From: an uncultured Bacteroidota bacterium
Lineage (GTDB): Bacteria > Bacteroidota > Bacteroidia > Bacteroidales > P3
NCBI GenBank assembly: GCA_902774395.1
Contig: CACYIK010000006.1
Span: forward strand, 1 to 64,000
DNA length: 64,000 nucleotides
Direction: 5' to 3'
The notes beneath the pieces were generated by a model. It ran no database searches. It was given only the letters and a program-made list of their open reading frames with translations, and was not told the DNA's origin. This document shows positions 1 through 64,000 of the stretch, piece by piece. The first letter of the stretch is position 1. Each line of letters begins with the position of its first letter. Both the position numbers and the translations under genes were made by a program.

Positions 1-240
1 TAGCAACCATTGTATAACCCTTGTTTAACGCTCGTTTTTCGATTGTAAAACGTTAAACGAACGTTAAACGAACGTTAAACGAGGGTTGAAAAGATTGACC
101 TGATGTAAGTTGTGTGTGTATTTTCTTTTCTAACGACAACATAGACAACGCGGACAACTTGCGCCCCGCAACATGCGAGGCTCTTGCTCAGTGCATGTTG
201 CACTGAACTTGTTGTTTTAGTTGTTTGTGTTGTCTTCAGA
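1..240. other. Gene-free left edge
   Basis: No credible gene. Positions 50-82 hold three exact copies of an 11-nt unit (ACGTTAAACGA). A second, inverted array of the same unit lies near 46018-46050. About 134-238 can fold into a long imperfect hairpin: GACAACATAGACAAC near 134 pairs with GTTGTTTGTGTTGTC ending near 238. Function unknown. Confidence 0.5.
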
Positions 241-241
241 G

Positions 242-456
242 AGCGCGTCCCTCCGGGACGCTAAGAGGAGGAAGGAGGGGACCTGTGGGTCCCCAGACTT
301 GCGTCTGGGGTTTGCTCCACGTTGGTCGCAAGCCATGCCCCAAGGGGCAGGCAGACTGAGAGCGCGTCCCTCCGGGACGCTGAGAGGAGGGTGGGAGTCT
401 TGTGAATCCCCAGACTTGCGTCTGGGGTTACTGAGAGAGCGCTCCCTCCGGGAGCT
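242..456. repeat. Tandem hairpin repeat, about 118-bp period
   Basis: Two copies, starting near 242 and 360, each with two short hairpins: GCGTCCC-TCC-GGGACGC and CCCCAGAC-TTGC-GTCTGGGG. A third, partial copy near 439-456 carries GCTCCC-TCC-GGGAGC. The perfect stems with tiny loops look like REP-type extragenic palindromes. Short reading frames cross the region on both strands, but they mirror the palindromes and are not believable genes. Confidence 0.6.
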
Positions 457-465
457 ATAGGATAC

Positions 466-567
466 ACTCCTCATTCATCACTCATCATTCCTCACTCATC
501 ATTCATCACTCATCATCCATCACTCATCACTTATCATTCCTCATTCTTAATTCTTAATTTTTAATTC
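466..567. repeat. Short-period spacer repeat (7-nt units)
   Basis: A run of degenerate 7-nt units (TCATCAC/TCATCAT) passes into TTAATTC/TTAATTT units up to the stop codon of tex. Similar tracts fill most spacers in this window. No terminator hairpin is visible for tex. Confidence 0.7.
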
Positions 568-2697
568 TTAATTCTTAAGCGAGAGGCTGATTCTGCGGCG
601 GCGGAGGTCGACGTCGAGGACTTTGACTTTCAGGTGCTGGTGGAGGTGTACCACCTCGTTGGGGTCGTTGACGCGGCGGTTGGCCATCTGGCTGACATGG
701 ACGAGGCCGTCCTGGTGCACTCCGATGTCGACGAATGCGCCAAAGGCGGTGATATTGGTCACGATGCCCGGCAGCACCATGCCCTCATGCAGGTCCTCGA
801 TGCGGGTGACGTTCTTGTCGAACTCGAAGACCTCGAACTTGGCGCGGGGGTCCAGGCCGGGTTTCTCGAGCTCCTTCATGATGTCCTGCAGCGTGGGGAG
901 TCCGCAGTCGTCGCTGACGAAGTCGTTGAGGACGATCTTCGAGCGCAGCTCCTTGTCTTTCATCAGGCTCTCCACGTCGGCGCCGACGCTCTGGGCCATG
1001 CGCTGCACCAGGGCGTAGCGCTCGGGGTGTACGGCACTGCGGTCCAGCGGGTTCTCGCTCTCGCGCACGCGCAGGAATCCTGCGCACTGCTCGAAGGCCT
1101 TGTCGCCGAGACCCTTGACGGCGTGCAGCGCCTGGCGGTCGGCGAAGGCGCCGTTCTTGTTACGGTGTGCCACGATCTTGTCGGCCAGTGCGGGGCCGAT
1201 GCCGCTGACATAGGAGAGCAGCTCGCGGCTGGCGGTGTTGAGTTCCACGCCCACGCTGTTGACGCAGGAGACCACGGTGTCGCCGAGGCTCTCGGCGAGC
1301 ATCTTCTGGTCGACGTCGTGCTGGTACTGTCCCACGCCGATGCTCTTGGGGTCTATCTTGACGAGTTCGGAGAGGGGGTCCATGAGGCGGCGGCCGATGC
1401 TCACGGCGCCACGCACGGTGATGTCGTAGTCGGGGAATTCGCGCCGTGCCACGTCGCTGGCGCTATAGACGGAGGCGCCGGCCTCGCTGACGGAGACGGC
1501 GATGACATTGCGGTTGAAACGGCAGCGCTGCACCACTTCTTCTGTCTCGCGGCCGGCGGTGCCGTTGCCGATGGCGATGGCCTCGATCTGGAAGGCCTCG
1601 ACGAGGGCTTCGAGCTTGTTGATGGCGGCATGCTCCTCGCGTACCGAGGTGAAGGGATAGATGGTCTCGTTGTGGAGCAGCTGCCCTTGTGCGTCGAGGC
1701 ACACCACCTTGCAGCCCGTGCGGAAGCCCGGGTCGATGGCGAGGGTGCGCTTCTGCCCCAGCGGGGCGGCGAGGAGCAGCTGCCGCAGGTTCTCGGCGAA
1801 GACGCGGATGGCCTCGCGGTCGGCGCGCTCCTTCAGCAGGTTGCGGAACTCCGTCTCGATGGAGGGCTCTATCAGCCGCTTATAGCTGTCGGCCACGGCG
1901 AGAGCCATCTGGCCGGAGGCACCGGATTTTCCGGACATTCCTGACTTTCCGGGTTTTCCGGGGAAGCAGGCCTCTATGCAGTCTTCGTCGTTTTCGGGGC
2001 GCACGTGGACTTTGAGGACGCCGGCATCTTCGCCGCGGAAGAGGGCGAGGATGCGGTGTGACGGGGCGCGGTGGATAGGCTCCTTCCAGTCGATCCAGTT
2101 CTCGAACTTTGCCACACGCTCGTCGTCCTTGTCGACGCCGCGCGCCAGCGCGGCGGTGAGGAAGGCCTTGCGGCGGAAGATGTTACGCACGCGGTTGCGC
2201 ACGGCGGCATCCTCGCTGACACGCTCGGCGATGATGTCGCGGGCACCTTGCAGGTCCTCGGAGGTGAAAGGTGAAAGGTTAAAGGTGAAAGAGGTATCCT
2301 TCGCCGCTCGCATAATATTGTCGGCCAGGGGCTCGAGGCCTTTCTCGATGGCTATGGTGGCGCGGGTGCGGCGTTTGGGGCGGTAGGGCAGGTAGAGGTC
2401 TTCGAGGTCGGTGAGCGTCTCGGCGGACTCTATCTGGCGGCGCAGCTCGGGGCTGAGCTTGCCCTGCTCCTCGATGGAGGCGAGGATGGCCTCGCGGCGC
2501 TTGTCGAGCTCTTTGAGGCGCAGCAGCAGGTCGCGGATGGCGGCGATCTGCACCTCGTTGAGCGACCCCGTCACCTCCTTGCGGTAGCGCGCGATGAAAG
2601 GCACCGTGGCACCCTGTTCGAGGAGTTCTATGGTCTTCTCCACCTGACGTTGGTTGAGATTCAATGCATTGGCGATATAGGTAGCGTAATTACTCAC
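568..2697 (-). CDS. tex: Tex-family RNA-binding transcription accessory protein
   Basis: Cytoplasmic nucleic-acid-binding protein of the Tex/Spt6-like family, linked in other bacteria to transcript processing and transcription fidelity. Seen: helical N-terminal region, YqgF-like RNase H fold (begins TLAIDPGFRTG), helix-hairpin-helix segment (YVSGIGPALADKI) and a C-terminal S1 domain (GIVTNITAFGAFVDIG). I chose the GTG at 2697 (709 aa) over the ATG at 2739, because a -7 box at 2744-2751 would place transcription start at about the ATG, and homology starts at SNYATYIA. Two odd in-frame repeat tracts: FTFNLSPFTSED (DNA near 2254-2289) and a Gly/Ser/Lys-rich stretch (1909-1959) built of TCCGGA-type 9-nt units. 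Family assignment is firm; the inserts are unusual. Confidence 0.95.
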   Translation of the reverse strand: MSNYATYIANALNLNQRQVEKTIELLEQGATVPFIARYRKEVTGSLNEVQIAAIRDLLLRLKELDKRREAILASIEEQGKLSPELRRQIESAETLTDLEDLYLPYRPKRRTRATIAIEKGLEPLADNIMRAAKDTSFTFNLSPFTSEDLQGARDIIAERVSEDAAVRNRVRNIFRRKAFLTAALARGVDKDDERVAKFENWIDWKEPIHRAPSHRILALFRGEDAGVLKVHVRPENDEDCIEACFPGKPGKSGMSGKSGASGQMALAVADSYKRLIEPSIETEFRNLLKERADREAIRVFAENLRQLLLAAPLGQKRTLAIDPGFRTGCKVVCLDAQGQLLHNETIYPFTSVREEHAAINKLEALVEAFQIEAIAIGNGTAGRETEEVVQRCRFNRNVIAVSVSEAGASVYSASDVARREFPDYDITVRGAVSIGRRLMDPLSELVKIDPKSIGVGQYQHDVDQKMLAESLGDTVVSCVNSVGVELNTASRELLSYVSGIGPALADKIVAHRNKNGAFADRQALHAVKGLGDKAFEQCAGFLRVRESENPLDRSAVHPERYALVQRMAQSVGADVESLMKDKELRSKIVLNDFVSDDCGLPTLQDIMKELEKPGLDPRAKFEVFEFDKNVTRIEDLHEGMVLPGIVTNITAFGAFVDIGVHQDGLVHVSQMANRRVNDPNEVVHLHQHLKVKVLDVDLRRRRISLSLKN

Positions 2698-2743
2698 TGT
2701 AGTTAAATTATTTATAGGTGTTCGTAACCCTCGGTTCAAGCTG

Positions 2744-2751
2744 CAAAGTTA
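2744..2751 (-). promoter_or_regulatory. -7 box for tex
   Basis: On the minus strand reads TAACTTTG followed by CA, matching the Bacteroidota TAnnTTTG element, with a T-rich TTTG about 20 nt upstream. It leaves a leader of roughly 40 nt before the GTG start. Confidence 0.65.
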
Positions 2752-2804
2752 CACAAAAAAAGAGGATAAATAAAAAAAATTCTTGCCGTATTGAAAAATA
2801 TATG

Positions 2805-2812
2805 TATTTTTG
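2805..2812 (+). promoter_or_regulatory. -7 box for Omp28-like gene
   Basis: TATTTTTG followed by CAC, an excellent Bacteroidota -7 element, about 43 nt upstream of the ATG; the leader is AT-rich with no Shine-Dalgarno, as is normal in this phylum. Confidence 0.75.
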
Positions 2813-2854
2813 CACTTTGAAAAAAAATTAAAAATTAATTAATACCCAATCATT

Positions 2855-4657
2855 ATGAAGAAAGCTTTATTATTTGCAGCAGCGCTGCTGACCAGCGGAG
2901 TCATGATGGCTCAGACTCCGACCATCGTGTCGACCCAGGTCGAGAAACGCAATGTCATCATTGAGGAGTTTACCGGTTATCATTGCACCTGGTGCCCCGA
3001 CGGCCACCGTGTCTGCAACGAGATTGCTGAGCAGCATGTCGGTCATGCCTGGTCCATCAACATCCACCAAGGCTACTACGCCGAGGGTTCGGGCTACACC
3101 ACCACCTATGGCGACAATATTGCCGGCCTGTACAGCATCAACTCCTGGCCCAACGGTGTCGTCAACCGTGGTTCCTCTGCCTCAAGCAATCGTTCCGCTT
3201 GGGTAAGCCAAGCCAACGCTGTTCGCGAGGAGAACTCGCCTGTCAATGTCGCCGCCGTGGGTAACCTCGACGCCGCCAGCCGCACCGTCACCCTCCATAT
3301 CGAGCTGTACTATACCAGCAATGCTTCCAACGCCACCAACCTGCTGAATGTCGCCGTGCTGCAGAATAATGTCATTGGTCCGCAGACCGGTGCCAACAAG
3401 AACCCTGACTACATGGAGCCCAACGGCATGTACCGCCACATGCACATGTTCCGCACCCTCCTCACCGGCCAGTGGGGCGTCGAGATTCCTGCCACCCAGG
3501 GCACCTTCATCGACACCACCATCACCTACACCATACCCGCCAGCATCGACGGTCTCGCCATCAGCGATGTGAACGACATTGAGTTCATCGTCTTTGTCAC
3601 CGCCCCCAACCACAAGAACATCCTCTCTGGCGCCAAGGCCATGATCATCACCGAGGAGCCTACCGTCAACACCTTCAAGGTCGAGAGCACCGGCTGCAGC
3701 CTCGAGTTCCAGCCCTATGTCAGCATCACCAACAGCACCGCGAACGACATCGCCAGCTGCACCTTCGAATATGACGGCGCTCCCTATACCGTCTACAAAA
3801 CCATCCCCAGCCTCCAGAGCGACACCATCCACATGCCTATCTATACCATCACCGTCAGCGGTGAGCCCGACCAGAACTGCGTCACCACCAAGACCGTGAG
3901 CCTCACTGGCTTCTCCACCACCGGCGGCGACGACCACACCGTCACCACTGCTGCCAAGAGCGTCACCTTCGCCGACTTCCATATCTACACTCAGGCCGGC
4001 CCCTTCGTTGCCCGCATCGGCATTGACGCCTACGGCTCGGAAGCCAGCGTCTCCCTGCTCAACCAGAGCAACTGCGAGGCCGTCTGGACGGAAGGTCCCT
4101 GGACCGATATCGCCGGCTTCAACCCGCAAACCATCCAGTACATCTCCCAGCTTCCCAATGCCCGTCATTTTGAAATCACCTTCAACCCCACCACCGCCGG
4201 CCTCTATGTCCTGCGTCTGAACGACAGCTACGGCGACGGCTGGAGCATGACCAACGACAACGTTGTCTCCGGTCTGTGGGTGCGCAACAACGATGGCGAG
4301 TTCCTGGCCTTCCCCCAGGGCTACACCAATGGCGAAGACTTCATCGCCAAGGACTTCTTCCTGAACGTGACCAGCACTGGCGACGGCAGCCATAGCCGTG
4401 TGGGCATCGACGGCGTCGAGAGCGTCAGCGTCAACACCTGGCCCAACCCCGCCAGCCACAGCGCCACCATCAGCGCCGGCAGCGCCATCCGCAGCCTCGA
4501 GGTCGTCAACACCCTCGGCCAGGTGGTCTTCCGCACCCAGAACGTCAACAGCGACCGCTATGAGCTGAACGTCAGCGAGCTCAACAGCGGCATCTACTTC
4601 CTCAACGTCACCACCGAGCAGGGTACCGTCACCCAGCGCCTCAGCGTGGTGAAGTAA
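2855..4657 (+). CDS. Omp28-like secreted protein with T9SS sorting domain
   Basis: Exported 600-aa protein. Signal peptide at residues 1-20 (ends MMAQ). Residues about 35-115 match the Omp28-related family: EEFTGYHCTWCPDGH carries a thioredoxin-like CxxC (Cys44, Cys47), then NSWPNGVVNRG. The middle is beta-rich and Thr/Ser-rich. The last 75 residues (from about NTWPNPASHS, with LEVVNTLGQVVF and LNSGIYFLNV) form a type A T9SS sorting domain, so the product should cross the outer membrane and be attached or released. It is monocistronic, with its own promoter and a hairpin downstream. Its biochemical role is unknown; the CxxC could be redox-active or structural. Confidence 0.85.
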   Translation: MKKALLFAAALLTSGVMMAQTPTIVSTQVEKRNVIIEEFTGYHCTWCPDGHRVCNEIAEQHVGHAWSINIHQGYYAEGSGYTTTYGDNIAGLYSINSWPNGVVNRGSSASSNRSAWVSQANAVREENSPVNVAAVGNLDAASRTVTLHIELYYTSNASNATNLLNVAVLQNNVIGPQTGANKNPDYMEPNGMYRHMHMFRTLLTGQWGVEIPATQGTFIDTTITYTIPASIDGLAISDVNDIEFIVFVTAPNHKNILSGAKAMIITEEPTVNTFKVESTGCSLEFQPYVSITNSTANDIASCTFEYDGAPYTVYKTIPSLQSDTIHMPIYTITVSGEPDQNCVTTKTVSLTGFSTTGGDDHTVTTAAKSVTFADFHIYTQAGPFVARIGIDAYGSEASVSLLNQSNCEAVWTEGPWTDIAGFNPQTIQYISQLPNARHFEITFNPTTAGLYVLRLNDSYGDGWSMTNDNVVSGLWVRNNDGEFLAFPQGYTNGEDFIAKDFFLNVTSTGDGSHSRVGIDGVESVSVNTWPNPASHSATISAGSAIRSLEVVNTLGQVVFRTQNVNSDRYELNVSELNSGIYFLNVTTEQGTVTQRLSVVK

Positions 4658-4697
4658 TGAGAGCTCTGCTTAAATAAGATTTATTATAAAAATATAG

Positions 4698-4728
4698 CGC
4701 GGGATGCAATAAATCATTGCATCCCGCG
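4698..4728 (+). terminator. Hairpin after Omp28-like gene
   Basis: Perfect 13-bp stem (CGCGGGATGCAAT and its complement) with loop AAATC. No long U-run follows, so termination is likely but not certain. Confidence 0.6.
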
Positions 4729-4760
4729 TTATCACTTCAAATATTTATAGTACTATAATA

Positions 4761-5375
4761 ATGAAACGAATACTGACAATCAGTGCACTGATGCTTGTAG
4801 CAAGCATCGCTTTCTCTCAGCAAAACGCAGTCATCGGGAACGTCTCTTCCCGCGCCAAGGCGATGCGCATGATGAACTTCAGCCGTCCCGAATACCAGAT
4901 TAAGGACATCAAGGTCTATACCGACACCATGACGGTATACTCGCTGGCGAACCAAGTCATCTACCCCTTCGGCGAGTGGGACTCCATCGAGTATTTCATG
5001 ACCAACAACAAGCTGCACTGGTACCGTGAGAGCGGCTACCGCCAGGCCTTCGACTCCAGCGAGGTGTCGGTGAACCGCCTGCGCCGCCTCGACGACAGCT
5101 ACCTCGACCTCTTCTACTCCATCTGGACCCGCAAGATCGAACTCCTCGGCGGCTATATCGCCGACCGCGAGGTGACGCTGATCAACGGCATCCACCCGGG
5201 CATGTCGAAAGACGACGTCTTCAAGGTCTTCTTCAAGAAATACCCCAAGTCGTACACCGCCGAGGTCACCGTCCTCAAGGTGGTCTCCGGCGCCAACGAG
5301 GTCGCCGAGATATACACCTTCAAAGGCACCAAGCTCCGCCACATCAAGATTGAGACGTCGTATAAGTACTACTAG
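4761..5375 (+). CDS. Small secreted protein of unknown function
   Basis: 204 aa. A signal peptide ends about residue 19 (ASIAFSQ); there is no lipobox and no membrane segment after it. The body is mixed alpha/beta with many charged and aromatic residues; the segment GIHPGMSKDDVFKVFFKKYP looks like the 'GMs..ev..lfG.P'-type turn seen in SmpA/BLIP-like folds, which is only a suggestion. The spacing from the previous hairpin leaves about 30 nt for a promoter, and none is clear, so transcription might read through. Family not recognised. Confidence 0.7.
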   Translation: MKRILTISALMLVASIAFSQQNAVIGNVSSRAKAMRMMNFSRPEYQIKDIKVYTDTMTVYSLANQVIYPFGEWDSIEYFMTNNKLHWYRESGYRQAFDSSEVSVNRLRRLDDSYLDLFYSIWTRKIELLGGYIADREVTLINGIHPGMSKDDVFKVFFKKYPKSYTAEVTVLKVVSGANEVAEIYTFKGTKLRHIKIETSYKYY

Positions 5376-5795
5376 TGTTTAGTGTTTAGTGTTTAGTGGT
5401 TAGTGGTTAGTGAGGAGTGAGGAGTGAGGAATTAAGAATTAAGAATTAAAAATTAGGAGTGATGGGGGAGTGAAAGGGGAGTGAAGGAGGAGTGAGAGGG
5501 ACAAATGAAAGGCTGACGCAGTACCGCCGTAGGCGGAAATAATTTATAAGATTTATAGATTTCGTGAGCGAAGCGAGCAGGAGAAAAGAAAAAGAGATTA
5601 ACCGAGACCGACCCCCGCGCAAGCGGCAAAATCTACAAGATCTACGAGATCTCGCTTCTTTTAGTTGCTCATTACATTTGATTGATTTAATAGGTATTCG
5701 CAGGCATACCATTGATTGAGAAGAAAAAATCTACAAGATCTACGAGATCTCGCCGAAGGCAGGAGAACAAGAAAATGAGGAACGAGGAGTGTCCT
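5376..5795. repeat. Repeat-filled spacer upstream of nadD
   Basis: Runs of 7-nt units (TTAGTGT/TTAGTGG, then GAGTGAG and TTAAGAA types), a small CCGCC-GTA-GGCGG hairpin near 5525, and a block centred on AGATCTACGAGATCTCG at about 5630-5655, repeated at 5729-5753. No gene or clear -7 box seen. Confidence 0.6.
5713..5771 (+). repeat. Left copy of inverted repeat flanking nadD-DUF748
   Basis: Pairs with 8493-8548 in opposite orientation. The two copies differ by one 3-nt indel and one substitution over about 56 nt. It contains the self-palindromic core CGAGATCTCG. Confidence 0.8.
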
Positions 5796-6386
5796 ATGCC
5801 ACCCACTAAAAAAAAGTGCACTGCACTTTTTTTCGGTTCTTTCAATCCGATACATGTGGGGCATCTCATCATCGCCAACACCATGTTACAGCAGGGGGGC
5901 GTTGACGAGGTGTGGCTCGTGGTGTCGCCGCAGAACCCGCTGAAGGAGCGCGCCACGCTCCTCGCCGACCACCACCGCCTGCAGATGGTGCAGCGCGCCG
6001 TCGACGACAACTACCGCCTGCGGGTCTGCGACATCGAGATGCACCTGCCCATCCCCAGCTACACCGTCGTCACCCTGGCGGCGCTGCAGGACAAATACCC
6101 CGACCGCGAGTTCTGCCTCGTCATGGGCAGCGACAACCTCGCCACCTTCGACCGCTGGCGCAACTACCAATACATCCTCGACAACTACCACCTCCTCGTC
6201 TACCCCCGCCCGGGGAGCGAGCACTGCAAGTTCGCCAGCCACCCCAACGTCACCCTCGTCGACGTGCCGATGATAGACATCTCGTCGAGCTATATCCGCC
6301 AGCAGATCGCCGCGGGACGCGATGTGCGCTACCTGCTCACCGAGCCGGTGTACAACTATTTAACCGAAATGCATTTCTACGAATGA
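5796..6386 (+). CDS. nadD: Nicotinate-nucleotide adenylyltransferase
   Basis: Transfers AMP from ATP to nicotinate mononucleotide, giving deamido-NAD in NAD synthesis; cytoplasmic. The 196-aa product has the nucleotidyltransferase signature near the N-terminus (FFGSFNPIHVGHLIIA, with the HxGH motif), VSPQNPLKE, a conserved MGSDNLATFDRW and the C-terminal IDISSSYIRQQIAAG (SSTxIR-type motif). I chose the ATG at 5796; upstream ATGs (5775, 5712) would add residues encoded by the dispersed repeat at 5713-5771. The stop overlaps the start of the next gene (ATGA at 6383-6386), so the two are translationally coupled. Confidence 0.93.
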   Translation: MPPTKKKCTALFFGSFNPIHVGHLIIANTMLQQGGVDEVWLVVSPQNPLKERATLLADHHRLQMVQRAVDDNYRLRVCDIEMHLPIPSYTVVTLAALQDKYPDREFCLVMGSDNLATFDRWRNYQYILDNYHLLVYPRPGSEHCKFASHPNVTLVDVPMIDISSSYIRQQIAAGRDVRYLLTEPVYNYLTEMHFYE

Positions 6387-8404
6387 AAAAAGGAGTAAAG
6401 AAAGGTCTTAAGATTACGGCATGGGTCTTCGGCTCACTGCTGTTCCTCTTCGTATTGGCCACCCTGCTGGTGTCGCCCATCGCCGAGAGCTACATCAACA
6501 GCCACGGCGAGGAACTCGTCGGCCGCAAGGTGCATGTCGACGACGTCACCATCAACGTCTACTCCGGCCACCTGGCCATCACGGGCTTCACGCTCTACGA
6601 AGACAACGGCACCGATGTCTTCGCCCGCTTCGACACCCTCGACGTCGACGCCAGCCTCCTCAAGCTCCTCGGCAGCACCGTACAGCTCAACCACGTCACC
6701 CTCGCCGGCCTCGACGTCAACATGATCAAGGACGGCGACACCTTCAACTTCCAGAGCATGCTCGACCACTTCGCCTCGGACAGCACGGAGACCGTGCAGG
6801 ACACCACGCCCAGCGACTGGGTCATCCGCATCCACAACATACGCATCAGCCACGCCCAGATACACTATAACGACGTCGTCGACAACAAGCACTGGCACCT
6901 GCCCGACATCAACCTCCGGGTCCCCGGCTTCGTGCTGGGCGGCGACGAGCAGAGTGAGGGCGGCCTGCACATAGCCTTCGCCGAAGGCGGCGACCTCAAC
7001 CTCGACGGCCACTACCACGAGCAGCAGGGCACCTACGACTTCGCCGCCAGCCTCACGGGCTTCAAGCTGAAGAATATCGAGACCCTGGCGGCCGACTTCC
7101 TGCAGTTCGACCGGCTGGGTGGCAGCCTCGACCTGCGCCTCAACGCCGCAGGCGACATCGGCGAGATCACCAAGAGCCGCATCGGCGGCACCGTGGCGCT
7201 GCGCAACCTCGACCTGCAGAACAAGGGCGCCCAGGTGGCAGGCTTCAAGAGCCTCGACATCGTCATCAACAACGTCAACCTCGACGACAACGCCTTCGAC
7301 ATCCAGAGCCTCAAGCTCGACGGCCTCACCGCGCAATATGAGCAGTGGGCCGACCACTCGAATATCGACGACTTGATGAAACCTTCCGGAGAATCCGGAA
7401 ATTCCGGAGAATCCGGAGAGGCCGGAGAAACCGGCGATACGGCTGCTGCTGCCAAGCCGCTGGCGCTCACGCTCCATGAGCTCGCCGTCACCGACGGCAG
7501 TCTGACGTATGTCGACCATACCCTCCCCGACCCCTTCTCCTTCCCCGTCACCAAGCTCAATATCGAAGCCACCGACCTCACCCTCGCCGGCGGCAACAAC
7601 GCCAAGCTGCGCGCCATGCTTCCCGGCGGCGGACACCTCATGGTGAAATGGGAGGGCGACATCGACCACTGGAAACGCCACCAGGACCTCTTCATCTCCG
7701 TCAAGGGCCTCGACATGAAGCAGCTCAGCCCCTGGACCGTCTACTTCACCGGCAACCCCATCGAGGACGGCGTCTTCTCCTTCACCTCGCGCAACACCAT
7801 CAAGAACAGCAACATCAACGGCAAGAACAAGCTCGACATCTACAAGGCCAAGGTCGGCAGCCGCCGCAAAGACGTAGAGCCCCAGCAGAAGCTGCCCCTC
7901 AAGACCGCCCTCTATATCCTGAAAGACAAAGACAACAAGATACTCTTCGACGTGCCCGTCACCGGCAACATCGACAACCCCGAGTTCAGCTACATGAAGC
8001 TGGTGTGGCAGACGCTGGGCAACCTGCTCGTCAAGGTGGCCACGTCGCCCATCCGTGCCCTGGGCAACGCCTTCGGCTTCGGCAATGACGACCTCGAGTT
8101 CATCGAGATAGAGCCGCAGCAGCGCGGCCTCACCTCCGAGCAGTACCACATCCTCGGCGAGCTGGCCACCGTGGCCAAGTCCGACTCCCTCGTCCACCTC
8201 ACCCTCGAGCTGCAGATGCCCGCCCCCGCCGACGACTCCGCGGCCCACCGCTATGAGTTCCGCAACGGCATCGTGCGCCGCTACCTCCTCGAGCAGGGCG
8301 TCAGCGAGCGCCAGATCACCGTCACCACTGGCCAGCCCGTGAGCGACGGCGACCGCACAGGCTACGCCATCACCTCGGAAATGAAAATCGACGAAGAAAA
8401 CTAA
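6383..8404 (+). CDS. DUF748 / AsmA-like envelope protein
   Basis: 673-aa protein with a basic N-terminus and one signal-anchor helix (about residues 10-30), then a long beta-rich periplasmic region of the AsmA/DUF748 type (VGRKVHVDDVTINVYSGHLAITGFTLYE is the usual start). These proteins are thought to act in envelope lipid or outer-membrane maintenance. The C-terminus (SEQYHILGELATVA, IVRRYLLEQGVSERQI) fits DUF748. Residues about 333-352 are a Gly/Ser/Glu linker made of 9-nt TCCGGA repeats at 7381-7435. It overlaps nadD by 4 nt; a functional link with NAD synthesis is not implied. Confidence 0.85.
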   Translation: MKKGVKKGLKITAWVFGSLLFLFVLATLLVSPIAESYINSHGEELVGRKVHVDDVTINVYSGHLAITGFTLYEDNGTDVFARFDTLDVDASLLKLLGSTVQLNHVTLAGLDVNMIKDGDTFNFQSMLDHFASDSTETVQDTTPSDWVIRIHNIRISHAQIHYNDVVDNKHWHLPDINLRVPGFVLGGDEQSEGGLHIAFAEGGDLNLDGHYHEQQGTYDFAASLTGFKLKNIETLAADFLQFDRLGGSLDLRLNAAGDIGEITKSRIGGTVALRNLDLQNKGAQVAGFKSLDIVINNVNLDDNAFDIQSLKLDGLTAQYEQWADHSNIDDLMKPSGESGNSGESGEAGETGDTAAAAKPLALTLHELAVTDGSLTYVDHTLPDPFSFPVTKLNIEATDLTLAGGNNAKLRAMLPGGGHLMVKWEGDIDHWKRHQDLFISVKGLDMKQLSPWTVYFTGNPIEDGVFSFTSRNTIKNSNINGKNKLDIYKAKVGSRRKDVEPQQKLPLKTALYILKDKDNKILFDVPVTGNIDNPEFSYMKLVWQTLGNLLVKVATSPIRALGNAFGFGNDDLEFIEIEPQQRGLTSEQYHILGELATVAKSDSLVHLTLELQMPAPADDSAAHRYEFRNGIVRRYLLEQGVSERQITVTTGQPVSDGDRTGYAITSEMKIDEEN

Positions 8405-8812
8405 AAGGTAAAAAGTAAAAAGTAAAAGGTAAAAAGTAAAAAGTAAAAACTACTCATCATTCATCACTCATCATTCATCACTCATCATTATTCTTGTTCT
8501 CCTGCCTGCGGCGAGATCTCGTAGATCTTGTAGATTTTTTCTCAATCAGAACCCCGAAGGGGAACCGAACACCGATAAAAATGATATTTGATACAGTGAG
8601 GAACTAAAAGAACTATCAGAACTTTTTTCTCCAGCAGATTTTAAAAGATTTAAAAAGAATTCATCACTCCTCACTAACCACTAACCACTAACCACTAACC
8701 ACTAACCACTAAACACTAAACACTCCTCACTCATCACTCATCACTCATCACTCATCACTCATCATTCATCACTCATCACTCATCACTAACCATTCATCAC
8801 TAACCACTGATT
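8405..8812. repeat. Repeat-filled spacer before topoisomerase gene
   Basis: AAAAGTA-type 7-nt units (8405-8450), TCATCAC units (8452-8490), the right copy of the inverted repeat (8493-8548), a CCCCGAAGGGG mini-hairpin near 8551, then TAACCAC/TAAACAC and TCATCAC units to about 8808. No gene and no convincing promoter seen. Confidence 0.65.
8493..8548 (-). repeat. Right copy of inverted repeat flanking nadD-DUF748
   Basis: Reverse-complement partner of 5713-5771. Together they bracket exactly the two-gene nadD-DUF748 unit. There are no terminal transposase genes, so this is not a recognisable insertion sequence. Confidence 0.8.
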
Positions 8813-10714
8813 ATGGAACAAACCGACATACTCACTCCCATTGACTATAATGACGACTCCATCGTCCACCTTGAGGACATGGAGCACATACGTCTCCGCC
8901 CCGGCATGTACATCGGCAAGCTGGGTGACGGCTCCTCCCATGACGACGGCATCTACGTCCTCATCAAGGAGGTCATCGACAACGCCATCGACGAGTTCAC
9001 CTCGGGCTTCGGCAAGAAGATAGAGGTGAAGATCAACTTCGGCGAGCGCCGTGTCAGCATCCGCGACTACGGCCGCGGCATTCCCCTCGGCAAACTCGTC
9101 GAGGCCGTCAGCAAGCTCAACACCGGCGCCAAATACGACAGCAAGGTCTTCCAGAAGTCCGTCGGCCTCAACGGCGTGGGTACCAAGGCCGTCAACGCCC
9201 TCAGCAGCTGGTTCAAGGTCCAGTCCATCCGCGACGGCAAGACCCGCATCGCCGAATTCGCCGAAGGCAAGCTCACCAACGATACCGGCATCATAGCGGT
9301 CGACGGTTCGGCCGTCGACACCGGCACATTGGTCGAATTCATCCCCGACAGCAAGCTCTTCGGCAACTACCACTTCATCGGCGAGTACGTAGAGAAGCGC
9401 ATCTGGAACTACTGCTACCTCAACCGCGGCTTGACGATGTACTACAACGACAAGCGCTACTACTCGAAGAACGGCCTCCTCGACCTGCTGGAGAACAACC
9501 TCCAGAGCGACCCCCTCTACCCCATCATCCACATCAAGGAGGGTGACTTCGAGGCCGCCTTCACCCACATCAACGGCCAAAGCAACGACTACTACTACTC
9601 CTTTGTCAACGGCCAGCATACCACCGAGGGCGGCACCCACCAGAGTGCTTTCCGCGAGGCCTATGCCCGCGTCGTCAAGGAGTTCATCAAGAAAGACTAC
9701 TCCCCCGAGGTCATCCGCCAGGGCCTCGTCTGCGCCCTCTGCGTCCGCATCCAGGAACCCGTCTTCGAGGCACAGACCAAGACCAAGCTCGGCTCCACAC
9801 ACCTGGAGCCCAACAAGGTCGACGGCACCAACGACTCGCCGCTCCTCAAGACCTACGTCCTCGACATCCTCAAGCGCAACCTCGACAACTACCTCCACAT
9901 GCATGCCGAGACTGCCGACGCCCTGCTCACCAAGATTAACGCCAACGAGAAAGAGCGCAAAGAGATAGCGGGCATCAAGAAGGTCGCCCGCGAAGCCGGC
10001 AAGAAGGCCAGCCTCAACAACCGCAAGCTGCGCGACTGCCACGTGCACTACAACACCAACCATGCCCGCCGCCTCGAGAGCACCATCTTCATCACCGAGG
10101 GAGACTCCGCCTCGGGCTCCATCACCAAGAGCCGCGACGTCGACACCCAGGCCGTCTTCTCCCTCCGCGGAAAGCCCAAGAACACCTACTCCATCTCGAA
10201 AGTCGACGTCTACAAGAACGAGGAGCTCAACCTCCTCCACAACGCCCTCGACATCGACGACGGCATCGACAACCTGCGCTACAACAACGTCGTCATCGCC
10301 ACCGATGCCGATGTCGACGGCATGCACATTCGCCTGCTGTTGCTCACCTTCTTCCTCCGCTTCTACCCCGAACTCATCCAGACCGGCCACGTCTACATCC
10401 TACAGACGCCCCTCTTCCGCGTGCGCAACAAGCAGAAGACCACCTACTGCTATACCGACGAGGAGCGCATCGCTGCCATCCACGACACCCCCAAGGCCGA
10501 AATCACACGATTCAAAGGTCTCGGCGAGATCTCTCCCGAGGAGTTCAAGAACTTCATCGGCAAGGACATGCGCCTCGACCCCGTGCTGCTGCACAAAGAC
10601 TTCGACACCAAGGGCGTCCTCTCCTTCTACATGGGTGAGAACACCCTCGAACGCCGCGAGTTCATCATGAGCAACCTCCGCGTCGAAGACGACGAATCGA
10701 TAGTGGTGGCATAA
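8813..10714 (+). CDS. Type IIA DNA topoisomerase subunit B (topo IV ParE/GyrB type)
   Basis: ATPase and TOPRIM subunit of a type IIA topoisomerase. Seen: GHKL ATPase motifs ([11 protein letters not shown] near residue 55; [22 protein letters not shown]), the transducer region, and the TOPRIM motif [10 protein letters not shown] (near residue 429) with [10 protein letters not shown]. At 633 aa it is the usual ParE-like length; the GyrB-specific insert seems absent. Calling it ParE rather than a third Bacteroidota GyrB-like paralogue needs a tree. The A subunit, which often follows, is not adjacent: the next gene is an acidic protein with its own promoter. Confidence 0.9.
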
Positions 10715-10743
10715 AAAAATTTGGCCATATTATATTTATTTAC

Positions 10744-10751
10744 TAATATTG
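10744..10751 (+). promoter_or_regulatory. -7 box for acidic protein gene
   Basis: TAATATTG followed by CA, with TTTGG about 22 nt upstream. Start of transcription would fall near 10757, giving a very short leader before the ATG at 10770, and ruling out the TTG at 10749 as start. Confidence 0.6.
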
Positions 10752-10769
10752 CATCAAATTCTCACTACT

Positions 10770-11429
10770 ATGACAACTACCAAAAAACGCAAAAAGAATC
10801 TGATAGTCAGTTATAAAAATCTGTCCGACGACCTGAAGGAATTGTTCAAATCGGCCTATCCTGACGGTTATAGCAACTTCCTGCAACGTTTCGAGAAGCC
10901 CAACGGCGAGACAATTTTCGTTGTGCCCTTCGAGACTGACGACACCTGCTACATGGTCAAGTTCGAGGTGGTCATCGACACCCTCGGCGAAGACCTCGAC
11001 AAGGCCCTCTTCGACGATGACGACGACAGCGGCAAGGAAGACGAGTTCGCCCCCATCAGCGAGGCCCTCGAGAAAGAAGAGGACAACACCTCCCACAAGG
11101 AGCGCGTGCTGCGCCACGGCGACTTCGAGACCAACCTCGAGGAGGACGAGAAGCGCAAGAAGAAACTCTCCCTCGGCATCAACAAGGAGGAGATCAAGGC
11201 CGCCTTCGGCGACGACGACGATGTCGAAGAACTCGACAGCTACGAGAAGATCGGCGAAGACGACGACGAGCCCGATGACGACTTCGAGCCCTCCGACGAA
11301 GACCTCCGCGGCATCGAAGAGGAATACTTCGACGCCGAGAACCCTCCCCTCGACGCCACCATCCCCGACGAGGAGGCCGTGAAGCCGGAGCCCAAGAAAC
11401 GCGGCCGCAAGAAGAAAAACGAGAAATAA
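10770..11429 (+). CDS. Acidic cytoplasmic protein of unknown function
   Basis: 219 aa. N-terminus is basic (TTTKKRKKN) followed by a small globular-looking region of about 65 residues (LSDDLKELFKSAYPDGY, then FVVPFETDDTCYMVKFEV). The remainder is strongly acidic with many Asp/Glu runs, and the protein ends in a basic tail (KKRGRKKKNEK). No signal peptide or membrane helix. The acidic body with basic ends suggests a nucleic-acid- or nucleoid-linked factor, possibly relevant to the neighbouring topoisomerase, but that is inference. Family not recognised. Confidence 0.75.
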   Translation: MTTTKKRKKNLIVSYKNLSDDLKELFKSAYPDGYSNFLQRFEKPNGETIFVVPFETDDTCYMVKFEVVIDTLGEDLDKALFDDDDDSGKEDEFAPISEALEKEEDNTSHKERVLRHGDFETNLEEDEKRKKKLSLGINKEEIKAAFGDDDDVEELDSYEKIGEDDDEPDDDFEPSDEDLRGIEEEYFDAENPPLDATIPDEEAVKPEPKKRGRKKKNEK

Positions 11430-11448
11430 CGAAAAAACAAATAGAATC

Positions 11449-12183
11449 ATGAAGAAAATTGTTTATACCCTCTGCCTCGCAGCCCTGTTCCTCGGCTACA
11501 GCGCCGCCGCACAGACCCAGGAGAGCGGTCTCCGCCACTCCATCTACCTCAATGGCAACATCCCCACCGGTGACTTCGGGTCGAGCGTCAGCAGCGGTCA
11601 CAGCACCGTGCCCCTGACCTACGAAGAGATTGGTAAAGACGCCTCCCTTGGCTTCGGCCTCGGCTACCGCGTCAGCTACGCCTTCCCCATCGGCCTCGGC
11701 ACCGTGGCACCCTTCGCCGGCATCGACATCCTCTGGAACACCATCGACGGCAAATGGGCTGACCTCTATAGCGACGCCTACTACACCTGCCCCACCTACT
11801 TCAACGTGCCCCTCCTCGCCGGCATCAACTACACCTACGAAGAGGTGTGGGACAACATCACCCCCTTCGGTGAGTTCGGCGTCGGCACCGACTTCTTCTG
11901 GATGACCCCCGAAGGCGACGGCAACAACGACAGCTACTATTTCGGCTATAAAGCCACCTTCGCCTTCTCGTGGATGGTGGGCGCCGGTGCCTACTTCGGC
12001 AAATATGTCAGTGCCGGCCTCTACTACTACGGCATGGGCAAGCACACCGTCGACTACACCTCGGGCACCCTGGACGACAACGTCACCGCCAGAACGCAGG
12101 TGCAGACCAACACCGCCGCCGGCATGGGCCGTCAGCAGCGCACCGTCGGCAGCCTCATGCTCCGCGTGGGATTCCACTTCTAG
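11449..12183 (+). CDS. Outer-membrane beta-barrel protein
   Basis: 244 aa; signal peptide ends at about residue 21 (YSAAAQ). The mature part alternates aromatic and small residues typical of an 8- to 10-stranded barrel (LGFGLGYRVSYAFPI, YFGYKATFAFSWMVGAGAYF) and ends in a terminal Phe (LMLRVGFHF), the usual signal for outer-membrane insertion. It lies 19 nt after the acidic protein, so the two may share a transcript. Cargo or ligand unknown; it belongs with general OMP_b-brl families. Confidence 0.8.
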   Translation: MKKIVYTLCLAALFLGYSAAAQTQESGLRHSIYLNGNIPTGDFGSSVSSGHSTVPLTYEEIGKDASLGFGLGYRVSYAFPIGLGTVAPFAGIDILWNTIDGKWADLYSDAYYTCPTYFNVPLLAGINYTYEEVWDNITPFGEFGVGTDFFWMTPEGDGNNDSYYFGYKATFAFSWMVGAGAYFGKYVSAGLYYYGMGKHTVDYTSGTLDDNVTARTQVQTNTAAGMGRQQRTVGSLMLRVGFHF

Positions 12184-12263
12184 GGAATTAAGAATTAAAA
12201 ATTAAGAATTAAGAATTAAAAATTAAGAATTAAGGATTAAGGATTTATTTTTTCTTCCCCCTC

Positions 12264-12293
12264 AAGGCTGGTGCAGCAATGCACTAGCCTTTT
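12264..12293 (+). terminator. Terminator after the barrel gene
   Basis: 12-bp stem AAGGCTGGTGCA with one G-U pair, loop GCAA, followed by TTTTG. Fits an intrinsic terminator on the plus strand. The 80 bases before it are 7-nt TTAAGAA-type spacer repeats. Confidence 0.7.
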
Positions 12294-12332
12294 GTATTAG
12301 TAGCCAAAAACGACCCTTATATAACAGACAAA

Positions 12333-12369
12333 AAAAAGGCTGGCGTGTCGTTGACACGCCAGCCTTTTT
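12333..12369. terminator. Strong bidirectional terminator
   Basis: 17-bp near-perfect stem including flanking A and T runs around GGCTGGCGTGTC, loop GTT. Symmetric A/T flanks let it stop transcripts from both sides: the barrel gene on plus and serS on minus. 12370-12442 is again spacer repeat (TAGTAGG and TTAATTT units). Confidence 0.8.
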
Positions 12370-12444
12370 AGTGTTTAGCGTTCAGTGGGTAGTAAGTAGT
12401 AGGTAGTAGGTAGTGGTTAATTTTTAATTTTTAATTCTTAATTC

Positions 12445-13719
12445 TTAATTAATCTTGTCGAAGCCAAGATAGGGTCTCAGGCACTCGGGCATGACGATGC
12501 CGTCGGGGGTCTGGTTGTTCTCCAGCAGGGCGGCCACGATGCGCGGCAGGGCCAGAGCCGAGCCGTTGAGGGTGTGGCAGAGTTGCATCTTGCCGTTCTC
12601 GTCTTTGAAGCGCAGCTTCATGCGGTTGGCCTGGAAGGTCTCGAAGTTGCTCACCGAGCTCACCTCGAGCCAGCGCTTCTGTGCGGCGCTCCACACCTCG
12701 AAGTCGAAGGTCATGGCAGAGGTGAAGCTGATGTCGCCGCCGCAGAGTTTCAGGATATGGTACGGCAGGCCCAGCTTGTCGAGCAGGCCTCCGACATGCT
12801 TCTTCATCTCCTCGAGCTGGTCATAGCTGCGGTCGGGATGTTCGATGACCACGATCTCCACCTTCGAAAACTCGTGCAGGCGGTTCAGGCCGCGCACGTC
12901 CTTGCCGTAGCTGCCGGCCTCACGGCGGAAGCACTCGCTGTAGCCCACATGTTTGATGGGGAAGCGCTTGGCGTCGACCACCTCGCCGCGGAAGATATTG
13001 GTGATGGGCACCTCGGCGGTGGGAATCATATAGAATCCGTCGAGCGGGATGGAGTACATCTGTCCCTCCTTGTCGGGCAGCTGGCCGGTGCCGAGGCCGC
13101 TGGCCTCGTTGACCATCAGCGGCGGCTGGATCTCCACGAAGCCTGCATTGGCGGCCTCGTTGAGGAAGAAGTTGATGAGGGCGCGCTGCAGGCGGGCACC
13201 CTTGCCCTTGTAGAAGGGGAAACCGGCGCCGGTCACCTTGTTGCCCAGCTCGAAGTCCACGATGTCGTACTTGGCGCAGAGCTCCCAGTGGGGCAGCGCG
13301 TCGGCGGGCAGCTCGGGTTTCACGCCGAACTCGGCCACGACGACGTTGTCGGCCTCGCTCTTGCCCACGGGCACCGTGATATGCGGCGCATTGGGCAGCG
13401 AGATAAGCTTCTCGTTGAGGGTCTTCTCCACGGAGGCCTGCTCCTCGCCCAGGGCTTTCTCCTCACCCTTGAGTTCGGCGGTGCGCAGCTTGGCGGCTTC
13501 GGCCTCGTCTTTCTTACCCTGTTTCATCAGGGCGCCAATCTCCTTGGCGATACGGTTCGACTCAGCCTTTACGCCGTCGGCCTTCACCTGCAGGGCGCGG
13601 CGCTGGCTGTCGAGCTCAAGAATCTCGGCGATACGCTCCTCCACATTCTGCACATTCTTGATTTTCAGTCGTGCAATAATCTCGTCGGTATGATCTTTGA
13701 TATACTGTAACTGTAGCAT
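12445..13719 (-). CDS. serS: Serine--tRNA ligase
   Basis: Charges tRNA-Ser (and tRNA-Sec) with serine; class II synthetase, cytoplasmic homodimer. Length 424 aa is standard. N-terminal long antiparallel coiled-coil arm (residues about 25-110, rich in Glu/Lys/Ala). Class II motif 2 is visible as YSECFRREAGSYGKDVRGL with HEFSKVEIV; motif 3 as NGSALALPRIVAALLENNQ. The stop codon lies just past spacer repeats, and a strong bidirectional terminator follows. A tRNA-Ser gene lies about 590 bp upstream on the same strand. Confidence 0.97.
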   Translation of the reverse strand: MLQLQYIKDHTDEIIARLKIKNVQNVEERIAEILELDSQRRALQVKADGVKAESNRIAKEIGALMKQGKKDEAEAAKLRTAELKGEEKALGEEQASVEKTLNEKLISLPNAPHITVPVGKSEADNVVVAEFGVKPELPADALPHWELCAKYDIVDFELGNKVTGAGFPFYKGKGARLQRALINFFLNEAANAGFVEIQPPLMVNEASGLGTGQLPDKEGQMYSIPLDGFYMIPTAEVPITNIFRGEVVDAKRFPIKHVGYSECFRREAGSYGKDVRGLNRLHEFSKVEIVVIEHPDRSYDQLEEMKKHVGGLLDKLGLPYHILKLCGGDISFTSAMTFDFEVWSAAQKRWLEVSSVSNFETFQANRMKLRFKDENGKMQLCHTLNGSALALPRIVAALLENNQTPDGIVMPECLRPYLGFDKIN

Positions 13720-13805
13720 CTTTTATGATTATTAAGTTTAGAGATAACGCGCCGTCATGGTATTTATTATATATTGGAATAAAAAAAACGGCCCTAAAAA
13801 AGAAA

Positions 13806-13829
13806 GCCAGCGCTGGTATCAGCGCTGGC
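13806..13829 (-). terminator. Terminator after lipocalin-like lipoprotein
   Basis: 10-bp perfect stem GCCAGCGCTG with loop GTAT; read on the minus strand it is followed by TTTCTTTTTT. It separates the lipoprotein from serS. Confidence 0.75.
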
Positions 13830-13850
13830 CTGAGAATCATTTTATTTCAC

Positions 13851-14264
13851 TCAAATCTTTTTCAGTTTGATGACAGACTTGACGTTGTAGCCCATGACGC
13901 TGATGTTGATGGTCATCGTCATCTTGTTGCCATCGATGTCGATGGTGGCTTTGGTGACTGAATTTTCCACAGCATCCTTCATGGTCAGCTGGTCGTCATC
14001 GATGCTGTAGGTGCCGTGGGTAGTCTCTTCCTCGCCATCATCGTAAGAGACAGCGACATAAGTGTGGTCCTCGTTAAAGGTAACCTTGCTACCGTCGCCG
14101 GGCTCAGTCTCGGTATTGCTCTGACCCTGGTAGGTCTCGGTCATGGTCGTGGAGGTCACTTCCCAGGTGCCGATGATGTCCTTCTCATAATCTTTGGAGC
14201 AGCTGGTGAAAGCAAAAGTTGCGACTGCGCAGAACATTGCGGCCAAAAGTTTCATTTTTTTCAT
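13851..14264 (-). CDS. Small lipocalin-like lipoprotein
   Basis: 137 aa. Lipoprotein signal peptide with lipobox FTSC (Cys22). The mature part opens with DIIGTWEVTSTTM and continues with repeating beta segments (VTFNEDHTYVAVSYDDGEEETTHGTYSIDDDQLTMKD is described here only in part), the pattern of lipocalin-like 'GtW.l.s' proteins common in Bacteroidota. Such proteins bind small hydrophobic ligands or have structural roles; the ligand is unknown. Only 42 nt separate it from tRNA-Ser upstream, so it may be read from the same promoter. Confidence 0.8.
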   Translation of the reverse strand: MKKMKLLAAMFCAVATFAFTSCSKDYEKDIIGTWEVTSTTMTETYQGQSNTETEPGDGSKVTFNEDHTYVAVSYDDGEEETTHGTYSIDDDQLTMKDAVENSVTKATIDIDGNKMTMTINISVMGYNVKSVIKLKKI

Positions 14265-14306
14265 AATAACTCGTTTTTTTTAAAGGTTAAACTTATTTCT
14301 ATTTCG

Positions 14307-14391
14307 CGGAGAGAGAGGGATTCGAACCCCCGGACCCTCGCAGGTCAACGGTTTTCAAGACCGCCGCAATCGACCACTCTGCCATCTCTCC
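14307..14391 (-). tRNA. tRNA-Ser (UGA)
   Basis: 85-nt cloverleaf on the minus strand: acceptor GGAGAGA paired with TCTCTCC, anticodon loop CTTGAAA with anticodon TGA, a long variable arm, and T-loop GGTTCGAATCC. Discriminator G; CCA is not encoded. Confidence 0.95.
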
Positions 14392-14520
14392 GAAATGAAG
14401 TGCAAAAGTACTACTTTTCGGCGACATGGCCAAATATTTTTCACAAAGCACTATGGTTTAGCATACTGCACACCACCCCGACGGTCTTTATCTCCTCTCT
14501 GTTTTTAAGAAAGAATCCGT

Positions 14521-14994
14521 TTAGTGGGCCATCGAGGCGGCGGAGAGCATGCCGATAAAGAACACCAGCAGGCAGATGGAGATGACCACGATGGTGAGGA
14601 TGCCGTAGAATTTCCAGTAGCTCTTGGTGTTCTTCAGGAACAGGACCGCCTTTTCGTTGTCTCTGTTGTTGACGGCGTCCCTGGCGGCGTTGGCGCCACG
14701 GAACATGAAGACGGCTACCGGAACCATCAGACCGGACAAGAGGATGTAGAGGATACCCGTAATAATCAGAGCTGTGGAGTTAATCTCGGTATTGGCGGGC
14801 ATGCTGCCGTAGCTATACAGGTCGTAGTTGTACGCGTAGTCAACAAACGAACTCGAGATAAGGACGATAACGCCGGCGAGGACCATCAAGGCCGCTCCGA
14901 TGACTGCCATCACGCCGAAAAAACGATACCATTTGCCCGTGCTCTCGACATAGTTGGTGACTTCCTGCATGAGTTTTTGATCTTTTTCTTCCAT
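14521..14994 (-). CDS. Membrane protein, DUF5362-like
   Basis: 157 aa with three or four predicted membrane helices (about residues 25-48, 75-100 and 125-152), a short acidic N-terminus and a cytoplasmic-looking ANAARDAVNNRDNEKAVLFLKN segment between helices. This layout resembles the DUF5362 family of Bacteroidota inner-membrane proteins; assignment is from memory of the pattern. No partner genes nearby. Own -7 box at 15072-15079. Confidence 0.7.
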   Translation of the reverse strand: MEEKDQKLMQEVTNYVESTGKWYRFFGVMAVIGAALMVLAGVIVLISSSFVDYAYNYDLYSYGSMPANTEINSTALIITGILYILLSGLMVPVAVFMFRGANAARDAVNNRDNEKAVLFLKNTKSYWKFYGILTIVVISICLLVFFIGMLSAASMAH

Positions 14995-15071
14995 GGTTCA
15001 AAAAATATTAAATTGTTAAACTAATAATTTTCAGGCATTCACAAGTCCCCGCTCAGTGCACTTGCCGACAA

Positions 15072-15079
15072 CAAAGATA
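15072..15079 (-). promoter_or_regulatory. -7 box for DUF5362-like gene
   Basis: TATCTTTG on the minus strand, giving a leader of about 70 nt before the ATG at 14994. Confidence 0.65.
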
Positions 15080-15125
15080 AGTGTTTTTTTTGATTTCCAG
15101 CAAAAAAAGTGCGAGGAAAAAGAAA

Positions 15126-15149
15126 ACCCCGCCGGGATGTCGGCGGGGT
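15126..15149 (-). terminator. Terminator for L31 transcript
   Basis: 9-bp stem ACCCCGCCG with loop GGATGT; on the minus strand the stem is followed by TTTTCTTTTT. The spacer 15150-15275 holds TTAACCA/TTAACGA-type 7-nt units. Confidence 0.75.
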
Positions 15150-15275
15150 ATCTAGATCAAAAATCTAAAACAAATTACCTTTTTCTCTCTTTTGTAATGT
15201 TTAAGGTTTAATGATTAACGATTAAAGTTTGCTGCGGCAGCCTCATTAACCATTAACCTTTAACCTATAACCTTT

Positions 15276-15357
15276 ATTCAGCCTTCTGCATGAAGTGAAC
15301 TTCATTCAGGCTGATTATTCAGCCTTCTGTATGAAGTGAACTTCATTCAGGCTGATT
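15276..15357 (-). repeat. 41-bp tandem duplication of the L31 3' tail
   Basis: Two 41-bp units (15276-15316 and 15317-15357) differ at one base. Each begins with the same bases that encode the last residues of L31 (AAGGCTGAATAA on minus), so the gene's tail occurs three times. Each unit can form a hairpin closed by CAGCCT/AGGCTG. Confidence 0.85.
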
Positions 15358-15619
15358 ATTCAGCCTTCTTGGCGTACTTTTTGTACTTGTTCATGAACTT
15401 GTCGACGCGACCAGCGGTGTCAACGAGTTTCAGCTTACCGGTGAAGAAGGGGTGCGAAGTGTTCGAGATTTCGAGCTTCACAACGGGATACTCATTACCA
15501 TCGGTATAGGTGACGGTCTCTTTGGTGTTGGCACAGCTCTTGGTGAGGATCATGTGGTCGTTGGACATGTCTTTGAACACCACGAGGCGATAGTTTTCGG
15601 GATGAATTCCTTTTTTCAT
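15356..15619 (-). CDS. rpmE2: 50S ribosomal protein L31 type B
   Basis: 87 aa. Large-subunit ribosomal protein of the type B form: [21 protein letters not shown] opening is diagnostic, with [24 protein letters not shown] downstream. It lacks the CxxC zinc pair of type A L31, so it should be zinc-independent. The 5' leader has an 8-bp hairpin at 15635-15659 and a good -7 box at 15693-15700. The 3' end is followed by duplicated copies of its own tail and a terminator. Confidence 0.95.
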
Positions 15620-15634
15620 TTCTTTACTTTTTGC

Positions 15635-15659
15635 CGTCTAACCCGTTAATTGTTAGACG
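15635..15659 (-). promoter_or_regulatory. Leader hairpin of rpmE2
   Basis: Perfect 8-bp stem (CGTCTAAC/GTTAGACG) with a 9-nt loop in the 5' leader, about 16 nt before the ATG. Could be an autogenous ribosomal-protein site; no proof. Confidence 0.45.
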
Positions 15660-15692
15660 ATTGTTTATAATTCGTTTATTAATTTCGTGCTG

Positions 15693-15700
15693 CAAAGATA
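15693..15700 (-). promoter_or_regulatory. -7 box for rpmE2
   Basis: TATCTTTG plus CAGC on the minus strand, preceded by a TTTGCC-like upstream element about 22 nt away. Confidence 0.7.
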
Positions 15701-15752
15701 CAAACATTTTCTGAACTGGCAAAATATTTTTTTTCAAATGGCTTGATTCCTA

Positions 15753-16667
15753 TTACCAATTAACTATGGTATCCTTTTCTGTTTGTCGTTTCCACGAAGC
15801 ATACATCTTTTCTTGCCATTCCCAAATTGATGTTTGAGAGTAGTATGCACTTTCTTCCGCCATTAGGTAAAATGGAGTTACGCGGACATGGTAACCTTCA
15901 GGTGATGATCTATGGTGAGAGGCACAGTATGCGAACACACGGACGGTTTGCCTTTCATAAGCTTTTAAATGAACAGAAACGCTTTTTCTAATCACTAGAT
16001 TTTGCACGTTATCACCGATTGTTTCCAGCAACAAACCGCGACGTATTACCACATCTATTTCTCTGCCTGTCAAATTTTCTATCTCAAAGTATAGACCAAA
16101 TATGCTGTACCATCCGCTTGTGCCACCCTTTGTGTCAATCGGAGAGGTCTTTACCTCCACATCACCATTTAATATTCGATTGGGAAGGCCATCATCAGAA
16201 TCATCCACTCCTATACCAATCCTGTCCAATTCCGGGCCATTAATTGTTTCATCATCGTCACTTATTGATTTATTATCACCATTGGCATCAGCACAGGTTT
16301 CACCCAATAGTTTTGCGCCACCCATACCTTTGTCTTTCACCTTTTCAAGTTCGGGATATTGCCTAATAAAGCAATCTTCATATCTTTCCCCTGCCTGTAC
16401 TGGCACATAAATTGGCGTTTGTGTTATTCGGTTTGTGACATTTCGTACAGACTTTCGTGTACGCAATGACATATCATCATCATTGTCTGGTTCTAATCCA
16501 AGATCAGGTTCATCATCATATACAGAATATAACCCGGAACCAGGCTCTTCGCCAGTTGTACTTCCCGAACACTGATTAATTGCAACAAGTGCAACGATTA
16601 TTGCAGCAATAGCCAGTATTACCGCAATAATACGAAATCGGCGCTCCTCAGGTGTGAAGTAGCTCAT
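15753..16667 (-). CDS. Single-pass periplasmic protein, last gene of the G-protein operon
   Basis: 304 aa. A short N-terminus with arginines (EERRFR), one membrane helix at about residues 12-31, then an acidic, low-complexity periplasmic region rich in Asp/Glu (residues 40-160) and a C-terminal beta domain (GLYFEIENLTGREIDVVIRRGLLLE, then LKAYERQTVRVFAYCASHH) resembling DUF4384-like or Ig-like sandwich folds. Topology by positive-inside: N-in, C-out. Its start overlaps the preceding gene by 4 nt (ATGA), so it is translationally coupled. Lower GC than flanking housekeeping genes. Family not recognised. Confidence 0.75.
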   Translation of the reverse strand: MSYFTPEERRFRIIAVILAIAAIIVALVAINQCSGSTTGEEPGSGLYSVYDDEPDLGLEPDNDDDMSLRTRKSVRNVTNRITQTPIYVPVQAGERYEDCFIRQYPELEKVKDKGMGGAKLLGETCADANGDNKSISDDDETINGPELDRIGIGVDDSDDGLPNRILNGDVEVKTSPIDTKGGTSGWYSIFGLYFEIENLTGREIDVVIRRGLLLETIGDNVQNLVIRKSVSVHLKAYERQTVRVFAYCASHHRSSPEGYHVRVTPFYLMAEESAYYSQTSIWEWQEKMYASWKRQTEKDTIVNW

Positions 16668-17995
16668 AGCTCTACATGATACTTTATATTATAGAAATAC
16701 TGGTAATAGTCCTGTTGTGCAGAACTATAACTCCCTCCCCTGCCGCAACAACCTTTGATTCTTAATGGACCAGACCCCATTGTTCGATAGATACTTCTGT
16801 TTGTAGAGTTGTATTGCAGTCGCATACCGCTGCTTTCTGCGGTCAAACTATAATACCCGGAAGATGGTATTTTCAAGTTTACGCTCTTCTCAGAAAAAGA
16901 TGTGCTAGCATAAACTGTTTCAGAAGAAATGTAATCTCCGTCAGAATCACGTAATACTATTTGCACATAGCCGGATTTTTTAGCTCGAAGACTCAATTCG
17001 TCTATCACCACAGGAACGTCAGCATAAAACCACATTGCATAACCCTCATCATACGAATTATTGCTCTCAGCTGGCAGACCCACCGAATAGCGTAATGAAG
17101 CGTACCGTGACAATCGTTGACCCAGTTCCGCCATTTCATTTTTTTGTTTGACCACAGTATCCTCTAGTCTTGCAATATGCATCTTGTGTTGATTAATATC
17201 ATCTTTTTTTTGTGCAAGTTCCTGGTCTCGTTGCAGCACAGATTCTTCCAATGAACCTATTTCGGAGAAATTCTCACGGATAACATAGGCTGCCGCTGCA
17301 CCACCTACTAGTAATAACAGCAATAAGACAATAACCAGAGAAAATTGTTTTTTCTTTTTCCGTTCCTTATCGTATTTCTTTTCCCATTCAACATTCTGAT
17401 CATGCAATCGCGCCAGGCGTTCTTGAATGTCACTTAATCCCGAATGCCCGGCATCTCTAGTTACTGCCACACGGTCATACTGCGCCACCTTGTCGGCAAC
17501 AACAATCTCACCTTCTTCCAGATTCACGGTTGCATTACCTTGCCCAATTCGGAAAGAACGAGGCAAGGCGACGATACAGTTTCTTGGCAAGGTATCGATA
17601 ATGCGTTGTGTTTCTTTTTTCAGTTGGTTATATTGCGCATTTTGGTCATAGAACGATTGAGAATTAAACTCCACTTGGCCATTGTCGGCCACATGAATCA
17701 TCGAGCTTCCATATACGGCAGTTTCAAATATACGCTCCATTACATCGAAAGCCTTCTTCACATTGCGAAAATACACACCGTTGAATGTAAGGCTTAGTCC
17801 TACAAACTCATGGGTGCCTTTTTGCCCAATATGATGAAAGTATACATAGTGTATAATCTCTGGAGCATGCGAGATTACAAGTGTCTCGTCCCCTCGATGC
17901 AAAGCCGAACATTGTTTCAACTCATCATCTAAACCGTCGTGCGGATATTTTTCATATCCATTGCGAGAACCTATGATATGCAAGTCGTAGTTCAT
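16664..17995 (-). CDS. Bitopic protein with paralogous cytoplasmic domain, coiled coil and periplasmic beta domain
   Basis: 443 aa. Residues 1-195 form a cytoplasmic domain clearly paralogous to that of the next gene upstream: shared LHIIGSRNGYEKY / FYIFGVPDGFDMY start, FVGLSLTFNGVYF / FLGMALTFSERYY core and NCIVALPRSFRI / DCVVQMDETFRL. A Lys-rich stretch (KKYDKERKKKKQ) precedes one membrane helix (218-240), then a coiled coil (245-297) and a C-terminal beta domain (300-443) with two Cys at CCGRGG, in the style of a carbohydrate- or protein-binding jelly roll. It overlaps the next gene by 4 nt. Role inferred: link between a cytoplasmic event sensed with the G protein and the periplasm. Confidence 0.75.
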   Translation of the reverse strand: MNYDLHIIGSRNGYEKYPHDGLDDELKQCSALHRGDETLVISHAPEIIHYVYFHHIGQKGTHEFVGLSLTFNGVYFRNVKKAFDVMERIFETAVYGSSMIHVADNGQVEFNSQSFYDQNAQYNQLKKETQRIIDTLPRNCIVALPRSFRIGQGNATVNLEEGEIVVADKVAQYDRVAVTRDAGHSGLSDIQERLARLHDQNVEWEKKYDKERKKKKQFSLVIVLLLLLLVGGAAAAYVIRENFSEIGSLEESVLQRDQELAQKKDDINQHKMHIARLEDTVVKQKNEMAELGQRLSRYASLRYSVGLPAESNNSYDEGYAMWFYADVPVVIDELSLRAKKSGYVQIVLRDSDGDYISSETVYASTSFSEKSVNLKIPSSGYYSLTAESSGMRLQYNSTNRSIYRTMGSGPLRIKGCCGRGGSYSSAQQDYYQYFYNIKYHVEL

Positions 17996-18000
17996 GGTGA

Positions 18001-19836
18001 CTATTCTCTTATAACTTTAATCTTCAATTTTATACCATTTATACCAAACGTATTAATAGTGGCTGTAACTATTCCATTTGATTTTTCCTGAATACCAATC
18101 TTATACAAAGTAGAAGTGTTTTTCGCTGCGGTAAGCCCCTGTCCAATCTGTTCCCACTTTGCAGTATGCCCATTTTGTAATTCAAAAACAATATTATCTT
18201 GTTTTGTCCTATACTCATATTCATATGTATTTCCAGACTTTTTGGTTAGATTTATAGATTTGCCATCTATTTTTAATGCAACATTGCCTTCTGTAGGTGT
18301 AACTTGGGGGGTGTTTTTTGTTTCACCATCTTTCTTTACGACAGAACCACTTTGGCTCTCTGCAGAACCACTTCGGGTAGTGCTGGACGAAGCGCCAGAA
18401 TCTGAATTAGTGGCACCACTTGCTTTCTCACCATTAAGATTAAGCAGAGTCGAGTAATTACTATTTAAATCGCGTAATTTACTAGCAGCATTAATTGTAT
18501 CATTTTTTAGGGTCTCAATGTCGCTATCGCTTACACTATCTTTACACAAAAGATCGTTTATATTTTTTGTATATCCCTGAATATCGTCAATTAGTTGAGC
18601 AACTTTTCCATAGTTATAAGATGTTTTAAATGAACTATCAATAGTGTCTAATCCATTTTGAATTTCCGAAAGTGTTGAATCTGTCTTGTCACGAAAATCC
18701 GCAAAAGATGTTTTGTCAAAATCAGATTTTCCCGGCAGTGTGCCTTTGGGCCAGAAAACTATCAGCAGAGTAATCACAGCGAGGACACATGCAGTAGCAA
18801 ATAGTATTTTCTTTTTATTTCCTTTTTTCCGTAATATTTCGTCTATTCGGTTAATGTCGGAACTAATCTGGATGGCAAGACTGTTGCCTTCATTTGTTCC
18901 TACAACGTATTTCAGGTTATTTAACCGTTGTTGTATTATCTTTAGTTTTTTCCTTTTTTCTATTAGGACATTCGCACGCTGCTTATCTGATATGGACTTG
19001 TGAAGAATACTAAACTCTCCAGCCAGGTCTCTCAATATCTTTTTCTGTCGTTCCTGCTCGGAGGTGATAATCGGGTCAACAATTGGGTCAACTTTTGGCT
19101 GAACTACCGTAGGTGGTTTTGGGGAGTCCTTGGGTGAAGTGGAAGATTTCTGGATGGGTACCGATGGTTGCGATGAAGAAGCAACGGGAGGATTTGGCTG
19201 TGCAACTACTTGAGATGGAGAAGTAATGTTCTGTACTGGTGCAATAGCCCTTTCTGACAAATACACCCAGGAGGCTGTCTTCAGGTTGGCAATAATATGC
19301 TCCGATTTTGTGTCAAGATAAAGACCCTGCTTTAGGCTTACCGACTGCGTGTTAAGGCGGAACGTCTCGTCCATCTGTACAACACAATCGCCAAACCATC
19401 CACGCGTTTGCTCCTCAACAAATTCTTCTATCTTGATTATCGCTGCTGTTCCTTCTGCGAAACGACCAATTCTGTAACGGGCTTGTCCTGCAGACGGGAT
19501 AATTCGCGTTGTTAAAATAACATCCTTTGACAGAGCAGAATAAATTTCTTCGAAGAGATTAAGCAATTTGGGAATATCGGTACAGTAATATCGTTCGGAA
19601 AAAGTGAGTGCCATGCCCAGAAATGAATTAGGACGCCCTTTGACTGACTGCATATTGTACCGCAAGTATATATACGAAACCTCGCTATTGTCAGCATTGC
19701 GATAAATGGCCATTTTCCTTCTATCTCTGCAATCGCTATCATACAAGAGTTGGAACAGGTTTATCCTTTCCGGGGTTGCATTGTACATGTCGAACCCGTC
19801 GGGTACTCCGAATATATAGAACTGAGGGTTATTCAT
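18001..19836 (-). CDS. Bitopic protein, long paralogue of the preceding type
   Basis: 611 aa. Cytoplasmic N-terminal domain (1-195) homologous to that of the 443-aa neighbour; then a Pro/Ser/Gln-rich linker (198-258), a helical segment (260-340), a Lys-rich flank (KKGNKKK), one membrane helix (343-363) and a periplasmic half: helical region (370-470), Ser/Thr/Gly linker (475-515) and a beta domain (518-611, ends LKIKVIRE). The same N-terminal domain fused to a different outer end is the interesting point. Five nt separate it from the 443-aa gene. I know no named family. Confidence 0.75.
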   Translation of the reverse strand: MNNPQFYIFGVPDGFDMYNATPERINLFQLLYDSDCRDRRKMAIYRNADNSEVSYIYLRYNMQSVKGRPNSFLGMALTFSERYYCTDIPKLLNLFEEIYSALSKDVILTTRIIPSAGQARYRIGRFAEGTAAIIKIEEFVEEQTRGWFGDCVVQMDETFRLNTQSVSLKQGLYLDTKSEHIIANLKTASWVYLSERAIAPVQNITSPSQVVAQPNPPVASSSQPSVPIQKSSTSPKDSPKPPTVVQPKVDPIVDPIITSEQERQKKILRDLAGEFSILHKSISDKQRANVLIEKRKKLKIIQQRLNNLKYVVGTNEGNSLAIQISSDINRIDEILRKKGNKKKILFATACVLAVITLLIVFWPKGTLPGKSDFDKTSFADFRDKTDSTLSEIQNGLDTIDSSFKTSYNYGKVAQLIDDIQGYTKNINDLLCKDSVSDSDIETLKNDTINAASKLRDLNSNYSTLLNLNGEKASGATNSDSGASSSTTRSGSAESQSGSVVKKDGETKNTPQVTPTEGNVALKIDGKSINLTKKSGNTYEYEYRTKQDNIVFELQNGHTAKWEQIGQGLTAAKNTSTLYKIGIQEKSNGIVTATINTFGINGIKLKIKVIRE

Positions 19837-19868
19837 TATTGCTTAATCTCTTCTAAGGAAATAATTAT

Positions 19869-20795
19869 CTATTTGCGTATGGCATTCCAAAGCATTGCGG
19901 GGTAATAATCTACCCCTGCAGTATAATACTCGCCTCCGTTCTGCGCAGCATTAAATGTACCTGCAGAGAAAGGAACAAATGTATAGTTGTGTGGTCTCCA
20001 TAAGCGAGATATTGGATGATGGTTCTCGTAAGGTTCAAAAATGTTGATATTGCGCTCTGAGAATTGTTGGCGTATTTCGCTGTGAAGCTGGTTGATATTT
20101 GGCCGTCCATTCCCCAAGAAAGGTACACCACACTCGGGCCTATCTACTCGAGTACAGACAAATATAACTTTGTCCTTTGGAGTTACCATGGGGGCGCCTA
20201 CTCCATTTCTCATTCCTCTGATACGTTCAGCCAAATGAGCTCGCATCACTTGGTCATCGCCCCAATTCTTTGCGAGGAAGAACACCCAAACTTTGCGGTT
20301 AGGGCAACTGAAAATATTGTTAAGATACAGGGGGAATCCCTTGGTGACATCTTTTGTGTCAAAATAGTGTTCACCAGGGGCCTCAACTATTTGACAAATA
20401 GAACGCCGACTGTCTGATACCTTGACAAGCATGAAGTTAACCACGCCAGTTCCGCCACCAGTTGTCGGCGAATATACCACATCATGAAAGTTTTTGCACA
20501 ATGCTTGATAGCGTGTGTCATATGCCGGTCGGAAAATGGGATCGGGCATTACGTTGTAGCTTTTGCTCTCAAGATAACGTGTAAGGCGTATCAATGCCAT
20601 GGTCTTACCTATTGTACGTGCCCCAAACATAATCACCAGAGGTGTCTGTTGGTCGGTAATGGCGGTGATAATTGAATTGGGGTCATTCAATTCCTGTTCT
20701 GAATAGGTTTGGGTACCTTCCAGAAAATCGGGGTTGTCACTAATGGGAGGCTGACCGCCTGCACCAACGGTGTCACTTAAATCAAGTGTACTCAT
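19869..20795 (-). CDS. Small TRAFAC-like G protein / P-loop GTPase
   Basis: 308 aa, soluble. P-loop GARTIGKT (58-65) fits GxxxxGK[ST]; a switch-II-like site reads VEAPGEHYF (G3 DxxG replaced by ExPG, residues 137-145); G4-like VCTRVDRPE (213-221, TRVD for [NT]KxD). The N-terminal 45 residues are acidic and disordered; the C-terminal 100 residues are specific to this protein. It lies between the paralogous bitopic proteins and the four-helix membrane protein. In known bacterial conflict and envelope systems such GTPases act as switches; that role here is inference. No transposon or phage genes nearby. Confidence 0.75.
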   Translation of the reverse strand: MSTLDLSDTVGAGGQPPISDNPDFLEGTQTYSEQELNDPNSIITAITDQQTPLVIMFGARTIGKTMALIRLTRYLESKSYNVMPDPIFRPAYDTRYQALCKNFHDVVYSPTTGGGTGVVNFMLVKVSDSRRSICQIVEAPGEHYFDTKDVTKGFPLYLNNIFSCPNRKVWVFFLAKNWGDDQVMRAHLAERIRGMRNGVGAPMVTPKDKVIFVCTRVDRPECGVPFLGNGRPNINQLHSEIRQQFSERNINIFEPYENHHPISRLWRPHNYTFVPFSAGTFNAAQNGGEYYTAGVDYYPAMLWNAIRK

Positions 20796-20815
20796 ATTTG
20801 TTGAATTTTAGGTGA

Positions 20816-21904
20816 TTAATATTCGCGTTTACGGAAAGCAATGTCAAAGAAGATGAATCCGGCCACGTCAACCATGATGGCCAAGATAACCCAGAACCAC
20901 AGGCCACGACCTTTGTATATGGGGTCACCAGCGAAAAGACCTTTCCATACGTCAATAACACTACGCATTTTAGAGGTTTGTGTAACGTTAGTTTTATACA
21001 GGCGTACATTTTCCTGTACTGGTATCAATTCTTCTTTATGCGTGGAACCAAATTCATTTTGTAGATAATCCATGTATTCACCAATGAGAGTGTATGAACG
21101 AGTAAGAACATGGTCGGTGGCGACAGTTGGTTCGTCGTTCTTTTCCGGATGTTCTTTTATCTTTTTTTCGATGGTCGTGATGGCTTTGATATTATCATTA
21201 ATATCCTTTTTGCTCTTATGAGATGCAATAGCAGCGAGGCGAGCATCGTAGATTTCTTTCATGCGAGACTGCTTCGCTTCTTCGACACGGCCACCAAGAA
21301 TCTCTATCAATTCTTGTCGGCCTTGATGAGTGTTGTTACGTAACTTTACACGCTGTATTTTTGTTCCCAATTCAGCTTCGAGTTGCAGCATTGCCTGCTC
21401 CGCAGCATCAGCCCAACCCAGATTGCCTGGATTATTCACTTCCAGGGCGACATTTTTCCAGAGATTGTCTATTTTGTTGCTGAAAGCTGCTTTGTCGGCA
21501 TCAATAATGCGTTTGGCCGTCTGGTCGTCTGCTAGGTCTTGAAGGCGGGATTTTGTGTTTGCCAAATCCTGTATCAAAACATCCTTAATGGTGGATTTAT
21601 AGAAAAAAGTATGTGTATTGGTGGGAATGCTGAAGATAACCCAGAAGAGGAGCAGGATCACAATACCACCGGCGATGTTTCGACCTGGATGCTCGGTGTC
21701 TACATACTTGTTGCAACTATCGACTATCAGTTTAGTTCCAAGCGATGAAAGCACAAAGAACACAATGGTAACAACCCAGAAGATTATCACAGGCCAATCG
21801 GGCAAAAGCAAGTGCAATGATGCTGTGGTCGCCCAACAACTAATTACCATCAATGCCGCAAAAGCGACCATTGAAAAAATTTTCATGAATCCGTTCTTTT
21901 CCAT
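20816..21904 (-). CDS. Four-helix membrane protein with large periplasmic coiled-coil loop
   Basis: 362 aa. Membrane helices at about 9-30, 37-58, 77-94 and 335-355. Between helices 3 and 4 lies a 240-residue mainly helical, charged loop (KDVLIQDLANTKSRLQDLADD...), long enough for a coiled coil across the periplasm. By the positive-inside rule both termini are cytoplasmic. It sits 20 nt upstream of the G-protein gene and is likely its membrane partner. The overall layout recalls DUF4407-type proteins, but I see no clear motif match. Confidence 0.75.
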   Translation of the reverse strand: MEKNGFMKIFSMVAFAALMVISCWATTASLHLLLPDWPVIIFWVVTIVFFVLSSLGTKLIVDSCNKYVDTEHPGRNIAGGIVILLLFWVIFSIPTNTHTFFYKSTIKDVLIQDLANTKSRLQDLADDQTAKRIIDADKAAFSNKIDNLWKNVALEVNNPGNLGWADAAEQAMLQLEAELGTKIQRVKLRNNTHQGRQELIEILGGRVEEAKQSRMKEIYDARLAAIASHKSKKDINDNIKAITTIEKKIKEHPEKNDEPTVATDHVLTRSYTLIGEYMDYLQNEFGSTHKEELIPVQENVRLYKTNVTQTSKMRSVIDVWKGLFAGDPIYKGRGLWFWVILAIMVDVAGFIFFDIAFRKREY

Positions 21905-21925
21905 ATTATTATAGTATTAATGTTG

Positions 21926-22918
21926 TTATCTATTGTAATATTTTATTTCTCGTTTTCTTGTCTCTTTCCCGTCAATAATACGTAGCGTCCAGTTTCCGGC
22001 ACCATCATATTCTTCTTTATATGTTACGACTGTCGGTTGTGACTGCCGTCCATATCTTTTTGTTGCAGGTGTGCGTGTTAGTCGAAAGCCTGTGTGGTCA
22101 TATCTGTATGTATCACTACGCACCAAATCGAAATCTGCGTTGTAAACTTCAACCTTAATCAACCTACCCTCGTTGTCATATAAGTAGTGCATATTTGTAT
22201 CAGTTCCACATGACATGTCGGTTAGTATACCCGCTTCATATTTAAGAGCTTTTGTTTTCTCCCCAGAGGCTGTATAATGACGTTCACGGCAGGTCTCAGC
22301 ATCGTCTTCATATTCGTATTCAATTCTTTCTTCCATTTCTCCAGCATCAAGGTTCGGGTGTTTTGTCACAATTGCTTGTTCCAATTGGGGATCTTTGCCA
22401 TAGTCGGAATAGTAATAGTGCCATTGGGTGGTGATTCCTGTTTCTTGGCAATAGGTGCGCATCTCCAGTTTGATGTTGTTAAGATAGGTTGTCGTTGTCT
22501 GCTCGTGCAATCTTCCATGGTCTTTAACCAAGAATCGACTTTTAATGTAACCTTCGGGAGCGTACTCTGTCCGGCAGTAATAGATTGTGTCGGGTACTTG
22601 TCTGGTAACATGTTCCACTACCATGGTATTTCTCTTTACCTTTCTTGTTACCACTTTTTTGAAAAATAAAAATACACGATGAGTATCTTGCACATTAACC
22701 AAGGTGTCTTTTTTTACGTGAATAGTGTCGGGTTGTAATCTACTGCCGATGTTTGACTCTTCCACGATATGAACTCTCCCATATAGGCCATCTGTTTGGC
22801 GGTCATTTGGAATGTTCTGTGAAAAAGCCGACTGACTTGTAAAGACGAGTGTTGCAGCAATCAATACTGTCCTCAACAATTTGCACTTTTTGTAGCTTCT
22901 GTCCACCATGAACATCAT
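21926..22918 (-). CDS. Secreted YD/RHS-like repeat protein, first gene of operon
   Basis: 330 aa from the ATG at 22918 (alternatives 22909 and, less likely, 23002). Signal peptide (LLRTVLIAATLVFTSQSAFSQ shown in part, cleavage after about residue 34). The body has tyrosine-rich strand-turn segments as in YD repeats (YLYDNEGRLIKVEVYN, YRYDHTGFRL, YKEEYDGAGNW) common in Bacteroidota periplasmic or surface proteins. It ends 21 nt before the four-helix protein. It may be an outer partner of the system or a hitch-hiker. The ATG near 23002 lacks support because the signal peptide lies far inside. Confidence 0.7.
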   Translation of the reverse strand: MMFMVDRSYKKCKLLRTVLIAATLVFTSQSAFSQNIPNDRQTDGLYGRVHIVEESNIGSRLQPDTIHVKKDTLVNVQDTHRVFLFFKKVVTRKVKRNTMVVEHVTRQVPDTIYYCRTEYAPEGYIKSRFLVKDHGRLHEQTTTTYLNNIKLEMRTYCQETGITTQWHYYYSDYGKDPQLEQAIVTKHPNLDAGEMEERIEYEYEDDAETCRERHYTASGEKTKALKYEAGILTDMSCGTDTNMHYLYDNEGRLIKVEVYNADFDLVRSDTYRYDHTGFRLTRTPATKRYGRQSQPTVVTYKEEYDGAGNWTLRIIDGKETRKREIKYYNR

Positions 22919-23303
22919 TTCATTGTTGTGGCAGATACCGTGCCGGATTCTGTTGTTGGGTTGAGGAATAAAGTAAAAAGAAGCGCGGGTATCGCAGTTC
23001 ATCGCTTATCCCGCTAACCAGGCTCTCGCATTGCCTACTGTCTGAGAATAAGCAATGCCCGAAGCCCGCACTGTAGGCGCAGCACAAAAAAGTGTTGTAC
23101 CATACCACGAACGGAGGCAATTGCTTTATCTTGCAGACAGTTTCGAAATTGCGAGATTCGGTTAGCCGCAGATAAAACGTTTCGCTCAACGTTTCCTTTT
23201 CAATATCCTATCGCCCACCCTTCACTTGGTCAAAAGAATACACAAACTATTGAATATCAAAATATTCCTCAACCTATTCCCTAACAACGTTTTGGGTGTT
23301 TGA
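22919..23303 (-). other. Long leader of the G-protein operon
   Basis: About 380 nt between the predicted start of transcription and the first gene. It keeps no plausible gene, although one 89-codon frame stays open (23189-22920). It shares short blocks, in the same order and orientation, with the leader at 57048-57302: 15 of 18 bases match at 23167-23184 versus 57266-57283. Possible structured RNA or a degenerate mobile repeat. Confidence 0.4.
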
Positions 23304-23308
23304 CGACG

Positions 23309-23316
23309 CAAATTTA
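23309..23316 (-). promoter_or_regulatory. -7 box for the six-gene operon
   Basis: TAAATTTG plus CG on the minus strand, with TTTTGCC about 25 nt upstream; the best promoter candidate between msrA and the operon. Confidence 0.6.
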
Positions 23317-23448
23317 CGAATATTTTTCGAACTGGCAAAATATTTTTCTCAAAATCAGCAAATATTGACAAAGGACGGGCCAGAGCGACGGTGATTCCCG
23401 GCGGAGGGTCGTATACAATAAATGACGACAGTCTGCGTTATAAGGGAC

Positions 23449-23994
23449 ATGACAAAGACAATATTTCTTGCGGGAGGATGCTTCTGGGGCATCCAGCACT
23501 ATCTGAAGCAGATCAACGGCATCACCGAGACCCAGGCGGGTTTCGCCAACGGCGACGAAGAATATGCACAGCGCGTGGCCGAGGGCAACGGACCGACCTA
23601 CGAGGAGGTGTATACCGACACCACGGGATTCGCCGAGACGGTGCGTGTGGTCTACGACGACGAGGTGTTGCCGCTGAAGAAACTGCTGGAGCTCTACTTC
23701 CTATGCATCGAGCCCACGTCGGTGAACCGGCAGGGCGACGACGAGGGCACGCGCTACCGCACAGGCATCTATTACATTGACCCCGAGGACCGTCTGGTGA
23801 TTGACGAGGTGTACCGCGCGGTGGGACACGGCTATTCCTCGCCGCTGGCGGTGGAGGTGGAGCCGCTGCGGGTCTTCCAGCCCGCCTCGGACTACCATCA
23901 GGACTACCTCGCAAAGAATCCCGACGGATACTGCCATATCCCTGAGGCTCTGTTTGAAATGGCACGAAGAGCCAACCGGAAAGTTGAAAATTGA
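23449..23994 (+). CDS. msrA: Peptide-methionine (S)-S-oxide reductase
   Basis: Repairs oxidised methionine by reducing methionine-S-sulfoxide. The signature GGCFWG places the catalytic Cys at residue 11; also GFANG, TYEEVYTDTTGFAETV and FQPASDYHQDYL, all MsrA landmarks. I start at the ATG at 23449 by homology; an upstream in-frame ATG at 23422 adds nine residues. No MsrB domain or neighbour. The last residues (RKVEN) and stop are encoded by the start of a TTGAAAA-type repeat tract (23985-24015), so the C-terminus has been rewritten by a spacer repeat. Confidence 0.95.
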   Translation: MTKTIFLAGGCFWGIQHYLKQINGITETQAGFANGDEEYAQRVAEGNGPTYEEVYTDTTGFAETVRVVYDDEVLPLKKLLELYFLCIEPTSVNRQGDDEGTRYRTGIYYIDPEDRLVIDEVYRAVGHGYSSPLAVEVEPLRVFQPASDYHQDYLAKNPDGYCHIPEALFEMARRANRKVEN

Positions 23995-24038
23995 AAATTG
24001 AAAATTGAAAATTTCCTTGTCAATTGGAAAAAAGTGCG

Positions 24039-24046
24039 TATCTTTG
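24039..24046 (+). promoter_or_regulatory. -7 box for tRNA-Leu
   Basis: TATCTTTG plus CACC; between it and the tRNA is a short palindrome (CCTCCCCTAGCTTAGGGGAGG) near 24103-24125. Confidence 0.6.
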
Positions 24047-24141
24047 CACCCGTTTTTGTGGTGTGGAGACACACTCCTCCACCACCGCAGAGCGGCGGTC
24101 CCCCTCCCCTAGCTTAGGGGAGGAGCCGAAAAAGATAGAAA

Positions 24142-24223
24142 GCGGATATGGCGTAATCGGTAGCCGCGCCAGACTTAGGATCTGGTTCCGAGAGGAGTGG
24201 GGGTTCGAGTCCCCCTATCCGCA
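24142..24223 (+). tRNA. tRNA-Leu (UAG)
   Basis: 82-nt cloverleaf: acceptor GCGGATA/TATCCGC, anticodon stem CCAGA/TCTGG around loop CTTAGGA (anticodon TAG), class II variable arm, T-arm GGGGGTTCGAGTCCCCC. Discriminator A, CCA not encoded. Confidence 0.95.
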
Positions 24224-24243
24224 CACAAATTGAAGACTGAAAA

Positions 24244-25560
24244 ATGAAAACTGAAAAACAGGTGACGCGGCGTGCGTGGCAACGATTTCGTTGCTCTTTT
24301 TTCATTTTTCCTTTTTCATTTTTCCTTTTGTTTTTCGCGCACGCGCAGGCGAGTTATATAATACTGCCGATGGACGAGACACAGAAAAACCACCTGAAAG
24401 CCTACGGCGTGGCCTACTGGAGTCTGCAGCGCGAGGTGGAGGTGACCTGGCTGCTCAACTACCGCGGCGGCACCTTCATGATGAAATATGCCGACGACAT
24501 CGAGCGTGAGTGCAAGCTGCGCGGCGTGACCTGCGAGGTCATCGCCGACGGACAGAGCTCGGCCATCCTCAGCTATATCGCCGACCCCGGCGTGAACATG
24601 GACGCCGTGAAGTTGCAGAAAGCCCCCAAGATTGCCGTCTACTCGCCCAAGAACAAGCTGCCGTGGGACGACGCCGTGACACTGGTGCTTACCTACGCCG
24701 AGATACCCTACGACGTGGTGTACGACGAAGAGGTGATGTCGGGCGTGCTGCCCACCTACGACTGGCTGCACCTGCACCACGAGGACTTCACGGGCCAGTA
24801 CGGCAAGTTCTGGGCCAACTACCGCAACCAGCAGTGGTACATCGAGGATGTGCGGCTACAGGAGGCCACAGCCCACAAGCTGGGATTCAGCAAGGTCAGC
24901 CAACTCAAGCTGGCGGTGGCCAAGAAAATACGCGACTTCGTGATGGGCGGCGGATTCCTCTTCGCCATGTGCTCGGCACCCGACAGCTACGACGTGGCGC
25001 TGGCAGCCGAAGGGGTGGACATCTGCGACGCCATGTTCGACGGCGACCCCATGCAACCCAACGCACAAGGCGCGCTGGACTACAGCAAATGCTTTGCCTT
25101 CAAAGATTTCCGCATCAGCACCAACCCGTCGGAATACGAGATTTCGTCCATCGACATCGACGACCGCGCACGTCAACGCCAGGTGAACGAGAAGAACGAC
25201 TTCTTCGTGCTCTTCGACTTCTCGGCCAAATGGGACTGGATACCCACCATGCTGACGCAGAACCACACGCGGCTGGTCCATGGCTTCATGGGCCAGACCA
25301 CGGCCTTCCGCCGCGAGCAGGTGAAGACGAGCTGCGTGATACTGGGCGACAACAAAGAGCTCGGCGAGGTGCGCTACCTGCATGGCGAATACGGCAAGGG
25401 CACCTGGACCTTCCTCGGCGGCCACGACCCCGAGGACTACCGCCACTTTATCGGCGACCCGCCGACGGACCTCTCGCTCTACCCCAACTCGCCAGGATAC
25501 CGACTGATACTAAACAACATACTCTTCCCCGCAGCAAAGAAAGAGAAACACAAAACGTGA
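24244..25560 (+). CDS. Bacteroidota-specific secreted protein (often labelled 'asparagine synthetase B')
   Basis: 438 aa. Hydrophobic signal peptide whose codons are spacer-type repeats (24285-24335), cleaved near AHA-QASY. The mature part starts SYIILPMDETQKNHLKAYG, the hallmark of a conserved Bacteroidota family; KIAVYSPKNKLPWDDAVTLVLTYAEIPYDV and GGGFLFAMCSAPDSYDVALAAEG look like a Rossmann/class I glutamine-amidotransferase-like fold. No asparagine synthetase motifs (no N-terminal catalytic Cys, no ATP pyrophosphatase SGGxDS), so the customary name is misleading. It follows tRNA-Leu by 20 nt. True function unknown. Confidence 0.75.
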   Translation: MKTEKQVTRRAWQRFRCSFFIFPFSFFLLFFAHAQASYIILPMDETQKNHLKAYGVAYWSLQREVEVTWLLNYRGGTFMMKYADDIERECKLRGVTCEVIADGQSSAILSYIADPGVNMDAVKLQKAPKIAVYSPKNKLPWDDAVTLVLTYAEIPYDVVYDEEVMSGVLPTYDWLHLHHEDFTGQYGKFWANYRNQQWYIEDVRLQEATAHKLGFSKVSQLKLAVAKKIRDFVMGGGFLFAMCSAPDSYDVALAAEGVDICDAMFDGDPMQPNAQGALDYSKCFAFKDFRISTNPSEYEISSIDIDDRARQRQVNEKNDFFVLFDFSAKWDWIPTMLTQNHTRLVHGFMGQTTAFRREQVKTSCVILGDNKELGEVRYLHGEYGKGTWTFLGGHDPEDYRHFIGDPPTDLSLYPNSPGYRLILNNILFPAAKKEKHKT

Positions 25561-25677
25561 TAAGAAGTCAAAAAGTCGAAGAGACGAAAAGTCAAAAGGG
25601 AGTGAGAGGGAGTGACAAGGAGTGAGAGGGAGTGAGAGGACAATAGTCAGCATACCACGTAATTCAAAGCAAAAAAA
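25561..25677. repeat. Spacer repeat of GGAGTGA type
   Basis: Tandem degenerate GGAGTGAGA and AGTCAAAA units between 25563 and 25642. The complementary form (TTTCACTCC) encodes the signal peptide of the next gene. Confidence 0.6.
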
Positions 25678-25713
25678 ATGACAATGAAAAACAAAAACAT
25701 AAATATCAACAAC

Positions 25714-27009
25714 ATGAGAGCAAAGAACATTCGTCCTTTCACTCCTTTTCACATCCTTTCACTCCCCTTCACTCCCCTATTGTTTTTACTCCTTTCATCT
25801 CTCACCTCACAGGTGCAGGCGCAGAACGGTACGTGGACGGTCTTCGACACCCGGTCGAGTGACATCTGCAGCAACAACATCTCGGCCATTGCGGCCGACG
25901 AGAACGGCCTGTGGGCCGGCACCTACCAGGGCCTCTGCCGCATGAAGCGGTCGACCTGGACCGACTACGCCATGTTCAACGAGAAGCTGAAGAACCAGTC
26001 GGTGAACTGCCTGATGGTGGACCAGCGCGGTGTGCTGTGGATAGGCACCGACGACTACGGCGTCATCGAGTGGGACGGCACCCACTGGACCGAATACAGC
26101 GAGGAGACGCGCCGGCTGAAGATGAAGTTCGTCAAGGAGATCGTCATCGACCACGATGGCGTGGTGTGGATTGGCGTGACGCTGGGCGGTGTGGTGAGCT
26201 ACGACGGCAGCAGCTGGGAGAAATACACCCCTGCCGACTGCGAGCTGCTGAGCGACTTCATCCTCGACATCGCCGTGGACCGCGACAACAAGAAATGGAT
26301 CACCTCGAACGGCGGCGTGAGCGTCTATGACGGCACGCGCTGGGTAAACTACACCACCAGCAACTCGAACCTGCCCGACAATATCGTGCCGGCCATAGCC
26401 ATCGACAAGGACAACGTGAAATGGTTCGGCACGCTGAGCGGCTTGGCGAGCTTCGACGGCAAGCGCTGGCGGGTGTGGAACACCAAGAACAGCCCCCTGC
26501 CCGGCAACCAGGTGAACGACATCGCCATCGATGGCGACGGCCTGCTGTGGGTGGGTACCGACAAGGGCGCCGCGGTGTTCGACGGCGAGAGCAACTGGGT
26601 GGCTTTCACCCCGAAGAACTGCAAGATACCCTCGGGCAACATCTACAAGGTGACCCACGACCCACAGGGCAACCACTGGTTCGGCAACGACAACCGCGGC
26701 CTGTCGCGCCTCAGCGGCTTCACAATGCCCGCAAGCAGCGGGAAGCCTAGCAACAAGAGTGGCGAACAAGAAGCCAGCGACGAGAACGTGCGCATCAACC
26801 CCCACCTCGCCGACGGATACATCACTATCTCCCTCGAGAGCCCTTCGGCCACCGTCACCTTCACCAACAAGGACGGCAAGGTCGTGAAGACCGTGGATGA
26901 CTACAAGAACAACCAGAAAATCAAGATACACCGCATGCCCAAAGGCATGTACATCGTGGGCGTGAAGACCGTGCGCGGAGAGAAGAAAATCAAGTTCAAT
27001 CTGAAATAA
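25714..27009 (+). CDS. Secreted beta-propeller (two-component-regulator-type) protein, T9SS-like tail
   Basis: 431 aa from the ATG at 25714. The signal peptide is encoded by repeated TTTCACTCC-type units (25735-25800). The mature protein is a seven-bladed-type propeller of 'Reg_prop' repeats: LWIGTDDYGVIEWDGTHWTEY, VWIGVTLGGVVSYDGSSW, KWFGTLSGLASFDGKRW, LWVGTDKGAAVFDG. No histidine kinase follows, so it is a stand-alone exported propeller. The C-terminal 80 residues (ADGYITISLES, GKVVKTVDDY, MPKGMYIVGVKTV) resemble a T9SS sorting domain. It begins an operon with dsbD and a C10 protease. Confidence 0.8.
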   Translation: MRAKNIRPFTPFHILSLPFTPLLFLLLSSLTSQVQAQNGTWTVFDTRSSDICSNNISAIAADENGLWAGTYQGLCRMKRSTWTDYAMFNEKLKNQSVNCLMVDQRGVLWIGTDDYGVIEWDGTHWTEYSEETRRLKMKFVKEIVIDHDGVVWIGVTLGGVVSYDGSSWEKYTPADCELLSDFILDIAVDRDNKKWITSNGGVSVYDGTRWVNYTTSNSNLPDNIVPAIAIDKDNVKWFGTLSGLASFDGKRWRVWNTKNSPLPGNQVNDIAIDGDGLLWVGTDKGAAVFDGESNWVAFTPKNCKIPSGNIYKVTHDPQGNHWFGNDNRGLSRLSGFTMPASSGKPSNKSGEQEASDENVRINPHLADGYITISLESPSATVTFTNKDGKVVKTVDDYKNNQKIKIHRMPKGMYIVGVKTVRGEKKIKFNLK

Positions 27010-27018
27010 CCAGTGACG

Positions 27019-29088
27019 ATGAAAAAGTTTTTTTTACTGGCAGCAATTGTTTCCATTTTCAGTTTTCATTTTTCCATTTGCCAGGCGCAGATGCTAGACC
27101 CTGCCAAGGTGTCGTGCAGCGTCAAGGAGACCTCGGCCACAGAGGCTGAGCTGGTCATCACCGTCAAGCTCGACGCCGGCTGGCACATGTATTCGCAGCA
27201 CACCGACGAGAACGGTCCCATCGCCACCTCGTTCGAGTTCACCAAGAGCAAGGACTACGCCCTGGTGGGCAAGGTCAGCGAGCCCAAGCCCCACGAGGAG
27301 AACGACCCCCTGTTCGGCTGTGTGGTGAAGTCGTTCGAAGGCACCGTGGTGTTCCGTCAGAAAATCAAGCGTCTGTCGCAGACAGACTTCACCGTAAAAG
27401 GCGTCATCAGCTACCAGCTCTGCAACAACGGCAGTTGCATCCCTCCCGAGGATCACGACATCACCTTCAAGGTGAAGGGTGCCTCCGGGGAAGCGGCCGC
27501 CGAAGAGCCCGTGGCTGTCGCGGAGAGCCCGGAAGCTCCGGAGAACCCCGAGACTCTGGAAAATCCGGAAGTTCCGGAAACTCCGGAAACTCCAGAGAAT
27601 CCCGCATCCCAAGAGAACTCCGAAGAATCCCAGAGCCTGCTGCTTATCTTCCTGGGAGCCTTGGGCGGTGGCATCATCACGATGTTCACTCCCTGTGTCT
27701 TCCCGATGATACCCATGACGGTGAACTTCTTCATGCACAGCAGCGAGAACAAGCGTAAAGGCCGCCGTCAAGCATGGTTCTTCGGTTTCTCTATCGTGTT
27801 TATCTTTGCTGTGTTGGGCGGTGTACTGTCAGCCCTGCTGGGGCCCGAACAACTCAACACCATCGCTACCAACTGGATTCCCAACCTCATCTTCTTCGTC
27901 ATCTTCTTCATCTTCGCACTGAGTTTCTTCGGCCTCTTCGAAATCAAGATGCCCGAAAAGTGGATCAACGCCAGCGACGAGAAAGCCGACAAAGGCGGCT
28001 TCATTGCCCCCTTCTTCATCGCGCTGACCACCGTGCTGGTGAGTTTCAGCTGCACAGGTCCCATCATTGGCGGTGCCCTGGTGGGCCTCACCACCACTGC
28101 CGGTGCCGACGCCGAGACTGCCAACCGTTGGGTGTCGCTACTGGTGATGCTGGGCTTCGGCATCGGCTTCGCCCTGCCCTTCACCCTGCTGGCTTTCTTC
28201 CCGCAGTTCCTCAAGAAGATGAAGAGCGGCTCGTGGCTCAACACCGTCAAGGTCTCCTTCGCCTTCATCGAGCTGGCCTTCGGTCTGAAGTTCCTCCAGA
28301 TGGCCGACATCGACCAAAACTGGGGCCTGCTGCCGCGCGACATCTACCTGGCACTGTGGATTGTTATCTTCGGCATGTGGGGTTTCTATCTGCTGGGCAA
28401 GCTGCGCTTCAAGGGCGACGACCCCGTGGAGCATATTGGCACTGGCCGACTGATGATAGCCATCGTCGACCTTGCCTTCGTGGTCTACATGATTCCCGGC
28501 CTCTGGGGCGCCGAACTGAAGGCCCTGTCGGGCTTCGTGCCACCCATGGAGAGCCAGAGCTTCACCATCCAGAAGATTGTGTATGAATACAGCGGCAACA
28601 AAGGTGGTCAGCTCCCCGCCGACCGTAAATATGCCGACAAGCTGCATGTACCGCTGGGCTTCGAGGCCTTCTTCGACCTCGACGAGGCCAAAGCCTTCGC
28701 TCGCCAGGCAGGACGGCCCATCTTCGTCGACTTTACTGGCAAGAACTGCGCCAACTGCCGCGAGATGGAGCACTACGTGTGGACCGACACCGAAGTGAAG
28801 AAAATCCTCAATGAGGACTTCGTCATGGTATCGCTCTTCTGCGATGAAAATACCATCGAGCTGCCCGAGAACGAGTGGGTCACCGACGACAAGGGTAAGA
28901 CACTCAAGACTCTCGGCCGCCGCAACGGATACCTACAACGTAGCCAGTTCAACATGAACGCCCAGCCCTACTACGTCATCATCAACGCCGACGGCAAGGT
29001 GCTCACCAAGGAGAACTACAAATACGACCGCGATGTGCAGAAATTCATCGACTGGCTCAACGAAGGAAAGAACAATTTTAAGAAATAA
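27019..29088 (+). CDS. dsbD: Thiol:disulfide interchange protein DsbD
   Basis: Passes electrons from cytoplasmic thioredoxin to periplasmic thiols. 689 aa: signal peptide (to QAQ), N-terminal DsbD-alpha domain (with CNNGSC), a Pro-Glu linker (about 168-196) built of 9-nt TCCGGAA repeats, an eight-helix membrane domain with the redox cysteines TPCVFPMIP and SFSCTGPIIGG, and a C-terminal thioredoxin-like domain with NCANC (near 577-580). All expected cysteines are present. The ATG at 27019 was chosen over a GTG six bases upstream. Placed between the propeller and C10 protease genes, it may help fold their disulfides or those of other T9SS cargo. Confidence 0.93.
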   Translation: MKKFFLLAAIVSIFSFHFSICQAQMLDPAKVSCSVKETSATEAELVITVKLDAGWHMYSQHTDENGPIATSFEFTKSKDYALVGKVSEPKPHEENDPLFGCVVKSFEGTVVFRQKIKRLSQTDFTVKGVISYQLCNNGSCIPPEDHDITFKVKGASGEAAAEEPVAVAESPEAPENPETLENPEVPETPETPENPASQENSEESQSLLLIFLGALGGGIITMFTPCVFPMIPMTVNFFMHSSENKRKGRRQAWFFGFSIVFIFAVLGGVLSALLGPEQLNTIATNWIPNLIFFVIFFIFALSFFGLFEIKMPEKWINASDEKADKGGFIAPFFIALTTVLVSFSCTGPIIGGALVGLTTTAGADAETANRWVSLLVMLGFGIGFALPFTLLAFFPQFLKKMKSGSWLNTVKVSFAFIELAFGLKFLQMADIDQNWGLLPRDIYLALWIVIFGMWGFYLLGKLRFKGDDPVEHIGTGRLMIAIVDLAFVVYMIPGLWGAELKALSGFVPPMESQSFTIQKIVYEYSGNKGGQLPADRKYADKLHVPLGFEAFFDLDEAKAFARQAGRPIFVDFTGKNCANCREMEHYVWTDTEVKKILNEDFVMVSLFCDENTIELPENEWVTDDKGKTLKTLGRRNGYLQRSQFNMNAQPYYVIINADGKVLTKENYKYDRDVQKFIDWLNEGKNNFKK

Positions 29089-29091
29089 ACC

Positions 29092-30885
29092 ATGAAAAAG
29101 ACCCTATTTATCGCAGCCATACTCACCCTCTTTTGTGTCCGACTTTCTGTCGCCGAAGCCCGTCCCGTGGATGTCGACAAGGCCATGAAGAAAGCCCAGA
29201 CCTTCTGGAATGCAAACCGCCCCGCCGGCGTGGCACAGGCAGAAAGCGTGAAACCGATGACCTTCGCCGGCCTCGACCAGATGTACATCTTCGACATCAA
29301 CGGCACCGGCTTCGTCATCGTTGCCGCCGACGACAACGTGAGGTCCATCCTCGCCTACTCGTTCGAGAACACCTTCTCCGCCGACCTCAACCCCGAGACC
29401 GCCTATTGGCTGTATGGCTACAACGGCCAGATTGCCGATGCCGCCAAGAGCGACACCACGGCAGGCGACCCCGACAGCACCGCCAGCCATAGAATTGTCC
29501 TCCCCCTGGTCAAAACCAAATGGGACCAGGGCGACCCCTACAACACCTACTGTCCTTACGACTCGACGCACCATGCCCGCACCGTGGTGGGCTGTGTTGC
29601 CACCGCCATGGCGCAGATCATGAAATACTGGAACTATCCCTACCGCGGCGAGGGCAGCCACAGCTACTGGCACCCCAACTACGGGGAACTCAGCGCCGAC
29701 TTCGGGAGCGCCACCTACCTCTGGCATGTCATGCCCAACTCCGCCAGCTTCAGCACACAGACCTGCCGTAATGCGGCAGCCCTCATCTCGTACCACTGCG
29801 GCATCGCCGTGGACATGTGGTATGGTCCCTCCTCCACCGGCGGCAGCGGCGCCTATTCCTACTGCAGCGACAGGAACTCCGCCTGCGTCGTCAACGCCTT
29901 CATCGACAACTTCAAATACGACCCCGACCTCTACCAACTCCGTCGCCACGAGGCCTCTGAATCCCTCTGGCTTGCCCTCGTAGACTCCAACCTCTACGCC
30001 CGCCAGCCCATCTACTACACGGGCAGCGACTCCACCGGCGGACATGCCTTCATCTTCGATGGTGTGGACACCACGGGGCTCTACCACATCAACTGGGGCT
30101 GGGGCGGCTCCTGCGACGGCTACTACCCCATCTCCAACCTGGCGCCCGCTCCCGGCGGCATCGGCGGCAACGCCACCTATACCTTCAACCTGAGCCAGGG
30201 CGCCGTCTTCGGCATACGTCCCGGTCAGGAAGAGGTCTTCGACACCGTAGACTACTACGACACCATCTGCAACAACGAGAGCTATGCCCATTTCCACAAC
30301 TATGACATCCTCGCCGTCAACTTCGCCAACAGCGGCAACGACACGCTGCTGCACCACCTCGACACCGTCTTCCACTACTACCTGACCTCCATCCCCACCA
30401 AGCAGCTGATGCTGTCGGCTAACAACGGCACCAGCGAACGCCAGATAGTCACCTATTGCCCCGCCCACGGCTACACATTCCCCGAATGCAGCTTCACCAA
30501 GGAAGGCTACACCTTCTTCGGCTGGTGCCGCAACAAGACGGGCGACAACGTGATCTACCATCCCGGGGAGACAGCCTTCTTCTACGACAACCCCACCTTC
30601 TACGCCCTCTGGATTGACAACAGCCACCTCGGCGTCGACCCACAGATTGCCGGCTCCGAACTCATCGTGTGGCCCACAATGACGAACGACCAGGTCACCC
30701 TCCTGCTGTCCGGCGCCGACGGCTATCAAGTCAGCGTCATCGACGCGCTGGGACGTGTCATGATACAGCAGAACGTGTGTGGCGAGAGGGGTCAAATTTC
30801 CGTCAGAGAGCTCCCCGCGGGCAGCTATTTGATACTCGTCTCGACACCCGAAGGAATTTATAAGAGACGTATTATCAAGTTATAG
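29092..30885 (+). CDS. C10-family (streptopain-like) cysteine protease with T9SS tail
   Basis: 597 aa, secreted protease. Signal peptide, then a Spi/inhibitor-like propeptide (VIVAADDNVRSILAYSFEN, a standard Peptidase_C10 prodomain motif), catalytic Cys at TVVGCVATAMAQIM (near 168), His at GGHAFIFDG (near 318) and NWGWGG. After the protease comes an InlB/Listeria-Bacteroides-type repeat (AHGYTFPECSFTKEGYTFFGW and YALW) and a T9SS type A sorting domain (LIVWPTMTNDQVTL to KRRIIKL). It starts 3 nt after dsbD, in the same operon, so its cysteines are likely kept reduced or matured by the DsbD pathway. Confidence 0.92.
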   Translation: MKKTLFIAAILTLFCVRLSVAEARPVDVDKAMKKAQTFWNANRPAGVAQAESVKPMTFAGLDQMYIFDINGTGFVIVAADDNVRSILAYSFENTFSADLNPETAYWLYGYNGQIADAAKSDTTAGDPDSTASHRIVLPLVKTKWDQGDPYNTYCPYDSTHHARTVVGCVATAMAQIMKYWNYPYRGEGSHSYWHPNYGELSADFGSATYLWHVMPNSASFSTQTCRNAAALISYHCGIAVDMWYGPSSTGGSGAYSYCSDRNSACVVNAFIDNFKYDPDLYQLRRHEASESLWLALVDSNLYARQPIYYTGSDSTGGHAFIFDGVDTTGLYHINWGWGGSCDGYYPISNLAPAPGGIGGNATYTFNLSQGAVFGIRPGQEEVFDTVDYYDTICNNESYAHFHNYDILAVNFANSGNDTLLHHLDTVFHYYLTSIPTKQLMLSANNGTSERQIVTYCPAHGYTFPECSFTKEGYTFFGWCRNKTGDNVIYHPGETAFFYDNPTFYALWIDNSHLGVDPQIAGSELIVWPTMTNDQVTLLLSGADGYQVSVIDALGRVMIQQNVCGERGQISVRELPAGSYLILVSTPEGIYKRRIIKL

Positions 30886-30929
30886 CGAAATAATTGACAG
30901 AAAAATTTGGTAGATTGGGAAAATGTTCG

Positions 30930-30937
30930 TACTTTTG
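30930..30937 (+). promoter_or_regulatory. -7 box for initiator tRNA
   Basis: TACTTTTG plus CACCCG with TTTGG about 22 nt upstream; starts transcription roughly 65 nt before the tRNA. 30975-31000 is a 7-nt TTTTCAA-type repeat. Confidence 0.65.
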
Positions 30938-31007
30938 CACCCGATTTTGAAGAGAGAGAAGTCTGAAAAATATCAATTTTCAATTCTCAATTTTCAATTT
31001 AAGAGAG

Positions 31008-31077
<70 letters not shown>

Positions 31078-31079
<2 letters not shown>

Positions 31080-31342
31080 CCTAAATCAAAAGTGAGCAGG
31101 ACGCAAGTCCTGCTTTTTTTTATGCATATACCACAGCGAAAGCTTGCTTTCAAGCGGTGGTATATGTATAAAAAAGCAAGAACCGCGAAGCGGTGCTCAC
31201 TTTTGATTTAGGTAAAGCCTCCCTCAACGGATCGCGAGCGCAGCGAGCAATCCTTCCCCCGCTTGGCGAATGCTTGCTTTCAGACAGGTAGGGAACGAAA
31301 AAAGCAAGAACCGCAACGCGGTGCTCTCTTTTGATTTAGGTA
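31078..31342. repeat. Nested inverted/direct repeats derived from the tRNA-fMet tail
   Basis: A 21-nt perfect inverted repeat joins the tRNA 3' tail (31078-31098) to 31194-31214, with an imperfect third copy at 31322-31342. Around these runs a 128-bp tandem duplication (31176-31219 versus 31304-31347), and pieces of the tRNA T-arm/acceptor sequence (AATCCTTCCCCCGCT) recur at 31250, 31376 and 31398. Confidence 0.75.
31095..31121 (+). terminator. Terminator after tRNA-fMet
   Basis: 8-bp stem AGCAGGAC with GCAA tetraloop followed by TTTTTTTT. It lies inside the left arm region of the repeat cluster. Confidence 0.8.
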
Positions 31343-31491
31343 AAGCCCTTCCCCTAGGATCGCGACCGAAGGGAGCAATCCTTCCCCTCCCAGCGAGCAA
31401 TCCTTCCCCTCCCCCACCCTTATATCACACCAACGGGGTGTCCCCTCTTATCCGACAAAAAAAACTTTTTTGCAGTTCCGATTTTTATTCG
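31215..31491. other. Gene-free remainder of the tRNA-fMet repeat cluster
   Basis: GC-rich mini-palindromes (CGCGAGCGCAGCGAGC; ACCAACGGGGTGTCC) and direct repeats only; a 74-codon plus-strand frame here is made of the repeats and is not credible. Confidence 0.55.
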
Positions 31492-31499
31492 TAATTTTG
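31492..31499 (+). promoter_or_regulatory. -7 box for the toxin-antitoxin remnant
   Basis: TAATTTTG plus CA with TTTTTTGC about 20 nt upstream; about 28 nt before the ATG at 31527. Confidence 0.6.
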
Positions 31500-31526
31500 C
31501 AAATTGAATCATACACAACAGAAGCA

Positions 31527-31697
31527 ATGGAAAACACTGCATGCAACACGCTTCAATCAAGAAGAGTCGCCACACACACCTCAGCGGAAAAGGCCAAATC
31601 GACAGCCAATACTGAACGGAGGATGTCCGTAGAAGAGTATTTCGGAAAAGTTTTGAAAAAACTCGACGAGCACTATGCAGGTCTACAAGAAGGTTGA
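31527..31697 (+). CDS. Small antitoxin-like protein
   Basis: 56 aa, cytoplasmic. A disordered Ser/Thr/Ala-rich first half and a C-terminal helix (MSVEEYFGKVLKKLDEHYAGL) typical of the toxin-binding tail of small type II antitoxins found upstream of RelE/ParE toxins in Bacteroidota. Start chosen from the promoter at 31492-31499. It overlaps the start of a truncated ParE-like reading frame by 23 nt, the coupling expected in a toxin-antitoxin pair. The toxin is broken, so the antitoxin is probably a relic or acts in trans. The family call rests on context. Confidence 0.55.
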   Translation: MENTACNTLQSRRVATHTSAEKAKSTANTERRMSVEEYFGKVLKKLDEHYAGLQEG

Positions 31698-31785
31698 GAT
31701 TGACCCTTCTGCCAACGAGGATATTGATGAGCTATTCGAGTTCCTCATTGAAGGAATCCTAAAAGCCAAAATGATTACAAGGTAA
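31675..31785 (+). pseudogene. Truncated ParE/RelE-type toxin
   Basis: 36 codons starting MQVYKKVEIDPSANEDIDEL, matching the N-terminal strand and helix of ParE/RelE toxins (YKV.isp.A..DiдeI pattern), then FEFLIEGILKAKMITR and stop. Intact family members run to about 95-105 aa, so two thirds including the catalytic region are gone. The join after EFLIEGI is abrupt; 31786-31815 shows no further homology. The overlap with the upstream gene supports an ancestral TA operon. Confidence 0.6.
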
Positions 31786-31814
31786 TAATACAGCTAGAGA
31801 AAAGCATACAAAAA

Positions 31815-31840
31815 GAGCGACTTTTTACGGTCGCCCTTTT
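31815..31840. terminator. Bidirectional terminator between TA remnant and LRR gene
   Basis: Stem GAGCGAC/GTCGCCC (GCGAC core) with an A/T-rich loop, followed by TTTTTTT on plus; A-rich before it supports use on minus too. Confidence 0.65.
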
Positions 31841-31868
31841 TTTGTGTCTGTACATTTTCTCAGTTGCC

Positions 31869-34121
31869 TTATCGCATTACGACAACCTTTTGTGCTGGCA
31901 GGTCGCCAACCTTGACGATGTACACGCCTGACGGCAGGGCGTGGTTCTGCACCTTGCGTCCTGTGATGTCGTACACCCGCACCTCTTCATTCGTGATGCC
32001 CTCGACGCAGACACGCCCGTTGAACACGCTAATACGGATATCACCTGCGCCTACCTCGCCAATGCCCTGTGTCCCGTCTGAGACGAAATAGGCGATAATG
32101 GTAGTGTCGCTGGTGACGGTCAGCGTATAGGGGTTGTCGGTGCTACCCGTGCTCCAGTGATCGAAGCGGTAGCCGTCGGCAGGAACAGCGTACAGTACAG
32201 CGTTATGGTTGGTACAGGACGGTTCAGTCAGAATCTGCACAGTGCCCATGCTTTCATTCTCCGACATGGCAAAGAAACCAATTGCCGTTTCAATATAGTT
32301 GGAGAATTGTGGCATCTGGGCTACATAGTATGCCAACCTACCGCAGGGTATATACACAGGAATATCTGTCGGTATTCCTGCGAAAGCATCAGTGCCAAGT
32401 TGTGGCGGCATTTGTCCCAAGAACTTCATGGATGTTATTCCACTGCAACCATAGAAAGCCCACCCCCCAATGCTAGCAACAGAATTGCCGAAAGTCACCG
32501 AGGTCAAACCTGTGCATCCAAAGAAAGCAGTCAAACTAATGTTGGTGACAGAGTTCGGAATTGTCACCGATGTTAAGCCCGTGCAATTTTTAAAGACACC
32601 TTCATCAAAACTAGTGACTGAGTTCGGAATTGTCACCGAAGTCAAACCTGTGCATCCATCGAAAGCCGATCTACCAATACTGGTGACAGAGTTCGGAATT
32701 GTCACCGAGGTCAAGCCTGTACATCCTTTAAAAGCCGAGCTACCAATACTGGTGACAGAGTTCGGAATTGTCACCGAGGTTAATCCAGTCATTTCATAAC
32801 ACAGAAAATCAGAAATGATCATGACACTGTCTCCAAAGGTAAAACTGGTAATATTTGGACATTCATAAAATGCCGGATATTTATTTTCATAATAAAAACT
32901 CCCTGCCGATGTGCAAGATATGGCGTTAAACATCACCGAGGTCAAGCCTGTGCATCCTTTAAAAGCCGATTGCCCAATGCTGGTGACGGAATTCGGAATT
33001 GTCACCGAGGTCAAGCCTGTGCATCCTTCAAAAGCCGATTGTTCAATGCTGGTAACAGAGTTCGGAATTGTCACCGAGGTCAAGCCTGTGCATTCATAGA
33101 AAGCCGCTCCCCCTATACTGGTAACGGAATTCGGAATTGTCACCGAGGTCAAACCTGTGCATCCATAGAAAGTCGACCCCTCTATACTGGTAACGGAATT
33201 CGGAATTGTCACCGAGGTCAAGCCTGTGCATCCATAGAAAGCCGCCTCCCCTATACTGGTAACGGAATTCGGAATTGTCACCGAGGTCAAACCTGTGCAC
33301 CTACGGAAAGTCTCCTGCTCAATGCTGGTAACAGAGTTTGGAATTGTCACCGAGGTCAAACCTGTGCATTCTTCGAAAGCCGAGCTACCAATGCTGGTAA
33401 CAGAGTTTGGAATTGTCACCGAGGTCAAACCTGTGCATCCTTCGAAAGCCCCACTCCCAATATTGATAACAGAGTTCGGAATTGTCACCGAGGTCAAACC
33501 TGTGCATCCATAGAAAGTCGACCCCTCTATACTGGTAACGGAATTCGGAATTGTCACCGAGGTCAAACCTGTGCATTCTTCGAAAGCCGAGCCACCAATG
33601 CTGGTAACAGAGTTTGGAATTGTCACCGAGGTCAAACCTGTGCATCCATCGAAAGCCCTACTCCCAATACTGATAACAGAGTTCGGAATTGTCACCGAGG
33701 TCAAACCTGTGCACCTACGGAAAGTCCCCTGCTCAATGCTGGTAACAGAGTTCGGAATTGTCACCGAGGTCAAACCTGTGCATCCATCGAAAGCCGATCT
33801 ACCAATACTGGTGACAGAGTTCGGTATTGTCACCGAGGTCAAGCCTGTGCATCCATAGAAAGCGAAACTCCCAATACAGGTGACAGTATATGTTATTCCA
33901 CTATAGGTGACAGAGTCGGGAATTATTAAATCTCCGACAGGCTTTGTGTAGTTTCCCCATAGAATATTTATACTATAACCCGGGTATGTTACCGTGACCA
34001 TACCACCATCGATGTTATAGTACAACGTCTGTCCGCTAGGCGCCACAGCTGAAAAATTATAAGCAAAAACCGCCTGACTACATAATAATGCGGCAAACAA
34101 AAATAATACTTGTTTTTTCAT
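31869..34121 (-). CDS. BspA-like leucine-rich-repeat surface protein with T9SS tail
   Basis: 750 aa. Signal peptide (ends VFA), then about 19 near-identical 23-residue LRR_5/TpLRR repeats with consensus CTGLTSVTIPNSVTSIG..AF.G, interrupted once (residues ~385-420, MFNAISCTSAGSFYY...). Then a spacer, an InlB-type segment (YRFDHWSTGSTDNPYTLTV) and a T9SS sorting domain (VRVYDITGRKVQNHALPSGVYIVKV). Such proteins bind host or community surfaces. The 69-bp units are almost identical at DNA level between 32470 and 33870, pointing to recent unequal recombination or slippage. It lies 22 nt after a small gene that probably shares its transcript. GC is lower than in neighbouring genes. Confidence 0.92.
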   Translation of the reverse strand: MKKQVLFLFAALLCSQAVFAYNFSAVAPSGQTLYYNIDGGMVTVTYPGYSINILWGNYTKPVGDLIIPDSVTYSGITYTVTCIGSFAFYGCTGLTSVTIPNSVTSIGRSAFDGCTGLTSVTIPNSVTSIEQGTFRRCTGLTSVTIPNSVISIGSRAFDGCTGLTSVTIPNSVTSIGGSAFEECTGLTSVTIPNSVTSIEGSTFYGCTGLTSVTIPNSVINIGSGAFEGCTGLTSVTIPNSVTSIGSSAFEECTGLTSVTIPNSVTSIEQETFRRCTGLTSVTIPNSVTSIGEAAFYGCTGLTSVTIPNSVTSIEGSTFYGCTGLTSVTIPNSVTSIGGAAFYECTGLTSVTIPNSVTSIEQSAFEGCTGLTSVTIPNSVTSIGQSAFKGCTGLTSVMFNAISCTSAGSFYYENKYPAFYECPNITSFTFGDSVMIISDFLCYEMTGLTSVTIPNSVTSIGSSAFKGCTGLTSVTIPNSVTSIGRSAFDGCTGLTSVTIPNSVTSFDEGVFKNCTGLTSVTIPNSVTNISLTAFFGCTGLTSVTFGNSVASIGGWAFYGCSGITSMKFLGQMPPQLGTDAFAGIPTDIPVYIPCGRLAYYVAQMPQFSNYIETAIGFFAMSENESMGTVQILTEPSCTNHNAVLYAVPADGYRFDHWSTGSTDNPYTLTVTSDTTIIAYFVSDGTQGIGEVGAGDIRISVFNGRVCVEGITNEEVRVYDITGRKVQNHALPSGVYIVKVGDLPAQKVVVMR

Positions 34122-34143
34122 ATTAATAAGGTGTTAGTTTTTT

Positions 34144-34341
34144 TCATATTCCCCAACCAGCGTAATCGTCACCAATTTCTTCAATAGAACAAACCATACC
34201 AAGACTCTCAACATCAATATCAGAGCCATCTTTCACTTGTAATTTTGCCAGGTTCCCACCTTTTAGTTTTACAATGAGAACATCTCCATTTGGGCGTGTT
34301 ACTTTGTAAATCTTTCCTGCTTTGAAACTAATACTTTTCAT
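34144..34341 (-). CDS. Small hypothetical protein upstream of LRR gene
   Basis: 65 aa from the ATG at 34341: MKSISFKAGKIYKVTRPNGD start, then VLIVKLKGGNLAKLQVKDGSDI and an acidic end (IEEIGDDYAGWGI). It looks like a small beta-rich SH3-like or cold-shock-sized domain, without signal peptide. A longer start at 34419 would add residues that mirror the leader. The 22-nt gap and shared strand suggest cotranscription with the LRR gene. Function unknown. Confidence 0.6.
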   Translation of the reverse strand: MKSISFKAGKIYKVTRPNGDVLIVKLKGGNLAKLQVKDGSDIDVESLGMVCSIEEIGDDYAGWGI

Positions 34342-34668
34342 TTTAGGTAATATTAATAACCAGCCTACTCTTTTGGGATTTTCGGCGTTCTCCCCCTCTG
34401 GCTCGGAGAAAAAAACCATACGAAGAAAGTGGAGCCGTCCAATTACGCCCTATCCTTTTTGTGTGAGGGCTTCGACTCCCTATAATGTAAAGTATTTGGT
34501 GCAATGAACCGCTCCACATAAGGATATATAGAGATACAATATATCCAAAGGAGCATTTCATCTTCCCTTATTCCAAACATTATTTAGGTGAGTTGTCGAA
34601 GTTCACACAATCGGAATAAAGCGAAAATGCGCTTTCTAACGGTAAACCTACCTATCGGTTTACGAGTG
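34342..34668 (-). other. Long leader of the small gene-LRR transcript
   Basis: About 325 nt between the predicted promoter and the ATG at 34341. No convincing gene; one 72-codon minus-strand frame (34561-34343) stays open but begins inside the leader and has no homology I recognise. Mini-palindromes include GCGCATTTTCGC near 34622. Confidence 0.4.
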
Positions 34669-34676
34669 CAAATATA
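34669..34676 (-). promoter_or_regulatory. -7 box for small gene-LRR transcript
   Basis: TATATTTG plus CACTC on the minus strand. 34680-34890 between this and the divergent MNT promoter is AT-rich with no gene seen. Confidence 0.55.
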
Positions 34677-34896
34677 CAACTTTTTTTCATACGACAAATT
34701 TTATTTTCATAACACACTGTATCTGTGACATTAAAAAGCCAAACTTCGGGCACTTTCCCATATTCTTTATACTCACATCCTCAACGTTTTGCTCCCAAAT
34801 AAGCATATTTGACATTTTCGTCCCCAAAAACAAACCGGTTGACAATATACAAACTGCTTTATTTAATGTTTTTTTTGCCAATTTGAAAATAATTTG

Positions 34897-34904
34897 TATT
34901 TTTG
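34897..34904 (+). promoter_or_regulatory. -7 box for MNT-HEPN operon
   Basis: TATTTTTG plus CACC with TTTTTTGCC about 22 nt upstream; only about 10 nt before the ATG at 34915, so the transcript is nearly leaderless. Confidence 0.65.
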
Positions 34905-34914
34905 CACCATCATT

Positions 34915-35229
34915 ATGGAACAAGAAGAGGTCATACAGCGCATCAAAGAACTCGGCAAGAAGATACTCCCCGAGGGAGCATCGCTATGGCTCTATGGTTC
35001 CCGCGCCCGTGGCGATGCCCGCCCAGACAGCGACTACGACCTATTGATTCTACTTGACAAGGATGTGTTACGTGAACACGACACAGATGTCATCTGCGAC
35101 ATGGCTGAACTAGGATGGGATTTGTCCGCAGAAATAAACGCCCATGCCTACCCAAGAAACAAATGGAACAGCTGGACTTATTCTCCTTTTTACAAGAACG
35201 TCATACAAGATAAAAGAGTATTGATATGA
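34915..35229 (+). CDS. MNT-type nucleotidyltransferase (antitoxin of HEPN/MNT pair)
   Basis: 104 aa. Minimal nucleotidyltransferase with GSRARGDARPDSDYDLLI: the GS motif at 28-29 and metal-binding Asp40/Asp42 (GSx10DxD) are intact. In HEPN/MNT toxin-antitoxin pairs this enzyme silences the HEPN RNase, in studied cases by AMPylating a tyrosine near its active site. Start chosen at 34915 from the promoter. The last 4 nt overlap the HEPN gene (ATGA). Confidence 0.88.
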   Translation: MEQEEVIQRIKELGKKILPEGASLWLYGSRARGDARPDSDYDLLILLDKDVLREHDTDVICDMAELGWDLSAEINAHAYPRNKWNSWTYSPFYKNVIQDKRVLI

Positions 35230-35624
35230 GCCTCAGTGATGAAGAACGCAAAATAATTGTCGAGTTAGAAATCGAAAAAGCTAATCGAACCTACGAAGCA
35301 GCCATGCTCATGGTTAACAATGAGCATTGGGAAAGTGCTGCCAATCGGTTATATTACGCATTATTCCACATTGTCAATGCGCTTCTCATACACGATGGAC
35401 ACCAGGTGAACACACACAAAGGCTCACATGCCTTGTTTGGGCAATATTATATCAAAACAGGGAAACTACCACGCCTGTATTCAAGCGTCTACCAAAAGTT
35501 GGAAGCCATCCGCGACGAGAGTGATTATAATTGGGCTTATAACATCACCCCCGAAGATATTATAGAGAAAACAACTCCTGCCCGCGAGATGATTGATGCC
35601 ATCACAAAAATGGTTAAAGAATAA
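35226..35624 (+). CDS. HEPN-domain protein (toxin of HEPN/MNT pair)
   Basis: 132 aa, all-helical. The RNase signature R-x6-H is present as RLYYALFH (Arg41, His48) with the YY that is AMPylated in characterised relatives. Translationally coupled to the MNT gene. Predicted to be an RNA-cleaving toxin held in check by its partner, with roles in stress or phage defence; alternatively a metabolic HEPN/MNT pair without toxicity. Confidence 0.87.
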   Translation: MSLSDEERKIIVELEIEKANRTYEAAMLMVNNEHWESAANRLYYALFHIVNALLIHDGHQVNTHKGSHALFGQYYIKTGKLPRLYSSVYQKLEAIRDESDYNWAYNITPEDIIEKTTPAREMIDAITKMVKE

Positions 35625-35673
35625 CATCAAAAGAAACTGGTGCGAAAAGATAACGGTTGATTCCACCAGAACA

Positions 35674-36087
35674 ATGAAACGCCTATTATACATAGTATTC
35701 TTTATCTGCTGTCTCTCGGTCACGGGGCAGGCGCAGGCTATCCGCAACAGCAACAACTCCGCCATCGCCACCATCGAGAGTGACGGCACCGTGCGCAACG
35801 GCAACAACTCCTACCATGGCAAGATCGAGAGCGACGGCACCATACGCGGCAGCAACAACGCCTACCTGGGCAAGATTGAGAGCGACGGCACCGTGCGCGG
35901 CAGCAACAACAGCTACCTCGGCAAGGTGGAGAGCGACGGCACCGTGCGCGGCAGCAACAACAGCTACCTGGGCAAGGTGGAGAGCGACGGCACCGTCAGG
36001 GACAGCAGCAACCGCACCCTGGGCTACGCCAAAGGCGTCGCCATGCGGCATGCCGCCCTCTTTTTCTTCTTCAACTTCTTCAAATAA
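35674..36087 (+). CDS. Secreted 5-fold beta-flower protein
   Basis: 137 aa. Signal peptide (MKRLLYIVFFICCLSVTG-QAQA) then five tandem units of about 21 residues with consensus IESDGTVRGSNNSYLGK, matching the 5-fold beta-flower family of Bacteroidota periplasmic proteins, and a short hydrophobic tail (ALFFFFNFF). The repeat DNA is nearly identical between units. It starts 49 nt after the HEPN gene; a hairpin terminator follows. Molecular role unknown; the fold suggests small-ligand or polymer binding. Confidence 0.82.
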   Translation: MKRLLYIVFFICCLSVTGQAQAIRNSNNSAIATIESDGTVRNGNNSYHGKIESDGTIRGSNNAYLGKIESDGTVRGSNNSYLGKVESDGTVRGSNNSYLGKVESDGTVRDSSNRTLGYAKGVAMRHAALFFFFNFFK

Positions 36088-36090
36088 GGA

Positions 36091-36130
36091 AAGCCTCCCT
36101 TCGATAAGACTATCGAAGGGAGGCTTTTTT
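36091..36130 (+). terminator. Terminator after beta-flower gene
   Basis: 16-bp stem (AAGCCTCCCTTCGATA) with a 4-nt loop followed by TTTTTTT. Confidence 0.85.
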
Positions 36131-36148
36131 TATGGCCAACAGCGCTGA

Positions 36149-37612
36149 CTATTTCAGTTTCTTGAGGATCTCCAGCGTCTGGTTCCAGAACATCTCGACG
36201 GTCTTGATCTCGATGCGCTCGTCGGGGCTGTGGACGCCGCGCAGCGTGGGACCGTAGGAGATCATGTCCATGTTGGGATACTTCTCACCGATGAGGCCAC
36301 ACTCGAGGCCGGCATGGATGGCGCGGACAACGGGCTCCTTGCCGTACATCTTCTTGTAGACGTCGACGCCGACCTTCAGCACGCGGCTGTCGGGGTTGGG
36401 TGTCCAGCCGGGGTAGCCGTCGCTGTGCTTCACGCGGCAGCCCGCCAGGCGGAAGGTGCTCTCCATCTTGGCGGCAGCGGCCATCTTGGCGCTCTCCACA
36501 GAGCTGCGCTGCGAGGTGGCGATGTGGATGATGCCGTCGCGCATCTTGATGGAGGCGAGGTTAGTGGAGGTCTCCACGAAGTTCTCAATCTCGCGGCTCA
36601 TCGCCAGCACGCCATGGGCGCAGGCGTAGAGGAGGTTCACCAAACGCTCCTGAGTGTCCTTGTCGATGAGTTTCTTGGGCATCTCCTTGACATCGCGGAT
36701 CTCGAACTCCATCTCGGGCTCCGTGCTGCGGAACTCGAACACCATGGCCTTGCCCATCTTGGTAACCATGGCCTTGAAGGCGCGCACTTTGTCTTCGGGG
36801 ACGGTGACGAGGGCTTCGGCCTCGCGGGCGATGGCGTTGCGCAGGTTGCCGCCGTCGATGGTGGCGAGGCGCATGCCATATTTATAGGTACCCTCCCAGA
36901 GGATACGGTTCAGCAGCTTGTTGGCGCAGGCGCGGCCGCGGTTGATGTCGTCGCCGCTGTGGCCACCCACCAGTCCGCTCACCTTGACGCGGAAGGCCTT
37001 GTGACCCTTGACGGCAGGCACCAGCTTATAGTCCATCTCGGCGGTGGTGTCGATACCGCCGGCGCAGCCGATGCAGTACTCGCCCTCATCCTCGTCGTCG
37101 AAGTTGAGGAGTATCTCGCTCTTGAGCCAGCTCTTGCTGAGGCCGTTGGCACCGGTGAGGCCGGTCTCCTCGTCGACAGTGATGAGGGCCTCGAGGGCGG
37201 GATGGGCGATCTTCTTGTCCTCGAGGATGGCGAGGATAGCGGCGACGCCGATGCCGTCGTCGGCACCCAGGGTGGTGCCGTCGGCGGTGAGCCACTCACC
37301 GTCGAGGACGGGCTGGATGGGGTCTTTCATGAAGTCGAACTTCTTGCTGCTGTTCTTCTCGCAGACCATGTCCATGTGGGCCTGGAGGCAGACGCCGGCG
37401 CTCTTCTCATAGCCCTTGCTGGCGGGCTTGCGGATGAGCACATTGCCCAGCTTGTCGCTCTTGGTCTCGAGGCCGTGTTCCTTGCCCCAGTTCACGAGGT
37501 AGGCGCTGATGCGCTCCTCGTGCTTGGAGGGACGCGGAATCTGCATGATCTCACCAAACCAGTGCCACACGCGCTCCGGTTTGAGTCCTTTTAATACATC
37601 TTGTTTCTTCAT
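36149..37612 (-). CDS. pepD: Aminoacyl-histidine dipeptidase (cytosol non-specific dipeptidase)
   Basis: Hydrolyses dipeptides, Xaa-His among them; M20 family dizinc enzyme, cytoplasmic. 487 aa, normal length. Metal and catalytic motifs: LQAHMDMVCEKN (His), GADDGIGVA (bridging Asp), DEETGLTGA (catalytic Glu) and the downstream GGHSGDDINRGRACA that marks the PepD subgroup. Own -7 box at 37644-37651. Confidence 0.96.
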   Translation of the reverse strand: MKKQDVLKGLKPERVWHWFGEIMQIPRPSKHEERISAYLVNWGKEHGLETKSDKLGNVLIRKPASKGYEKSAGVCLQAHMDMVCEKNSSKKFDFMKDPIQPVLDGEWLTADGTTLGADDGIGVAAILAILEDKKIAHPALEALITVDEETGLTGANGLSKSWLKSEILLNFDDEDEGEYCIGCAGGIDTTAEMDYKLVPAVKGHKAFRVKVSGLVGGHSGDDINRGRACANKLLNRILWEGTYKYGMRLATIDGGNLRNAIAREAEALVTVPEDKVRAFKAMVTKMGKAMVFEFRSTEPEMEFEIRDVKEMPKKLIDKDTQERLVNLLYACAHGVLAMSREIENFVETSTNLASIKMRDGIIHIATSQRSSVESAKMAAAAKMESTFRLAGCRVKHSDGYPGWTPNPDSRVLKVGVDVYKKMYGKEPVVRAIHAGLECGLIGEKYPNMDMISYGPTLRGVHSPDERIEIKTVEMFWNQTLEILKKLK

Positions 37613-37643
37613 GGGTATCTAGTTTTTATTTAATTCGGAACTG

Positions 37644-37651
37644 CAAAAATA
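37644..37651 (-). promoter_or_regulatory. -7 box for pepD
   Basis: TATTTTTG plus CAG on the minus strand, about 30 nt before the ATG. Confidence 0.65.
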
Positions 37652-37676
37652 CATATTTTTACGCACATGGCGAAAA

Positions 37677-38558
37677 TTATTTTTCATTCAGGTTCATGCG
37701 ACGGACAATGTCGGCCTTGCAGGGGTAGCAGATGTCGCCAAAAGCCGGACTGCCGTATTCGAGGGCCAAGGTGTCGTTGACGGGGATGCGGGTGCAGTCG
37801 TCGACAAGGAGTTCGTTCCAGGTGCTGTCGCTCATCGGCTGTCGGTAGAGGTTGTAGTAATATGCGCTCATTCCATAGCGCTTGCGGCCAATGGTGACAA
37901 TGTCGACATCACGCACAGCCCGGCGCCTCCCGTAGACCGTCACACTGTCGTCGGCCAGGCCATTGTAGTCGCTCAGCGCAATGCAGAAGCAGTCCAAATC
38001 CTTCAGCCGCTGCCGGATGCCCTCAATCTCGTCTGCAGTGAGGCCGATGGTGGCGCCCACCTCGACAGCGTCGATGGGACCAGAGGTTTTCCAGCGGTAA
38101 ACAAACTCTCCTCCGGCGACGCGGGTGTGAAAATGATCCACCTTGTCCCCGTCAAACTCCAAGTCAAGATAGGCGCCGCTGTCCATCGCCGAGCGGGTAT
38201 AGTCCGCCAGTGTCCACAGTTCGCGCTCGTGCTCGCAATAGTGGGCAACGAGACCGTCGACCTCCACCTCGTCCGCCTGGCGGCTGTCGAGCCACCATGT
38301 GAGGCCGAAAAGAAGCAGATTGCCCACACCCCACAGGAAGACCACGCGCTGGTAGGTATCGCGCATGCGGACATTGCAAATGGTGATAACAAACGCCAGC
38401 AGCAACAAGGGTATCCAGAGGAGGATCGTGATGACAAAGAAGAACTCCATCTCAGCGTTGCCCGTGGTTACACACATCGCGGCAAGCAGCATTGTAACAA
38501 GCACCTTCACTCCGATAGCGGCACTGCGCCAAAAGGTCATTCCTTTCTCTTCTTTCAT
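37677..38558 (-). CDS. Membrane-anchored protein of unknown function
   Basis: 293 aa from the ATG at 38558. Three hydrophobic helices in the first 100 residues (about 10-30, 37-58 and 70-88), then a soluble domain with mixed alpha/beta (VEVGATIGLTADEIEGIRQRL) and a C-terminal Cys pair (DICYPCKADI). It follows the DUF3298-like lipoprotein gene closely. An upstream in-frame ATG (38576) lies in a small duplication of the gene junction; the original TAATG stop-start overlap favours 38558. Family not recognised. Confidence 0.65.
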   Translation of the reverse strand: MKEEKGMTFWRSAAIGVKVLVTMLLAAMCVTTGNAEMEFFFVITILLWIPLLLLAFVITICNVRMRDTYQRVVFLWGVGNLLLFGLTWWLDSRQADEVEVDGLVAHYCEHERELWTLADYTRSAMDSGAYLDLEFDGDKVDHFHTRVAGGEFVYRWKTSGPIDAVEVGATIGLTADEIEGIRQRLKDLDCFCIALSDYNGLADDSVTVYGRRRAVRDVDIVTIGRKRYGMSAYYYNLYRQPMSDSTWNELLVDDCTRIPVNDTLALEYGSPAFGDICYPCKADIVRRMNLNEK

Positions 38559-38596
38559 TAACGCATTCCCTTTCATTCATACATTAACGCATTCCC
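38556..38596 (-). repeat. Short duplication of a gene junction
   Basis: A 15-nt block (GGGAATGCGTTAATG on minus) occurs at 38556-38570 and 38582-38596, duplicating the stop/start junction between two genes. Confidence 0.75.
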
Positions 38597-39444
38597 AAGA
38601 GGCGCCGGCCGTAGGGAGTAAACGAGACCTGCTTCGAGAGCCATTTGACAGGCAGGGCCACGTGCTGGATACCGCAGCAGTAGGGAGTGATGTGGTAGAG
38701 GTCGTAGACGACATTGATGCTGGTATGTGCGCTGTCGATGAAGAAGTTCATCGTCATCGGCATTTCCTTGGCATTGATATATTCGTCAAAGAGGCATCCC
38801 TGTATCTCGCTGTTGTCGTCGAGTTCATGGATGGCGCGAGCCACCACGCGGCAGAGGCGCGAAGTGTCGATGAGGTCGTCCAGGTTGACGATCTCGCCGC
38901 TTTCGACATCCACGGTAAGGTACTGCTCGCCATACAAGCCATGGATGGCACCTATATCGTAGTTGCCGTAGCCTATGAAAAAGGTGGCGATATTGCCCGA
39001 CTGGCTGCAAGTGCTGTTCATCTCGGAATAGCTGTAGGGCTTGTCCTCGTCGATATTCTTCACCATCTCGCCAGGAACCTTGTGGATGACATTATCGCGC
39101 CATTCCGCGACACCTTTCTTAATGTCGGTAGTGGGCTCGACATTGAAATAGAAAGACATGAGCTCCTTCATGGCCTTCTCTGTCATCATTCCCTCCTCGG
39201 GCCACACCACAGAGAAGCGTTCCCTCACATAATAGGTCTCGTACTCCGGGCCGAGTTCCTCGTCATGGACGACAAAGCACAGCTGGTCCTTCACCGTAAA
39301 AGTCTTGAACTCCTTCGTCGTGGCAGCCTCGTCGACCGAGTCGGCGACTATCGGCAGGGAATCATTCTCTGTCTTGGCTTTTTCGCCGCCACACGCAGCC
39401 AGCAGGGCGGTAGCGAGAGCGAGCGCAAGTATCTGTTGTTTCAT
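38584..39444 (-). CDS. Lipoprotein with DUF3298/RsiV-like domain
   Basis: 286 aa. Lipoprotein signal with lipobox LLAAC (Cys18). Residues about 150-260 (GAIHGLYGEQYLTVDVESGEIVNLDDLI, then FFIDSAHTSINVVYDLYHITPY) resemble the DUF3298 domain found in RsiV and in many Bacteroidota lipoproteins, where it may bind lysozyme or peptidoglycan fragments. ATG at 39444 preferred over a GTG at 39450. Own -7 box at 39474-39481, divergent from the PCMD gene. Confidence 0.8.
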   Translation of the reverse strand: MKQQILALALATALLAACGGEKAKTENDSLPIVADSVDEAATTKEFKTFTVKDQLCFVVHDEELGPEYETYYVRERFSVVWPEEGMMTEKAMKELMSFYFNVEPTTDIKKGVAEWRDNVIHKVPGEMVKNIDEDKPYSYSEMNSTCSQSGNIATFFIGYGNYDIGAIHGLYGEQYLTVDVESGEIVNLDDLIDTSRLCRVVARAIHELDDNSEIQGCLFDEYINAKEMPMTMNFFIDSAHTSINVVYDLYHITPYCCGIQHVALPVKWLSKQVSFTPYGRRLLGMR

Positions 39445-39473
39445 CGTCACAGCTATTACTTTAAAATAGGATG

Positions 39474-39481
39474 CAAAGATA
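39474..39481 (-). promoter_or_regulatory. -7 box for DUF3298 lipoprotein
   Basis: TATCTTTG plus CATCC on the minus strand, about 30 nt before the start codon. Confidence 0.65.
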
Positions 39482-39533
39482 CAACTTTTTCCTCACACCA
39501 CGAACTTTTTTTCCTTATTTCCCATTTTTTGTG

Positions 39534-39541
39534 TATCTTTG
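39534..39541 (+). promoter_or_regulatory. -7 box for PCMD lipoprotein
   Basis: TATCTTTG plus CAGTC; divergent partner of the box at 39474-39481, about 38 nt before the ATG at 39580. Confidence 0.65.
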
Positions 39542-39579
39542 CAGTCGCATTAAGATGTATAAACATTATCGTTAGACAG

Positions 39580-40719
39580 ATGAAAAGACTACTATTAGCC
39601 TCATTGTTTCTTACCACACTGCTCTTTGCCTCGTGCATCAAGGACGAGCTGCCGAACAACGAGTGCGACATCCTCAGCGCATGGGTCGAGGGTGAGGAAT
39701 ACGAAAGCTTTTTCTACCAAACCACACAGATGCGTATCGACAACATCCCGTCGAACAGCACGGAGATTGTCTTCCAGGTGCGCACCAAGACGGGTTTGCC
39801 GCCTATCCCCGTGTATTTTGCACTCACCCCCGGCGCCACCATCGAGCCCGCCAACGGCTCGCTGCAGGACTTTTCCAATGGTCCCGTGACCTACATTGTG
39901 ACGTCGGAGGACGACGCGTGGTGCCGCATCTACCGCGTCGACTTCCAGGAGGCCAGCTCCTCGGCCTCCTCCCACTTCCGCTTCGAGCACGTGGCAGTCG
40001 ACACCTTCACCAACGGCAGCACCTACCATATCTTCTACGAGATTGAGGACAACATACGCCGCAACATCTGGGCCTCGGGCAACGCTGGCGTAGCCATCCT
40101 GCACGGCGACTGGACTCCCGCGCAGTTCCCCACCCACTCGACAGACAACGGCTACCAGGGCAAAGGCGTATGCCTCAACACGCAGTCGACCGGTGCCTGG
40201 GGAGCGGCCTTCGGCAAACCCATCGCCGCTGGCAACCTCTTCCTCGGCAGGTTCAACGTCAACGCCGTGCTCACCGATGCGCTGAAGGCTACAGAATTCG
40301 GCATCCCCACCAGCCAGCAGCCCGTGAAGGTCAGCGGCTGGTATAAATACACTCCCGGCGACACCTTCACCGATGCCTCGATGCAGCCCGTGCCCGGCCG
40401 CGTGGACCAAGGCCATATCTACGCCGTCTTCTACCGCAACCACGATGCCCAGGGCAACCCCGTGGTGCTCTACGGCGACAATGTGCTCAGCAGCGACCTC
40501 ATCGTCAGCAAGGCCGAGCTGGTGCCGGCGGCCACCGACCAGTGGACGCACTTCGAGATCACTCTCGAGGGCGGCAGCGCCGACCCTGCCATCCTCGCCG
40601 CCATGGGCTACAGCTACACCGTGGTCTTCTCCTCGAGCAAGGACGGCGACACCTTCGAGGGCGCCGTCGGCAGCACGCTGTATGTCGACGAAGTGACGGT
40701 GGAATTTCAAGCGAACTAA
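39580..40719 (+). CDS. PCMD-domain lipoprotein
   Basis: 379 aa. Lipobox LLFASC (Cys19), so surface or periplasmic lipoprotein. N-terminal beta region (residues 25-130) then a PCMD ('putative carbohydrate metabolism') domain with GVCLNTQSTGAWGAAFGKPIAAGNLFLGRF, KVSGWYKYTPGDTF and LYVDEVTVEF, a jelly-roll-like sandwich common in Bacteroidota outer-membrane lipoproteins. It heads a probable operon with a barrel protein and an S66 peptidase. The start at 39580 is fixed by the lipoprotein signal and the promoter; the frame stays open upstream but opposes other genes there. Confidence 0.87.
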   Translation: MKRLLLASLFLTTLLFASCIKDELPNNECDILSAWVEGEEYESFFYQTTQMRIDNIPSNSTEIVFQVRTKTGLPPIPVYFALTPGATIEPANGSLQDFSNGPVTYIVTSEDDAWCRIYRVDFQEASSSASSHFRFEHVAVDTFTNGSTYHIFYEIEDNIRRNIWASGNAGVAILHGDWTPAQFPTHSTDNGYQGKGVCLNTQSTGAWGAAFGKPIAAGNLFLGRFNVNAVLTDALKATEFGIPTSQQPVKVSGWYKYTPGDTFTDASMQPVPGRVDQGHIYAVFYRNHDAQGNPVVLYGDNVLSSDLIVSKAELVPAATDQWTHFEITLEGGSADPAILAAMGYSYTVVFSSSKDGDTFEGAVGSTLYVDEVTVEFQAN

Positions 40720-40752
40720 GAAGTGAGAACTAAGAACTAAAAACTAAGAATT

Positions 40753-41529
40753 ATGAAAAATCATTTGTCCTTTCACTCCCTTTCACTCCCTTTCAATTCC
40801 TTTCACTCCATATTAATCCTTTCTCTTTTCACCTTTCACCTCTCACCTTTCACCTCGTCTGCCCAGGATATCACGGTTCGCGCGGGCTATAACATCGGTG
40901 GCACGGCACCCCTGCCCCTGCCGGCCTCCATACGCAGCATCGACGCCTTCCGCCCGACGTTCTCCCCGTGCATCGGGGCCGATTTTCAATTTTCAATTTT
41001 CAATTTTCAATTTTCCGCGGGCCTTCACCTCGAGAACAAGGGCATGGACATCGACGCCACCGTCAAGAGCTACCACATGGAGATGACGAAAGGCACCAGC
41101 CACATCAGCGGCCTCTTCACCGGCCACATCTCCCAGCAAGTGACCCAATGGATGCTCACGGTGCCTGTCTCATTCATCATTCATCATTCAACATTCAACA
41201 TTAAGTTTGGCCCCTATTTCTCGCTGTTGCTCTCGAAGGAGTTCAGCGGCATCGCCTCCGACGGCTACCTCCGCCAGGGCGACCCCACGGGTCCCCGCAT
41301 CGAGATTGGCAACAAGGAGGGCGAATGGGCCACCTACGACTTCAGCGACGAGATGCGCAGCCTGCAATGGGGACTGGGCGTGGGCCTCGACTGGCGCTTC
41401 AGCCGACATGCGGGACTCTCGGTCGACCTCAACTGGGGACTCTCCGGCATCTTCAATAGCGATTTCAAGACCGTCGAGCAGCCGCTCTACCCCATCTACG
41501 GCAGCATCGGCCTTTTCTATAACCTTTAA
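40753..41529 (+). CDS. Outer-membrane beta-barrel protein with repeat-encoded segments
   Basis: 258 aa. Barrel of the OMP_b-brl_2 type: ITVRAGYNIGG, LHLENKGMDIDATV, LQWGLGVGLDWRF, GSIGLFYNL. Its signal peptide is encoded by TTTCACTCCC/TTTCACC repeats (40763-40860). Two predicted strands are pure spacer repeat: DFQFSIFNFQFSAG (DNA 40981-41018, TTTTCAA units) and SFIIHHSTFNIKF (41172-41208, TCATTCA/TCATCAT units). The repeats keep the frame and the alternating strand pattern. Likely translated with the PCMD lipoprotein. Confidence 0.8.
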   Translation: MKNHLSFHSLSLPFNSFHSILILSLFTFHLSPFTSSAQDITVRAGYNIGGTAPLPLPASIRSIDAFRPTFSPCIGADFQFSIFNFQFSAGLHLENKGMDIDATVKSYHMEMTKGTSHISGLFTGHISQQVTQWMLTVPVSFIIHHSTFNIKFGPYFSLLLSKEFSGIASDGYLRQGDPTGPRIEIGNKEGEWATYDFSDEMRSLQWGLGVGLDWRFSRHAGLSVDLNWGLSGIFNSDFKTVEQPLYPIYGSIGLFYNL

Positions 41530-41538
41530 CCGCAACCA

Positions 41539-42555
41539 ATGAAAAAATTATTCATTGCGATGCTGATGCTTGCATCGCTCCCCTGCTTGAATTCTCAGCC
41601 ACTCACCCTGTCGACCACCCAGCCGCCCTTCCTGAAGGCGGGCGACCGTGTGGCGCTTCTCTCGCCCTCCTATGCCAGCAGCCTGGGCGAGGTGGACTCG
41701 ACAGCCAACGTGCTGCGCGACTGGGGGCTGGTGCCCGTCATCGGCCCTAATGTGGGCAAGGTCTTCGCCGGGAAATATGCCGGCACCATCGCCGAGCGTG
41801 TCGCCGACCTGCGCTGGGCACTGAACGACACCACCATCAAGGCCATCATCTGCAACCGTGGCGGCTACGGGACGATACACTACATCAACGCCATCTCTCT
41901 CGAGGAATGGGGCGCACACCCCAAATGGCTCGTGGGCTTCAGCGACATCACCACGCTGCACGGGCTGCTGACACGTGCCGGCGTGATGAGCATCCACGGC
42001 ACCATGGGTCTGTTCCTTGCCAAAGGCGGCACCGACAGCAGCAGCACGCTGATGCGAGACCTAATCCTGGGCACCGTGCCGCGCTACGAGGTGGCGCCGC
42101 ACCCACAGAACATCGAAGGCCACGCCACCGGCGTCCTCGTGGGCGGCAACCTCTGCACCTTCGCCCCCAACCTCGGCACTCAGGCCGACGCCTTGCAGGG
42201 CGAGGACTTCATCCTCTTCATAGAGGAGGTGGAAGAGTCGATGCACAACGTCGACCGCCAGTTCTACATGCTGGCCCTCAACGGCGTCTTCGGTGCCAAA
42301 GGGCGCTGTAAAGGAGTGGTGCTGGGCGACTTCACGGACTGTGGCAACGAGTTCACCTTCGAGAGCATCGAGGCCATGCTGCGCCAGTACCTGCTGCCGC
42401 TGGGCATCCCTTTGCTCTGCGGCTTCCCGGCGGGACACGACGCGGTGAACCTGCCGCTGGTGATGGGAGCGCCGGTGACCCTCGACGTCCGCAACGACGG
42501 CGCCACCCTCCAGTTCGGCATCGACGGCCGTCAGCAGGAGGTCAAAGTCGAATAG
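41539..42555 (+). CDS. S66-family LD-carboxypeptidase-like enzyme
   Basis: 338 aa, exported (signal peptide ends about residue 19). S66 serine peptidase: cuts the LD-bond of tetrapeptide muropeptides (LdcA) or degrades microcin C (MccF). Motifs: RVALLSPSYASS opening, ICNRGGYGT, nucleophile at GFSDITTLHG (Ser near 134), GGNLCTF, FIEEVEES and catalytic His in GFPAGHD (near 300). Family LdcA is usually cytoplasmic; a signal peptide points to periplasmic peptidoglycan recycling, seen in other Bacteroidota. 9 nt after the barrel gene. Confidence 0.9.
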   Translation: MKKLFIAMLMLASLPCLNSQPLTLSTTQPPFLKAGDRVALLSPSYASSLGEVDSTANVLRDWGLVPVIGPNVGKVFAGKYAGTIAERVADLRWALNDTTIKAIICNRGGYGTIHYINAISLEEWGAHPKWLVGFSDITTLHGLLTRAGVMSIHGTMGLFLAKGGTDSSSTLMRDLILGTVPRYEVAPHPQNIEGHATGVLVGGNLCTFAPNLGTQADALQGEDFILFIEEVEESMHNVDRQFYMLALNGVFGAKGRCKGVVLGDFTDCGNEFTFESIEAMLRQYLLPLGIPLLCGFPAGHDAVNLPLVMGAPVTLDVRNDGATLQFGIDGRQQEVKVE

Positions 42556-42564
42556 TCCTCTTTA

Positions 42565-44895
42565 TCATTGAATTTCGAGCTCCCACTCGCCGGCCTCGAC
42601 AGTGCGTTCCTGCGGGGTGCCGGGGAAGAGTGTGGCGGTGGTACCTTTAGGCACCGCAACCTTCAGGGTCTTGCCTGTTATCTCCACACGGATAGCGCCG
42701 TAAGCGGTGGGCTTGGTGCACCTCACCCAGTCGACGCCTGAGACAGGCTGGGGGTCGATGAAGAAATGCTTATAGCCAGGCTGATAGGGGTCGGGACGGA
42801 TACCGGCAACGGCTTGGTAGAACCAGATGCCGATGCCGTTGTAGCAGTTGTGGACACGGCTACGGTCCTCCTTGCCGGGACGGCCGCAGTCCCACGACTC
42901 CCACGTAGTGGTGGCACCTTGGTTTATCATGTTGAGGTAGCCGGGATAATCCTCTTGCCAGAGAACCGTGGCCATAAGGTCGGCCTGACGCTCCTTTATG
43001 CACCACTCGGTGAAGATGGGGACGCCGACGAGGCCAACGGCGATATGGTCGCGGTACTTCCCGTGGATGTCTTTTAATAACTGTTGTTTGACGACGGCAG
43101 CAGTGGCGCTGTCGGGCGGGACGCCCTGCAGCAGGGCATAGCACTGGTCGAGCACCGTGCCATTGGCATAGGTGTGCGTCTCGGGATGGTAGAAATGGCG
43201 GTGGATGTCTTTTACCAACCTTTCTCGCCAGGCAGCAAAACGCTCAGCGTCGTTGCTGCGTTCAATCACATAGGCCATCTCCTCCATGTCAGCGAGGCAT
43301 TCGGCAAGGAAGCAGTTGCTGACATGCAATACGCTTTCGCCGCCTTTATCCACACCTTGGCTCCACAAGGTCGCCGACCACAGTTCAGGAACAGCCCAGT
43401 CGCCGAGAAACCACGAACGGCGTTCGGTGTCGGGCCACGGTTTCAATATTCCATCCTCGCAATGACGTTCAACGAAGTCGAGCCAACGGCACATCTCGTC
43501 GTAATATTCATAGATTATCCTGTGGTCATCGTAATTCAAGTAAGTGCGCCAAGGAGCCTTGATGATAAAGCCGCTCCAGTAGGGACCGCCGCCGGTGCGG
43601 AAAGCAGGAGCAACGTATGGCAGGTCTCCGGTGGAATCCATGGCGTCGGCCCAGGCCGTCAGCCAGTTGCGGTAGGTGTCGCGCACATCCCATATCGTCT
43701 GCAGCGTCATGGTGGACGAGTTGCCGTCGCCGCCATAGCCCATGCGCTCGATATGGGGGCAGTCGACCATGTAGCCGCTAAAGGTGAGGCAGCTGAGGGT
43801 GTACTTCACCATGTCGTGGATGGCGTTGAGGCGCGGGTCGGAACACTCGAAGGAGGCACCCTCCTTGGGGTCGACGGCAGAGATTTGCAGGGCAGTGGCA
43901 TATTGGTATTCGGAAATTGGGCTGCCCATATTGGCCGTGTCGACGCCCCGGATGCGCACATAGCGGAAGGCGTGCATGTGGAAACGGTTGGTGAAATGGA
44001 TGTCGTCGTCACCGGTGCCGTCGCTGATGTATACGTCCGTCTCGGTGAACGGCGGCTTGGCATCCAGATGGTCGAGATACTCCATCGTTATCTCATGTCC
44101 TTTGGGCTGAGGGAGGAAGCTAGCCTGGAACCAGCCCGTTACCACACGTCCGAAGTCGAGCAGAATGGAGCCGTCGGGTTGCGGCGTTTCGGATATGGGC
44201 GATAGAAAGTCGACAATACGGTTGCCCTTGAATTGCTGATAAGAAACGGCTAGGCCCTTGGCGTCATAGACCGCCGCGGGCCGCCAGTCGGGCTTCACGC
44301 GTGCGTCGTAGCGTTCGCCGCCAAAGTGCATGGGCTGCCAGTTGTCGGTGTAACTATAGCCGGATGGCGAGGCCTTCCAGGTACTGTCGGTCTGGGCGAG
44401 TATGTACAACAGTCCGCATTCCTCGTCGGAGACACATCGCACAACTTTGGCCTTGGCCACCGCCGGAGTGCCATAAATGCGTCCCCATCCCTGCCCCAGC
44501 CAGAGCATTATCTCGTTCTCTCCTTCATGAATATACGGCATGATGTCGTAACGTACCGTGAGGGCCCGCTTGTCGAGCTGCGACACGGCGGGTTGCAGGA
44601 CGTCATCCCCCACTTTCGTCCCGTTGACATACACCTCGTGGTAACCCAGCGAGGTGACGTCGACGGTAAACTTGAGACTTTCGAATTTGTAATGTTTCAA
44701 GTCGTCAGCCGACACGGTGAATGTCTTCCGCAGCATAGGCGTCTCCGCCCATCCGCCCGGTGTCCGGGTTGACGATGATTCGGTGCGGCAGCCGATGAAC
44801 TGCTGCGCCTGTGCTGAAAAAGAAAGATGGAAAACCAGGATTGCACAAAGTGTATGCCGTAGCATGTGTTTTAGTATAGTGCCGTTATCTTTCAT
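42565..44895 (-). CDS. Alpha-L-rhamnosidase, GH78
   Basis: 776 aa, secreted (signal peptide to AQAQ). Hydrolyses terminal alpha-L-rhamnose from plant or bacterial glycans. N-terminal beta domains (GYHEVYVNGTKVGD, an accessory lectin-like segment), then an (alpha/alpha)6 barrel with the GH78 signature VDCPHIERMGYGGDGN, DLPYVAPAF and WDCGRPGKEDRSRVHN, and a C-terminal beta domain. Start 44895 (alternative 44865). It lies near an EEP hydrolase and GH97 on the same strand but with no SusC/SusD pair in the window. Confidence 0.92.
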   Translation of the reverse strand: MKDNGTILKHMLRHTLCAILVFHLSFSAQAQQFIGCRTESSSTRTPGGWAETPMLRKTFTVSADDLKHYKFESLKFTVDVTSLGYHEVYVNGTKVGDDVLQPAVSQLDKRALTVRYDIMPYIHEGENEIMLWLGQGWGRIYGTPAVAKAKVVRCVSDEECGLLYILAQTDSTWKASPSGYSYTDNWQPMHFGGERYDARVKPDWRPAAVYDAKGLAVSYQQFKGNRIVDFLSPISETPQPDGSILLDFGRVVTGWFQASFLPQPKGHEITMEYLDHLDAKPPFTETDVYISDGTGDDDIHFTNRFHMHAFRYVRIRGVDTANMGSPISEYQYATALQISAVDPKEGASFECSDPRLNAIHDMVKYTLSCLTFSGYMVDCPHIERMGYGGDGNSSTMTLQTIWDVRDTYRNWLTAWADAMDSTGDLPYVAPAFRTGGGPYWSGFIIKAPWRTYLNYDDHRIIYEYYDEMCRWLDFVERHCEDGILKPWPDTERRSWFLGDWAVPELWSATLWSQGVDKGGESVLHVSNCFLAECLADMEEMAYVIERSNDAERFAAWRERLVKDIHRHFYHPETHTYANGTVLDQCYALLQGVPPDSATAAVVKQQLLKDIHGKYRDHIAVGLVGVPIFTEWCIKERQADLMATVLWQEDYPGYLNMINQGATTTWESWDCGRPGKEDRSRVHNCYNGIGIWFYQAVAGIRPDPYQPGYKHFFIDPQPVSGVDWVRCTKPTAYGAIRVEITGKTLKVAVPKGTTATLFPGTPQERTVEAGEWELEIQ

Positions 44896-44957
44896 TTCTT
44901 AATAAAATCATAGCCTGATGGCTCCCTGAGGGGAATTTGTGTCGAAAAAAAAGCTGT

Positions 44958-45917
44958 CTACAATCGAATGACCATCTCTATCGGGTAGTGGTCGGAGATA
45001 TACGGCACGCCGTAGTCGCCGTCGAGAATACGATATTGCTTTACTTCAATGTCCCCACGGACAAAGAAGTGGTCGATACTGGTACCGGGGCCTTTTCCGA
45101 AAGCGTTGTAGGTAATGGCATGACAGAGTTTTGTCGACACCTGGTCGCAAGCGGGCGTCAGGTGGACATAATTAAAAGCCAGAAGAGCCGTGTCGAGAAT
45201 GGAGGAATTCATGTCACCGCCCACGATTGCGGGGACTACCAAAGCGCTCATGGAGGGCGTGAAGAACGAGGCAAGTAACTTCGCGCTCTTGGCACGGGCC
45301 GTCTTGCCCACATGGTCGAGGTGGGTGTTGACGTAATAGAAATTGCGGGCCGTCCGTCGGTCGAAGAAGTTGGCCAGCGTGGCGGTACGGTAGCAGGCGG
45401 CATCCCATCCTTTCGACGGCACCTTTGGAGTCTCGCTGAGCCATATCGTCTGGGAATTGTCTAATCTCAACTGCGCGGTGTCATAGTAGATGGCCATGAA
45501 CTCGCCGGCCTCCTTGCCGTCGTCGCGTCCCACGCCGATGCGCTGGTAGCCGGGCAGGTTGCTGTCGAGGTACTGCAGCTGGTCAATCAAGGCTTCCTGC
45601 AAGCCGATGGCCGCCGGACGTTCCTGGAGAATCATCCTCACCACCGCAGCCTTGCGGTACGGCCAGCCGTTCTCTCCGTCGATATTCTCCCACGAATTGT
45701 AACGGATGTTAAAGGAGATGATCTTCAGCTCCTCGGCGACCGAAGTGGAGCCAAGGTGCTCGTGGAGCTCCTCGGCGACCGAAGTGGAGCCAAGGTGCTC
45801 GTGGAGCTCCTCGGCGACCGAAGTGGAGCCAAGGTGCTCGTGGAGATCTTGTGCCGCCACACCCTGCCAGGAAAACAGCAGCGCGACGCATAACAATGCT
45901 CTGTAAATGTGTTTCAT
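44958..45917 (-). CDS. Secreted endonuclease/exonuclease/phosphatase-family hydrolase
   Basis: 319 aa with signal peptide (ends VAA). EEP fold: ISFNIRYNSW (Asn), IGLQEAL (Glu), NTHLDHVG (His), GGDMNSS (Asp/Asn) and a terminal SDHYPI (Asp/His) give the complete catalytic set. Substrates in this superfamily include nucleic acids, inositol phosphates and sphingolipids; in Bacteroidota, such proteins near glycosidases are often phosphodiesterases for glycan or lipid heads. Between signal peptide and fold are three perfect copies of LHEHLGSTSVAEE (DNA 45729-45845), not part of the fold. Confidence 0.88.
   Translation of the reverse strand: MKHIYRALLCVALLFSWQGVAAQDLHEHLGSTSVAEELHEHLGSTSVAEELHEHLGSTSVAEELKIISFNIRYNSWENIDGENGWPYRKAAVVRMILQERPAAIGLQEALIDQLQYLDSNLPGYQRIGVGRDDGKEAGEFMAIYYDTAQLRLDNSQTIWLSETPKVPSKGWDAACYRTATLANFFDRRTARNFYYVNTHLDHVGKTARAKSAKLLASFFTPSMSALVVPAIVGGDMNSSILDTALLAFNYVHLTPACDQVSTKLCHAITYNAFGKGPGTSIDHFFVRGDIEVKQYRILDGDYGVPYISDHYPIEMVIRL
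45729..45845 (-). repeat. Three perfect 39-bp in-frame repeats
   Basis: Units 45729-45767, 45768-45806 and 45807-45845 are identical. Each encodes the 13-residue peptide given for the EEP gene. Confidence 0.95.
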
Positions 45918-46017
45918 GGTTTTATTTTATTCGCAGATTCATAACGTGGAAAAGCGGGAAATATTGCAACATTCCTCGAGAGGTATACCTGCCTCAGCCT
46001 TAATATTTTAAACGTCA

Positions 46018-46072
46018 GTTTAACGTTCGTTTAACGTTCGTTTAACGTTTTTGCATCGTTAAACGAACGTCA
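46018..46072. repeat. 11-nt repeat array
   Basis: Tandem GTTTAACGTTC units followed by an inverted copy around 46057-46070, the reverse complement of the 50-82 array. 45918-46095 is otherwise spacer without a clear promoter. Confidence 0.6.
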
Positions 46073-46095
46073 AAGTAATGTGAAAATAAGGTGGA

Positions 46096-48582
46096 TTACA
46101 GCTCTCTAATACTAACGGCAAAGCCACCGCAGGGGGCCATCTTCAACTTGAGGGTGGTCTTGGAGGTAACTTTCTTCTTAGTGATGGTGTAGGAGTAGGG
46201 GTTATATTTTAGTGATGAGTGTTGAGTGATGAGTGATGAATCGTCCGGGAGGCCGCAGGCGTCTTTGCCGTCGGCGTAGATGATGGCCTCGTAGGTCTTG
46301 CCGGGGGTGAGGAAGTCGAGCTTAACGTTGAACTCGCGGGCATTCTCGTCGGTGATGCCGCCGATGTACCAAACATCAGGGGGTGGAACTAAGTCAATGT
46401 GATCTGGCAGAACGGATTGATAGGTGATATGTTTTGGGATAGCATCAAACCACGAGTCAACACTGTCTGGATAGCTATAGACGTACCGCATCGTGTTGCT
46501 AATCACCCATTTTTTTCCGTCGGGGAGGGAGGCAAGGCCTTCGGCGGCCTTGTTGAGGGACGACACCTTGGGTTTGCGGGCGGTGACGATGTAGTCGCCG
46601 GGCTCGGCGTAGAGATAGATGCTGGTGTCCCAGTCGACGGCGACATCCTTGATAAACTGGAAAGCGTCGAGATGCTGCTCATAGTGCTCGGGGAAGTCGG
46701 CGGCCATCTGCAAGGGTGAGTAGAAGGTCACGTAGAGGCCCAGCTGGTTGCAGATGGTGTGACTCATCTTGCCGCCCCAAGGGACAATCTTGCCCATGTC
46801 AGGCTCGAAGATGCCGGGGGTGTAGTCCATCGGGCCGCCCTGGAGGCGCGTGAAGGGCAGGATGGTGGTGTGGCCGGGATGGATGCGCTCGCGGAACTCG
46901 GTGCCCATGGCGCTCTCGTTGCCAATCATATTGGGCCACGTGCGGCAGAGGCCTGTGGGACGCACGGCCTCGTGGGCGTTGACCATGATGTGGTGCTTGG
47001 CGGCCTCGACGATGGCGTAGTGGTAGTGGTTGTTGATGGGCTGGGAGTAATGTCCTTCGGCGAAGGGGATGATGGTGCCGACATAGCCGCTCTTGACGGC
47101 GTCGTAGCCGTACTGGTTCATCAGGTTGTAGGCCTTCTCCATCCAGCGCTCGTAGTTGACGGTGGAGGCAGAGCTTTCGTGGTGCATGATGAGGCGGATG
47201 CCCTTCTCGTGAGCGTACTTGTTGAGGGCCGGCAGGTCGAAGTCGGGATAGGGCGTAAGGAAGTCGAAGACGAAGTCTTTCTGCTTGCCGTACCAGTCCT
47301 CCCAGCCGACATTCCATCCCTCGATGAGGAGTGCGTCGAAGCCGTGCTTGGCGGCGAAGTCGATGTAGCGGCGCACGTTGGCGTTGTTGGCGCCATGGGT
47401 GCCGTTGGGAATGGCATGCTCGAAATCGGTCTCACCGAGTTTCACGGAGGGGAACTCATTGGTGTAGTTCCAAGTGCTCTTACCGCTGATCATCTCCCAC
47501 CACACGCCCATGTACTTCACGGGATGTATCCAGCTGACATCCTCCAGCGCGCAGGGCTCGTTGAGGTTGAGGATGAGGCGTGACCGCAGCACGTCAGTGG
47601 CCTTGTCGCACACCATGACGGTGCGCCACGGAGTGTGGCAGGGTGCCTGCATGCGGCCTTTGTAGCCTGCAGCGTCGGGACAAAGGTGAACCTGCAACGT
47701 GGCACTGCATACACCCTTGTTTTCTACTTCATAATGTTTACTCCTGTCTGGGCGAGTTCCTATAGCCATCACCACCTCATCCAGGATCTGTTTCAGCTCC
47801 AGATGCATCGTCGGGAAGTCCAACGTGGCTGCCTCGTGGATATTGATATAGAGTCCGTCGTCGGTCTTCATCTGCAAGGCCGTCTGAATCCCCTTGCGCG
47901 AAAAACCGGTCCACGGCCAGCCGCCGTGCTCATGGCTTTTCTCCCAGAGGCTGTCAATCTGCGAGAGACGGCTTTGGGTGTAGTTGTACTCCTGCGTGTC
48001 GTAGTCGCCCGGAATCCACCACGCCGTATGGTCGCCAGCCATCACAAACTCCGTCAGTTCCTCTTTGAACCAGAAGCAGACGAGAGCATTTGATTGCTTG
48101 ATTGTTTGATTGTCTGATTGCTTGAGTGAAATAAATGCAGGGAACTCGTAGCGGAAGCCGAGACCGTCGTCGTAGAGGCGGAAACGAATCTGCATGATGG
48201 TAGGCAACGTCTTGGAACGTCCGTCGGCACTCTCCACAGCCCCTGCGGGCTGCTCCAGCGTAACCAGCATCTCGTTGTAGTGGTTGCGGATATTGGCTTC
48301 CTCGCCCCAGACGGGCTGCCATGTCTCGTCGAAAGACGTGTGATCCACATCCTTGAGCACAAAGGCATGCGCCAAATCGTCGCGCCATTCCAGCGTGAAG
48401 CCCATCTTCGACGGCAGCACCACGGCCTTGCCGTCGCGGTAGAGGCTGTAATAAGGCACGCTGTCTTTCAGTTCGAACCGAAGTTCTAACCGGCCGTCGG
48501 GGCTGCTGACTTTTGACTGTTGGGCGTTGGCCGAAACGCCCGCCGCCAGCAATATCACCAATGCAAATAGTATCCGCTTCAT
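46096..48582 (-). CDS. GH97 glycosidase (alpha-glucosidase/alpha-galactosidase)
   Basis: 828 aa from the ATG at 48582; a signal peptide follows (ALVILLAAGVSANAQ). Upstream codons to 48654 are spacer repeat. GH97 layout: N-terminal beta super-sandwich, (beta/alpha)8 barrel, C-terminal beta domain. Motifs: VWWEMISGKSTW, LLIEGWNVGWEDWYG, MHHESSASTVNYE, VNAHEAVRPTGLCRTWPN and NESAMGTEF, with Glu residues at the acid and calcium-binding positions of the inverting SusB type. Two spacer-repeat insertions: SLKQSDNQTIKQSNA (DNA near 48084-48130, TTGATTGC units) and DDSSLITQHSSLK (46208-46243). Same strand as the EEP and GH78 genes. Confidence 0.92.
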   Translation of the reverse strand: MKRILFALVILLAAGVSANAQQSKVSSPDGRLELRFELKDSVPYYSLYRDGKAVVLPSKMGFTLEWRDDLAHAFVLKDVDHTSFDETWQPVWGEEANIRNHYNEMLVTLEQPAGAVESADGRSKTLPTIMQIRFRLYDDGLGFRYEFPAFISLKQSDNQTIKQSNALVCFWFKEELTEFVMAGDHTAWWIPGDYDTQEYNYTQSRLSQIDSLWEKSHEHGGWPWTGFSRKGIQTALQMKTDDGLYINIHEAATLDFPTMHLELKQILDEVVMAIGTRPDRSKHYEVENKGVCSATLQVHLCPDAAGYKGRMQAPCHTPWRTVMVCDKATDVLRSRLILNLNEPCALEDVSWIHPVKYMGVWWEMISGKSTWNYTNEFPSVKLGETDFEHAIPNGTHGANNANVRRYIDFAAKHGFDALLIEGWNVGWEDWYGKQKDFVFDFLTPYPDFDLPALNKYAHEKGIRLIMHHESSASTVNYERWMEKAYNLMNQYGYDAVKSGYVGTIIPFAEGHYSQPINNHYHYAIVEAAKHHIMVNAHEAVRPTGLCRTWPNMIGNESAMGTEFRERIHPGHTTILPFTRLQGGPMDYTPGIFEPDMGKIVPWGGKMSHTICNQLGLYVTFYSPLQMAADFPEHYEQHLDAFQFIKDVAVDWDTSIYLYAEPGDYIVTARKPKVSSLNKAAEGLASLPDGKKWVISNTMRYVYSYPDSVDSWFDAIPKHITYQSVLPDHIDLVPPPDVWYIGGITDENAREFNVKLDFLTPGKTYEAIIYADGKDACGLPDDSSLITQHSSLKYNPYSYTITKKKVTSKTTLKLKMAPCGGFAVSIREL

Positions 48583-48595
48583 AGTTTTTTTCAGT

Positions 48596-48688
48596 AAGTA
48601 GTGGATATAATTAGTGGGTAGTGTGTAGTGGATAGTGTGTAGCATCGCGGTCAAGTGCTACCCACTACCCACTATTCACTACCCACTT
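48596..48688. repeat. Spacer repeat between purL and GH97
   Basis: TAGTGGG/TAGTGTG and ACTACCC units; no gene. Confidence 0.6.
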
Positions 48689-48691
48689 TTT

Positions 48692-51600
48692 TTATTTGAA
48701 GTACTCGACGCCGCTCTCGAAGATCTTCTGATCGTCGCGGAAGTCGATGTTTTGTGCGCTCCACTCGGTGCGGCGCTCGCTGTGGCCCATCTTACCGAAG
48801 ACGCGGCCGTCGGGGCTGGTGATGCCCTCGATAGCGCAGTAGGAGCCGTTCATATTGTACTCCTCGTCCATGGTGGGCACACCCTGGAGGTTGCAGTACT
48901 GGGTGGCCACCTGACCGTTCGCAAAAAGGCGGTCGAGCCACTCCTGCGGAGCCACGAAGCGGCCTTCGCCGTGCGAGATGGGGATGGCGTAGACGCCGCC
49001 CAGCTCGGCCTGGCGCAGCCAGGGGCTGAGGTTGCTGCTGACGCGGGTGTAGGCAATCTTGCTCTGGTGACGGCCGATGGTGTTGAAGGTCAGGGTGGGT
49101 GCATCTTCGGCCTGCGGACGAATCTCGCCATAAGGCACAAGACCCAGTTTCACCAAAGCCTGGAAGCCGTTGCAGATGCCGAGCATCAGGCCGTCGCGCT
49201 TGTTGAGCATCTCCATTACGGCCTCGGCGATGCGCGGGTTGCGGAAGACGCTGGTGATGAACTTGGCCGAGCCTTCGGGCTCGTCGCCGGCGCTGAAGCC
49301 GCCGGGAATCATCACGATCTGGCTGTTATTGATGGCGCGGACGTAGGCGTCGACGCTCTCGCGGATCTGCTGACCGTTCTGGTTGCGGAAGACAATAATC
49401 TCGCTCTCGGCACCGGCGCGGTTGAAGGCGCGGGCGCTGTCGTACTCGCAGTTGGTGCCGGGGAAGGCGGGGATGAAGACGTGCGGCTTCGCCACCTTGT
49501 GGGAGCAGAGGTGGATGCTGTCGAAGTGGATGGGTTTAATGGGTTCAATGGGTTTAATGGGCGATGTGCTGCGGGTCGGGAAGACACCTTCGAGGGTTCC
49601 CTGCCAGGCGGCGAGGGCCTCGTCGAGGTCAATCTTCTCGGTGCCGACATAGAAGGCCGCCTCGTCGATGACGCAGCCAATCTCCTTGCAGCGGAAGGGC
49701 ATACCCTCGGCGTTTTCCACCTCGACAACGATGTTGCCGTAGTGGCGCGCCACTAATTCCTCATTCCTCATTCCTAATTCCTCATTTAGACGGACGCCGA
49801 GTTTGTTGCCGAAGGCCATCTTGCTGACAGCCTCGATGATTCCGCCGTAGCCGACGACGAAGGAGCTCTTGACCTTGCCGTCGAAGATAGCCTTGCGCAG
49901 GGCTGCATACTGGGCCTGCACGTCGTCGTAGACGGGCATGCCGTACTGGTCTTCCTTGACGTCGAGGAGCAGCAGCTTGTTGCCGGCCTTCTTGAGTTCG
50001 GTGCTCACCACATGGTGCACGTCGCCGGTACCCACGGCGAAGGAGCAGAGCGTCGGCGGCACGTCGATGTCGTTGAAGGTGCCGGACATGGAGTCCTTGC
50101 CGCCGATGGCGGGCAGCTTGAGGCCCATCTGGGCGTTGTAGGCGCCGAGGAGGGCGGCGAAGGGTTCGCCCCAGCGGTAGGGGTCGTTGCCCAGCTTCTT
50201 GAAGTATTCCTGGAAGGTGAGACGCACACGGCTGGCGTCGCCACCGGCGGCGGCAATCTTAGCCACGCTGTTGACAATATTCCAGGCGGCGCCGTGGAAG
50301 GGGCTCCACGACATCAGGTAGGGGTCGAGACCGTAGGACATGAAGGTGACGAGGTCGCAGTGGCCGTCGAGCAGCGGCAGCGTGGCAGCCATCACCTGCG
50401 TGGGCGACAGCTGGTACTTGCCACCGTAAGGCATGAAGACGCTGCGGGCTCCGATGGAGCTGTCGAACATTTCGACCAAGCCCTTCTGCGAGCAGACGTT
50501 GAGGTCAGCGAGAACTTTGAGCCAAAGGTCCTTAAGGTCCTTAAAGTCCTTAAGGTCCTTAAGGTCTTTAGCGGGCATGGCCACAGAAACCGTCGTCTCC
50601 TGGTGGGCGCCGTTGGTGTCGATGAAGCGGCGGGAGAGGTTGACGATCTCCTTGCCGCGCCAGTTGATGACCATGCGGGGCTCCTCGGTGACGGTGGCCA
50701 CGACGGTGGCTTCGAGGTTCTCCTCGTCGGCATATTTCAGCATGAGGTCGACATCCTTGGGGTCGACGACGACGGCCATACGCTCCTGGCTCTCGCTGAT
50801 GGCCAGCTCGGTGCCGTCGAGGCCGGCATATTTCTTGGGAACGCGGTCGAGGTTGATCTGCAGGCCGTCGGCCAGCTCGCCGATGGCCACGCTCACGCCG
50901 CCGGCGCCGAAGTCGTTACACTTCTTGATGATGGAGGAGACCTCCTCGCGGCGGAACAGGCGCTGGATTTTTCTTTCTGTGGGGGCGTTACCCTTCTGCA
51001 CCTCGGCACCGCAGGTGGTGAGGCTCTTGGTGGTGTGGCTCTTGGAGGCACCCGTAGCACCGCCGATGCCGTCGCGGCCCGTACGGCCACCCAGCAGGAT
51101 GATGATATCGCCGGGGTCAGAGGTGAGACGCTTCACGGCACGACGCGGAGCGGCGGCGATGACGGCGCCAATCTCCATGCGCTTGGCCACATAGTTGGGG
51201 TGGTACACCTCGTTGACCAAGCCCGTGGCGAGGCCTATCTGGTTGCCGTAGCTGCTATAGCCGTGGGCGGCGGTGGTGACGATCTTGCGCTGCGGCAGCT
51301 TGCCGGCGAGGGTCTCGTTGAGAGGCTTCGTGGGGTCGGCAGCGCCGGTGACGCGCATGGCCTGGTAGACATAGGTACGGCCCGAGAGTGGGTCGCGGAT
51401 GCAGCCGCCGAGGCAGGTGGCGGCACCGCCGAAGGGCTCAATCTCGGTGGGGTGGTTGTGGGTCTCGTTCTTGAAGTTGATGAGCCACTCCTCCTTGTTG
51501 CCGTCGATGACCACGGGCACCACGATGGAGCAGGCGTTGATCTCGTCGCTCGGCTCCTGGTCGTCGAGGATGCCGGCCTTCTTGAGGCGCTTGGCGGCGA

Positions 51601-52456
51601 GGGTGCCGATGTCCATCAGGCAGACGAACTTGTCGGTGCGACCGGCGTACTGCTCCTTATGGTCGGCGAGGTACTGCTTAAAGGCGCCCTCGATGAGGGG
51701 ACGGTAGAAACCGTCGTCGAACTTCACATCCTTGAGCTCGGTGGCGAAGGTGGTGTGACGGCAGTGGTCGCTCCAGTAGGTGTCGAGCACACGGATCTCC
51801 GTCATCGTGGGGTCGCGGTGCTCCTCGTCGCGGAAGTAGCGCTGGATATGCTTGAAATCGGCAAAGGTCATGGCCAGACCCAGCGACTCGTAAAGGTCCT
51901 TAAAGTCCTTAAGGTCCTTAGGGTCGTTAAGGTCCTTGTCCTTGAAGCCGTCGAAGACAATCACATCGGCGGGCTCGTCAAAGTGGTCCTCGAGGGTCTC
52001 GGGCTTGGGCTCATCCGTCACACGGCTGTCCACGGGGTTCACGCAGTGCTTGATGATTTTCTCTCTAGATTCACTAGACAATCTAGAGCTACTAGAAATC
52101 ACATAGGTCGTGGCGCTCTTGATGATAGGTTCCTCGGCATCGTTCAGCAGTTTGACGCACTGTTCGGCGCTATCGGCGCGCTGGTCGAACTGGCCGGGGA
52201 GGTACTCCACCGTGAAGCAGAAGTCGTCCTCCTTGTGGGGGAACTCCTCATCGTAGATATCATCCACGGGAGGTTCCGAAAAAACGGTCTGCTTGGCCTG
52301 TGCGAAGGTGGCGTCCGAGACATTCTCCACGTCGTAGCGGATCAGCACGCGCACATCCTCGGCCTCAATGCCGAGGTATTCGCTCATTTCATTCTTCAAC
52401 TCCTTGGCCTTCACGGCAAAGGGAGCCTTCTTCTCAACAAAGATTCTTCTTACCAT
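48692..52456 (-). CDS. purL: Phosphoribosylformylglycinamidine synthase (fused PurL-PurQ)
   Basis: Converts FGAR to FGAM with glutamine and ATP, fourth step of purine synthesis. 1254 aa, the long single-chain form. Seen: N-terminal PurS-like region, linker, duplicated AIRS-type ATP domains (NHPTEIEPFGGAATCLGGCIRD, GGRTGRDGIGGATGASKSH) and a C-terminal class I glutaminase with FPGTNCEYDSARAF, GICNGFQAL (Cys near 1095) and SHGEGRF. Five low-complexity tracts sit between conserved blocks: near 120-131 (TCTAG units), 173-188 and 628-645 (AAGGTCCTT units, Lys/Asp/Leu peptides), 889-902 (TTCCTCA units) and 965-975 (GGGTTTAAT units). None hits a catalytic residue. Confidence 0.96.
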   Translation of the reverse strand: MVRRIFVEKKAPFAVKAKELKNEMSEYLGIEAEDVRVLIRYDVENVSDATFAQAKQTVFSEPPVDDIYDEEFPHKEDDFCFTVEYLPGQFDQRADSAEQCVKLLNDAEEPIIKSATTYVISSSSRLSSESREKIIKHCVNPVDSRVTDEPKPETLEDHFDEPADVIVFDGFKDKDLNDPKDLKDFKDLYESLGLAMTFADFKHIQRYFRDEEHRDPTMTEIRVLDTYWSDHCRHTTFATELKDVKFDDGFYRPLIEGAFKQYLADHKEQYAGRTDKFVCLMDIGTLAAKRLKKAGILDDQEPSDEINACSIVVPVVIDGNKEEWLINFKNETHNHPTEIEPFGGAATCLGGCIRDPLSGRTYVYQAMRVTGAADPTKPLNETLAGKLPQRKIVTTAAHGYSSYGNQIGLATGLVNEVYHPNYVAKRMEIGAVIAAAPRRAVKRLTSDPGDIIILLGGRTGRDGIGGATGASKSHTTKSLTTCGAEVQKGNAPTERKIQRLFRREEVSSIIKKCNDFGAGGVSVAIGELADGLQINLDRVPKKYAGLDGTELAISESQERMAVVVDPKDVDLMLKYADEENLEATVVATVTEEPRMVINWRGKEIVNLSRRFIDTNGAHQETTVSVAMPAKDLKDLKDFKDLKDLWLKVLADLNVCSQKGLVEMFDSSIGARSVFMPYGGKYQLSPTQVMAATLPLLDGHCDLVTFMSYGLDPYLMSWSPFHGAAWNIVNSVAKIAAAGGDASRVRLTFQEYFKKLGNDPYRWGEPFAALLGAYNAQMGLKLPAIGGKDSMSGTFNDIDVPPTLCSFAVGTGDVHHVVSTELKKAGNKLLLLDVKEDQYGMPVYDDVQAQYAALRKAIFDGKVKSSFVVGYGGIIEAVSKMAFGNKLGVRLNEELGMRNEELVARHYGNIVVEVENAEGMPFRCKEIGCVIDEAAFYVGTEKIDLDEALAAWQGTLEGVFPTRSTSPIKPIEPIKPIHFDSIHLCSHKVAKPHVFIPAFPGTNCEYDSARAFNRAGAESEIIVFRNQNGQQIRESVDAYVRAINNSQIVMIPGGFSAGDEPEGSAKFITSVFRNPRIAEAVMEMLNKRDGLMLGICNGFQALVKLGLVPYGEIRPQAEDAPTLTFNTIGRHQSKIAYTRVSSNLSPWLRQAELGGVYAIPISHGEGRFVAPQEWLDRLFANGQVATQYCNLQGVPTMDEEYNMNGSYCAIEGITSPDGRVFGKMGHSERRTEWSAQNIDFRDDQKIFESGVEYFK

Positions 52457-52459
52457 ATC

Positions 52460-52522
52460 TTAATATTGCTTGATTGCTTGATTGTTTGATTGCTTGATTG
52501 CTTGAAAATCAATTTTCAATTC
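52460..52522. repeat. TTGATTGC-type spacer repeat
   Basis: Period-8 units TTGATTGC/TTGATTGT, then TTTTCAA units running into the 3' end of the acyltransferase gene. The same period-8 unit sits in frame inside the GH97 and A2M-like genes. Confidence 0.75.
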
Positions 52523-53086
52523 TCAATTTTCAATTTCCACGAAGTTCTCGGGATGCTTGGCCATCTCTTTCTTGAAGAGGCTACGGACCTTGCGGATATC
52601 GGCCTCATGGTCGTCGGTGGTCCATATCGTCTCGCCGAGATAGATTCTTTTATTCTTGAAATCCAGGAAAGCCGGCACGATAGGCACACCTGCCTGATGG
52701 GCGATCTCCCAGAAGCCACGTTTCCAACGATGCACAGGCTTGCGCGACCCTTCCGGCGTGATGGCGATGGAGAGGGGCTGTCCTTTGGCAAACTCCGCCA
52801 CGGCGGCACCCACCATGTCGTTTTTGCGGTTGCCGCGGTCTATCGAAATACATCCCAAATGACGCAGGATGGGTCCCAGCGGCCAACGGAAAAACTCTTT
52901 CTTGATGAATATCCTGCCATTGGAACAGACCTGCCACAGATAGGCCGTACCCACCAGATAATCAGACGTTGACGTATGAGGAGCAACGGCATATACACAC
53001 CGCTCCAACTCAGGCCGGGAGTCCTTCTCGGGGAAGTCGAACTTCCATCCTCCAAGCTTGGCTATTGCTATCCAGATTTTTTTCAT
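52523..53086 (-). CDS. PlsC-like 1-acyl-glycerol-phosphate acyltransferase
   Basis: 187 aa. Transfers an acyl chain to lysophospholipid or a related acceptor at the inner membrane. Acyltransferase motif 1 is VAPHTSTSDYLVG (HxxxxD form), motif 2 SIDRGNRKN (FxxR-like) and motif 3 AITPEGSRKPVHRWKRGF. Short for PlsC (usually 200-260 aa), with only a brief N-terminal amphipathic segment. Start at 53086 is 10 nt after the -7 box, ruling out the frame's longer start. The C-terminus (FVEIEN) is made by spacer repeat. Confidence 0.87.
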   Translation of the reverse strand: MKKIWIAIAKLGGWKFDFPEKDSRPELERCVYAVAPHTSTSDYLVGTAYLWQVCSNGRIFIKKEFFRWPLGPILRHLGCISIDRGNRKNDMVGAAVAEFAKGQPLSIAITPEGSRKPVHRWKRGFWEIAHQAGVPIVPAFLDFKNKRIYLGETIWTTDDHEADIRKVRSLFKKEMAKHPENFVEIEN

Positions 53087-53095
53087 AACAAAATG

Positions 53096-53103
53096 CAAAA
53101 ATA
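53096..53103 (-). promoter_or_regulatory. -7 box for PlsC-like gene
   Basis: TATTTTTG plus CATTTTG on the minus strand, only about 10 nt upstream of the ATG at 53086. Confidence 0.65.
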
Positions 53104-53220
53104 CACTTTTTTTCGCGAATATAATAAATAATTTTTTCACCACCTGTTGAAACGGGGTTTAAAACGTCCCCTACCCCACCCCAACGACCTAGCAACACCC
53201 TATCACCCACTAACAAGGAA

Positions 53221-53252
53221 GCCGCCCTTGCGCGTTTCGGCGCAAGGGCGGC
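53221..53252 (-). terminator. Terminator after GPx operon
   Basis: 12-bp perfect stem GCCGCCCTTGCG, 8-nt loop; on minus it is followed by TTCCTTGTT. Confidence 0.65.
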
Positions 53253-53285
53253 TATATATTGATTTATAATTTCTTACAACAAATA

Positions 53286-53837
53286 CTACAACTGAGCCCG
53301 GATAGCCCTCTCGACGGTCGTCATGGAGGAAGTCTGGGCATCGTAACGGCCCACCACGTTACCCTTGCGGTCGATGAGGAACTTGGTGAAGTTCCAGGGG
53401 ATATCGCCGGGTTTCTTCTCCTTGAGCCATACATAGAGGGGCGAGGCGTTGGCGCCGTTGACATCTATCTTGGCGAACTGGGGGAATGTGATATTGTAGG
53501 TGCTGGTGCAGTATTCATGGATCACGTCGTAACTGCCGGGGGCCTGACCGCCGAACTGGTTGCAGGGGAAGTCGAGGATGGTGAAGCCCTGGTCGCGGTA
53601 GGCCTCATAGATACGCTCGAGATCCTCATACTGAGGAGTGTAGCCGCACTGCGTGGCGGTGTTGACCACCAGTAGTACCTGGCCTTGGTAGTCGGCCAGC
53701 GACACGCTGTCGCCTCGTCCGTCGAGGACACTGAACTGGTAGATGTTGTCCTTGTTTTCCGTCTTTTCCTCGCTCTTGCAGGCGGCGACCAGCATCGTGG
53801 CGACCAGCATTAATGCTAGGAATTTCACTTGTTTCAT
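53286..53837 (-). CDS. Glutathione-peroxidase-family lipoprotein
   Basis: 183 aa. Lipobox VAAC (Cys20). GPx signatures: NTATQCGYTPQYEDLERIY with the peroxidatic Cys (near 64), FPCNQFGGQAPG (Gln near 98) and WNFTKFLIDRKGN (Trp near 148). Cys instead of selenocysteine; likely a thioredoxin-dependent peroxidase on the periplasmic face of the membrane. The signal peptide is almost identical to that of the gene just upstream. Same operon, 6-nt gap. Confidence 0.93.
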   Translation of the reverse strand: MKQVKFLALMLVATMLVAACKSEEKTENKDNIYQFSVLDGRGDSVSLADYQGQVLLVVNTATQCGYTPQYEDLERIYEAYRDQGFTILDFPCNQFGGQAPGSYDVIHEYCTSTYNITFPQFAKIDVNGANASPLYVWLKEKKPGDIPWNFTKFLIDRKGNVVGRYDAQTSSMTTVERAIRAQL

Positions 53838-53843
53838 ATTAAA

Positions 53844-54542
53844 TTATTTTTTGTTGTTCAATACTTTAGTCAATGCGCACATCTCGTCGAGGGAGGGACC
53901 TGTAACGGAACAGCTGCCGCCGGAAATTTCGGCGTTGATCCTGGGAGCAGCTATCAGCCTGTCGCCGAGCATGATGGCCAGATAGCGGCCGACGTTTTCG
54001 GCGGTGACCTGACGGAAGATTTCGGTGCCAACGCTATCGAACCTCCAGGCAACGTCTGTACTCAGTTTCCAGTCATCGACCCAGGCGGAGTCGATGTGGC
54101 TGCCGTCGAGGATGGGACGATGGTCGTCGTAGTAGACGCAGAGGAAGCGGTAGAGAGTGTCGCCGTCCATCGGGATACGATTCCAGAAGTAACGCTCGCC
54201 GATGACCTTCGCGTCCATATTTCTCTCTATGCCTTCGAAAAAGGCGGCGGTGTCGGAGGCATGAACAAGGAGACCGTCGTAGGTGTCCCACTCGTGTTTA
54301 AGGCTGTCGGGACGGCCTATCATCGCCATATGGACAAGATCCCTGTAGCGCTGGCTGTCGAAATTCAGCACATTCCAGAGACCGAAGTCGGCGGCAGTAT
54401 AGTGGGCACCGAAGACTTCGTCGGGATTGACATCACACCGAGGCTCATCGCTCTGCGGTGCCTCCACTTGGTTCTTGCAGGCGGCGACCAGCATCGTGGC
54501 GACCAGCATCAGCACTAAGATTTTTACTTGTTTCATTTCCAT
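53844..54542 (-). CDS. Lipoprotein with SecD-head-like C-terminus
   Basis: 232 aa from the ATG at 54542 (alternative 54536). Lipobox VAAC (Cys22). The central region (DGLLVHASDTAAFFEGIERN) has no recognised domain; the end NVGRYLAIMLGDRLIAAPRINAEISGG resembles the head subdomain of SecD ('laivldg.visap.i...i.gg'). It may be a stray SecDF P1-head protein acting on exported chains or simply a similar beta-alpha unit. First gene of the GPx operon; promoter at 54565-54572. Confidence 0.75.
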   Translation of the reverse strand: MEMKQVKILVLMLVATMLVAACKNQVEAPQSDEPRCDVNPDEVFGAHYTAADFGLWNVLNFDSQRYRDLVHMAMIGRPDSLKHEWDTYDGLLVHASDTAAFFEGIERNMDAKVIGERYFWNRIPMDGDTLYRFLCVYYDDHRPILDGSHIDSAWVDDWKLSTDVAWRFDSVGTEIFRQVTAENVGRYLAIMLGDRLIAAPRINAEISGGSCSVTGPSLDEMCALTKVLNNKK

Positions 54543-54564
54543 GGTTTTTGTGTGTTTCGCGGTG

Positions 54565-54572
54565 CAAAAGTA
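54565..54572 (-). promoter_or_regulatory. -7 box for lipoprotein-GPx operon
   Basis: TACTTTTG plus CACCGCG on the minus strand. Mirror image of the plus box at 54605-54612, with the same CACCGCGAAA downstream, so the two divergent promoters are nearly symmetric. Confidence 0.65.
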
Positions 54573-54604
54573 CATATTATTTCCAATATATCAGAAATTA
54601 ATTG

Positions 54605-54612
54605 TATTTTTG
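54605..54612 (+). promoter_or_regulatory. -7 box for C1B peptidase
   Basis: TATTTTTG plus CACCGCG, about 28 nt before the ATG at 54641. Confidence 0.7.
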
Positions 54613-54640
54613 CACCGCGAAATAATAAATCATTTATAAT

Positions 54641-56065
54641 ATGAAGATAAGACTCATTGCTTTAGCCATCGCTTCACTGCTGATTTTCGGCACAGCGACG
54701 GCACAGAAAAAGAAACAACAGGAGCAGTACAACGGCGGCATCACCACCGAGATGATGCAGCAGATGAAGAAGGGCTTCGGCGGCTCGGCCAGCGACAAGG
54801 CCCTCCGCAACATCATGGTGAACAACTCGCCGGCCAAGCTGGCCATGAACTACGAGAACGCCACCAAGTTCGACTCTCACTTCTCGAACCGCGTCATCAG
54901 CAAGGCCGTCACCGACCAGAAGTCGAGTGGCCGCTGCTGGATGTTCACCGGCATGAACGTGCTGCGCAACCAGGCCATCCGCCACCACAACCTGCCCGCC
55001 GACTTCCAGTTCTCGCAGGCCTACCTCTTCTTCTACGACCAGTTGGAGAAGAGCAACCTCTTCCTGCAGGCTGTGATTGACACGTATAAAAAGCCCATGA
55101 ACGACCAGGAGGTCGAGTGGCTCTTTAAAAACCCCATCGGCGACGGTGGCCAGTTCACCGGCGTGGCCAACCTCATCAGCAAGTACGGTCTTGTGCCCAG
55201 CGACGTGATGCCCGAGACCTTCAATACCAACAACACCTCCAGCATCAGCAACCTCATCGCCCTCAAGCTGCGTGAGGACGGTCTCCAGCTGCGCGAGATG
55301 GCCGCCCAGAAGGGCATGACCGCCGCCAAGCTGCAGGCCAAGAAGACCGAGATGCTCGGCACTATCTATCGCATGCTGGCCCTCACCATGGGCGAGCCCC
55401 CCGCACAGTTCACCTGGCAGCAGAAGGACGCCAAGGGCGAGATCGTGGAGACCGCCACCTACACCCCCATGGAGTTCTACGAGAAATTCGCCAAGACCGA
55501 CTTCTCGAAGTACTACATGGTGATGAACGACCCCACCCGCGAGTACTACAAGGTGTATGAGATCCAGTACGACCGCCACGTCTACGACGGCCAGAACTGG
55601 CGCTACCTCAACCTGCCCATGGAGGACATCGCCCCCATGTGCATCGCCTCCATCAAGGACAGCACCATGATGTACTTCAGCTGCGACGTGGGAAAATTCC
55701 TCAACCGTGACAACGGCCTCATGGACATGAACAACTACGACTACGAGAGCCTGATGGGCACCACCTTCGGCATGGATAAGAAGCAGCGCGTAGCCACCTT
55801 CGCCAGCGGCTCGAGCCACGCCATGACCCTCTGCGCCGTCGACCTCGACAAGGACGGCAAGCCCATGAAGTGGATGGTCGAGAACAGCTGGGGCCCCAAC
55901 TACGGCTGGCAGGGCAACCTCATCATGACCAACGACTGGTTCAACGAGTACATGTTCCGCGTGGTGCTCGAGGAGAAATATATCCCCGCCAACATCCGCG
56001 CCATGATGGACCAGAAGCCCATCATGCTCCCCGCCTGGGATCCGATGTTTGCTCCGGAAGAGTAG
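54641..56065 (+). CDS. Secreted C1B (PepC/bleomycin-hydrolase-like) peptidase
   Basis: 474 aa. Signal peptide (ATAQ cleavage) followed by a papain-like C1B domain: SSGRCWMFTG with nucleophile Cys (near 98), SHAMTLCAVD with His (near 393) and VENSWGPNYGWQG with Asn (near 415). The C1B group normally works as cytosolic aminopeptidase hexamers; the signal peptide here points to the periplasm or surface, the usual case in Bacteroidota. A second gene of this family lies at 57426. The C-terminus FAPEE keeps no T9SS tail. Confidence 0.93.
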   Translation: MKIRLIALAIASLLIFGTATAQKKKQQEQYNGGITTEMMQQMKKGFGGSASDKALRNIMVNNSPAKLAMNYENATKFDSHFSNRVISKAVTDQKSSGRCWMFTGMNVLRNQAIRHHNLPADFQFSQAYLFFYDQLEKSNLFLQAVIDTYKKPMNDQEVEWLFKNPIGDGGQFTGVANLISKYGLVPSDVMPETFNTNNTSSISNLIALKLREDGLQLREMAAQKGMTAAKLQAKKTEMLGTIYRMLALTMGEPPAQFTWQQKDAKGEIVETATYTPMEFYEKFAKTDFSKYYMVMNDPTREYYKVYEIQYDRHVYDGQNWRYLNLPMEDIAPMCIASIKDSTMMYFSCDVGKFLNRDNGLMDMNNYDYESLMGTTFGMDKKQRVATFASGSSHAMTLCAVDLDKDGKPMKWMVENSWGPNYGWQGNLIMTNDWFNEYMFRVVLEEKYIPANIRAMMDQKPIMLPAWDPMFAPEE

Positions 56066-56081
56066 CATTAAAAATGTTAAA

Positions 56082-56132
56082 ATAAACATAAAAGTTGATT
56101 CTGCATTTGGTGGAATCAACTTTTATGTTTAT
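56082..56132. promoter_or_regulatory. 20-bp palindromic operator at XRE promoter
   Basis: Perfect inverted repeat, arms 56082-56101 and 56113-56132 with 11-nt spacer. The right arm runs into the -7 box TATTTTTG (56130-56137) of the XRE gene, and the left arm lies where RNA polymerase and the -33 region would bind. As RNA the same repeat could also end the upstream peptidase transcript. Confidence 0.7.
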
Positions 56133-56145
56133 TTTTGCACCCAGT

Positions 56146-56457
56146 ATGAAAACAAACAAATTGATGGATGAAATCAGGGAGACGATGTCACCCGAGATGA
56201 AAAAACAAATGGAGTTATCGGTGAGCATTGCCAACCGTATCTATGAGATTCTCGAAGCAAAAGGTCTTTCTCAAAAAGATTTTGCCCGCATGATGGGCAA
56301 GACCGAAACCGAGGTGAGCCGTTGGCTGTCAGGCACACATAACATGACGATGGCCACCATTGCCAAAATTAGCACTGTCCTCGGAGAGGATATCATAGCT
56401 CCGGTTCGTCACATCCCCGCACCACGTCGTCGCCGAAACATTGCAGCGGTACTATAA
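56146..56457 (+). CDS. XRE-family HTH regulator (HigA-like), orphan
   Basis: 103 aa. Helix-turn-helix at about residues 35-75 (ILEAKGLSQKDFARMMGKTETEVSRWLSGTHNMTM, key residues quoted in part: LSQKDFA, EVSRWLSG). Features fit the DNA-binding antitoxins of higBA-type pairs, but no toxin gene lies next to it; upstream is a peptidase, downstream a terminator. The C-terminus (PAPRRRRN) is basic. The palindrome over its promoter suggests autorepression. An orphan antitoxin or a local regulator are both possible. Confidence 0.82.
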   Translation: MKTNKLMDEIRETMSPEMKKQMELSVSIANRIYEILEAKGLSQKDFARMMGKTETEVSRWLSGTHNMTMATIAKISTVLGEDIIAPVRHIPAPRRRRNIAAVL

Positions 56458-56493
56458 CCTCACATCAGTGCGACATTTACTTTATGAAAAAAA

Positions 56494-56528
56494 CGGAGAA
56501 TATTGAACTGATTCAATATTCTCCGCTT
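56494..56528. terminator. Bidirectional terminator
   Basis: 14-bp perfect stem CGGAGAATATTGAA, loop CTGA, flanked by AAAA and TTTTGTTTT; ends the XRE gene and the minus-strand membrane gene. Confidence 0.85.
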
Positions 56529-56558
56529 TTGTTTTAATAATAAAAAGATATCCTTTTA

Positions 56559-57047
56559 CTACTCTTTTCGTGTGTTTGCTTCTATCTTTGCAAGAAGTTG
56601 TACTATTGCCCAAAGTCCTAATTCAACGAGATAACCACCTAATGTAATGATAAACGGTGTAAAATCCCGACGATACGAACTTTCTGATAAGCATGAGAAC
56701 AAGGAAATTATAACAGCAACAGCACCCAGAAACATCATAACCGTTGCAAAAGTATGCCACCCGCTGGGTTCTTTGTCCTTGGATGTTCCATATCCTTTTT
56801 TTGAGATTCTTCTTATCTCATCATATTCCTCTTCGGTTAAAGTTTGCGCGGTATCGATCTTATATGCTTTGCGTTTAGCATCATAAGAATCATCAAACAG
56901 AGGATACTCCAGGGTGCATACCGAATCATCGGAATAGACACGTTCGCCAAGTTTAAGGTTCTCCAGTAGTTGCTGTTTCTCTTTTTCTCGTTCCAATGCT
57001 ATTTCCTCTTTTCTCTTTTCAATGTACTTCTGAATCCTCTCGTCCAT
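56559..57047 (-). CDS. Small membrane protein of unknown function
   Basis: 162 aa. N-terminal charged coiled coil (residues 1-32, Glu/Lys rich), acidic middle, two membrane helices (about 100-120 and 130-152) and a short basic tail. AT-richer than its neighbours. Its 5' leader (57048-57302) is long for such a gene and shares blocks with the leader of the G-protein operon. No family recognised. Confidence 0.65.
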   Translation of the reverse strand: MDERIQKYIEKRKEEIALEREKEKQQLLENLKLGERVYSDDSVCTLEYPLFDDSYDAKRKAYKIDTAQTLTEEEYDEIRRISKKGYGTSKDKEPSGWHTFATVMMFLGAVAVIISLFSCLSESSYRRDFTPFIITLGGYLVELGLWAIVQLLAKIEANTRKE

Positions 57048-57302
57048 ATCTTTCCGCCGTTTACTGTTGGCCCTTCAGTTCTTGTGCTCTTCCGCACCCC
57101 GTCGAGCAATAATACAAGAAGCGTGGTGCCGTGTACCACTTCTTCTAATGGAGGTCTTGAGATTACCTTTTGGCGGAGAAATAGAGAACAGCCCACGCTA
57201 ATACGCGCGAAGCCGTCATACTCTCTTGCGCCAAATGAAAGGTTCTCAAGTTTCCATTAGCAAGACGAAGATACAACGCTTCGTTTGATTTCCTTATGAA
57301 AT
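57048..57302 (-). other. Long leader of the membrane protein gene
   Basis: About 255 nt from promoter (-7 box at 57309-57316) to ATG. Shares the 18-nt block at 57266-57283 and a second block near 57103-57125 with the leader at 22919-23303. 57303-57369 holds the two divergent promoters only. Confidence 0.4.
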
Positions 57303-57308
57303 CGACTG

Positions 57309-57316
57309 CAAAATTA
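57309..57316 (-). promoter_or_regulatory. -7 box for membrane protein gene
   Basis: TAATTTTG plus CAGTCG on the minus strand; divergent from the box at 57370-57377. Confidence 0.6.
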
Positions 57317-57369
57317 CGATATTTATTTCATTCGGCAAAAAATATTTTCTCTACGTCACAAAAAATGTG

Positions 57370-57377
57370 TATCTTTG
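57370..57377 (+). promoter_or_regulatory. -7 box for second C1B peptidase
   Basis: TATCTTTG plus CACC, about 48 nt before the ATG at 57426. Confidence 0.7.
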
Positions 57378-57425
57378 CACCGCATTTTATGCGTATAATT
57401 AATAACAAAATACAACAATATCACA

Positions 57426-58682
57426 ATGAAGAAAGCATTTTTATTCCTTGGCGCTATGGCTATCTGCGCCAGCGCTGTGTTCGCACAGGATGAGAAAAAA
57501 GAGGACGAGGGCTACAAGTTCGACACCATCAAGGTGCTGCCCATCACCTCCGTCAAGAACCAGAACAACGCCGGTACCTGCTGGAGCTACTCTGGCATCG
57601 CCTTCCTCGAGAGCGAGCTGCTCCGCATGGGTAAGGGCGAGTACGACCTGAGCGAGATGTACGTGGTCGAGAAGACCTACAACGACCGCGCCTATGCCGC
57701 CGTGCGTACCCACGGTGACGTCTCCTTCAGCCAGGGCGGCGCTTTCAACGATGTCATCTACTGCCTCCGCAACTACGGCATGGTGCCCGACGCTGTGATG
57801 CCCGCCGGTAAGATGTACGGCGACACCCTGTCGAACCACACCGAGCTCAGCGCCCTCACCGACGTGATGGTCGAGGCCGTGGCCAAAGGCAAGCTGAAAA
57901 AACTCCAGATGAGCCCCGACGGCCAGCCCCTGTGGCAGAAAGCCATCGCCGCCGTCCACGCCATCTACCTGGGCGAGATCCCCGAGAAGTTCAAATACAA
58001 CGGCAAGGAGTACACCCCCAAGAGCTTCGGTGAGAGCCTCGGTCTGAACCCCGACGACTATGTCAGCATCACCAGCTTCACCCATCACCCCTTCTACGAG
58101 CAGTTCGTCATCGAGATTCAGGACAACTGGCGCTGGGGTCTGAGCTGGAACCTGCCGCTGGACGAGATGATGGAGGTCTTTGACTATGCCATCGAGAACG
58201 GCTACACCATCGCCTGGGGCGCCGACGTCAGCGAGCCCGGCTTCCGTTACAGCCGCAAGGGCTTCGCCGTCCTGCCCGCCACCGAGGCCCCCAAGGCCGG
58301 CGTGGGTAGCGACCAGGCCAAGTGGAGCGGCATGAAGGCCGCCGACATCGCCGACGAGGCCGCCAAGCACCCCACTCCTCAGCGCTGGGTGACCCAGGAG
58401 GAGCGCCAGCAGGCCTACGACAACTGGGAGACCACCGACGACCACGGCATGCTGATCTTCGGCACCGCCAAGGACCAAATGGGCAACGAGTACTACATGG
58501 TGAAGAACAGCTGGGGCCAGTACAATGGCGAGTTCGGCGGGAACTTCTTCTGCAGCAAGGCCTTCGTCCGCTACAAAACCATGAACATCGTGGTCCACAA
58601 GGACGCCATCCCCGCCCACATCAAGGCTAAACTCGGCATGACCGACACCAAAGCCAACACCAAGAAAGGCAAAAAGAAATAA
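57426..58682 (+). CDS. Secreted C1B papain-like peptidase
   Basis: 418 aa. Signal peptide (VFAQ cleavage), nucleophile in NAGTCWSYSG (Cys near 52), GAFNDVIYCLRNYGMVPD, His in TDDHGMLIFG (near 340) and Asn in VKNSWGQYNGEFGG (near 361). Shorter than the paralogue at 54641 and lacking its inserted helical region. The C-terminal tail is Lys-rich (KANTKKGKKK). Both enzymes sit within 3 kb and probably digest imported or surface peptides, with one pairwise difference in the pocket region being natural. Confidence 0.92.
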   Translation: MKKAFLFLGAMAICASAVFAQDEKKEDEGYKFDTIKVLPITSVKNQNNAGTCWSYSGIAFLESELLRMGKGEYDLSEMYVVEKTYNDRAYAAVRTHGDVSFSQGGAFNDVIYCLRNYGMVPDAVMPAGKMYGDTLSNHTELSALTDVMVEAVAKGKLKKLQMSPDGQPLWQKAIAAVHAIYLGEIPEKFKYNGKEYTPKSFGESLGLNPDDYVSITSFTHHPFYEQFVIEIQDNWRWGLSWNLPLDEMMEVFDYAIENGYTIAWGADVSEPGFRYSRKGFAVLPATEAPKAGVGSDQAKWSGMKAADIADEAAKHPTPQRWVTQEERQQAYDNWETTDDHGMLIFGTAKDQMGNEYYMVKNSWGQYNGEFGGNFFCSKAFVRYKTMNIVVHKDAIPAHIKAKLGMTDTKANTKKGKKK

Positions 58683-58700
58683 TCATACCTATTGATTAAA

Positions 58701-58734
58701 AAAAGCCCTCCGAGTTGTCGGAGGGCTTTTTTTT
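58701..58734 (+). terminator. Terminator after second C1B peptidase
   Basis: 13-bp stem AAAAGCCCTCCGA, loop GTTG, followed by TTTTTTTT; also suits the converging A2M-like gene. Confidence 0.85.
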
Positions 58735-58750
58735 GATAAAGGGAGGAATG

Positions 58751-61700
58751 CTATTGTCCGCTGAAACGAGAACGCACCTGCTGCGACTCCGTGTGGCAGC
58801 GGAACTCGGGGGCGTAGACGCTCTGCAGGGTGCAGATGCCGGTGGCAAAAGCTCCCGCATGGCGTACCCACAGGTCGTATTCCACGTAGTAGTGGCCTTC
58901 GTTGAGGCGGTCGATAAAGCAGTCGGCGGCCTCGTCGCGGATGTCGACATAGTAGCGCAAGCCGTCGTTCCAACACCAGCCGCTGGCGGTGCTCACAGGC
59001 TCGAAGCCTGCAGCACGCTGGTCGCGCAGCACCATTCGGTCGAGGTCGCGCTCACAATATATATCAATATGTACACGCACGCGCTCACCCACCTGCAGCT
59101 TCTGTCCGGGCTTGAGGAGCGTGAGGCTGCCGTCGGTGGCCACGGTGGAGAGGGTGCGGCGCAGGGTGATGCCCGTGCCCTCGGTGCGTATGCTGTCGAG
59201 GGGCGTGTCGTGGCTGTAGAAGACGGCACCCCAGGCGGGGAAGGGCGAGGTGGACCGCAACTCGATGGTGATTGCTTGATTGTCTGATTGCTTGATTGCA
59301 TAAGTGGCGGTGCGCGAGGTGTCGGGTGCAGCGAGTCCCTCAGGGGTGCGCAGGAGGGCGGCGACGGCCTGAGCGGTGGCCATGTCGGTGCGCCAGGTGG
59401 TGCCCTGGCGGTAGGAGAGAATCCACTGCTGGATGCGGCTCACGGCCTCCCAGTCGTGCATCACATCGGCCATAACGTCGACCATCAGGGCGGCGTCTTC
59501 GACCCTGAGGTCGTTCCAGTACATGCCCAGGCTGTCGGCCACATGGGCGCTCTCGCGGATAATTGTAGCCATGCGGACGGCCTCGGCGGTATCGCCCATG
59601 TGCAGGAGGGTCAGCGCCAGCTGTCCCTGGCTGCGAAGCGTAAGGTCGGGCTCCATGGTGTGCCTACGGGCCCGCTGCAGGTAGTAGGAGTAGGCTTGCC
59701 GCGTCAGGCTGTCGCACTTGTCCAGGGGTTTGAGGCCAAGCCAGAGGCTGCGGGTGTAGAGAATTGAAAATTGAGAATTGAGAATTGAAAATTGGCTGAC
59801 GGTGTCGCGCTTGTATTGCTCTAGGAGCTGGCGGTCGAGGTAGTCGATGGCTTTGATGTAGTCGCGGCGGTAGTAGCTATCGTCAGCCAGCGAGGGACAG
59901 GTGGCGAGGCGTTGCAGCACCGCTTCGGTGGTGTAGAGGCTGGCCTCGCGTCCTCCGGGCATCCAGCTCCATCCGCCGTCTCTCTGCTGTGCCTGCAGCA
60001 GGTCGTGCAGCTGCGACTTTATGCGCGAGGCGGCCTTTGTACGCTCCTTTTCGGTGGCGGAGGGGTTGAGCGAGGCGACATGGTCGACAAAGACGCTGTT
60101 GACCATATAGATATTGCCCGGCATACGGTGGCGCTTGAAGTATGGCAGCGCCTCGAAGGCGTAGTCCATGGGGCGTGCGGTAAAGACAATGTCGAGCGAG
60201 TCGCCCGCGCGGCGTGCGGGGAGGGTGTAGGTGCGGCTCACCTCGCTGCCGTCGGGGCTGCCGGCGATGTAGAGCAGGCGGCTGGTGGTCACGCGCTCCT
60301 TGTCCGAGAGGACAGGCAAGCTTCCGCGCTCGCCGTCGGTGTGGCTTCCGCTGCTGGCATATATCTTATACTCGGCGGTGGATTGGCAGTTGTTGTCGAC
60401 GACGAACCGGCATGAGGCCGGCGCTCCGGTGCGAGGCTCCAAGGTAACGGTGGTGTCGGCGACCCGCTTTCCCTCTATCTCGAAGCAGACCTTTGCCGTG
60501 AGGGTGCTGTCGGTGAGGTTGGAGACCTTGGCGCGCAGCTCTATGGTGTCGCCTTGGCGCAGGAAGCGTGGCAGCTGGGGCTGCACCATCAGTTCTTTCT
60601 GCGTCTGGACGACGCGTTCGAGCCCTCCGAGGGCGTAGTCGTCGGTCCAGGCGAAAGCCTTCACGCTCCACTGGGTGAGGGCGTCGGGCATGGTGAAGCT
60701 TACCGTGACACTGCCGTCCTTGCCGCTGCGCAGGGCAGGCTCGAAGAAGGCCAGCGTGGAGAGATTTTTTCGAATTGAAAATTGATTGGTGCCGTCGAAG
60801 TCGAATGCCGGCGCTATTTCGGCGATGGCATCCTTCGGGACATTGACCCCGGTGCGCTTGCGCACGCTGCCCTGCAGAGTCACCATGTCGCTCACGCCGC
60901 CGTCAGAATAGCCCATGCCTCCCAGGACGGTAACAACGTCCTCAACGCTGTTGCCGGGCATACGCTGGATGTCTTCGCTGCTCAGCCTCGCCCCATGCTC
61001 GGGGGCTCCAATCTCAATCACAGGCGCCTTATCATCCATAATAACTATTTCATCAAGGCTTACAGCCGACGGCGTGAGCTGGATATCGCATATCGTCGCT
61101 CCTGTTTTGGGGATATTAACCTTGTAAATAACTCTGTTATAGCCCACATATGAAATCTCGAGTTCATAGTTTCCGCTGGGGAGCAACTGGAAGAGGTAGC
61201 GGCCGTCGAAGTCGGTAGAGGCTCCGTTGAATTGTTTTCCGTTATATTTCAGCACCACGTTGACGAAGGGAAGTTCCTCGCCCGTTCTGGCATCGGTGAT
61301 GGTGCCCGCGAGGGTTCCTGCTCCATAGCGCATGGCAATCTGCTTGTGCCAGTCGTCCAGCGCCCACAGGGTGTAGCCCAGCTGCGGCTGGTAGCCTACG
61401 GTATAGACATTGAACGGGATGTTTTCAGGGCGGAAATGGCCAAAGCGTGTTTCGGAAATTATGATATTGGTTCGCGGGTAGTCGAAACGGTAGTCGAAAC
61501 GGTAGCCTCCACGGTCGATCCACGGATTTAAGCCGAAACGGAGCCTGCTGTATTGCTCAAGCGATTTATCGTACATGGTCATGCAGAGGTTGGCCTCGAT
61601 GCCTGCCGAGTCGGCGTCCATGATTCGCAGGCGCCACTGCTCCCGTTCGCCGGGCTGCAGCCGGTCGCGGAAGGTCTCGGTCTCTATCTTGCATTGCAGT

Positions 61701-64000
61701 TCGGGATGCAGCACAACCAGTCTTAGGGTGCGTTGGAAGTCTCGCCCGTCACGCACCGCCGCGAGCGACACGACACATCTCTCTTGCGACATGTCCTTGG
61801 TGATGGGGATGGAGAGCAGGGTGGTCTTGCTGCTGTCGAGCACGAGCATCCCTTGGCTGATAATCTCAGCGGCATTCGTCACACGGTAGTAGAGCGGCTG
61901 GTTACCGAAGGGGGATCCCATCTCGATGCGGAGGGTGTCGCCCACGCTGCAGACGATGGGGAACCAATCATAGGTGTTTAGCGGCGGCGTGGTGCGCATC
62001 CAGACGAGGTCGGTGCCGGTCACGCGGCCGCTGGGGGCGACATAGTTCACCACGGTGTCGTGGTGCATGCCGTCAGGCATCTCGAACAGGAGGCGGTACA
62101 TGCCTGAAGGCAGGTCATCAAGGGCGATGGAGCGCTCGCTGGTGAGGGTGTCGAGTCTGATCTCCACCACTGGCCAGCGGTGCGGGTCGGCCTCTTCGGG
62201 CGTGAAAGCCAGATGGGGGAACTGACGGCGGAAGTCGGCCTCGCTGCCCACCCAGCGGGCGTCGCGATACTCGGCCATCAGTTGCGGTTCGAGGAAGCGC
62301 AGCGTGTCGGGCTGACGCAGCTGCTGCACCGTGACATGTACCATGCCCTTGAGCGGCTGGTGGTCGAAGTTGTTGTAGCAGTAGGTTAAGATTGCTTGAT
62401 TGCCTGATTGTTTGAGTGCTTGAGTGCTTGATTGTTTGATTGATTGAGTGGCATGGGTTAGCGAGGAGAGGAGGCAGTAGCCGTCGGCGCCGCTGACGCG
62501 CAGCGACAGGCAGCTCGCCTGCAGCTCGCCGTCGGCATCGATCACACGGGCGTAGGCGGTGAAGATATAGGTGGTATAGCGGCTGGTGTCCTTCTCGTCG
62601 GGCGTAGGGGTAAAGGTGAACTGGAACGTGCCGTCGTCGTTCACCGTCAGGCTGTCGTGGTAGGGATATTCGTCGGCCAAGGTCTGCCACTGCAGCGGGT
62701 CGCGAAGCCGCTCGCGCGACACCTCCCACCGCACCTGTGCGCCGGTCATCGGGGCACCGCTGTAGGAGGCGGCCATGCCATAGAGCGTCACGGGCTGGCC
62801 CATGCGGCGCACCGCCACGGTGTCCACACCCTCCTCGGCCGTGGAGAGCGTCACCGTGAAGTGCGGCGGCTTGTAAGCCTCGACGTCGATATATTCGTAT
62901 TCGTAATACTTGCCGTCGTCCGAACACACACGGAGAGTATAGCTGCCGTTCCGCCCGTCGGCGGGCACCACAAAGCGACCCCAGCAGCGGCCTTGGCGGT
63001 CGGTGGTGAGGAACAGGGAGTCTTCTTGAACGCTGCTGCTGTTGAAAAAGAAAGCCTCCAACTTTAGGTTCTTCGCCGGACGGATGCGAGGCTCCCATCG
63101 GCTACCATGCTCACTGCGGTCGTAGGCCACGCAAAGGAACTGCACCGTGTCGCCCAGCCGGTAGATGGGACGGTCGGTCATCACCACCTCCAGTTGATGG
63201 GTGGTTTTGTTGTAATCACGGCTGGTACTATGCACACCTTTCCAGAGGTAGCTTTGTTGGTCGTCATAGCTAAACTCATAGCCGTCGACATTGGCCGTCA
63301 GCTCTTTGTATTGGATGAAACGGTATTGCCACGACGAGACGGGGAAGTGGAAGTATCCCTTCTTGTCGGTGCGGCAATGGCGTGTGCGGTCGCGCCCTGT
63401 GATGTCACCTTCGCCGTGGAGGGTCACCTTCTTGCCGGCCAGGGGTTGGCCAGTGATGCGGTCGACGAGGTAGCCCGACGAGGGCCACAGCAGGGTCTTC
63501 TTGCCGGCGGCGGCAGACAGGCCATAGGTTATGAAGAGTCCATCGGCCGACTGGAATCGTACGTAGCAGAGGCTGCTGTCGGTGTAGGCCACCAGGTAGT
63601 AGTCGCCCTGCGCCACGGCGGGCAGCGACACCAGGTAGTGATGCTTCAGGTGGTCGCCCGAGTCGGGCAGAGGCTGGTCCCATTCGGCCACGGCACCTAT
63701 CTGCCGCAGGGTGTCTTCGGGCCAGTTGTGGCGGTGGCTCGACAGGCTGTCCTGCCGCACCAGACGCATGTGCAGCAACGGGGTGTTGCGCGCCTCGATG
63801 ACGGCCAGTCGGCTGCTTCGCGACGACTCGGTCTGGCTAAAGCGGATGCTGTACTCCGTCTGGCAGATATACTTGCGCAACTGACGGCAGCAACGCGCGC
63901 CATAGGTGCCGGGGTAGCGCCGTTCCGTCTCGAAGCAGAGCTGCTCGGCAGCCACCTTCCGGTCGAGGATGCTGAGGGCCGAAGCACGTTTGTAGCATAG
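58751..64000 (-). CDS. Alpha-2-macroglobulin-like protein, 5' end beyond window
   Basis: At least 1749 aa; the frame is open to the right edge, so the start is missing. Large periplasmic or surface protein with MG-type beta domains (TDRPIYRLGDTVQFLCVAYDR is the MG2 signature), a bait-like region, and ALTQWSVKAFAWTDDYALG followed by an alpha-helical toroid. No thioester GCGEQ motif is seen, so it is of the thioester-less kind. A carboxypeptidase-regulatory-like plus TonB-plug-type segment (GTITDARTGEELPFVNVVLKYNG to IQRMPGNSVEDVVTVLGG) is inserted midway. Spacer-repeat insertions at 59269-59302, 59759-59798 and 62386-62455 encode Gln/Ser/Asn-rich and Phe/Ser-rich peptides. Confidence 0.88.
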   Translation of the reverse strand, partial: LCYKRASALSILDRKVAAEQLCFETERRYPGTYGARCCRQLRKYICQTEYSIRFSQTESSRSSRLAVIEARNTPLLHMRLVRQDSLSSHRHNWPEDTLRQIGAVAEWDQPLPDSGDHLKHHYLVSLPAVAQGDYYLVAYTDSSLCYVRFQSADGLFITYGLSAAAGKKTLLWPSSGYLVDRITGQPLAGKKVTLHGEGDITGRDRTRHCRTDKKGYFHFPVSSWQYRFIQYKELTANVDGYEFSYDDQQSYLWKGVHSTSRDYNKTTHQLEVVMTDRPIYRLGDTVQFLCVAYDRSEHGSRWEPRIRPAKNLKLEAFFFNSSSVQEDSLFLTTDRQGRCWGRFVVPADGRNGSYTLRVCSDDGKYYEYEYIDVEAYKPPHFTVTLSTAEEGVDTVAVRRMGQPVTLYGMAASYSGAPMTGAQVRWEVSRERLRDPLQWQTLADEYPYHDSLTVNDDGTFQFTFTPTPDEKDTSRYTTYIFTAYARVIDADGELQASCLSLRVSGADGYCLLSSLTHATQSIKQSSTQALKQSGNQAILTYCYNNFDHQPLKGMVHVTVQQLRQPDTLRFLEPQLMAEYRDARWVGSEADFRRQFPHLAFTPEEADPHRWPVVEIRLDTLTSERSIALDDLPSGMYRLLFEMPDGMHHDTVVNYVAPSGRVTGTDLVWMRTTPPLNTYDWFPIVCSVGDTLRIEMGSPFGNQPLYYRVTNAAEIISQGMLVLDSSKTTLLSIPITKDMSQERCVVSLAAVRDGRDFQRTLRLVVLHPELQCKIETETFRDRLQPGEREQWRLRIMDADSAGIEANLCMTMYDKSLEQYSRLRFGLNPWIDRGGYRFDYRFDYPRTNIIISETRFGHFRPENIPFNVYTVGYQPQLGYTLWALDDWHKQIAMRYGAGTLAGTITDARTGEELPFVNVVLKYNGKQFNGASTDFDGRYLFQLLPSGNYELEISYVGYNRVIYKVNIPKTGATICDIQLTPSAVSLDEIVIMDDKAPVIEIGAPEHGARLSSEDIQRMPGNSVEDVVTVLGGMGYSDGGVSDMVTLQGSVRKRTGVNVPKDAIAEIAPAFDFDGTNQFSIRKNLSTLAFFEPALRSGKDGSVTVSFTMPDALTQWSVKAFAWTDDYALGGLERVVQTQKELMVQPQLPRFLRQGDTIELRAKVSNLTDSTLTAKVCFEIEGKRVADTTVTLEPRTGAPASCRFVVDNNCQSTAEYKIYASSGSHTDGERGSLPVLSDKERVTTSRLLYIAGSPDGSEVSRTYTLPARRAGDSLDIVFTARPMDYAFEALPYFKRHRMPGNIYMVNSVFVDHVASLNPSATEKERTKAASRIKSQLHDLLQAQQRDGGWSWMPGGREASLYTTEAVLQRLATCPSLADDSYYRRDYIKAIDYLDRQLLEQYKRDTVSQFSILNSQFSILYTRSLWLGLKPLDKCDSLTRQAYSYYLQRARRHTMEPDLTLRSQGQLALTLLHMGDTAEAVRMATIIRESAHVADSLGMYWNDLRVEDAALMVDVMADVMHDWEAVSRIQQWILSYRQGTTWRTDMATAQAVAALLRTPEGLAAPDTSRTATYAIKQSDNQAITIELRSTSPFPAWGAVFYSHDTPLDSIRTEGTGITLRRTLSTVATDGSLTLLKPGQKLQVGERVRVHIDIYCERDLDRMVLRDQRAAGFEPVSTASGWCWNDGLRYYVDIRDEAADCFIDRLNEGHYYVEYDLWVRHAGAFATGICTLQSVYAPEFRCHTESQQVRSRFSGQ

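Follow-up and report, generated by a model that had tools for sequence, protein, structure and literature searches.

Between the genes rpmE2 and msrA, the 64,000-nucleotide stretch of Bacteroidales DNA analysed here (the window) carries six genes that a preliminary description, made from the sequence alone, had presented as an operon of no recognised type. What kind of system do these genes encode, and is it a defence or conflict system built as a trans-envelope switch, as that description proposed? The six open reading frames all lie on the minus strand at positions 15753-22918, and are separated in gene order by gaps of 21, 20, 32 and 5 nucleotides and then by a 4-nucleotide overlap. The operon and its surroundings, in the order of transcription and followed by the two flanking genes, are laid out as follows:

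23309-23339, minus strand: Bacteroidales-type promoter of the operon, TTTGCCAGTTCGAAAAATATTCGTAAATTTG, with the motif TTTG-N19-TAAATTTG
21926-22918, minus strand: secreted YD-repeat-like protein with a signal peptide, 330 aa, accessory
20816-21904, minus strand: T, four-helix membrane protein, 362 aa, as judged from topology, an AlphaFold model and a DUF4407 lead
19869-20795, minus strand: G, P-loop G protein, 308 aa, by profiles and motifs a probable remote relative of DO-GTPases
18001-19836, minus strand: N1, bitopic protein, 611 aa, with cytosolic residues 1-200, a helix near residue 344 and a hypervariable periplasmic C-terminus
16664-17995, minus strand: N2, bitopic paralogue of N1, 443 aa, with a shorter cytosolic N-domain and a helix near residue 221
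15753-16667, minus strand: accessory single-pass protein, 304 aa, with family members in L089, L073 and L027/L044/L046
15356-15619, minus strand: rpmE2, left flank, which adjoins msrA in a congener without the operon
23422-23994, plus strand: msrA, right flank, used in the comparison with the congener

The earlier picture of six closely spaced genes on one strand, served by one good promoter and lower in GC than rpmE2 and msrA, was borne out. The window has 10 occurrences of the promoter motif, compared to 0.56 expected from shuffled sequence, and the operon has a GC content of 0.40-0.46 and a GC3 of 0.32-0.45, compared to a GC3 of 0.69-0.86 in the flanking genes. None of the six proteins matched a Pfam or NCBIfam family above the curated cut-off, and PADLOC models matched the operon at E 0.04 or worse, with no core protein matched well. 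Neither the cassette nor any phage defence that combines longin and GTPase parts was found described in the literature searched, the coverage of which was incomplete.

To define what belongs to the system, 84,980 genomes were scanned with an alignment of four G proteins, namely that of the window and its homologues (about 37% identical) from three other Bacteroidales genomes. G was recovered at 79 loci, nearly all of them in Bacteroidales. Gene calling and profile searches revealed a fixed gene order, T-G-N1-[AP]-N2, in which AP is a lipoprotein-like retropepsin homologue; 41 loci are complete, 18 are without AP, 9 are without a recognised N2, and the others are truncated at a contig end, broken or divergent. 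T lies upstream of G in 71 of 78 loci, and a second G gene is present in just four of the 79 (L017, L020, L073 and L077), the window having a single one. Importantly, strong matches (E stronger than 1e-20) for G, T and N1 were found in the same four of 393 Bacteroidales genomes. These data indicate that T-G-N1-[AP]-N2 is a conserved Bacteroidales system, beyond chance, and they answer the concern, raised at the outset, that the genes might rarely travel together. It is barely credible that the operon consists of two or more unrelated operons lying side by side: the two genes at its ends (YD-like and 304-aa) are accessory and rare, as such a reading would have it, but the gene order is invariant in about 70 loci and the genome sets of G, T and N1 are identical, which refutes chance placement of the four core genes. 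A few loci, on short MAG contigs titled Clostridia, Clostridiales, Bacilli, Roseburia and Opitutales, may be misbinned.

The AP family, found in 53 loci, has a profile match to ApRick (5c9b; E 4.9e-6) and carries the D[TS]G motif (DTG or DSG) in 32 of 33 sequences; there is no AP gene in the window operon.

The cassette is mobile and patchy in its distribution, and in the window it forms a GC-poor insertion that separates rpmE2 from msrA. In the congener (G003, L130), these two genes are adjacent, 199 nucleotides apart; in the window the operon lies in this gap, on the upstream side of the rpmE2 promoter, and the intergenic sequence that the two genomes share breaks off at that point. L089, the closest homologous operon, is 97% identical in T and 89% identical in G, and its flanks are unrelated to those of the window. 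Furthermore, one copy on an IMG/VR contig adjoins a tyrosine integrase and HsdS-like fragments. These observations bear on the proposal that the cassette is a non-conflict switch for envelope stress or nutrients, sensing wall state or polymers and steering envelope remodelling, with its patchy distribution being a niche adaptation. Such a switch could account for the mostly housekeeping genes that neighbour the cassette, for the genes of BACON/TPR, GH25 and amidase-like proteins that accompany some copies and for the DUF4407-like membrane protein T; however, the cassette occurs in about 1% of Bacteroidales genomes and G is absent from all 36 same-genus genomes searched first, the insertion has a foreign composition, some relatives of G are fused to effectors, and the exposed parts diverge rapidly. 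We consider this explanation unlikely.

The central gene of the cassette encodes G, in which three nucleotide-binding motifs were located:

20601-20624, minus strand: G1/Walker A motif GARTIGKT, G residues 58-65; GxxxxGK invariant in 53 of 53 sequences
20370-20384, minus strand: G3 motif EAPGE, G residues 138-142; E, G and E invariant
20142-20153, minus strand: G4 position, G residues 215-218, TRVD; NKxD in most relatives

Across the family GxxxxGK and E..GE are invariant and NKxD is kept in most members, the G4 motif departing from it in the window G and in a near-identical relative. Profile-profile comparison by hhalign with DO-GTPases, taken from a set of GAP1-N1-type loci, gave a probability of 89.5 and an E of 1.9e-6, which suggests that G is distantly related to the DO-GTPases. 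In single-sequence searches, 4 of 53 G relatives matched DO-GTPase2 weakly (best E 0.0053) and the window G did not; PDB sequence searches with G returned generic P-loop matches only. Searches with G of plasmids, phages and viral contigs (the last by single sequence) found nothing.

The regulators of this G protein would be N1 and N2, in which the following features were located:

19237-19836, minus strand: predicted longin domain of N1, from an AlphaFold model (pLDDT 88.7) and Foldseek
19633-19635, minus strand: codon of N1 Arg68, candidate arginine finger, invariant in 74 of 74 N1 homologues

The two proteins had been described as sharing a cytoplasmic domain, and three proteins of the operon as having an N-in/C-out layout with a Lys/Arg flank; for N1 and N2, both points agree with the results. 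N1 and N2 are homologous by hhalign (probability 99.5, E 1.4e-22), and lysine and arginine number 3.5 before the helix versus 2 after it in the N1 family (n=72) and 5 versus 2 in the N2 family (n=55), a bias that fits N-in/C-out, with a periplasmic C-terminus in N2 as well as N1. The cytosolic domain of N1 was modelled with a pTM of 0.86, and its elements follow the order b1-b2-a1-b3-b4-b5-a2-a3, which we take to be that of the longin fold. Its best Foldseek matches were TagF (E 2.3e-4), FLCN-FNIP2, the Lst4 longin domain and GATOR1 chains. The model therefore makes a longin fold highly probable, a call that we hold short of certainty because the TM-scores are no more than modest, at 0.3-0.45 by query length and up to 0.53 by target. 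Arg68 lies in the b4-b5 loop, and this loop is gapped in 53 of 60 N2 sequences; most N2 proteins, that of the window among them, have no equivalent arginine. Past the helix the picture changes: N1 of the window and N1 of L089 are 88-95% identical in the cytosolic domain versus mostly 12-38% beyond the helix, and this pattern of constant inside and variable outside is repeated in other close pairs.

These features invite comparison with eukaryotic longin heterodimers (FLCN-FNIP2, NPRL2-NPRL3 of GATOR1 and SMCR8-C9orf72; PMC8213707), which likewise have a longin fold, predicted in the cassette, two paralogous longin proteins per G protein and an invariant loop arginine in one of the two. In SMCR8-C9orf72 one longin partner bears the catalytic arginine, and FLCN and NPRL2 are proposed to do so (PMC8213707); by analogy, Arg68 of N1 may be an arginine finger. 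The cassette differs in being bacterial and membrane-anchored, in having no DENN domain seen and in its unrelated sequence, and its GAP role is putative. Bacterial relatives of the fold offer partial parallels. In the MglA/MglB switch (PMC11016934), a bacterial small G protein is governed by a roadblock-class regulator of longin-related fold; the switch controls cell polarity and is not known to have envelope-spanning parts. TagF of type VI secretion systems (PDB 9t0n, 6iz8, 2qnu) is the best structural match of the N1 domain, as given above, but no TagF family, and no GAP1-N, GAP1-M or GAP1-C, is among the Pfam families shown for 52 N1 members. The layout of N1, with its single helix and its G protein partner gene, sets it further apart. 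TagF is soluble, with no helix, and we know of no case in which it is encoded with a stand-alone G protein.

The third conserved partner, T, had been described as a four-helix protein with a 240-residue periplasmic loop, and this description held up. Its hydrophobic segments start near residues 5, 39, 77 and 339, so that three N-terminal helices and one C-terminal helix flank a helical, predicted periplasmic loop of about 240 residues, and the AlphaFold model is all-helical. The best Pfam lead was DUF4407 at 20.4 bits (cut-off 31.3), making T weakly DUF4407-like, and comparison of its fold with the PDB gave no significant match (TTYH2, E 0.12). Given the remote DO-GTPase homology, the predicted longin fold of the N-domain and this weak DUF4407 lead, the original statement that the domain set has no match was too strong.

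With the parts identified, it can be asked whether the cassette is a DO-GTPase/GAP1 system (Kaur et al. 2020, PMC7159879) of the GAP1-N1 or GAP1-N2 type. Both have G domains that are, by profile, probably remotely homologous, a G3 motif of the (D/E)APGE type, and a constant GTPase core with variable parts, among which transmembrane segments are common; TIR and calcineurin-like domains are among the effectors of both, and the TIR-G protein of L082 has an N-terminal cysteine-rich ribbon, as DO-GTPases do. An invariant RxG is likewise found in GAP1-N1, at a collinear position. However, the three-domain GAP1 protein, GASH and FNIII are missing from the cassette, and most loci have a single GTPase rather than a pair; what the cassette has instead is a pair of single-pass proteins of predicted longin fold together with a four-helix protein and, in most loci, a retropepsin-like lipoprotease. 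In the window operon, Pfam searches matched no GAP1-N, GAP1-M or GAP1-C, Pfam and NCBIfam searches found no GASH or FNIII, and T compared with GASH had a probability of 0.3 percent. The N1 and N2 profiles did not match GAP1-N1 profiles significantly; homology of N1 with GAP1-N1 is not claimed because the match is collinear but not significant. As there is no GAP1-M, no GASH and no paired GTPase, the cassette is not a member of the GAP1/DO-GTPase systems, as had been suspected, with only the remote DO-GTPase homology remaining, and the contrary reading is very improbable. The cassette is undescribed in the literature searched and, by its sequences, resembles a receptor-coupled GTPase switch that would be distant kin of GTPase-centred conflict systems without their defining features.

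A link to immunity comes from the relatives of G. Among those that have diverged furthest, two (L082 and L091) have their G domain fused to TIR, with a TIR-FGE protein next to that of L082, and a third, L083, lies within a type I RM operon and joins its G domain to a calcineurin-like phosphoesterase. Both kinds of domain serve GAP1-N1 systems as effectors (PMC7159879). In addition, the cassette is accompanied in four relatives (L022, L042, L052 and L033) by adjacent genes for ZorB-like MotB proteins and their MotA-like partners, the ZorB-like proteins matching at an E of about 1e-11 to 1e-12 in the three relatives scanned with PADLOC, which recalls the ZorA/ZorB motor of Zorya (PMC11890865); dissimilar from Zorya, the window operon has no motor, and no ZorC, ZorD or ZorE was recognised. 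These are minority features (fusions in 3 of 79 loci and Zor-like motors in 4 of 79). With relatives of G tied to known immune effectors, the cassette looks like an alarm for envelope attack, and phage is the most likely target. Phage defence is nonetheless offered as the best of several readings and not as a result, because a PADLOC test of near versus far genes revealed no clear enrichment of defence genes beside the cassette.

Hypervariable outer parts would also suit contact-dependent competition between bacteria or self/non-self recognition, in which the periplasmic parts, variable as they are, would recognise a partner protein of a neighbouring cell, and G would switch on an envelope response or effector release. 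The fast-changing C-termini of N1 and N2 fit recognition of rivals, as do the secreted and lipoprotein accessories, the retropepsin-like protease, the subtilase-like and GH25 muramidase genes of some copies, and hosts that come mostly from dense host-associated communities (rumen, gut and mouth). However, neither the core nor the accessory genes include a recognisable toxin-immunity pair, secretion system or delivery domain, and the Zor-like motors and the TIR- and phosphoesterase-fused relatives point to intracellular defence; we consider competition an unlikely explanation.

The reading we prefer, and to which we give about even confidence, is that the cassette is a mobile system for conflict in which a GTPase switch spans the envelope. 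As a class this is what the preliminary description had proposed, and it is well supported by the conserved, mobile and patchy cassette with conserved cytosolic and hypervariable periplasmic parts, from the effector fusions and from the ZorA/B-like motors of some copies. In such a switch, the variable periplasmic and lipid-anchored parts (the C-termini of N1 and N2, the secreted and lipoprotein accessories and, where present, the AP protease) would sense or act on an intruder, putatively a phage, or envelope damage. The signal would cross the single helices to the cytosolic heads of N1 and N2; these predicted longin domains would pair as a heterodimeric regulator and keep G, presumably specific for GTP, at the membrane. 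Since N1 may supply an arginine finger, and with it GAP activity, disturbance of the N1/N2 pair would alter the GTP state of G. The switched G could then gate, cluster or open T as the output, and/or free periplasmic hydrolases, so that the intruder or the cell is stopped.

More tentatively, and with well under even confidence, the cassette could represent an entirely new class of bacterial machine for immunity or conflict. In it, a GTPase tethered to the membrane would be under the control of two single-pass receptors with longin-type heads and fast-evolving outer domains, the whole making a receptor-coupled G-protein module. The cassette would then be a functional parallel, trans-envelope in this case, to eukaryotic longin-GAP/GTPase signalling, with GAP1-N and TagF as distant longin relatives. 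To our knowledge, few bacterial GTPase switches are driven from outside the cytoplasmic membrane. Were the switch reading to hold, the Bacteroidales of gut and mouth would possess a mobile immune module of a receptor-like kind, one that links prokaryotic GTPase conflict systems to eukaryotic longin GAP/GEF regulators of Rag/Arf/Rab GTPases and hints at a role for GAP1-N domains; its longin regulator fold, single invariant arginine and hypervariable outer domain can each be mutated and tested directly.

The remaining two genes of the window operon, YD-like and 304-aa, are rare accessories outside the conserved core, and both are 54-59% identical between the window and L089. Other copies carry BACON/TPR, subtilase-like and GH25 (muramidase) accessory genes. 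The 304-aa protein found nothing in a PDB search and has relatives in up to six other loci; those in L027/L044/L046 are lipoproteins, and the weakest, in L059, is an N2-type protein that may be a spurious inclusion. The YD-like gene has a homologue only in L089. An alternative in-frame ATG at 23002 would give it 358 aa, versus 330 aa from the ATG at 22918, and is the less likely start because the signal peptide begins at the ATG at 22918.

An RxG motif was found to be invariant in all 11 of the GAP1-N1 proteins compared (L096-L106), at a position that aligns with Arg68, the invariant loop arginine of the bitopic protein N1. GAP1-N may be a longin as well.

Domains of the cassette G protein type were also found fused to effector domains. 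TIR and a G domain are joined in one protein at L082:380-1849 and L091:9377-10774, with more TIR genes adjoining the fusions; these represent a relative of the cassette system without T, N1 or N2. At L083:8642-10501, the G domain is joined to a calcineurin-like phosphoesterase; this fusion is also matched by PADLOC PDC-S60, and its gene is flanked by HsdS-like and HsdR-like genes.

Three lipoproteins of the 304-aa family, whose window member is the last gene of the operon, carry an additional C-terminal region, GHxF...DCTSF:
L027:14650-15900, 304-aa family lipoprotein
L044:14352-15620, 304-aa family lipoprotein
L046:14090-15358, 304-aa family lipoprotein
This region looks like a permuted papain-type hydrolase; Pfam returned no match for it.

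In the nearest homologous operon, three more genes follow the cassette (L089:14974-18153) and are missing from the window. An ATPase and DUF4276-like pair adjoining one cassette (L008:3741-5542) is reminiscent of known abortive-infection pairs. An N2-like bitopic protein is present without G or T in genome G247 (L151:7330-9632), where a GH25 muramidase gene comes next; GH25 is likewise encoded downstream of the cassette at L062.

In the window, TTTGCCAGTTC is common to the rpmE2 promoter (15693-15723) and the operon promoter (23309-23339), which sit one at each of the opposite ends of the insertion; this could be a recombination footprint, or merely the common promoter type.
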